27,566 nt of DNA from a virus. The notes below the pieces were generated by a model, which saw nothing but the letters and a program-made list of their open reading frames with translations, did no database searches and was not told the DNA's origin. The stretch is taken from positions 1-27,566 of the IMG/VR virus record IMGVR_UViG_3300013006_000109. One strand, given 5' to 3'. Position numbers and translations under genes: made by a program. Position 1 is the first letter of the stretch; each line of letters opens with the position of its first letter. Positions 1 to 27,566 of this stretch are shown here, in pieces.

Positions 1-78
1 GTCATTTTATTTTTTTCTTTCTTTGTTATTTGTTATCTTTTATCTTATGTATATAGTTTACCACAATTCCTGCAAAAG

Positions 79-270
79 TCAAATTATTTCTTCAATTTGT
101 TTTTCGTTGACCATCATAGAGTTATGATGAGCGACTGAAACTTTTTCTTGATATTTTGCGAAACTTTCATTCAATCTTTTTTGAGATTCTTCGCTAGCTT
201 TTTTCAAGTCAGCAGAGGCTTTTTCGAGATTTGCGATTAGGATTTCATATTTGGTTAATTTCTTATTCAT
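79..270 (-). CDS. Small coiled-coil protein, paralogue of 1909-2082
   Basis: A 63-aa, highly charged, Lys/Glu/Ala-rich protein with no cysteine, signal peptide or membrane segment; most of it is predicted by eye to be a helix or coiled coil. Its first 25 residues match the protein at 1909-2082 (both start M-N/K-K-L-T/S-K and share ANLEKASA), so the two are paralogues. The ATG at 270 is chosen because a promoter -10 box ends only 6 nt upstream and no Shine-Dalgarno is present, pointing to a leaderless message. Nothing in the sequence reveals a function. Small proteins under strong early-type promoters in phages are often host-takeover factors, but that is only a guess here. Confidence 0.7.
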   Translation of the reverse strand: MNKKLTKYEILIANLEKASADLKKASEESQKRLNESFAKYQEKVSVAHHNSMMVNEKQIEEII

Positions 271-276
271 AGATAC

Positions 277-304
277 AGTTTAGCATATTTCAGAAGAAAT
301 GCAA
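277..304 (-). promoter_or_regulatory. Sigma70-type promoter of the 79-270 gene
   Basis: Read on the minus strand: -35 TTGCAT (299-304), 16-bp spacer ending in TGC, extended -10 TAAACT (277-282). The ATG begins 6 nt downstream, so the start site should fall at or next to the ATG. Spacing and the TGn extension are identical to the promoters at 756-783 and 2091-2118. Confidence 0.65.
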
Positions 305-305
305 C

Positions 306-360
306 ATATTTCTTCATTTAAATCTCGTTCACCATCAACGAGTTACAGCCGCAGGGAGGG
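306..360. repeat. Imperfect direct repeat, copy 1
   Basis: About 55 bp, roughly four-fifths identical by eye to 785-839. It contains an ATTTAAAT block, the palindrome and a purine-rich G(C/A)AGGGAGG end. A shorter related stretch lies at 2121-2163. Each copy sits just upstream of a leftward promoter. Confidence 0.6.
325..341. promoter_or_regulatory. Palindromic operator-like site, copy 1
   Basis: Inverted repeat TCGTT-N7-AACGA, extendable by one base pair, centred about 63 bp upstream of the presumed transcription start and 20 bp from the -35 box of the 79-270 promoter. The same architecture recurs at 804-820 and 2140-2156 with compensating changes in the arms. A regulator-binding site (class I activator spacing) or a structured RNA are both possible. 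Confidence 0.55.
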
Positions 361-367
361 CGCTTCT

Positions 368-394
368 GTAAGTCGTTGGGATTCAACAACTTAC
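368..394 (-). other. Strong hairpin between two leftward genes
   Basis: Arms of 11 nt (368-378 and 384-394) with a 5-nt loop. The only mismatch on the plus strand (C with A) becomes a G-U pair in a minus-strand transcript, so the full 11-bp stem forms only in leftward RNA. It lies just after the 409-594 gene. No U-tract follows, so it is not a classical intrinsic terminator; it may protect a 3' end or be regulatory. Confidence 0.5.
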
Positions 395-408
395 ATCAGC
401 TTAGTTTT

Positions 409-594
409 TTATTTGTAGGTTACAAAGTTTTGATTTTCTTTTCTTAGTTCAATTATCGGAGGCATATCTGCCATAGGTGCGCCGTTGAGAATCTCAAGAG
501 TTTGATGAGTTTGTTTTCCCATTATATTGATTAGGAAAAGCCCATAAGCAAAAAGCCCAAGGATAAAGATTCTGTGCATTGTATTTTCTTTCAT
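409..594 (-). CDS. Small single-span membrane protein
   Basis: A 61-aa protein with one hydrophobic helix near the N-terminus (about residues 8-24, rich in I, F, L and G), followed by a polar tail. The ATG at 594 is preferred over an upstream TTG because GGAG lies 7 nt before it. The ATG overlaps the stop of the 51-aa gene upstream (TAATG), so the two are translationally coupled. It has no recognisable family. It is the second gene of a two-gene leftward unit and uses a Shine-Dalgarno, whereas the first gene does not. Confidence 0.6.
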   Translation of the reverse strand: MKENTMHRIFILGLFAYGLFLINIMGKQTHQTLEILNGAPMADMPPIIELRKENQNFVTYK

Positions 595-749
595 TATTTT
601 CTCCAATCTGTTTTGCTAGAGTTCCAATTCATTCCGCAGGTATTTATATGCTTTTCTTTCCAACATTCGCCTATTGTCTTTAGGTTTTCTTGTAGGTCAA
701 GGATTGCATTTTCCAAGGTTTGAATCGCTGAATCAATTTCTAATTTCAT
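594..749 (-). CDS. 51-aa helical protein, first gene of a two-gene unit
   Basis: This short gene runs from ATG at 749 to TAA at 594-596. The product starts MKLEIDSAIQTLENAILDLQ and looks like an amphipathic helix or coiled coil, then has a Cys/Trp-containing tail (ECWKEKHINTCGMNW, two Cys). A promoter with -10 box 6 nt before the ATG and the TAATG junction with the next gene support it being real. No family is recognised. The two cysteines plus His could bind metal, but the spacing fits no standard finger. Confidence 0.6.
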   Translation of the reverse strand: MKLEIDSAIQTLENAILDLQENLKTIGECWKEKHINTCGMNWNSSKTDWRK

Positions 750-755
750 CTTTTT

Positions 756-783
756 ATTCTATCATATTTTGATCTTATCTCAA
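756..783 (-). promoter_or_regulatory. Sigma70-type promoter of the 594-749 gene
   Basis: Minus strand: -35 TTGAGA (778-783), 16-bp spacer ending in TGA, -10 TAGAAT (756-761), then 6 nt to the ATG at 749. Same design as 277-304 and 2091-2118. Confidence 0.65.
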
Positions 784-784
784 G

Positions 785-839
785 ATATTTCTGCATTTAA
801 ATTTCATTGACTATCAATGAGTTACAACGCAAGGGAGGC
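785..839. repeat. Imperfect direct repeat, copy 2
   Basis: Partner of 306-360. It contains ATTTAAAT, the palindrome at 804-820 and an AAGGGAGG end. It occupies the same position relative to the leftward promoter. Confidence 0.6.
804..820. promoter_or_regulatory. Palindromic operator-like site, copy 2
   Basis: Perfect 7-bp inverted repeat TCATTGA-CTA-TCAATGA, 20 bp upstream of the -35 box of the 594-749 promoter. Relative to copy 1 the third arm base pair changes from G-C to A-T, preserving symmetry. Confidence 0.6.
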
Positions 840-1054
840 AGATCATATAAGTAGTTGATATATAGAGACTTAGATTATATGCGTTCATTCATGTTTATAG
901 CTAAGATCGTTTTCGATCTTTTGCCTTTAATCAGTTTTGTTGCTAAGATCGAGCATGCATAAGTCGTTAGCTATTAGTTACTTAGGGAAGCACCCTCCCT
1001 GCGCGCGTAAGTCCTTGATGGGTAGGTACTTACGGGCAGTAGGTAAACTAATCG
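840..1054. other. Structured intergenic region without a gene
   Basis: With 750-839 this forms a 305-nt gap between leftward genes. It holds a perfect 7-bp hairpin with a TTTT loop (903-920), a 10-bp direct repeat GCTAAGATCG (900-909 and 942-951), the arms GTAAGT/ACTTAC (1007-1012 and 1028-1033), and CCCTCCCTGC (993-1002), which is the inverse of GCAGGGAGGG at 351-360. AAGTCGTT also recurs at 370 and 961. No convincing ORF was found. Confidence 0.45.
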
Positions 1055-1432
1055 TTATAGCTTATAGAACTTATGATGCTGTATTACTGCGACTAGCTTA
1101 GTGTCCTTTGCCCACTTAGGCGAGACGCTGACAGCGTGGTAATGGTTAGCACCCTTGACGATGTCGGGCATCTGCTTATGCAGTACAAGGTCAGCAAGGT
1201 ATAGAGCGTCCTTGCCTTGCTTAGTAGCTAGTAGCTTACGCTTAGATGACTCGCTCACCTTACCATTCCAGAAGCTGAATTGTTTAGGTGATAAGCATAC
1301 CTGCATAGGCGTTTGCTTACGCTCTATTGTGCGTGTTTGTATAACGCTAGCAACACCAGCCATTCCTTCGAATGTCTCGCCCCTAGCTTCGCCAAGGATT
1401 GTTAATGCTATGATGAGTAGTTCTGCTGTCAT
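1055..1432 (-). CDS. SleB-like cell-wall hydrolase (Hydrolase_2 family)
   Basis: A 125-aa protein matching the SleB/CwlJ-type domain almost end to end. Visible motifs are TILGEARGE (residues 11-19, with the presumed catalytic Glu15), GMAGVASVIQTR (23-34), a Cys-containing QFSFW segment (46-55), GANHYHA (94-100), SPKWA (104-108) and the terminal HHKFY (119-123). The family cleaves peptidoglycan glycan strands, so this is a candidate endolysin or virion-associated lysin. There is no signal peptide, so release would need a holin, as at 21757-22047. The ATG at 1432 has GGAAGGGA about 10 nt upstream and lies 4 nt after the previous stop, so it is the second gene of a unit with 1437-1856. It lies about 20 kb from the holin and spanin genes, on the other strand. 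Confidence 0.88.
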   Translation of the reverse strand: MTAELLIIALTILGEARGETFEGMAGVASVIQTRTIERKQTPMQVCLSPKQFSFWNGKVSESSKRKLLATKQGKDALYLADLVLHKQMPDIVKGANHYHAVSVSPKWAKDTKLVAVIQHHKFYKL

Positions 1433-1436
1433 ACGA

Positions 1437-1856
1437 TTAGTCCCTTCCGTTGCTTACTGCACCGCAGTAGTCACTAGGTTTCTCTGCTGTGATCGTACCG
1501 AATCCGTAGGTATCATTAGAGACAGAGGCACGAAGGAATCGCCCATCAATGATCTCATCGAATTGACCTTGTGCCTTGATCTTCGCAAGGCTCATCAATC
1601 CACCCTTCATTCCCTTTGCGTTGATCTTATTGCATAAGGAGTGTAGAGCAATCTTAACGAGAGCGTGTAAGACTGCCTCGGGTTGAGCGTAAAAGTAAAA
1701 CGCTTTGCCGTTACCCATATCGTGCAACTGACCATTGGTTGCACCCCAGTTGTATAGGGCATTGTGGAATGAAGTGATGCGACCTTTGCCACCTTCCAAG
1801 AGGAAAGCGGTTGTGTCACCGAACGATTGCTTAGTGATGTTTAGTTTGTTTTTCAT
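1437..1856 (-). CDS. Unknown 139-aa protein upstream of the lysin
   Basis: The protein starts MKNKLNITKQSFGDTTAFLL and contains Gly-rich and aromatic stretches (FHNALYNWGATNGQLHD, NGKAFYFYAQPEAVLHALVK). It has no signal peptide or membrane helix and is not recognised. The ATG at 1856 is chosen because a near-consensus promoter (TTGACA, 17 bp, TAATAT) ends 7 nt before it; a longer reading from a TTG at 1892 would start inside the -35 box. Lysine is often AAG and GC content is higher than in the rightward genes. It is followed closely by the SleB-like gene, suggesting a related role. Confidence 0.65.
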   Translation of the reverse strand: MKNKLNITKQSFGDTTAFLLEGGKGRITSFHNALYNWGATNGQLHDMGNGKAFYFYAQPEAVLHALVKIALHSLCNKINAKGMKGGLMSLAKIKAQGQFDEIIDGRFLRASVSNDTYGFGTITAEKPSDYCGAVSNGRD

Positions 1857-1863
1857 AGTGTTT

Positions 1864-1892
1864 ATATTATCCTTTTCGATTGGTTGTGTCAA
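1864..1892 (-). promoter_or_regulatory. Near-consensus sigma70 promoter for the lysin unit
   Basis: Minus strand: -35 TTGACA (1887-1892, perfect), 17-bp spacer, -10 TAATAT (1864-1869), then 7 nt to the ATG at 1856. The short distance again implies a leaderless transcript. The palindrome seen upstream of the three other leftward promoters is absent here. Confidence 0.7.
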
Positions 1893-1908
1893 TGGTTATT
1901 CTTCTGTG

Positions 1909-2082
1909 CTACTCGCAAGCGTGGCTGAGATCGCTAGGCTCGTATAGCTTGAGCATCTCCTCACGCTTAGAGGAGTATTCCTCAGAGACTTTAAGGAAAG
2001 AGTCACAAGCCTTGCTGTGATTCGCAGAGGCTTTTTCAAGGTTAGCTAGGAGGGTTTCGAACTTACTCAATTTGTTTTTCAT
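1909..2082 (-). CDS. Small coiled-coil protein, paralogue of 79-270
   Basis: A 57-aa charged protein starting MKNKLSKFETLLANLEKASA. The N-terminal third matches the 79-270 product; the rest diverges (SFLKVSEEYSSKREEMLKLY) but stays helical. The ATG at 2082 is chosen over an in-frame ATG at 2100 and a further upstream start because the promoter -10 box (2091-2096) lies between them, and it aligns with the paralogue's start. It is the outermost leftward gene, facing the divergent rightward genes across the 2119-2472 gap. Function is unknown. Confidence 0.68.
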   Translation of the reverse strand: MKNKLSKFETLLANLEKASANHSKACDSFLKVSEEYSSKREEMLKLYEPSDLSHACE

Positions 2083-2090
2083 ATAAGAGT

Positions 2091-2118
2091 AGTCTATCAT
2101 ATTATAGCAAAGGTACAA
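2091..2118 (-). promoter_or_regulatory. Sigma70-type promoter of the 1909-2082 gene
   Basis: Minus strand: -35 TTGTAC (2113-2118), 16-bp spacer ending in ATATGA, -10 TAGACT (2091-2096), then 8 nt to the ATG. The ATATGATAGA core is identical to that of the 756-783 promoter. Confidence 0.65.
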
Positions 2119-2139
2119 GAGATATATTCAAGTTAAATT

Positions 2140-2156
2140 TCATTGATAGATAACGA
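2140..2156. promoter_or_regulatory. Palindromic operator-like site, copy 3
   Basis: TCATT-N7-AACGA, 21 bp upstream of the -35 box of the 1909-2082 promoter. One arm pair is A with C on the plus strand, which becomes a G-U pair in minus-strand RNA. The 7-bp spacing equals that of copies 1 and 2. Confidence 0.5.
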
Positions 2157-2247
2157 CTTATAGCTAAAGGAATAAAAAAATACACATAAACCCACCCCAT
2201 TTTTGAAAAAATTGAGCCAACTCTTTTCGAGAAATCGCCGCGGGGGG

Positions 2248-2391
2248 ACCAAAATCATTCTCCCCAATAATAATAATCTATTACTCTATATATAAATCTA
2301 TATCTATTATAATCTATCTTTATCTCTCTTATACCCCCCTACCCTTTTTTAAAATCTATATAAAATCATTTAAATTCATAAATAAACCAAA
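2248..2391. other. 144-nt G-free stretch in the divergent intergenic region
   Basis: No G occurs on the plus strand from 2248 to 2391. It is preceded by a GC-rich block ending in G6 (2242-2247) and contains C6 (2334-2339), which could pair with that G6. It holds five ATCTAT hexamers (2276, 2296, 2302, 2312, 2354). It lies between the last leftward and first rightward gene. The rest of 2119-2472 holds the promoter and palindrome to the left and the GTGTAAT element to the right. A replication origin, a strand-asymmetric protein-binding site or an untranslated RNA are all possible; nothing decides between them. Confidence 0.5.
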
Positions 2392-2455
2392 GTAAAAAAA
2401 TCCAGGAGCCTATTTTTTCTATATAGCTCTTATTATATATGCTCTTAATAAGATC

Positions 2456-2462
2456 GTGTAAT
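2456..2462 (+). promoter_or_regulatory. GTGTAAT late-promoter-like element
   Basis: The heptamer GTGTAAT ends 10 nt before the ATG at 2473, with AT-rich sequence and no Shine-Dalgarno. It matches the elements at 4518, 7201, 13739 and 21745. Confidence 0.5.
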
Positions 2463-2472
2463 ACTTATCACA

Positions 2473-2691
2473 ATGAAAAATAAAAAAACAATAACAACAG
2501 TATCTATTATCTTCTTGGCGCTATTAAGTTATCTATTATTTAATAAAAAAAGCAACCATATCTCAACAATAGGAACAGAAAGTACCATTCTTATTGATAA
2601 AAAATCATCAATTTCACCAGCGCCCAAGGTTTATATTTCTACTTTGCCCAAAAATGGGTTAGAAGTAGGAAGCAATTGGAAGAGCAAATGA
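2473..2691 (+). CDS. Membrane-anchor protein with Ser/Pro/Lys linker
   Basis: A 72-aa protein with a basic N-terminus and one hydrophobic helix (about residues 9-24, SIIFLALLSYLLF core), then a Ser/Thr/Pro/Lys-rich, cysteine-free tail that looks like a linker, not a folded domain. It is first in the rightward cassette and overlaps the next gene by ATGA at 2688-2691. Together the two would make a typical anchored enzyme: membrane helix, linker, catalytic domain. Either they are separate coupled genes or a frameshift has split one gene; no slippery heptamer is visible at the junction. It is preceded by a GTGTAAT element. Confidence 0.6.
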   Translation: MKNKKTITTVSIIFLALLSYLLFNKKSNHISTIGTESTILIDKKSSISPAPKVYISTLPKNGLEVGSNWKSK

Positions 2692-3143
2692 TCAAATCAG
2701 AACAAATTCATAAATTTGATGTCTTTAGAATTGCAAAAATAAATGGCTATGCTGTAACCAATAAACAAACATATAATACAATAGATCAACCCTTAATTGA
2801 AAATAAAATCCTTCCAGGGTATACCGATTGGTTACTAAAAATGAAATTAAGTAAATATTCAAATAAGTGGAATTGTATGAATTTTTCAAAAGCTTTTGTC
2901 TTATTCAGTGATATCTATCATGCTTATAATGTAGAAAATCATGAGGATGGTATTGCTATTGGAATTATAACCTATCTTTCTCAATCTAGAGCAGAAGATA
3001 ACTCTGTAGGATTGCATGCAATTAATGTAGGCTTAACACTTAAAAATAATAGAATAACACCTATATTTATTGAGCCCCAACATGGCAAAATTATAAATCT
3101 AAAAAGTAAAGAATTAGAGACTATAAATGCGTTTTACATGTAA
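2688..3143 (+). CDS. Putative cysteine peptidase or transglutaminase-like protein
   Basis: A 151-aa protein whose conserved-looking residues fall in the order Cys-His-Glu: WNCMNFSKAF (Cys63), LHAINVG (His110, Asn113) and FIEPQHG (Glu129, Gln131). NC..F, HA.NV and EPQ in this order are typical of papain- or transglutaminase-fold enzymes, so I infer a thiol hydrolase; activity is not proven. The ATG at 2688 is chosen because GGAAGAG lies 5 nt before it and it forms an ATGA overlap; an in-frame TTG at 2676 lies inside the upstream gene. It has no signal peptide of its own, unlike the following genes, which is odd unless it works with the membrane anchor encoded just upstream. Confidence 0.65.
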   Translation: MIKSEQIHKFDVFRIAKINGYAVTNKQTYNTIDQPLIENKILPGYTDWLLKMKLSKYSNKWNCMNFSKAFVLFSDIYHAYNVENHEDGIAIGIITYLSQSRAEDNSVGLHAINVGLTLKNNRITPIFIEPQHGKIINLKSKELETINAFYM

Positions 3144-3150
3144 AATAGCC

Positions 3151-3179
3151 TTGACCTCAAGTTAAATTGATAGTAGTAT
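3151..3179 (+). promoter_or_regulatory. Sigma70-type promoter before the 3187 gene
   Basis: TTGACC (3151-3156), 17-bp spacer, TAGTAT (3174-3179), then 7 nt to the ATG at 3187, in the 43-nt gap after the putative peptidase gene. No Shine-Dalgarno is present, so the transcript would be leaderless, like those of the leftward genes. Confidence 0.5.
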
Positions 3180-3186
3180 ATATTAT

Positions 3187-3522
3187 ATGAAGAAATTAAT
3201 AATAACAAGTCTCCTAATCTTATCAAGTTTTAATATAAACCACGCAAATGAAACAAAATGTCTCATTTGGAAAGATGATTTCGGTAATGCAGAAAATCAT
3301 AGAATTCGTACCCTACAATCAGAAGTAAGATATCACGAAGCGGAATACAATAGAGCAACTAAATCAAAAATGGAATATAGAGATGTTCTTCTTATGAGAA
3401 ACGCAGCTCAAAACGTAAGATTTCAAAAACAAAACGAGCTTAGTAATCTCAAGAATAAATATCTTACTAAAGCTAGTGGTGGCCCTCAATTTCAAATCAA
3501 AAAATATAACTGCCCAAAATAA
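3187..3522 (+). CDS. Exported small coiled-coil protein
   Basis: A 111-aa protein with a clear Sec signal peptide (MKKLIITSLLILSS..., cleavage likely after HA near residue 20). The mature part is charged and helical, with two cysteines (CLIWKDD near the start, YNCPK at the end) that could form a disulfide after export. No enzymatic motif is visible and no family is recognised. The stop overlaps the next start (TAATG at 3520-3524), so it is coupled to the C39-like gene. It may be a periplasmic partner or chaperone of the neighbouring peptidase-like proteins; this rests on context alone. Confidence 0.62.
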   Translation: MKKLIITSLLILSSFNINHANETKCLIWKDDFGNAENHRIRTLQSEVRYHEAEYNRATKSKMEYRDVLLMRNAAQNVRFQKQNELSNLKNKYLTKASGGPQFQIKKYNCPK

Positions 3523-4118
3523 TGATTAGATCTTTATTTTTAGTATCGCTGATTTGTTTAAATCAAAGTTTTTCTCAAGTTTATAACTATAGAAGCATAG
3601 ATGCCTATAACACCAGACGAGTAGAAGAAATAAAAGCAGAAGGTTACTACTGTGATATAAAATATGTTCCTCAACTTCCGAGTTTATGCGTAGCTGCATC
3701 TACTCAAATGGTCTTATATTATTACGGTCAGGAGATAGATCAAAAAGATATTAAACGACAAGTAGATGGAATCATGTATAAAGATAACGACAAAAGAATG
3801 TTTAGTCCAATATATTCATTCGAAAAATTAATAAAAGGTCTTAGATATTTTGACGTTACTTGGGAAACAAAATCATATGGAATGACTAAGGGAGATGAAG
3901 GTTTAAATTTTATTATTAGTGAACTAAAAAATAAAAGACCAGTTCTCATTGCGGCAAAGGAGCACGTTGTAGTACTAAATGGATATCATGAAAACAATAA
4001 ATTATTCTTAATAACAGATCCAGGTATTGAAAGTCCAGGGATTAGAATTATATCATATCAAGAGCTTAAGAGCATATGGCATTCAAAAAACTACAAGAGG
4101 TATTTAGTTAAAACTTAA
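3522..4118 (+). CDS. Exported C39-like cysteine peptidase
   Basis: A 198-aa protein with a signal peptide (cleavage near FSQ, about residue 19). The order of motifs fits the papain-like C39 peptidase fold: VPQLPSLCVAAS with Gln51 and Cys56, a YYYGQ segment after the first helix, KEHVVVLNGY with His148, and LITDPGIESPG with Asp166. The family includes bacteriocin leader peptidases and many secreted proteins of unknown substrate. No transporter domain is attached. It is the third of four closely packed rightward genes with exported or anchored products; the next ATG follows after one base. The substrate is unknown: host envelope protein, competing phage or virion maturation are all open. Confidence 0.78.
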   Translation: MIRSLFLVSLICLNQSFSQVYNYRSIDAYNTRRVEEIKAEGYYCDIKYVPQLPSLCVAASTQMVLYYYGQEIDQKDIKRQVDGIMYKDNDKRMFSPIYSFEKLIKGLRYFDVTWETKSYGMTKGDEGLNFIISELKNKRPVLIAAKEHVVVLNGYHENNKLFLITDPGIESPGIRIISYQELKSIWHSKNYKRYLVKT

Positions 4119-4119
4119 T

Positions 4120-4518
4120 ATGAAAAAATTTATAGTATTTTTCTTATTTATATTTAGTTGTTCATTTTGTAACGCTCAGATCAACAAAAGAATACCTTTA
4201 AACTATCCTAATTCTTGTCTTATAAATAGTATAGTAGCTTACGAAGCAATTAATAAGAAATTAGGCCAACATAATATATGGAGCGAAGTTTTAGGAGTTG
4301 TATATTATGAAAATCGTAATGGAAAAAGAACAAAAGAAGGTCATGCTGTATGCGTTTATGAGTGGAGAGGTAATTTTTATTTATATGATATTAATAATGG
4401 CGGTAGCATTGTAGAAATGAATGGGATAAGCTCTGATATTAAAAAGGATGCTGTGGCTATGGCAGAATGGATTTTTGGACAAGGCAATATAGAAGCAGCA
4501 GAATATTTAGCCAAATAG
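4120..4518 (+). CDS. Exported small papain-like protein
   Basis: A 132-aa protein with a signal peptide (MKKFIVFFLFIFSCSFCNA, cleavage after NA at residue 19). The mature part has NSCLINSIVAY (Cys33), KEGHAVCVYEW (His75) and FYLYDINNGG (Asp90), again in Cys-His-Asp order with the beta-hairpin spacing of papain- or NlpC-like folds. It is smaller than the C39-like neighbour and not clearly alignable to it outside the motifs. The start lies one base after the previous stop. Because the three proteins share only the catalytic logic, the cassette looks like a collection of different thiol-hydrolase folds, not a tandem duplication. Catalysis is inferred, not shown. Confidence 0.65.
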   Translation: MKKFIVFFLFIFSCSFCNAQINKRIPLNYPNSCLINSIVAYEAINKKLGQHNIWSEVLGVVYYENRNGKRTKEGHAVCVYEWRGNFYLYDINNGGSIVEMNGISSDIKKDAVAMAEWIFGQGNIEAAEYLAK

Positions 4519-4524
4519 TGTAAT
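4518..4524 (+). promoter_or_regulatory. GTGTAAT late-promoter-like element
   Basis: It overlaps the stop codon of the upstream gene and ends 8 nt before the ATG at 4533. There is no Shine-Dalgarno. Confidence 0.5.
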
Positions 4525-4532
4525 TAGATTTA

Positions 4533-5486
4533 ATGTTTAAAGTATTATTAGGGCTATCAGCTCTATTCTTAGCATCTTGTGGAGCTTTCTTTTCTGTGAA
4601 AGGAATAGGCCTTTTATTCTCTGGTAGTTTTTGGCCAGCGATTATTATGGCTAGCAGTTTAGAGTTTGGAAAAATAATGGCAACCAGTTTTTTATATAGA
4701 TACTGGAAAAAAATTAATAATATTATCAAATCATATTTAATAAGTGCAGTAGTAGTTCTTATGGTTATTACAAGTCTTGGAATATTTGGATTTCTTAGTC
4801 AAGCTTTCTACTCAACTAAAAGTAATATAGATGCAATTGAATCCCAAGTATCATTACTAGAAGCTAAAAAGAGTTCACTAAAAGATCAAGTAGCTTCAAA
4901 TAATGAAAGAGTTAAAAGTTTAACAGAAACGCGCAAGAATCAAGAGAATAATCTATCTAAAGCATTAGACCAATCTACAACCACAACAGTAACTAAATCT
5001 GGAGGGTTCTTTGGAAGCGATAGTCAAGAAAAAGTAGTAGACAAAAAATCACTAGAATTAAAATCTAAAACTCTAGAAGGTATGCAGGTTAGTATATCAT
5101 CATTAGAATCAAATGTAGAGAAAATTAATAGTATTAACGTTAATTTATTATCAGAAGTCAACTCTCTTGACACTTCTATTATAGATCTTAAAAAAGAAAT
5201 TAGCAAATCTGATATTGGCACATATAAATTTATAGCAGAGGCATTTAATGTAAAAATAGAAACTGTAGTTAAGTTATTTATCTTAATTATTGTAGGGGTA
5301 TTTGATCCATTAGCAGTATCATTACTATTAGCTTATAATATTGCAGCTAATAAAAAATTTGACGAAAAAGAAATTGAAATAATAGAAAAACCAATTGAAA
5401 TTATAAAAACTTTATTAACCCCTTTTAAAAGAGGCACTAAACAAAAACATAACCCAACCCTTGCAGATCCAGGTATAAAAAATTAA
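4533..5486 (+). CDS. Multi-span membrane protein with central coiled coil
   Basis: A 317-aa protein. Hydrophobic segments lie at about 3-22, 25-52 and 68-92; a long Lys/Glu/Ser-rich coiled coil spans about 96-228, interrupted by a Gly/Ser/Thr loop (148-165); a last span at 244-270 contains VGVFDPLAVSLLLAY. The layout resembles membrane proteins of unknown function found in other large phages (DUF4407-like in design). The segment FWPAIIMASSLEFGKI is probably a helical hairpin. It has its own GTGTAAT element. Its stop overlaps the stop of the convergent leftward gene (5483-5486), leaving no room for a terminator. A role in envelope remodelling or superinfection exclusion is possible, but no motif supports a specific function. 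Confidence 0.72.
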   Translation: MFKVLLGLSALFLASCGAFFSVKGIGLLFSGSFWPAIIMASSLEFGKIMATSFLYRYWKKINNIIKSYLISAVVVLMVITSLGIFGFLSQAFYSTKSNIDAIESQVSLLEAKKSSLKDQVASNNERVKSLTETRKNQENNLSKALDQSTTTTVTKSGGFFGSDSQEKVVDKKSLELKSKTLEGMQVSISSLESNVEKINSINVNLLSEVNSLDTSIIDLKKEISKSDIGTYKFIAEAFNVKIETVVKLFILIIVGVFDPLAVSLLLAYNIAANKKFDEKEIEIIEKPIEIIKTLLTPFKRGTKQKHNPTLADPGIKN

Positions 5487-5764
5487 ACTAAAGCGTAGCC
5501 TTTTTTAAATTTTAAATTTAATTGAAAAGGATTAGTGCTTTTACGATGATCAAACCTTTTGATAAAAGATGCACCAATTTTTGGCATTTTAGCAAAGAAC
5601 ATTTTATTATCTATTTTTAATGTCACATGAGAAGGCAATACAGAAACGCTCATCAATTTACCCTTCATATCTCTTTTTATTGCTCTAGCAATTGCACAGT
5701 TTTGAGGATTAGCCATTTCTCCTTCAAATATATTTCTTTGCGTTATTTTTATAGTTTTATTCAT
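5483..5764 (-). CDS. Small basic conserved-type phage protein
   Basis: A 93-aa basic protein. The segment NPQNCAIARAIKR (about residues 19-31) followed later by FIKRFDHRKSTNPFQLNLKF resembles a widespread family of phage hypothetical proteins with an N-C-x-I-A-x-A-x-K core and a PF-x-L/F end; no function is known to me. The start overlaps the upstream gene's stop as ATGA (5761-5764), so it is coupled to 5761-6456. It converges on, and overlaps by four bases, the end of the membrane-protein gene. Confidence 0.68.
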   Translation of the reverse strand: MNKTIKITQRNIFEGEMANPQNCAIARAIKRDMKGKLMSVSVLPSHVTLKIDNKMFFAKMPKIGASFIKRFDHRKSTNPFQLNLKFKKGYALV

Positions 5765-6456
5765 TTTATCTCCTTCATTTTGTAATCAAAATTATCATTG
5801 TCTTCAGTATGCCATTTGGGGCTATCTTCGACAGTGTAAATATGATCACTTACTTTTCTTTCGATGAGTATTTCGTTTGGTTTTGTAACGAAACTAGCAT
5901 CAAAAACTTTTATTCTATTATTAGGTTGAATAGCGTAATTACCATTATCTAATTCTATAACGTGTCCGCATTTATGTTCATTTGGAGTCTCACTATATCC
6001 AAAATTTATTTCATTAAATTCTGGATGAGCCCAATCAAGAGTAAAAAGATATCGTCCAAACTTTTTATGCCCTTGTCTATCTAAATATTGCATCTTTGCA
6101 TTTTTTAGAGCATAAAATTGATTTACGCTTATGTAATAACTGAAACTATCCCACAAAACTAATTGATTTAAGTCTTCTACTGGAGCATCTTTTTTACTAC
6201 AAAAAGCACTAATTGGTGCTCTCCACCAAACTCCTCCGTCCTGCATTATAAAATGAAACAAAGGAGAGCGATTTGGAACAGAAGCTACGCCAAATACTAT
6301 GCACTTAAAAAATTTATCATGGCTGTCTTCTTGATTTCTTAAATAATTTCCTCTTACGTAACATTCAATCGGAGGAATATTTGCGTTTAAGTATGCCACA
6401 GTTCTTTTATTTACACTTAATTCAAAATATAGTGTAAACCATTGTGGAAACCTCAT
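5761..6456 (-). CDS. Unknown 231-aa protein divergent from phoH
   Basis: The protein starts MRFPQWFTLYFELSVNKRTV and is rich in aromatic residues, with a mixed alpha/beta look (GGVWWRAPISAFC, YYISVNQFYALK, KFGRYLFTLDWAHPEFN, GHVIELDNGNYAIQPNNRIKVFD). It has no signal peptide, membrane span or known catalytic motif. The ATG at 6456 is preferred; the only longer option is a TTG at 6492 deep inside phoH. The chosen ATG shares the palindrome CATG (6454-6457) with the phoH start on the other strand. It forms a two-gene leftward unit with 5483-5764. It is likely cytoplasmic; the role is unknown. Confidence 0.7.
   Translation of the reverse strand: MRFPQWFTLYFELSVNKRTVAYLNANIPPIECYVRGNYLRNQEDSHDKFFKCIVFGVASVPNRSPLFHFIMQDGGVWWRAPISAFCSKKDAPVEDLNQLVLWDSFSYYISVNQFYALKNAKMQYLDRQGHKKFGRYLFTLDWAHPEFNEINFGYSETPNEHKCGHVIELDNGNYAIQPNNRIKVFDASFVTKPNEILIERKVSDHIYTVEDSPKWHTEDNDNFDYKMKEIK
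6432..6438 (+). promoter_or_regulatory. Weak GTGTAAA element upstream of phoH
   Basis: ATATAGTGTAA here matches the sequence before the holin gene (21741-21750) closely, but the last base differs from GTGTAAT and the distance to the ATG is 16 nt, longer than at the other sites. Confidence 0.25.
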
Positions 6457-7180
6457 GTCTAAAAAACATAGAAAAGAACAAAAAGAGGACAAGTCCCCAG
6501 TGGTTCCTCAAAGAGATAAAATTCAACAACCCTTGAATATTAGGGATCTCAATTGGACAGAAAATCAAAAGAAGTTTATTCAAACTTTACAAGATAAATC
6601 TACCAAGATGGTATTCTGCAAAGGCCCAGCAGGAACAGCTAAAAGCTTGTTAAGCGTTTATTGCGCTCTTCATGCAATTAATAATAAGAAGGTAGGAGAG
6701 ATATTCTATATTCGTAATCCTGTGGAAAGTAGCACTCATAATCTAGGATTTCTTAAAGGTGATCTTCATGAAAAATTAGATCCATATCTACAGCCTTTAA
6801 TGGACAAACTCCATGAATTATTACCTAAAGGACAAGCAGAATTATTATTAAAGCAAGAAAGAGTCAAAGGACTTCCATTGGGGTTCTTAAGAGGACTCAG
6901 TATTAATGCTAGTTATATAATCTGTGACGAAGCTCAAAACTTAAGTATTCATGATCTTTTATTAGTTAGCACTAGAATGGGCAAATTTAGTAAATTAATA
7001 TTTATTGGAGATATTCGTCAATCAGATATAAAGAATAGCGGATTTGAGAGAATATATCAGCTCTTTGATGATGAAAAAAGCGCAAGTAAAGGTATTGTAA
7101 CTTTTAAATTTGGCACAAGTGATATTATGAGAAATGATATTTTAGCTTATATTATTGAGAAGTTTGAAGAAATAAAATAA
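6455..7180 (+). CDS. phoH: PhoH-like ATPase
   Basis: A 241-aa P-loop protein covering the PhoH domain. Walker A is GPAGTAKS (57-64), Walker B YIICDEAQN (154-162), followed by sensor-like GDIRQSD (185-191); RNPVESS and GFLKGD between them are also typical. A charged extension of about 35 residues precedes the domain. PhoH proteins are common in marine and other phages; they are ATPases probably linked to RNA metabolism, but their role in infection is unsettled. The start ATG overlaps the divergent gene's ATG. A weaker GTGTAAA element lies at 6432-6438, inside the divergent gene. No strong Shine-Dalgarno is seen; TGGAAA lies about 9 nt upstream. Confidence 0.92.
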   Translation: MSKKHRKEQKEDKSPVVPQRDKIQQPLNIRDLNWTENQKKFIQTLQDKSTKMVFCKGPAGTAKSLLSVYCALHAINNKKVGEIFYIRNPVESSTHNLGFLKGDLHEKLDPYLQPLMDKLHELLPKGQAELLLKQERVKGLPLGFLRGLSINASYIICDEAQNLSIHDLLLVSTRMGKFSKLIFIGDIRQSDIKNSGFERIYQLFDDEKSASKGIVTFKFGTSDIMRNDILAYIIEKFEEIK

Positions 7181-7200
7181 GATATTATTTTATATTTAAT

Positions 7201-7207
7201 GTGTAAT
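7201..7207 (+). promoter_or_regulatory. GTGTAAT late-promoter-like element
   Basis: It lies in the 37-nt gap after phoH and ends 10 nt before the ATG at 7218. AT-rich flanks, no Shine-Dalgarno. Confidence 0.5.
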
Positions 7208-7217
7208 CATATTTAAT

Positions 7218-7559
7218 ATGTCTAATCTCACAACAACAGATATCTCTGAAAAAAGAATAAATTTAGATTATGATGCCACTCCAGCAGACCCAATATCTAA
7301 TTTTACAGTAAGCGGAACAAATGGAACAGTTTTACAAGCGAATGCTGATCGCGAAGAACTTTATATTCAAAATTTGTCAACATCTCATCTTCATGTAAAA
7401 TACGGAGCTTCTGCTGCGGGTAATTCATTTAATTTTGTTCTAGCTTCGAGCACTAATGCTGGAGGCGGTGATGGTGGAAGCTTAAGCGATCTTAATTATA
7501 CAGGAATAGTTAGCGTTAGTGGAGTGAGCCCAAATTATATTTGCTGGGAAAGAAGTTAG
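7218..7559 (+). CDS. Small beta-rich virion-type protein
   Basis: A 113-aa protein without signal peptide or membrane span. The order REELYIQNLSTSHLHVKYG, an Ala/Gly-rich turn, a Gly-rich loop and a late strand ending in ICWE resembles a small beta-sandwich seen in many phage genomes next to structural genes (Q-N-x-S ... hVKyG ... tG-x-V-x-V-S). I infer a minor head, neck or decoration component. It is first in a two-gene unit with the LamG-like gene and carries a GTGTAAT element, as do the portal and holin genes. Confidence 0.7.
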   Translation: MSNLTTTDISEKRINLDYDATPADPISNFTVSGTNGTVLQANADREELYIQNLSTSHLHVKYGASAAGNSFNFVLASSTNAGGGDGGSLSDLNYTGIVSVSGVSPNYICWERS

Positions 7560-7579
7560 TTTAACTTTATATTGGCTAT

Positions 7580-8665
7580 ATGATAGTCAAAAAAACAAAA
7601 CAACTTGGGGCTTTTAGAAGAGGAAAAAAGTCTTCATCTTGCGCTCAGATAACTAATACTACGACTACTAATACTACGACTACTACATCAGTTGGAAGTT
7701 TATTTTTTAATGATCCAAATCAATTTTTACAATTACCAAGAAGTGAAGTAATAAGTATTTTAGCTGCTGAACCTTTCACTATAGAAGCTTGGATAAAACC
7801 TACATCAATAAAGACGATTGCTGGCCTAGATGCTAACGGAAATCCTGAAGGTACTTATGGAGATATAATTATTGGAGATACTGAAGGTGGTGGAAATAAC
7901 TGGTCATTGCAGTTATTCAATAATAAATTAACATTTTATCGCTATAATAGTACTCTTGGAGGGGCTAGATTTTTTAATTCAATTAGTCAAATACCATTAA
8001 ATGCATGGACACATGTTGCTGTTTCATATGATGGAGGATCTACATTGCTTATTTTTATTAATGGAGTACTGGATGCAACTTTTGGTGATTATTCTCCACC
8101 CGATACTGAATATAGCGTTATAACAATTGGTAATCTTTTTGATAGTGGTAGTACTCCTTGGGATATTGGAGCTTATGATTATCAAGGATACATAACAAAC
8201 TTAAGAATTAATGATAATCAAATTTTTTATCACATGGTTAGTCCATTCGAGCCTACAGCTCCTTTGGGTTATATATCTGGTACAACTTTATTATTATTAG
8301 CTGATACAAATGAACCAACAAAAGATTCTAGTCCTGGAGATGTTACCATAACTAACGTAGGATCTGTAGCTTCTAGCTCTCAATATCCAACCGTTACTGA
8401 CTGCTCTAATAATGATGCTAAAGTTTTAATGGTAGGATGGTATGCTGGAGCGCGACCTTTAACTCGTGATAATGAAAATCATTATACTTATTATGCAGGT
8501 GGTTCTCCTGGAGATGAAACTGTATATCGAGCAGACTCTTCAAGTCCTTGGAGTTATGCTAACGCTGGAAGTCCATTTGTAACATCATTAACCGTTGCAG
8601 AATTTCCTTGGCAAGCTGAGTGGCCATCTCCTTATACAGCTACGAAAGTTTGTCCCGCCGCGTAA
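7580..8665 (+). CDS. LamG/concanavalin-like domain protein (fibre or decoration)
   Basis: A 361-aa protein. After a basic N-terminus and a Thr/Asn-rich linker (about residues 25-37) comes a LamG-like beta-sandwich (about 40-225): FTIEAWIKPTS, NAWTHVAVSYDGGSTLLIFINGVLD and GYITNLRINDNQIFY are hallmark strands. The remainder is an unassigned C-terminal module rich in Tyr, Trp and Ser. LamG domains bind glycans or proteins, so a capsid-decoration or receptor-binding role is likely. The Thr linker is encoded by a 15-bp tandem repeat. The start lies 20 nt after the previous stop, with no Shine-Dalgarno. Bases 7623-7645 recur exactly at 11002-11024. Confidence 0.75.
   Translation: MIVKKTKQLGAFRRGKKSSSCAQITNTTTTNTTTTTSVGSLFFNDPNQFLQLPRSEVISILAAEPFTIEAWIKPTSIKTIAGLDANGNPEGTYGDIIIGDTEGGGNNWSLQLFNNKLTFYRYNSTLGGARFFNSISQIPLNAWTHVAVSYDGGSTLLIFINGVLDATFGDYSPPDTEYSVITIGNLFDSGSTPWDIGAYDYQGYITNLRINDNQIFYHMVSPFEPTAPLGYISGTTLLLLADTNEPTKDSSPGDVTITNVGSVASSSQYPTVTDCSNNDAKVLMVGWYAGARPLTRDNENHYTYYAGGSPGDETVYRADSSSPWSYANAGSPFVTSLTVAEFPWQAEWPSPYTATKVCPAA
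7623..7645 (+). repeat. 23-bp exact repeat, copy A
   Basis: Identical to 11002-11024, and similarity continues for a few bases (one mismatch, then AGA). Here it encodes GKKSSSCA in the N-terminus of the LamG-like gene; in the other copy it is read in a different frame. Confidence 0.7.
7650..7682 (+). repeat. Tandem ACT/AAT/ACG-type repeat encoding a Thr/Asn linker
   Basis: A 15-bp unit (ACTAATACTACGACT) occurs twice in tandem, giving NTTTTNTTTTT. It is an in-frame, slippage-prone linker that could vary in length between relatives. Confidence 0.6.
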
Positions 8666-8726
8666 ATACAATATATCGTTATTTTAAATTAAATTTAAAT
8701 ATTTAGAATATACTCTTTATTTAGCA

Positions 8727-8732
8727 TATAAT
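8727..8732 (+). promoter_or_regulatory. Consensus -10 box TATAAT before the zinc-ribbon gene
   Basis: A perfect TATAAT ends 5 nt before the ATG at 8738, in a 72-nt gap. No good -35 box is seen; TAGAAT lies 17 bp upstream. A leaderless start is again implied, with no Shine-Dalgarno. Confidence 0.4.
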
Positions 8733-8737
8733 AATAT

Positions 8738-9199
8738 ATGTTAAAAATTTATTGTTCTGATTGTGGTTCACCAACTGAATATTCCTTAAATAAACCTAAA
8801 TTTTGTACAAATTGTGGAAATTCATTTTTGGGCGTTAAAAAAGAAAAAGTAGCTTTACCAGTTCAAATGCAAAAACCAACCCTAAGCAAAGCTAAAAGAC
8901 CAAATATTGAACCAGAAGATTACGAGGATGATGATTCTGAAATTACAGAAGTAAATGAAGTACCAGATATTGATAATTTAGATTTTGATGTTGACATTTA
9001 TCAACATAAAGGAGAAAAAATCGGCAACATAATTGGTTCTTCAAAAGACAACGATGCTAGAAAGAATAGGCCAAAAATTGCCTTTAATAAAAAAGAACAA
9101 TTAGAAAATTTAGCTAAAGAAGGTGGCGCTTTACGACCTTTATCACGTTCTGTAGCCCAAAGGCCAACGAAAAATCGTAAGGGCCGAACAAATGGGTAA
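8738..9199 (+). CDS. Zinc-ribbon protein with disordered acidic middle
   Basis: A 153-aa protein. The N-terminus is a zinc ribbon (CSDC at 6-9, CTNC at 23-26). A low-complexity stretch follows with an acidic cluster (about 57-87, EDYEDDDSE...) and a basic C-terminus (RPTKNRKGRTNG). There is no enzymatic motif. Its last 8 bases overlap the sigma-like gene. With that neighbour it may act in transcription, for example as an adaptor on RNA polymerase, but this is inferred from position and the zinc ribbon only. It begins the coupled chain that ends with the terminase. Confidence 0.7.
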   Translation: MLKIYCSDCGSPTEYSLNKPKFCTNCGNSFLGVKKEKVALPVQMQKPTLSKAKRPNIEPEDYEDDDSEITEVNEVPDIDNLDFDVDIYQHKGEKIGNIIGSSKDNDARKNRPKIAFNKKEQLENLAKEGGALRPLSRSVAQRPTKNRKGRTNG

Positions 9200-9872
9200 A
9201 AAGCTTAAATTCGAAAATCATATTGATAGTATAAATACAGAAATTTTTAAAAGAAAAAATAAGTGGAATTTAACTGCTATTGCTTGGATGGACTACAATG
9301 ATGTATCTCAGATATTAAGATTTCATATTTATAAAAAATGGCATCTTTATAATTCTTCAAAACCACTTGCTCCTTGGGTGAACAGAATAATCAGTAATCA
9401 AATCAAAAATTTAATACGAAATAATTATAGCAATTATTCAAGGCCTTGTTTAAAATGTAATGCAGCAGAGTCAGATGATGGTTGCGCTATTTATCATAAA
9501 CAATGTGCAGCTTGTCCACTTTATTCAAATTGGCAGAGTAGTAAGAAGAATGCTCATGATACAAAAATAACCGTTAGTTTAGAAAATCATACTCAAGAAG
9601 TTAATGATATGAAAAATGATCATTTCGACTTGGAATCTTCAGCTAAAAATATACATGATAAAATGCAAAAGATTTTAAAACCAATAGAGTGGAAAATATA
9701 TAAATATTTATATATTGAAGATAAAAGTGATGAAGAAGTAGCAACTTTGATGGGATACAAGACTACTGAAAAAAATCGTATGGCTGGATACAAACAAATT
9801 AAAAATTTAAAAAAATCTATCATAATAAAAGTAAAAAAACATTTATACAATGGAGATATAGATATAGTATGA
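9192..9872 (+). CDS. Phage sigma-like factor with Cys-rich insertion
   Basis: A 226-aa protein with sigma70-family layout. Region 2-like sequence lies at about 32-79 (DYNDVSQILRFHIYKKW, then PLAPWVNRIISNQIKNLIRN, a strong region-2 signature). Region 4-like sequence lies at about 157-215 (LKPIEWKIYKYLY, then DEEVATLMGYKT as the first part of a helix-turn-helix). Between them sits an insertion with five Cys (86, 89, 98, 105, 108; CLKC ... CAACPL) likely to bind zinc. Such factors redirect host RNA polymerase to phage late genes, so it is the natural candidate to recognise GTGTAAT; that link is inference. The start has AAGGG about 8 nt upstream, and the end overlaps the next gene as ATGA. Confidence 0.78.
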   Translation: MGKKLKFENHIDSINTEIFKRKNKWNLTAIAWMDYNDVSQILRFHIYKKWHLYNSSKPLAPWVNRIISNQIKNLIRNNYSNYSRPCLKCNAAESDDGCAIYHKQCAACPLYSNWQSSKKNAHDTKITVSLENHTQEVNDMKNDHFDLESSAKNIHDKMQKILKPIEWKIYKYLYIEDKSDEEVATLMGYKTTEKNRMAGYKQIKNLKKSIIIKVKKHLYNGDIDIV

Positions 9873-10963
9873 GCGAAGATATTCTTATATTAACTGAAGA
9901 TCAGCAATTAAAACTACTGAACGAATGGAATGATCGACCAGATAATCCTCCATCTTTAGCAGAACTTGTTAAATTAGCTTTTGATAGAGATGATCTTGAC
10001 GGCAGAAGCAAAGAAGGCAAAGCTGTAAAACAATTTTTAGCATCCAGACAAATTAAACCACGAAAAAGTCATGAATATGAAGCGAAAGGTATATTAGATC
10101 TATCTAGCGAACAAAAAGAGTATATTAGTAATAATTGTAATGCTATGACTGGATTAGAAATGGCTAAAATTTTATTCAAAGATGAAACTCTAACAAATCT
10201 TTGCCAAGAAAGCAGAAGCGTTTTAGAGTATATGAAAAGTATACCTACAAATATAAAATATAACAATAGCGAAAATGAAGAAGCTTCTACTGGAGATTAT
10301 AAACCTCCGCGCAGTGAAGAGAGAATGATAGCAAAAATTAATAAATATGTTTTAGACGGAGTAGATAAAAGTAAAATAACTCATGGACAAAAAAGAGAAA
10401 TTAGTGCCGTGATAAGCTACATGAATACTCACAGATTTATACATCAAATTAATCTTTATGAAAATGATAGTGACCGCGAACTTTTTGAAAGTAGCTTCGT
10501 AAGATATACTTATAATAAAGGTGATTTAACTCAAGAAGAAGTAGATCAATATATAGTGCTCTGTACAGAAGTTCTTATTTCTTCTAGTATACAACAAACC
10601 ATTAGCGTATTACAAAATCAAATTGAATTAGCCATTCAAGATGATGGTAAAATTCCTATGGCTTTAGTTGAAGCAAGCAATACAGCTAGAAAAGAATACA
10701 ATGATTGTGTTAATAGACAACAAAAATTAAATAATGATTTAAAAGTTAAAAGAAGCGAAAAATTAAGCAAGCAAGTCAAGGAAACAGCTTCAATTATTAA
10801 TCTTGTGCAGATGTGGAAAGAAGAAGAGAATAGGACTAAGTTAATTAAAATGGCAGATCTTAGAAAAAAGAGTTTAGAAAAAGAAATAGATCGTCTTTCA
10901 TCTATGGAAGAAATAAAATGTAAAATATTAGGAATCTCTAGAGACGAGATTTTAAATGGATGA
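9869..10963 (+). CDS. Coiled-coil protein in the terminase chain (small terminase candidate)
   Basis: A 364-aa acidic/basic helical protein without signal or membrane segments. The N-terminal half contains SLAELVKLAF and TGLEMAKILF, which could be helix-turn-helix-like; the C-terminal third (about 270-355) is a Lys/Glu/Leu-rich coiled coil. It is not recognised. It is coupled by ATGA overlaps to the sigma-like gene upstream and the nuclease gene downstream, two genes before the large terminase. DNA-binding potential plus coiled coil suits a small terminase, but length and lack of a clear match keep this tentative. Another DNA- or polymerase-binding role is equally possible. Confidence 0.68.
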   Translation: MSEDILILTEDQQLKLLNEWNDRPDNPPSLAELVKLAFDRDDLDGRSKEGKAVKQFLASRQIKPRKSHEYEAKGILDLSSEQKEYISNNCNAMTGLEMAKILFKDETLTNLCQESRSVLEYMKSIPTNIKYNNSENEEASTGDYKPPRSEERMIAKINKYVLDGVDKSKITHGQKREISAVISYMNTHRFIHQINLYENDSDRELFESSFVRYTYNKGDLTQEEVDQYIVLCTEVLISSSIQQTISVLQNQIELAIQDDGKIPMALVEASNTARKEYNDCVNRQQKLNNDLKVKRSEKLSKQVKETASIINLVQMWKEEENRTKLIKMADLRKKSLEKEIDRLSSMEEIKCKILGISRDEILNG

Positions 10964-11895
10964 GCGTAATATGCAAAGTAGACGGTAAGGAGTTCAAAGA
11001 TGAAAAAAGTCTTCATCTTGCGCTTAGAGGATATGGTTTAAATAAAGAAAAATATTATCATACTTTTTACCCAAAGAAAGATTTATTCTCTGGAGAGACT
11101 ATTAACTTCAAAAACAAAGAACAATACTTTAATAGCGACTTCAATGATAAAAATAATATGAAAAAATGGCTGAAAGATCAGCCAATAGAAAAAGCTCAAG
11201 AGTACTGCAAGTCGTTATTAGTTAAACGCAAAGCAGACAAGAATATTGTATACTCTCCAACACAAGTAGAACTAAGAACGATCATGAGTCCGTCTGTTAT
11301 CTTTTATAATAAAATTTTTAATAACTATTATGACCTCTGTTCTGAAGTAGGCTTAGAAAATAAGTTTGTACATCCTAAAGATATAACTAACCAATTTAAA
11401 AACAAACTAACCGTAAGAGATACCATATACGTTGACACCAGAGAACAGAGTTGGCTTAAATTTGATATACCTTTTGAAATAAAGACGCTGCCTTTTGGAG
11501 ATTATTCCTGCTCTAACGATAACTGCGATTGTTATATAGAGCGTAAAAGCCTTAGCGATTTTATTAGTACTCTGAGTATAGGCAATTTAGATAGATTTAA
11601 AAATGAAATAACCAAAGCTAAGAAAAATAACGCTTATCTTGTAGTAGTTATTGAAGAAAAACTAGCAAATGCATTAAGCTTTCAATATCTGCCACATATT
11701 AGCAAAAAAATAAAAGCCACACCAGAATATATTTTTCATAACGTGAGAGAGCTTATACAGGATTATGATAATTTGCAGTTTCTTTTTGTAGATGGTAAAA
11801 ATGAAATGAAAAGAGTGATAGAGTCTATCTTTAGCTCTAAATGTTTTTATAAAAAAATAGATTTACAGTTAGCTTATGATTTAAAAATTTTATGA
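10960..11895 (+). CDS. ERCC4-type nuclease
   Basis: A 311-aa protein. The C-terminal half holds an ERCC4/XPF-type nuclease core: YVDTREQ (Asp159, Arg161, Glu162), LPFGDYS (Asp181), YIERKSLSDF (Glu194, Arg195, Lys196, Asp200), then RFKNEI and AYLVVVIEE. The signature is GD-x12-ERK-x3-D, slightly longer than the usual x9. The N-terminal region (CKVDGKEFKDEKSLHLALRG, YYHTFY) resembles a small DNA-binding module often seen with phage nucleases. ERCC4 nucleases cut branched DNA, so debranching replicated DNA before packaging is a sensible role, as with T4 gp49 and T7 gp3. It is ATGA-coupled on both sides, directly before the terminase. Bases 11002-11024 repeat 7623-7645. Confidence 0.85.
   Translation: MSVICKVDGKEFKDEKSLHLALRGYGLNKEKYYHTFYPKKDLFSGETINFKNKEQYFNSDFNDKNNMKKWLKDQPIEKAQEYCKSLLVKRKADKNIVYSPTQVELRTIMSPSVIFYNKIFNNYYDLCSEVGLENKFVHPKDITNQFKNKLTVRDTIYVDTREQSWLKFDIPFEIKTLPFGDYSCSNDNCDCYIERKSLSDFISTLSIGNLDRFKNEITKAKKNNAYLVVVIEEKLANALSFQYLPHISKKIKATPEYIFHNVRELIQDYDNLQFLFVDGKNEMKRVIESIFSSKCFYKKIDLQLAYDLKIL
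11002..11024 (+). repeat. 23-bp exact repeat, copy B
   Basis: Identical to 7623-7645 but read in another frame (EKSLHLA here). In this copy the left flank adds GAT, giving a 6-bp inverted repeat GATGAA/TTCATC. Confidence 0.7.
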
Positions 11896-13736
11896 TAGAA
11901 TGTCCAGAAAAATACGTAAAAGAAATTAAAGACGTTAATGCTGAATTAGCGCTACTTAAAGGTTTTTTAAACGATAAAGAAGCAAAGATATCTTTGGCTA
12001 AATTTTTAAGAGCAAATATAGGCTTTACTACAGAGTTGATAAGCGGAGTTAAGCTCGCACCATATCAAGAGATACATCTTAAAGCTTTCTTCAATAGGAA
12101 TTTTAATATGTGTGTGTTTGGTCGAGGATGTGGTAAGAGTTTTATAGCTGCAGTATTTTGTTTTCTACAATGCATATTTGAACCTAATACAAAAATTTTA
12201 ATTGCTGGTCCTACCTTTAGAACTGCGCGATTTATCTTTAATAATTTAGAAAAAATAGTTAATAGTCCAGGTGCAGAATTACTAGCTCAATGTTTTGGAG
12301 CAAAAGCTAAAAGAAATGATCAATTTGAATGGCATATTAATGGAGGAAGTATTGTAGCGATCCCATTAAACGGAGAAAAAATTCGAGGATTTAGAGCGAA
12401 CGTTCTAGTATTGGATGAGTTCTTGCTTTTGCCAGAAGAAATTATTAAAAATGTACTTATGCCTTTCCTTGTGGCTCCACAGAACATCAAAGAAAGAATG
12501 GAGATCAGAGAGCTAGAAGATAAGCTCATTCAAGAAGGTTCAATGAAAGAAGAAGACCGAGAGGTTTTTGGGAACACAAGTAAAATGTTGGCGTTTTCTT
12601 CTGCGAGTTATACTTTTGAAAATTTATATAAAACTTATAAAGAATGGTCTGAAAAAATTATAAATAATGAAAAAACAGAAGCAACATACTTCGTAAGTCA
12701 ACTTAGTTACGAAGCTCTTCCAGAAGAAATGATAGATAAAACGATTATTGAAGAAGCGCAAAATGGTGGAGCAAGTCATAGTAGTTTTTTAAGAGAATAT
12801 TGCGCTAGATTTACTGATGGTAGTGATAGTTATTTTAATGGTAAAAAAATGGAAGATTGTACTTTGAAATTAGGCGAAAAACCACATACTTTATTGAAAG
12901 GAGATCCAAAGAAAAAATATATTCTTGGTATTGATCCTAATATGAGCGATAGTCCAAATGCAGATTATTTTGCTATGGCTGTTTTAGAGCTTGATGAAGA
13001 GAAAAAACAAGGAATATTAGTTCATACTTATTCTGGATTAGGCAATCTTAAAAATCACGTAGCCTATTTATATTATATAATGACAAATTTTAATATAGTA
13101 TTAATGATTGTCGATAACGCTGGAGCAGATGTATTTTTATCTGCATGTAATGAATCAGAATTATTCAAAAAACAAAAACTAGAAATAAAAACATTTGATA
13201 TAGACTCAGATCTTGATGGACCAGAATATGAATTTATGATTCGTAACGCTAGAAAAAAATATAACGTAGAAGATAAACGAATAGCCTTTAATCAAGTATT
13301 TACTGGCACATTTATTAGAAAAGCAAATGAATATTTACAGGCTTGTATTGATTATAAGAAAATATGGTTTGCTAGTAGAACAGGCGCGCATGAATCATTT
13401 TTTAATGAGGTTATAAACAAAAGTGCCCCAATAGATTTAATGAAAAGTGAAGATAAAAAAGATTGGACTATCCTTGATTTTATAGAAAACCAAGATGATT
13501 TCATATATCAAACAAAGAAACAATGCGCATTAGTAGAGCATTCTTCTACAAGTAGAGGTACCCAGACTTTTGATCTTCCACAGCATTTAAAAAGAAGCTC
13601 TTCAGCCAATAAAGCAAGAAAAGACAATTATTCAGCACTTATGTTAGCAAACTGGGCATTAAAATGCTATAATGACATGATGGAACAACCAGAAATAATA
13701 GAAACATCCACTTTTTCGCCTATAATGATTAAATAA
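11892..13736 (+). CDS. terL: Terminase large subunit
   Basis: A 614-aa packaging motor of normal family length. ATPase: Walker A FGRGCGKS (76-83), Walker B VLVLDEF (171-177) with catalytic Glu176, coupling motif AFSSAS (234-239). Nuclease (RNase H fold): ILGIDPN (Asp348), MIVDNAGAD (Asp408) and ARKDNYSA (Asp578) give the acidic triad. Both domains look intact. It acts in the cytoplasm at the portal vertex, pumping DNA and cutting concatemers. It starts with an ATGA overlap to the ERCC4 nuclease and ends the coupled chain; the portal gene follows with its own GTGTAAT element. Confidence 0.96.
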   Translation: MIECPEKYVKEIKDVNAELALLKGFLNDKEAKISLAKFLRANIGFTTELISGVKLAPYQEIHLKAFFNRNFNMCVFGRGCGKSFIAAVFCFLQCIFEPNTKILIAGPTFRTARFIFNNLEKIVNSPGAELLAQCFGAKAKRNDQFEWHINGGSIVAIPLNGEKIRGFRANVLVLDEFLLLPEEIIKNVLMPFLVAPQNIKERMEIRELEDKLIQEGSMKEEDREVFGNTSKMLAFSSASYTFENLYKTYKEWSEKIINNEKTEATYFVSQLSYEALPEEMIDKTIIEEAQNGGASHSSFLREYCARFTDGSDSYFNGKKMEDCTLKLGEKPHTLLKGDPKKKYILGIDPNMSDSPNADYFAMAVLELDEEKKQGILVHTYSGLGNLKNHVAYLYYIMTNFNIVLMIVDNAGADVFLSACNESELFKKQKLEIKTFDIDSDLDGPEYEFMIRNARKKYNVEDKRIAFNQVFTGTFIRKANEYLQACIDYKKIWFASRTGAHESFFNEVINKSAPIDLMKSEDKKDWTILDFIENQDDFIYQTKKQCALVEHSSTSRGTQTFDLPQHLKRSSSANKARKDNYSALMLANWALKCYNDMMEQPEIIETSTFSPIMIK

Positions 13737-13738
13737 AG

Positions 13739-13745
13739 GTGTAAT
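13739..13745 (+). promoter_or_regulatory. GTGTAAT late-promoter-like element before the portal gene
   Basis: It lies just after the terminase stop and ends 11 nt before the ATG at 13757. AAAGG immediately before it is too far from the ATG for a standard Shine-Dalgarno but cannot be excluded. Confidence 0.5.
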
Positions 13746-13756
13746 AATTAACGCTA

Positions 13757-15664
13757 ATGGCTAAAAAAAATAAAAAGTCTGAAAAATCGATTAAAAATCA
13801 AGGATTCGAACCTATGATAGTATCGAACGCATCAGACGATAGCTTTAAATATACAGCTAAAGCAGAAGAGACTAGGGTCAGAAGAAATGCTGCAAGTACC
13901 TCTGTTAGAACAGATAGATATAAAAATATTAGCGATGGATTAATACCTTTTAGATATTCTTCAGGAATTAAAAATGATTCAAATATAAATGTTCGCGATG
14001 CTGTTATCCTTTGTCAAAAGGCTTATTATAATTTTGCAATATTTAGAAATACGATTGATTTAATGACAGAATTTTCTTCTAGTAATATATACTATACTGG
14101 CGGTAGCTCTAAATCAAGAAACTTTTTTGAAGCTTTATTTAAAAAAATCAATATAACAGACCTCCAAGATAAATTTTTCCGTGAATACTATCGTTCTGGT
14201 AATGTTTTTATTTATCGTTTTGATACAAAAGTAGCAGACGCAGATATAGACAGGATAACGCAAACGTTCGGACTAGTTTCTCAAGCAAAAGTTAGTTTGC
14301 CTTCTAAATATATAATATTAAATCCATCAGACATTCAAATTGCTGGAACTGTTAATTTTTCTCAAAGTAAATATTATAAAATATTAAGTGACTATGAATT
14401 AGAAAGACTTAAGACTCCAAAAACTGACGAGGATAGAGAAATGCTAGAGAGTCTTCCTCCAGAAACCAAAAAACTTATTAAAGAAAAGACTGTAGGGGTT
14501 CTTACTTTATCTTTAGAGCGAGAAAAACTTTGCGCAGTATTTTATAAAAAACAAGATTACGAACCATTTTCAGTTCCCATGGGTTTTCCAGTATTAGAAG
14601 ATATAAATTGGAAAGCAGAAATGAAAAAAATGGATATGGCTGTTACGAGAACAATGCAGCAATCTGTTCTTCTTGTTACTATGGGAGATACTCCAGACAA
14701 CGGAGGCATTAATCAAAAGAACCTAGAATCGATGCAAAAACTTTTTGAAAATCAAAGTGTAGGTAGAGTTTTAATTGCAGATTATACAACAAAAGCTCAA
14801 TTTGTTATTCCAGATATTTCTAGTCTTCTTGGTCCACAAAAATATGAAGTTGTTGATAGAGATATTCAAATGGGATTAAATAATATTTTAATAGGTACCG
14901 AAAAATTTGCCAATACTAGTATTAAAGTACAAGTATTTATAGAAAGACTCAAGCAAGCTCGCCAAACATTTTTAAATGAATTTTTAGTTCCAGAAATACG
15001 TAGAATTAGCAAAGATCTTGGATTTAAAAATTACCCAAACCCAAATTTTGAAGATATTGATTTAAAAGATGATGTTCAGTACTCTAGAGTTTATACCAGA
15101 CTTGTTGAACTTGGAATATTAACTCCATTAGAAGGAATTACAGCAATCGAAACAGGAAGACTTCCAGATGCAGACGAGTCTATAGAAGCTCAACAAAAAT
15201 TTAAAGAATTAAAAGACCAAGGTTTCTATCAACCGTTAATTGGAGGAAGTCAACAACAAGCTGGTAGACCACCTGGATCAACTGGAATTCCTCAAAGCAC
15301 AAAAAATGTTTCACCTCCTGGAACTGGTAAGCAATCGAAAGCTATTGAAGAGAAATACAGTCTTATAAAAGTTAAAGAGAATCTTGTTCTTGCTCAAAAA
15401 TTAGAAGAAGAAGTTTCAGCTGCGCTTCGCAAAAAACATAACATTAAAAAGCTAAGTTATAATCAAAAAGACGTAGCAGAACAAATATCTAAGATTATTA
15501 TTGCTAATGAACTTCCAGAAAATTGGACATCTAAAATAGAAAATTATATTGAATCTCCTATAGACCAAAATCAAGAAGCTATTGCGAGTGTAAATTCCAT
15601 CGCTTACGATCATCAAGTCGATAGTTATCTTGCAAGTATTCTTTATCATAGCAAAGTAAAATAA
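13757..15664 (+). CDS. Portal protein
   Basis: A 635-aa protein following the terminase, with a portal-like plan: a charged disordered N-terminus (1-60), a clip/stem region containing FFREYYRSGNVFIYRF, PSKYIILNPSDIQI and VGVLTLSLEREKL, a wing with helical KKMDMAVTRTMQQSVLLVT, then DRDIQMGLNNILIG and a long stem-like helix (VQVFIERLKQARQTFLNEFLVPEIRRI). The C-terminal 130 residues are a Gly/Pro/Gln linker and a helical tail. It should form the dodecameric ring at the packaging vertex. No capsid, protease or scaffold gene follows within the window; the next gene begins one base after the stop and is a fibre. Confidence 0.88.
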   Translation: MAKKNKKSEKSIKNQGFEPMIVSNASDDSFKYTAKAEETRVRRNAASTSVRTDRYKNISDGLIPFRYSSGIKNDSNINVRDAVILCQKAYYNFAIFRNTIDLMTEFSSSNIYYTGGSSKSRNFFEALFKKINITDLQDKFFREYYRSGNVFIYRFDTKVADADIDRITQTFGLVSQAKVSLPSKYIILNPSDIQIAGTVNFSQSKYYKILSDYELERLKTPKTDEDREMLESLPPETKKLIKEKTVGVLTLSLEREKLCAVFYKKQDYEPFSVPMGFPVLEDINWKAEMKKMDMAVTRTMQQSVLLVTMGDTPDNGGINQKNLESMQKLFENQSVGRVLIADYTTKAQFVIPDISSLLGPQKYEVVDRDIQMGLNNILIGTEKFANTSIKVQVFIERLKQARQTFLNEFLVPEIRRISKDLGFKNYPNPNFEDIDLKDDVQYSRVYTRLVELGILTPLEGITAIETGRLPDADESIEAQQKFKELKDQGFYQPLIGGSQQQAGRPPGSTGIPQSTKNVSPPGTGKQSKAIEEKYSLIKVKENLVLAQKLEEEVSAALRKKHNIKKLSYNQKDVAEQISKIIIANELPENWTSKIENYIESPIDQNQEAIASVNSIAYDHQVDSYLASILYHSKVK

Positions 15665-15665
15665 T

Positions 15666-17387
15666 ATGCCAAACTATATTAGAACAAAACAAATTGACCA
15701 AACTGATTTGAGTAATTTTGTTACTGATTCACTACAGTCTCAAAGTGGAACAATACTTCAATATGTTTCTGGAGTCACTTTAAGTGAAACAGTACTATTG
15801 ACAGGAAACCAAAATATCTCTGGAATTAAAACATTTGTAGATGGAGTTGATTTAAATAATATAGATAATTTAAACCTTTCTGGAGTTGATATAATAATAA
15901 CAAGCGGAAATGTAATTTTAACAAATCCAGTTAGTGCACCAAATCTTGTTAATATCACTTATAATATTGGTGATCAAACTATTTCTGGAATTAAAACTTT
16001 TGTAACTGGGATAATTGCTCCTAATTTAGTTTATAATGTCGGTGACCAAATTATAGGTGGAGTTAAAACATTTTCAGAGGATTTAAATATTTCGGGCAAT
16101 TTAACTTTAGATGGTGGACTTTATATTAATGATATTGAAGAATTAAATCTTATAGGTGCTAATATTTACGCAGATAATATAGTTTACAATACTGGTGACC
16201 AAATTATAAGAGGGCTTAAGACTTTTGATAAGCGGCCAATAGTAAATGGCACTGGAATGCTTTTAAGTGGGGACCCAACTGCTGGGTTTACATTTACTGG
16301 AGATTTAAATGTTTCATTAAGCGATAATAAAACATTTGGTAGATACTCTAATGGGGAAATTATACCAGCTAGCGGGAAAAGTCTTCCAGAAGTTCTTCAA
16401 TTAATTTTGGTAGAGCCGATTAGTCCAACACTTTCATTTAGTTCAAACACCGTGGTACCATTTAATCAAACTTCTATAAATAATATTCTTAATGCCTCTA
16501 ATGTAATAAATAGCTTAAACTCTTCTGTGCAAACTGGGTTCATAGAATATAGAAGAGGAAACGCTGGCTCTTATACAAACTTAATTGGAAATGAATCTTC
16601 TTCGATCTCTTATACTCATTCTTTAACAGACACAAACTTTAATGCAAATCCATTTAACTATAGATATGTAGTTATTGATACAATGGGGGCAGCAAATACT
16701 GGGACATTAACAATTACTCCAGTAAGTTATGTCGCTCCAACTATTACGAATATTTCTATTGGCGGAGATGCAACTTTAGGAAATGTATCTACAACTTTGG
16801 CTGTTACAATAAATAGAAATTCTCCTAATGTAAATTTAACTAGTTATCAATTACAATATCAATCTATCATAAATGGAATCACTTCTGCTTGGACAAATAT
16901 TGGTTCATCTACTTCAATTTCTGGCCCATCTGCGGTTATTAGTAGAGCTCATAATGATATAAATTTAGTAAATGCTTCAAGTATATCTTATAGAATTCAA
17001 ATTGTGGATGGATATCAAACTACAACTTTAAATTTAGGCACAAGATCATTCTTTTATAATAATTATTTAGGATATAGCAGTAATACAACCTTAACTTTAG
17101 CTCAAATTGAAAGTTTGTCAAGTTCGATCTTATTGTTCGCTGATTCAAAATCTAGAACAATTTCTTCAGTAACGGCTGGAGCAGGAAATTATACATATTA
17201 CTGCTATCGAGCTTCGCAAGGAGATCTTTCTTCAATCGTGCAAGATGGCGCATATCAGATTTTTGGATCATTTACAAAACTAAGTGATGTTGTAGGAGTA
17301 AATAGTTATGGAGCAAATGTAACATATAGAGTTTATAAGTCTAACTCTACAGATGCATTTACAAATGTTTCATTAGCTTTTAATTAA
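15666..17387 (+). CDS. Tail-fibre-like protein with GDQTISGIKTF repeats
   Basis: A 573-aa protein. The N-terminal 200 residues hold four copies of a fibre repeat (about 47-57, 102-112, 126-136, 177-187; consensus G-D/N-Q-x-I-x-G-x-K-T-F), each followed by beta-strand spacers. Next is a FGRYSNGEIIPASGKS module (224-238), common in phage fibres, then two Ig-like segments (about 250-355 and 356-460) and a C-terminal beta module ending in YRVYKSNSTDAFTNVSLAFN. That end resembles the end of the next gene's product (VYKSRYYSSVSNFDLTFKF). The protein should be part of a trimeric adsorption fibre. The start lies one base after the portal stop, in A-rich sequence without a Shine-Dalgarno. Confidence 0.82.
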   Translation: MPNYIRTKQIDQTDLSNFVTDSLQSQSGTILQYVSGVTLSETVLLTGNQNISGIKTFVDGVDLNNIDNLNLSGVDIIITSGNVILTNPVSAPNLVNITYNIGDQTISGIKTFVTGIIAPNLVYNVGDQIIGGVKTFSEDLNISGNLTLDGGLYINDIEELNLIGANIYADNIVYNTGDQIIRGLKTFDKRPIVNGTGMLLSGDPTAGFTFTGDLNVSLSDNKTFGRYSNGEIIPASGKSLPEVLQLILVEPISPTLSFSSNTVVPFNQTSINNILNASNVINSLNSSVQTGFIEYRRGNAGSYTNLIGNESSSISYTHSLTDTNFNANPFNYRYVVIDTMGAANTGTLTITPVSYVAPTITNISIGGDATLGNVSTTLAVTINRNSPNVNLTSYQLQYQSIINGITSAWTNIGSSTSISGPSAVISRAHNDINLVNASSISYRIQIVDGYQTTTLNLGTRSFFYNNYLGYSSNTTLTLAQIESLSSSILLFADSKSRTISSVTAGAGNYTYYCYRASQGDLSSIVQDGAYQIFGSFTKLSDVVGVNSYGANVTYRVYKSNSTDAFTNVSLAFN

Positions 17388-17389
17388 AT

Positions 17390-18595
17390 ATGGCAATAAA
17401 TTTACCAGATATTATTCAACATAATAATCAACTCAATTCAATAGTTGATACTAATTTTGTTAGAGGTGGCACAAGATCTGTCGCTAATTTAACTGAACTA
17501 TATCAAATAGGTAGTGGAACAAATAGTAAAGTAGATCAACTCAAAGAAAACGTTACAAAAGTATACGTAAGTGGAGAAAATAAATTTTACTTATTAAAAA
17601 ATATAAACAATAGAACGGTTCCTGCTGGTTGGGAACCTGAAAATTATGTTTACACAACTGGAACTCAAACTATAAGTGGAGCTAAAACTTTTACAAATCT
17701 AATCACTGCAAATCAATTAGACATGTTTGATATAGATTTATTTCAAATTTCTGGAGTTAATTTGCAAATATCTGATGGAGATGTTGAATTCAAATTTAGG
17801 CCAACTGTTAATGGATCAGGAGTACAATTAGTAGGAGAAACTTCTGAAATTCCACCAAGTTTAAATTTTGATGGTAATAGAAACATAAGAAGAAACGTTT
17901 TTCCTTCTGGATTAAATGTTGGTGGTTCAAATATACTTACTTTTGTAAGTAATGTATTCTTTCCAACTGTACCGATGTCAATATCTTTAAAAAATAGCCC
18001 ACTATTAACTGGAGGAATACAAACTTATCCAATAACTTTCTCAGGATCAATAATCGGCAATGATGATGCTGATGCAAGCTTGGTATCGCTGATTTATACA
18101 AATGTTTCTACTAATACAGTTTTACAGGTTGACAGCAATCCACAATTTGGTAATTTTTATTACACAGGAGATAACGTATCTCAGAATACATCTATAAAAG
18201 TTGATCTATCTTATTTCAAAGGTACTCAAAAGCAAATTTCTCAAAATGCTAGTATAATATTTGAATATCCAATGTATTATGCAATAACTGGGGCGAATAA
18301 TTTAACTTTTAATGAAATTCTTTATGTGAATTCAGATCCCGCCCAAGGCTTAAGGCCAGGAGTAGTTACTATGTTGGAACAGGAATCTGATAAAAAATTT
18401 ACTTTCACCACAAATAATGAAATTATCTATGTCGCATTTCCGTCTAGTTGGGGGCCAGTGTCTAGTATACAAGACCCAAATGGATTAGAAAATCTCGCAG
18501 GATGGCAATTATATCTACAACCCGCGAATTATTATGTTTATAAATCAAGATACTATTCTAGTGTATCTAATTTTGACTTAACATTTAAATTTTAA
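17390..18595 (+). CDS. Tail-fibre-like protein, paralogous ends with the neighbouring fibre
   Basis: A 401-aa protein. The N-terminus contains KVYVSGENKFYLLKNINN, a short module also present in the next gene (VYSADTQTVYYLKNITNG). One fibre repeat, GTQTISGAKTF, lies at 91-101. The rest is beta-rich and Asn/Thr/Ser-rich, without cysteine or enzymatic motif. Its C-terminal 110 residues (from YYAITGANNLTFNEILY) parallel the C-terminal module of the 15666 protein, suggesting a shared tip or receptor-binding domain. It lies two bases after the previous gene, so they are co-transcribed. It may be an alternative or additional fibre subunit of the same adsorption apparatus. Confidence 0.8.
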   Translation: MAINLPDIIQHNNQLNSIVDTNFVRGGTRSVANLTELYQIGSGTNSKVDQLKENVTKVYVSGENKFYLLKNINNRTVPAGWEPENYVYTTGTQTISGAKTFTNLITANQLDMFDIDLFQISGVNLQISDGDVEFKFRPTVNGSGVQLVGETSEIPPSLNFDGNRNIRRNVFPSGLNVGGSNILTFVSNVFFPTVPMSISLKNSPLLTGGIQTYPITFSGSIIGNDDADASLVSLIYTNVSTNTVLQVDSNPQFGNFYYTGDNVSQNTSIKVDLSYFKGTQKQISQNASIIFEYPMYYAITGANNLTFNEILYVNSDPAQGLRPGVVTMLEQESDKKFTFTTNNEIIYVAFPSSWGPVSSIQDPNGLENLAGWQLYLQPANYYVYKSRYYSSVSNFDLTFKF

Positions 18596-18597
18596 AT

Positions 18598-20796
18598 ATG
18601 AATACAGGAATACCATTAATACTAAATTTTGATTTAAAAGCTCCGCTCCCATTAGACCAACGGTTATCGGTAAATGTTACAGGAGAGTTAAATTCGATAG
18701 TGCAACCATATTCTGGAATGGCAGTCTATTCTGCAGATACTCAAACAGTATATTATTTAAAAAATATTACAAATGGCACAAAAACTTGGGTTGATTTTCC
18801 AAGTTCAGCGCAATTCGTTAAAAATTATGGCGATGAAACCATAAATGGAATTAAAACTTTTTCATCTCGTCCAAACTTAAATGGAAATGGATTTTTAGTG
18901 CAGGGTGATATCACCATGGGAGATGTAATTGGTATTCCAAATTTTCAAACAAATGCAGTGTACAACGACAACATATTAATGAATTCTAATTCTACTGGAT
19001 ATTTGACTGGTGTTGGATATAGTGGAAATTTTGATGGTGGATATTTCTTTGGAAGAACAAAGATAACTCAAAATAGAAGCAGAATACATGAAGCTAGTAT
19101 AGGTGAAAATTTTACAGCAGTAGGTTCATTGCCAGGAGCATGGAGATGGTTGTCTTGCAGTAGTGATGCGCAATACATAACTGCTTCTAGAGATAATAAT
19201 TTTCTTTATGTTTCTAATAATTTTGGAAAAACTTGGTATGCAACAGCTAAAGAGTTTGGTAATTTAAATTGGAGAGGAACGGCAATGAGTGCTGACGGAA
19301 AGTATCAAATTGCTGTTACTACCTTCCTTGCTGGCGGCGCTGGTATCGTAGCAGTTTCAAAAGACTATGGTAATTCTTGGACACAAAAATTTAATAACAC
19401 AAATGATTGGGTAAATCCTGCTATGAGTTCTGATGGAAAATATCAAACGGTTATTTATTCTAATAATGCTGATCAGACAGTTACTATTTATAGATCCAAC
19501 AATTACGGAGAAAGCTTTAGCGCGGTTAACGCAATCGCTAATTCAATAGTATTAAGAGCTTTAAGATTTATAGCAATGAGTAGCGATGGAAAATATCAAA
19601 CTATTGTAACAACCAAATATATTTTAACTTCTTCTAACTATGGGGTAACTTGGACACGAGCGCTTGAAACTCCAAACAGTGTGCCTTTCTTTTCGAATAC
19701 TATGAGCGCAGACGGAAGATTTCAATTGGTTGTAAGTGCTGGTAAAGATAATTTTGAGGGTCGAGTTTATGCTTCTAATGATTATGGACTTACTTGGAAA
19801 ATTACAAAAGATTTTGGTCTTTATTCTTCTTTAACTTCAATTGCTAACAGTGATCATGGTAGACTATCAGTGCTTACGGTAAAAAATGGATTTGTCTTTA
19901 CTTCTGTTGATTATGGGAATAATTGGAAGCTCGCAACTACAAAAGAAAATATTACCACAACTCTTGCTTCTGCAATTACAACCACTACAGAAACAAGTAT
20001 TAACGTAAATTCATCATTAAACATGTCCGTAGATGATACTCTAGGAAGTACTTTTTTACAAATTGATAATGAAATTTTACGTATAACTAATATTGTAGGA
20101 AATACTCTTACTGTGGCGAGAGGATCTATGGGAACAGTGGCAGCACCACACATAAATAACTCCATAGTTATACTTTCAAAAGATTTACGAAGAACAGTGA
20201 TGAGCAATGATGGCAAATATTTAATAATTTGTGAGAATAATTACAACAATGAAAATCGTCAAGGATATATTAGCATTTCTACATCTGAAGAGAAAATTGA
20301 TGGTAATTTTTATGCAGATAATTTAGTATACATCTCTGGAAATCAGACCATCGCTGGAGTTAAAACTTTTACTACAGAAGTAACTGCTCCGAATTTAGTA
20401 TATAATACTGGAAATCAAACTATTTCTGGAGTTAAAACATTTTCTTCTGCACCAACATTTAGCGCAGGAGCATCTTTTAATGGAGCTAGAATAGCAAATG
20501 CTATACCAGAAACAGTAACTGTTACAAATAATTTAAATCTAGATGCATCTCACAATTGTAAAATAATTTTAGCAAATTCACCAACGCCATTTTCAATTAC
20601 TGGCGTGTCAAGTCTTGGTGCGGGATTTAATGTTTCTGTTATACAGCAAGGTTTGGGTCAAATTACGATTGCTACAGGAGTAGGTACCACATTAAATAGT
20701 TACGGCAATTTATATAAAACTGCTGGACCTTACGCAGCAGTATCAATATTAGGTTTAGGCGGTGGTAATTTTATAATGTATGGAAATACAGCATGA
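18598..20796 (+). CDS. Fibre protein with Asp-box (BNR) beta-propeller
   Basis: A 732-aa protein. N-terminal module YYLKNITNG, one fibre repeat (78-88), then a propeller with six Asp boxes: SNNFGKTW (206), SKDYGNSW (254), SNNYGESF (300), SSNYGVTW (345), SNDYGLTW (393), SVDYGNNW (436). MSxDGKYQ-type strands alternate with them (230, 276, 327, 369, 535). A phage-type beta module (about 452-526: IDNEILRITNIVGNTLTVARG) is inserted before the last MSNDGKYL strand. Two more fibre repeats follow (581-591, 605-615), then a beta tail ending in a common fibre terminus (ATGVGTTLNSYGNLYKTAG). Asp-box propellers occur in sialidases and sortilins; I do not see a convincing sialidase active site, so glycan or protein binding is likelier than catalysis. 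The end overlaps the next start (ATGA). Confidence 0.84.
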   Translation: MNTGIPLILNFDLKAPLPLDQRLSVNVTGELNSIVQPYSGMAVYSADTQTVYYLKNITNGTKTWVDFPSSAQFVKNYGDETINGIKTFSSRPNLNGNGFLVQGDITMGDVIGIPNFQTNAVYNDNILMNSNSTGYLTGVGYSGNFDGGYFFGRTKITQNRSRIHEASIGENFTAVGSLPGAWRWLSCSSDAQYITASRDNNFLYVSNNFGKTWYATAKEFGNLNWRGTAMSADGKYQIAVTTFLAGGAGIVAVSKDYGNSWTQKFNNTNDWVNPAMSSDGKYQTVIYSNNADQTVTIYRSNNYGESFSAVNAIANSIVLRALRFIAMSSDGKYQTIVTTKYILTSSNYGVTWTRALETPNSVPFFSNTMSADGRFQLVVSAGKDNFEGRVYASNDYGLTWKITKDFGLYSSLTSIANSDHGRLSVLTVKNGFVFTSVDYGNNWKLATTKENITTTLASAITTTTETSINVNSSLNMSVDDTLGSTFLQIDNEILRITNIVGNTLTVARGSMGTVAAPHINNSIVILSKDLRRTVMSNDGKYLIICENNYNNENRQGYISISTSEEKIDGNFYADNLVYISGNQTIAGVKTFTTEVTAPNLVYNTGNQTISGVKTFSSAPTFSAGASFNGARIANAIPETVTVTNNLNLDASHNCKIILANSPTPFSITGVSSLGAGFNVSVIQQGLGQITIATGVGTTLNSYGNLYKTAGPYAAVSILGLGGGNFIMYGNTA

Positions 20797-21707
20797 TAGT
20801 ATTACCATCTGTTCAAGCAGGAATAGTGGGATCTAAACAATTCGTATTTGATACAGACGCAGAAAGTTATATTAATAGAGTAATAGCTGCAGATGTTGCA
20901 GCTGGAAATAGTAGCGGTTTAGAGTTTAACTATAAAAAAGCAATTAACAATTTTGTTATTGGTTTAAAAAATGATCAAATTTGGAACGCAATAAATTCTT
21001 GCTGTATTCTAGCAGGAGCCAGAACGTATCAAGGTTGTTTAATTCCTTTAAAAGGACCAAATCCGACTAATTATAATTTTACTTCTGCTTTTTATAATAG
21101 AAAAAATGGTCTTTCAGGTGGAGGAACAACAGCGATAAGATATATAGATTCAAATACTACAAATTTATTAGGTTATGACTATGCGACAAATTCAAAAGCC
21201 TGGGACGTTCATGCTTCCGTTTTCGTCACAGACAATCTTAATTCTTCAAGCGTTGTTTCTGCTGGGTACGTTCTAGGAAGCGATGTTACTTATAATGGAG
21301 CAGTAGCTATTAGACCATATTCTACAACTTCTTCGATTTTTAGAGCAAGAGCTACGAATTCTTTTTCGACATATGATCCATCATCAAATATAGGTGTCGG
21401 TTTTATTGGTGTCAGCAGAGGGCCTTCAACCGATTCAACAGCAGGAAATAAATCATATTTAAGCTATAATACTACAAGCAATACGCAAACTAGTATCATT
21501 ACTTTGTCTACAGCTGTTTCTCAATATCCAAATACAACAACAAATCTTGTGTCCAATATTCATGTTTTTCAACGTAATACTGCTGGTTCAGTAGTTAATT
21601 TTAATGGAAAAATGTCTTTTTATAGTATAGGCAATTATTTAGATTTAAATGTACTAGCTTCAAGAGTAAAAATTTTAATGGATAGTATTAATAATTCTGT
21701 GGTCTAA
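20793..21707 (+). CDS. Adhesin-tip protein, paralogue of the LRR protein's C-terminus
   Basis: A 304-aa beta-rich protein. Residues about 40-110 (KAINNFVIGLKNDQIWNAI, CCILAGARTYQGCLIPLKG, FYNRKNGL) match the C-terminal part of the giant protein at 23087-26710 (KIAIENFVVGCKNDGIWDSI, CLIGGARTLSAALLPLKG, DYNRKTGI). The final segments also match (MSFYSIGNYLDLNVLASRVKI versus IGFYSLGENIDLAKLDNRLKI). This is a widespread phage structural module with a concanavalin-like fold by appearance; I infer receptor binding or fibre-tip attachment. It is coupled by ATGA to the propeller fibre (GGAAA precedes it) and may be its separate tip subunit. It is the last gene of the portal unit. Confidence 0.78.
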   Translation: MIVLPSVQAGIVGSKQFVFDTDAESYINRVIAADVAAGNSSGLEFNYKKAINNFVIGLKNDQIWNAINSCCILAGARTYQGCLIPLKGPNPTNYNFTSAFYNRKNGLSGGGTTAIRYIDSNTTNLLGYDYATNSKAWDVHASVFVTDNLNSSSVVSAGYVLGSDVTYNGAVAIRPYSTTSSIFRARATNSFSTYDPSSNIGVGFIGVSRGPSTDSTAGNKSYLSYNTTSNTQTSIITLSTAVSQYPNTTTNLVSNIHVFQRNTAGSVVNFNGKMSFYSIGNYLDLNVLASRVKILMDSINNSVV

Positions 21708-21744
21708 TTTATTAGAATATAAAAATATATATTATTATAATATA

Positions 21745-21751
21745 GTGTAAT
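21745..21751 (+). promoter_or_regulatory. GTGTAAT late-promoter-like element before the holin gene
   Basis: It ends only 5 nt before the ATG at 21757, in a 49-nt AT-rich gap. At this distance a promoter would give an essentially leaderless mRNA. Confidence 0.5.
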
Positions 21752-21756
21752 CTTTT

Positions 21757-22047
21757 ATGAAAACTATGCTATCTAAAATCTTTGGCGCCAATTGGAGATC
21801 TTCCACTTCTGGAGTCACCACAGTAATAGCAATTACTACTGCAATAGCAATTCACTCTGATCCTTCATTGGTAGCATTTCTTCCAGACATAGCAGAAGTT
21901 TATATTATTGGAATTTCAAAATTAGTTGCAGTCGTTTCTGGTATAGTTTTTGCACTTACAGTAAAAGATGCAGCAGTTACTGGTGGAACAGTAGCTTCTA
22001 CAGTTGAAGCAGAAGAAAGAATACACACACATGGAGAAAATATATGA
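21757..22047 (+). CDS. Holin-like two-span membrane protein
   Basis: A 96-aa protein with two hydrophobic helices (about 18-32 and 46-68) joined by a short acidic loop. It begins with a basic segment containing GANWRSSTSGV and ends with KDAAVTGGTVASTV and a charged tail. The NWR...SG start and KD..VTGG end are characteristic of a broad phage holin-like family. It would permeabilise the inner membrane to time lysis. It is first in the lysis cassette, preceded by GTGTAAT, and ATGA-coupled to the lipoprotein gene. The likely lysin partner is the SleB-like protein at 1055-1432. Confidence 0.75.
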   Translation: MKTMLSKIFGANWRSSTSGVTTVIAITTAIAIHSDPSLVAFLPDIAEVYIIGISKLVAVVSGIVFALTVKDAAVTGGTVASTVEAEERIHTHGENI

Positions 22048-22493
22048 ATAAATTACAATTAGCCGCAGTTGCTCTTTTGAGCGTATTTCTTGGAGCTTGT
22101 GCTACAACCAATACTGGAAAAGTTGATGTTTCAACAAGTGTTGAAAATACTCTTCCTTATGTTAAACCTGCAGTTGTGCTTGCTTGCACCGTTGTTCTTG
22201 ATCAAGCCACTTCTGGTAATGATAGAATTGAAAAAGCTAAAATGATAAACAATGTTGCAGCAATCGTAGAAGCATTAACAGTTGGAAGTACTCCAACTCC
22301 AGCACAACTTCAAAAAGCTCTTAATGATTATCTTCCAAGTGAAAAAACTCATTGGGCAAATTATGTTACCGTAATCAAAGATCTCTATGCTCAACAATTT
22401 GCTAGACTAGATGGAAATGGTGTTCTTGCAGCAAAGGTACTTAACGCTATTGCTTCTGGATGCAAAGATGCAACAGCAAGTTACGTAGAGTAA
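22044..22493 (+). CDS. Phage lipoprotein in the lysis cassette
   Basis: A 149-aa protein with a lipoprotein signal peptide (MNKLQLAAVALLSVFLGAC; lipobox LGAC, lipidated Cys19). The mature part is helical and Ala/Val-rich, with two further cysteines (VLACTVVLDQ, ASGCKDATA) that could form a disulfide in the periplasm. It has no catalytic motif. The start overlaps the holin stop as ATGA, with GGAGA 7 nt upstream. Lying between holin and putative spanins, it could be a lysis accessory or a superinfection-excluding surface protein. It is larger and more helical than typical outer spanins. Confidence 0.72.
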   Translation: MNKLQLAAVALLSVFLGACATTNTGKVDVSTSVENTLPYVKPAVVLACTVVLDQATSGNDRIEKAKMINNVAAIVEALTVGSTPTPAQLQKALNDYLPSEKTHWANYVTVIKDLYAQQFARLDGNGVLAAKVLNAIASGCKDATASYVE

Positions 22494-22495
22494 TC

Positions 22496-22696
22496 ATGCC
22501 AACTGGAATATTAACAGCTATACTTTCAGCAGTATCTGGAATATTCGCAGCAATCAATAACGTGTTTGGGGCAAAGAACACAAAAGAAATGAAAGATCGT
22601 CAAGAAGCGCAAAAAGAAGTTGACCATCAAAGTGAAATTGAAAAAGCAGTAAAGGAAAAAGATCTTGAAGAAGCTCGCAAGCATATTAGCTCTTAA
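22496..22696 (+). CDS. Putative inner spanin or small membrane lysis protein
   Basis: A 66-aa protein starting MPTGILTAILSAVSGIFAA: one N-terminal hydrophobic helix, then a strongly charged Lys/Glu coiled coil (NTKEMKDRQEAQKEVDHQSEIEKAV). Inner spanins have this plan (membrane helix, periplasmic coiled coil), though this one is shorter than usual. The ATG at 22496, two bases after the previous stop, is preferred over an in-frame upstream ATG at 22460 inside that gene. Its last 32 bases overlap, in another frame, the lipoprotein gene at 22665, as happens in Rz/Rz1 pairs. A small holin or antiholin is an alternative. Confidence 0.6.
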   Translation: MPTGILTAILSAVSGIFAAINNVFGAKNTKEMKDRQEAQKEVDHQSEIEKAVKEKDLEEARKHISS

Positions 22697-23081
22697 TTTT
22701 CTTTTTATTGGTTGCGCTACGGTGACTCCTAATAAAATACAAGATGATAAATCTTCTTATGATGCTACAACACCAAAGCAATATGACAAAGATAATGGTG
22801 GATTGATTTCTTTTGTTGGTGATGATGCTCTAATCACGCGTCAGGCGCGGGAACGATATAATAATTTAATTAAAATGTATAGAATCAAATTTAAAAAAGA
22901 AAAAGCAATAGAACTAAACGAAGACTCTGGCGTGAAGCCTTATAAAGATAATTTTGGTAATGATTTATATATAATTGATAGCGAACATCTTGTTTATTTT
23001 GGAGTTTTAAACTCTTGGTTAAAAGAAAAAGTAGCCCAAGATAATATCATAGACAAGACCATAGATAAAATAAATAATTAA
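22665..23081 (+). CDS. Putative outer spanin lipoprotein (TTG start)
   Basis: A 138-aa lipoprotein: signal MKKLASILALNFLFIGC with lipobox FIGC and lipidated Cys17. The TTG start at 22665 is chosen because AAAGGA lies about 8 nt upstream and only this start gives a complete signal peptide; the first part lies within the end of the 22496 gene in another frame. The mature part is polar, with charged helices and a C-terminus ending DNIIDKTIDKINN. It is large for an outer spanin, so an independent outer-membrane lipoprotein is possible. The C-terminal coding sequence and downstream spacer recur in shortened form before the last gene of the window (26758-26800). Confidence 0.68.
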   Translation: MKKLASILALNFLFIGCATVTPNKIQDDKSSYDATTPKQYDKDNGGLISFVGDDALITRQARERYNNLIKMYRIKFKKEKAIELNEDSGVKPYKDNFGNDLYIIDSEHLVYFGVLNSWLKEKVAQDNIIDKTIDKINN

Positions 23082-23086
23082 AAAAT

Positions 23087-26000
23087 ATGGGTTTAATTTT
23101 TAATTATAACGCGGGTTCTCAGACTTATACTATCGGTGCAGGCAGCACTCATATTGGAATTTTAGAAATACCAGATACTGTTGGAGAAAATGAATACCCA
23201 GTTGTTGGTATTGATAATGATGCTTTTAATGGAAGTACCACTTTAACAAGCGTTATACTTGGAAGTAACGTAACTTCTATTGGTGCTAGGGCTTTTGCAA
23301 ATTGCACAAATTTAGTCACTGTTGACGCTTCTCTTTCTAATGTTAGAACTATGGGTGTGCAAAGTTTTTTTAATTGCGCTAATCTAGTTACTGCTTCTTT
23401 TCCTGCATTTGAAACTAGCCCACCATCTGTTACATGGGCAGGTCAAAATTTCATGAATTGCTCAAAATTAACAACAGTTAATCTCTCTAATGGTCTAATA
23501 GCAATAAATGCTCAGACATTTTTCTTTTGCTTTGTATTAAATAATATAACTATACCTGAAACTGTCACATCAATAGGAAATAAGGCTTTTGATGGTTGCG
23601 GTAGTTTATCTTCTATAACTATTCCTAGCGCAGTTCAAAATATTGGCGACAATGTATTTAACTATTGTAGGAATTTATTATCTGTAAATTTTTCACCAAA
23701 TAGTACTTTAATAAGTGTTGGTCATCAATGTTTTTTATTTTGCAGCAACTTGGTAAGTGTTAATTTTAATAGTTTAACAACTTTAGGATCTAATGCGTTT
23801 TGGTATTGTGGTAAACTAGAAACTGTAACTCTCCCAAATAATTTACAAAGCATCCCCCAGTGGGCTTTTGAGTACTGTACTAGTTTAAAAAACTTTACTT
23901 TTCCAAGTGCATTAAAAAGCATAGGTCAAAAAGCTTTTGCTGCTACTGGAATTATTGCTGCAAATATTCCAAATGGAGTGACATACATAGGAGAAGGTGC
24001 TTTTCAAGACTGCACTGGTTTAATTACAGCAAATATACCAACGAGTATAACTGGTTTAGGCTCTAGAGTATTCGCTGGTTGTAGTAATTTGATTTCTAAT
24101 ATGGTTTTTCCAGCAGCAATAACTCAAATACCTGATATTATTATGCAGGGCTGCGCTAAAGCTTCTTTTACATTACCAAGTACATTGACTCGTATTGGAA
24201 ATTATTCTTTTTTAGGTATGAATGCCATTACAAGTGTCACTTTACCAAATTCTGTAACAATTATTGGACATTCTGCATTTGCTTATTGCTTTAACCTAGC
24301 TAGTATAAATTTAAATAATGTAACTGGTATTTACAATGCAACTTTTCGTAATACAAAATTAACTAGTATTGATTTGTCTAGTATTACGCAAATAAACTAT
24401 GAATCCTTCCAAAGTTGCACAGCTTTAACAAGTGTAACAATTGGATCTTCGTGTCTTTCAATAGAACCAATAGCTTTTCTTAATTGTACAAATTTAGCAA
24501 ATGTTACATTTCTGTCACCAAGCAACTTATTAAGTATAAAAGGTTCAGCTTTTTCTGGTTGCACAAAATTAACTTCTTTGAATTTGCCAAATTCAATAAC
24601 GACTATTGATGGTTCTGCTTTTAGTAGTTGTTTGCTTCTGTCTTCTATAAATATTCCGCCTTTGATAGATAAAATAAATAGTGGTGTTTTTTCAAATTGC
24701 AAAGCTTTAAAAACTATTACAATACCATCAAATATTATTAGTATATTGGAAAATGCTTTCCAAGGCTCTGGCTTAGAGAATATAACTATGCCAGCATCAG
24801 TAAATTATTTAGGAAACTATGCTCTTTCTAATTGCCTTAGTTTAAATTCCGTAAGTATACAAAATAATAATATGGTATTCGGAAAAAATATTTTTTCTGG
24901 ATCAACTGTAGCTAATTTTACATTTGGAGATTTTAGTTATTCATTTGCTGCTAATAAAGCTACTATAAAAGCATATAGCGGCGCAGATGAGATTGTTAAC
25001 ATACCCTATAGTATATTTGATACTACAATTTTAAAAATAGGTGATTCAGCTTTTAAAAATAATGCAAATTTAAAAGAAATAAATTTTACTAGTCCTATTG
25101 AAGCTATTCTTGATAATGCTTTTAAAAATTGCCCTAATCTGTCTAAAATAACTTTACCAAAATCAATTACATCAATCGGCAATAGCGCTTTTTACGCATG
25201 TTCTGGTTTAAGCGAAAGGTTAAATCTACCAAAAAGCCTATTATCTATAGGAAATTATGCATTTTATGCATGCAACAATATAACTTCTTTAGTTTTAGAA
25301 AATAAAGTAAATACTATAGGAGATTATGCATTTGCTAATTGTTCAGCATTAAAATTAATTTATTTTTATGGTAATGCTCCAACTTTTGGATCTAATGTAT
25401 TCGCTAATATTAGCTCTGACAAAAAATTTTTACGTTACTTAGCTAGATCTGGATGGGACAATGTTAGCGCTCAAATTAGTCCATTAAGTTTAATATTATA
25501 TAGTTTAGTGAAGTCTTCTAGGATTACATCTACTTCAGGAAATAAAAAATCTTTTGTTTTCAAAACTCAAGATTTATCCACAATTAATGTTTTTAGAAAT
25601 AAATCATATCTTTTTAAATCTGCCAGCAATAATTTATTAAGTCAAATTTTTGATCCTTCTTTGTTTAACGACGGGAGTACCATTGCTATATCTGATGTAT
25701 CTTCTCCAAGTAATCCATTTATAAAATTTAAAAAATCTTCAAGTAACACATGGTTAAACTTTGATTCTGAAGCAAATAGCGATAATTATTCTATACCAAA
25801 TAATTCTATTTTATTTTTCAGTACTTTTGTATCTAGTATTGCTATTGGTGGCGGCGCACTTATACAAAAATATCCTTCTGGAAAAATTAAAATAAGCGCA
25901 TCTTACCCTACAGATCAAGATGCTCTAAATTATGTACTTGCTGTAGAAAATATAGATGGAGAAAGATTAGAGCAGAAAGTTAAAATTGCAATTGAAAATT

Positions 26001-26710
26001 TTGTTGTTGGTTGTAAAAATGATGGTATTTGGGACTCTATAAAAGAGTCATGTTTGATTGGCGGTGCAAGAACTTTAAGCGCAGCTTTACTACCATTAAA
26101 AGGAAATGCTCCAACAAATATTAATTTTGTTTCTTCGGATTATAATAGAAAAACTGGAATTACATCACGATATGGAGATCTTAAAAGTTTAAAAGCTGGA
26201 TCTAAAAATTTAGATTATCCTAGAGATAATGTTCACGCTGCGGTTTATGTTACTCAACCTTTAGATATGTGGTATTCGTATTTCTTTATTTACGCGCTAA
26301 GAAGTATAGATTTAAGAGTTTCTATTGATAGTTTTTATTTTAACTTAAGAAACTGTAATACATTTAATAGCTCTCTTTTAGCGTATTGGAACTCAGACTG
26401 GAGCATAGAAACTTTTTCAGGTTTAGTTGGAACGTCTAAACCTAATAGTTTATCCATTGAAGGAAGAATTAATGGAAATAGTTATACACAAATTTTGGCA
26501 CCATGTACATCCTCTTATTGGATTTCAAGAGCGTACCAACAGGGAGATATTTATCTTTTTACTAATAGTCCAACTAGTGCAAACTATTATAATTATAGTC
26601 CAGGAACAATTGGCTTCTATTCTTTAGGTGAAAATATAGATTTAGCTAAATTAGATAATAGATTAAAAATATATTTTGATGCAATCGATATAGGAGTCGA
26701 AGACGAATGA
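23087..26710 (+). CDS. Giant BspA-like leucine-rich-repeat adhesin
   Basis: A 1207-aa protein. Residues about 35-775 are around thirty BspA/TpLRR-type repeats of about 23 residues (consensus TIPxSVTSIGxxAFxxCxxLxxV; for example SIGNKAFDGCGSLSSITIP). A linker region (about 776-920) follows. The C-terminal about 285 residues are paralogous to the 20793 protein, so they are probably a fibre-type attachment or tip domain. The protein has no signal peptide, fitting a virion protein more than a secreted one. BspA-like LRRs mediate cell and protein adhesion in bacteria and protists. The gene starts five bases after the lipoprotein stop in A-rich sequence without a Shine-Dalgarno. The many near-identical repeats offer scope for recombination. 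Confidence 0.85.
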   Translation: MGLIFNYNAGSQTYTIGAGSTHIGILEIPDTVGENEYPVVGIDNDAFNGSTTLTSVILGSNVTSIGARAFANCTNLVTVDASLSNVRTMGVQSFFNCANLVTASFPAFETSPPSVTWAGQNFMNCSKLTTVNLSNGLIAINAQTFFFCFVLNNITIPETVTSIGNKAFDGCGSLSSITIPSAVQNIGDNVFNYCRNLLSVNFSPNSTLISVGHQCFLFCSNLVSVNFNSLTTLGSNAFWYCGKLETVTLPNNLQSIPQWAFEYCTSLKNFTFPSALKSIGQKAFAATGIIAANIPNGVTYIGEGAFQDCTGLITANIPTSITGLGSRVFAGCSNLISNMVFPAAITQIPDIIMQGCAKASFTLPSTLTRIGNYSFLGMNAITSVTLPNSVTIIGHSAFAYCFNLASINLNNVTGIYNATFRNTKLTSIDLSSITQINYESFQSCTALTSVTIGSSCLSIEPIAFLNCTNLANVTFLSPSNLLSIKGSAFSGCTKLTSLNLPNSITTIDGSAFSSCLLLSSINIPPLIDKINSGVFSNCKALKTITIPSNIISILENAFQGSGLENITMPASVNYLGNYALSNCLSLNSVSIQNNNMVFGKNIFSGSTVANFTFGDFSYSFAANKATIKAYSGADEIVNIPYSIFDTTILKIGDSAFKNNANLKEINFTSPIEAILDNAFKNCPNLSKITLPKSITSIGNSAFYACSGLSERLNLPKSLLSIGNYAFYACNNITSLVLENKVNTIGDYAFANCSALKLIYFYGNAPTFGSNVFANISSDKKFLRYLARSGWDNVSAQISPLSLILYSLVKSSRITSTSGNKKSFVFKTQDLSTINVFRNKSYLFKSASNNLLSQIFDPSLFNDGSTIAISDVSSPSNPFIKFKKSSSNTWLNFDSEANSDNYSIPNNSILFFSTFVSSIAIGGGALIQKYPSGKIKISASYPTDQDALNYVLAVENIDGERLEQKVKIAIENFVVGCKNDGIWDSIKESCLIGGARTLSAALLPLKGNAPTNINFVSSDYNRKTGITSRYGDLKSLKAGSKNLDYPRDNVHAAVYVTQPLDMWYSYFFIYALRSIDLRVSIDSFYFNLRNCNTFNSSLLAYWNSDWSIETFSGLVGTSKPNSLSIEGRINGNSYTQILAPCTSSYWISRAYQQGDIYLFTNSPTSANYYNYSPGTIGFYSLGENIDLAKLDNRLKIYFDAIDIGVEDE

Positions 26711-26793
26711 TAAATTCAATTTCAATCTATACAACCTTGTCTTTAAATAAATTATCTCAAGATAATATAACCAGCAAGAGTATAAATAATTAA
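26707..26793 (+). pseudogene. 28-codon remnant resembling the end of the 22665 lipoprotein gene
   Basis: It opens with an ATGA overlap to the LRR gene and encodes MINSISIYTTLSLNKLSQDN plus ITSKSINN. The end parallels the C-terminus of the 22665 product (VAQDNIIDKTIDKINN). The DNA CAAGATAATAT and AAATAATTAA and the following ATATGGG are shared. It is probably the relic of a duplicated segment made of a lipoprotein tail plus an adhesin start, but translation of a 28-aa peptide cannot be excluded. Confidence 0.45.
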
Positions 26794-26797
26794 ATAT

Positions 26798-27566
26798 ATG
26801 GGAAGCTTATCAATAAACCCAAAAAAATCTGTACAAGATATACAAGGTTTAGCTCTTTGGCTCAAGGCTGATGCTGGTGTCATCCTTGATGGATTAAATG
26901 TAACAGCTTGGGAAGATCAGAGTGAAAATGGAAATAATGCAACGGCTAGAATAGGAAATGCTATATTAGTTTCTAGTGTAATAAACGGAAAACCAGTTTT
27001 GCGTTTTGATGGAACTGCCAATCTAATAACAAATAACTTTTTTCCCCATAACTACAACACCCCAATCACAATAATTGCAGTATCAAAAGCGTCTGCAAGC
27101 ACAGTAAGGGGAGAGCAACCGACAGCAAGATATATTGCAGGAGTAACAAATAATGGCGGTTATGAATTTGGATTGAGCTATGGAGCATATTCTACAGCGT
27201 TTCCAAACTTTTCTAATTCTTATGGGATCTCTTATGTAGGTGGGGCAGATATTGAATCTTCTCCAATGGGAGAGAATGAAAAAAGAATTGCCTCAACAAT
27301 AAACAACGGATCTGAAATATCATTTTTCTTGGATGGAACTCTTATTGGAACAGCAGACCCAGCAGACCAAAGTGGGGGAAATAATTCAACTGGTGCATTT
27401 TCTATTGGTTCAGATGTTGTTTTAGACGAAATAGACAATTTTTTCTGTGTATGCGATATTGCTGAAATTATAATTTACAACAGAGCAATCACAACCCCAG
27501 AACGCCAGCAAGTTGAGGAATATCTAAATCATAAATACGAAATTTATAATCCAATTCCAATTCCAA
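26798..27566 (+). CDS. LamG-like adhesin, truncated by the window end
   Basis: An open frame from ATG at 26798 runs without a stop to the last base (256 complete codons). It starts MGSLSINPKKSVQDIQGLAL and continues with WLKADAGV, WEDQSENGNNAT, NGKPVLRFDG, a central beta region, then FFLDGTLIG, IAEIIIYNRAITTPERQQVEEYLNHKY: a concanavalin/LamG-like domain of the type that starts LWLKADAGV, common in environmental phage and bacterial adhesins. The final visible residues (NPIPIP) look like the start of a Pro-rich linker to another domain. Its start region (ATATGGG, coding MG) resembles that of the LRR gene. It is probably another adsorption or decoration protein. Confidence 0.78.
   Translation, partial: MGSLSINPKKSVQDIQGLALWLKADAGVILDGLNVTAWEDQSENGNNATARIGNAILVSSVINGKPVLRFDGTANLITNNFFPHNYNTPITIIAVSKASASTVRGEQPTARYIAGVTNNGGYEFGLSYGAYSTAFPNFSNSYGISYVGGADIESSPMGENEKRIASTINNGSEISFFLDGTLIGTADPADQSGGNNSTGAFSIGSDVVLDEIDNFFCVCDIAEIIIYNRAITTPERQQVEEYLNHKYEIYNPIPIP

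Follow-up and report, generated by a model that had tools for sequence, protein, structure and literature searches.

A cassette of three dissimilar cysteine-peptidase-like proteins, including a stand-alone MOA-type protease, in a variable slot of an uncultured phage

A compact set of genes in a 27,566-bp IMG/VR virus contig (the window, that is, the whole stretch of DNA analyzed here; probably a fragment) encodes three cysteine-peptidase-like proteins belonging to different families. Two of these are identified with high confidence, P2 as a protease of the type best known from mushroom lectins such as MOA (Marasmius oreades agglutinin; Pfam Agglutinin_C) and P4 as a C39-like peptidase, whereas the assignment of P5 is of moderate confidence, and confidence in the function is low. 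The reading we favor, without giving it quite an even chance, is that the cassette is a late-expressed accessory proteolysis module that acts mainly on the envelope, as an aid to lysis or in exclusion.

Organization of the locus

The open reading frames of P1 to P5 were confirmed at positions 2473-4518, all on the plus strand and tightly packed: an ATGA overlap joins P1 and P2, a TAATG overlap joins P3 and P4, and a single nucleotide separates P4 from P5. The earlier note had limited the cassette to these five genes; the open reading frames are real, but the gene set reaches on to P6, a more conserved neighbor. The features of the locus are the following.

2456..2462, plus strand: GTGTAAT element before P1, phage-wide and promoter-like (position statistics of the heptamer in 60 contigs)
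2473..2691, plus strand: P1, 72-aa protein with a single transmembrane segment (open reading frame; homolog in 36 of 60 contigs)
2688..3143, ATG at 2688, plus strand: P2, 151-aa MOA-type (Agglutinin_C) cysteine protease (AlphaFold2 model, Foldseek, VIA, profile, PF18021)
3187..3522, plus strand: P3, 111-aa exported coiled-coil-like protein (open reading frame, alignment, linkage with P5)
3522..4118, plus strand: P4, 198-aa exported C39-like peptidase (Pfam Peptidase_C39_2, profile match to 3erv)
4120..4518, plus strand: P5, 132-aa exported putative papain-like protein of an apparently new family (invariant Cys, His and Asp; AlphaFold2 model of moderate quality)
4518..4524, plus strand: GTGTAAT element before P6 (same heptamer statistics as the copy before P1)
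4533..5486, plus strand: P6, 317-aa coiled-coil-like membrane protein (hydropathy, IMG/VR loci, remote phage homologs)

A gene for a cell-wall hydrolase of the Hydrolase_2 family lies about 1 kb upstream of the cassette on the opposite strand. Elsewhere in the window, positions 23087-26710 encode a protein of 1207 aa in which BspA-like leucine-rich repeats are numerous and a C-terminal stretch resembles the product of the gene at 20793; judging by its sequence, it is likely to belong to the tail or to bind surfaces. As a pointer to the host, suggestive only, the closest homologs of P8 are found in an unassigned phage and in Pelagibacter phage HTVC033P (58%).

Three dissimilar peptidase families

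The order Cys-His-acidic residue in one protein alone is weak evidence of a peptidase, and hence was checked across homolog families. The order that the earlier note described for the products starting at 2688, 3522 and 4120 is kept throughout their families (18 P2, 7 P4 and 17 P5 sequences). The note had also held that the three proteins share little else, and indeed comparison of the P2, P4 and P5 profiles detected no similarity among them (hhalign probabilities 0.4-3.8%); the profile-profile comparison thus lends no support to the idea that the three arose from one another by duplication. The claim of three different cysteine-peptidase folds holds for P4 through its Pfam match, for P2 through structure, profile alignment and the Pfam matches of its family, and for P5 moderately. 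In the window pairs listed, below saturation, dN/dS was 0.31-0.55 for P2, 0.29-0.49 for P4 and 0.16-0.22 for P5, so that all three proteins are under purifying selection.

The fold search proposed in the earlier note gave a clear outcome for P2. The AlphaFold2 model (pLDDT 84, pTM 0.83) matched MOA/PSL1a in Foldseek with an E-value of 3e-5, and the VIA superposition of residues 1-151 on MOA/PSL1a yielded a Z-score of 15.8 with an rmsd of 2.6 A over 135 aligned residues, covering the whole chain, with the next fold in the list at Z 6.4; protein-glutaminase and transglutaminase are among the lower-ranked structural matches. C63, H110 and E129, together with P130 and Q131, are invariant in the alignment of 18 homologs. 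A profile alignment, itself insignificant as a match (E 0.43), places C63, H110, E129 and Q131 on Cys215, His257, Glu274 and Gln276 of MOA, the catalytic roles of which have been described (PMC8244254). PF18021 (Agglutinin_C) is matched by 15 of the 18 members of the P2 family (best match 1.3e-7); the window P2 searched alone against Pfam gave no match.

Compared with the C-terminal protease domain of MOA/PSL1a, P2 has the same fold over its whole length (135 of 151 residues) and the same C...HA...FxEPQ set, but is a stand-alone domain with about 15% identity: all 151 residues are covered by the protease domain, and there is no N-terminal beta-trefoil lectin domain. Next to the catalytic Cys, the window P2 has N-C-M-N where most relatives have D-C-D-N and MOA has D-C-D, and near the position of the MOA oxyanion residue Trp208, most P2 relatives have K-W and the window copy has K-Y (according to the sequence alignment only). 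Since the window P2 lacks the Asp on either side of the Cys and has a Tyr near the Trp208 position, its metal dependence is possibly different, and its activation by Ca or Mn may be changed relative to MOA. The N-terminus of P2 is not hydrophobic, and the protein is predicted to be cytoplasmic, without a signal peptide. Three contigs with a standard P2 also carry a second, diverged P2 (L092:5240-5707; L103:4655-5095; L104:9398-9838, minus strand).

A 2016 paper presented the MOA protease as the representative of a papain-like subfamily specific to fungi (PMC4764322), and PF18021 and PF18022 were classed as papain-like in 2023 (PMC10318531). Our literature search, which was incomplete, found no paper on phage members of the Agglutinin_C family. 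The occurrence of this domain in viruses is not wholly new because Pyrobaculum filamentous virus 1 has already been annotated with an Agglutinin C-terminal domain-containing protein, a stand-alone relative of P2 found here by structure; this, however, is a virus of an archaeon and not a tailed phage.

P4 matches Pfam Peptidase_C39_2 (PF13529) at 1.6e-11 and 45.4 bits, against a gathering cut-off of 24, and the same model is matched by all seven members of the P4 family. The P4 profile finds the C39-like peptidase 3erv, and Q51, C56, H148 and D166 are invariant across the alignment of seven homologs. P4 has the same domain, with its Q-C-H-D set, as 3erv and the C39-like domain of mycobacteriophage endolysins (PMC3314691), but is a small, exported, single-domain protein that lacks the fused transporter or lysin domains.

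Twelve homologs of P5 all share C33, H75 and D90, as does every member of a wider set of 17 reaching down to 25% identity. The AlphaFold2 model (pLDDT 74, pTM 0.62) shows a helix that begins at Cys33, with the His and Asp on strands that come after it, an arrangement that would fit that of vasohibin/CPR-C4, AvrPphB and SseI. Papain-like enzymes (vasohibins, AvrPphB, SseI, CPR-C4) are numerous in the Foldseek and VIA lists, with unrelated folds interspersed; the lower-ranked structural matches include NTAQ1, arylamine N-acetyltransferase and SseI. The best VIA match is vasohibin at Z 5.3, which is below the level meaningful alone and within the usual background, so that a specific kinship of P5 with vasohibin was rejected. 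P5 differs from the vasohibin/CPR-C4 and effector folds in that the Z-scores are only about 5 and the mature protein comprises about 110 residues; a search of PDB returned one meaningless match, and no sequence match was found in PDB or Pfam. With moderate confidence, the model points to a papain-like fold, and P5 apparently represents a new family.

Longer, membrane-anchored relatives of P5 (176-194 aa) that keep the same Cys, His and Asp residues are encoded downstream of the P2/P8 block in five contigs (L080:7974, L081:10813, L089:7397, L098:6605, L099:10507). In four others (L054:1062-2511, L058:3288-5036, L059:677-2105, L055:631-1763), the neighbor of the P5 homolog is a membrane protein that carries a vWA-like D-x-S-P-S-M motif and replaces or accompanies P6.

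The P2-bearing phages are a broad set that includes one T4-like phage. No homologs of P2, P4 or P5 were detected by tblastn in isolated phages, and neither P2 nor P5 was found in bacterial or archaeal genome contigs by a pattern method sensitive to close relatives only.

Exported and membrane proteins of the cassette

By inspection, P3, P4 and P5 have signal-peptide-like N-termini. This agrees with the earlier description of two exported peptidases, P4 and P5, with an exported coiled-coil partner, P3, which is coiled-coil-like, contains a conserved C-x-x-W-x-x-D motif, and shows no lipobox, a feature of spanin partners. P1 contains one N-terminal hydrophobic segment and ends in a conserved G-x-N-W-x-S-[RK]. 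The note had regarded P1 as an anchor for the following peptidase; a gene for a protein with a single transmembrane segment does precede P2, but 7 of the 36 P1 contigs, some of which are fragments, lack P2, and a role of P1 as a dedicated partner of P2 is therefore unsupported.

Hydrophobic segments in P6 (near residues 4-29, 69-87 and 248-266) surround a long stretch of coiled-coil-like sequence. The protein matches 36 IMG/VR loci at 67-85% identity and has remote homologs (27-36% identity, hypothetical where annotated) in isolated large phages of different hosts, namely, Stenotrophomonas phages CM1/RAS14, Xanthomonas phage XacN1, Pelagibacter phage Mosig, Microcystis phage Mel-JY01 and Flavobacterium phage immuto. 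Unlike the window, these isolated phages encode no P2, P4 or P5 homolog detectable by tblastn. P6 appears to be a widespread membrane coiled-coil protein. A match to LmuB, which would make it a defense protein, and weak matches to Rz-like families, which would make it a spanin, are confined to the coiled-coil stretch and were judged to be likely artefacts. In Flavobacterium phage immuto and Pelagibacter phage Mosig, the P6 homologs are encoded near lysis-type genes (chitinase/holin or glucosaminidase).

The GTGTAAT element

The 60 contigs contain 209 copies of GTGTAAT, and in 137 of these the last base lies 3-14 nt ahead of the in-frame ATG of an open reading frame; permuted heptamers show this placement in 1.3% of cases and the reverse complement in 0 of 209. 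Since the contigs are relatives, the counts are not independent of one another. Throughout the phage lineage, the element is found mostly 7-17 nt before start codons. The number of copies in the window is not significant (7 versus 4 expected), and those at 2456, 4518, 7201 and 13739 precede, respectively, P1, P6, the gene at 7218 and the gene at 13757, which is next after the terminase gene and, from this position, is read as the portal gene. No second box was seen upstream of GTGTAAT, and we infer that the element is a candidate one-box late-type promoter with short leaders. The element does precede the cassette, as the earlier note had described, but is not specific to it, being phage-wide; because it is common to the portal-position gene, late expression of the cassette is suggested. 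Positions 9192-9872 of the window encode a sigma-70-like factor (weak region 2 match; NCBIfam sigma70-ECF), a candidate reader of GTGTAAT.

Co-occurrence of the genes and the variable slot

The comparison set consisted of 60 non-duplicate contigs (59 loci and the window) gathered through P2, P5 and P6, and Fisher tests among these three were accordingly left unused; P3 and P4 played no part in the collection. P2 was detected in 43 contigs, P6 in 38, P1 in 36, P5 in 25, P3 in 16 and P4 in 7. P3 is accompanied by P5 in 15 of its 16 contigs, the exception (L042) ending just upstream, and P4 is never found without P2, P3, P5 and P6. A separate scan of IMG/VR with P4 alone yielded eight contigs, all already in the set and all also encoding P2, P3, P5 and P6, with two of eight pairs near-identical, which reduces the number of independent lineages. 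The prediction that the genes travel together in relatives is borne out by these counts. P4 is dispensable to the cassette: in four contigs (L015, L018, L028, L031), P2, P3 and P5 are present and P4 is absent.

Other contigs carry different genes in the interval from P1 to P6, which is therefore an accessory slot of variable content next to a conserved backbone (P6, P7, P8 and PhoH). In six contigs (L016, L021, L025, L029, L034, L043), inspection of the sequences in the slot points to HNH-like, glycosyltransferase-like, nucleotidyltransferase-like and sulfotransferase-like genes. Given that the slot holds unrelated accessory genes in relatives, neighbors within it need not share a pathway.

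Possible roles of the cassette

In the scenario we favor, a large uncultured phage would obtain from this late-type accessory operon three independent peptidases of the papain superfamily, all active as proteases. P2 would work in the cytoplasm, whereas P4, P5 and P3 would be exported by Sec to the periplasm, with P3 as a co-exported cofactor or adaptor and P6, an inner-membrane coiled-coil protein, as a possible membrane platform. Late in infection, P4 and P5 would cut periplasmic or envelope proteins or peptide cross-links, and this cleavage may weaken the envelope for release, strip surface proteins, or both. The promoter-like element common to the portal-position gene, together with the nearby cell-wall hydrolase gene, favors such a late envelope or lysis role over early takeover; the upstream Hydrolase_2 gene and the lysis-type genes near the P6 homologs make help in lysis or in remodeling the envelope the first guess and exclusion of competitors the second, and the C39-like domains of mycobacteriophage endolysins offer a precedent for the favored reading. 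'Envelope' cannot cover the whole cassette because P2 is not exported. The fuller proposal of a co-inherited envelope-proteolysis module, with P6 at the center of three unrelated papain-superfamily peptidases placed to either side of the inner membrane, P5 being a new family and P2 a stand-alone form of a 'fungal-specific' subfamily, strikes us as rather doubtful when taken in its entirety.

Superinfection exclusion or receptor removal on its own, whereby exported P4 and P5 would cleave a surface or periplasmic protein on which competing phages depend to adsorb or to bring in their DNA, with P3 as adaptor and P6 as anchor, is an unlikely account. The signal-peptide-like N-termini and the membrane neighbors fit it, and the accessory presence or absence and diversification of the genes are expected of phage-phage competition genes; however, sharing an element with the portal-position gene points to late expression, P2 is cytoplasmic, and a resemblance to known exclusion proteins was not detected. 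That shared element also speaks against an early role in counter-defense, with P2 in the cytosol and P4 and P5 in the periplasm destroying host defense proteins or incoming bacteriocins. This possibility is in keeping with the accessory setting and with the retention of a cytoplasmic P2 in a broad phage set, one T4-like phage included, but PADLOC, which covers defense rather than counter-defense, was blank for P1-P5, and we deem it distinctly improbable. Thiol chemistry other than proteolysis, such as deamidation, transglutamination or amidase action on peptidoglycan, we consider improbable: it would accommodate the lower-ranked structural matches of P2 and P5 listed above and the occurrence of C39-like domains in phage endolysins, but the protein that P2 matches best, by a wide margin, has been shown to be a protease and has the same C/H/E/Q set. 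A role of P2 as head-maturation protease, with the other genes unrelated to it, is very unlikely. No S77 or S78 prohead protease was detected in 9 of 10 large related contigs, but contig G002 encodes P2 beside a T4-type S77 protease and Gp23, and L033 and L036 keep P6 and its neighbors with P2 absent from the recovered stretch; all of these absences are weak evidence because every contig is a fragment. A prohead protease identity of P2 is accordingly disfavored.

Implications

A stand-alone P2 in 43 phage contigs, mostly beside the same conserved genes, defines a viral branch of the MOA protease family, and P2 offers a tractable minimal enzyme of this type. With its invariant Cys, His and Asp, P5 establishes a compact family of putative papain-like proteins. 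To our knowledge, Sec-exported phage proteases are little known. The cassette suggests that the phage cuts host proteins, probably those of the envelope, and if the module acts there, it would represent a proteolytic route in lysis or exclusion that is distinct from endolysins.
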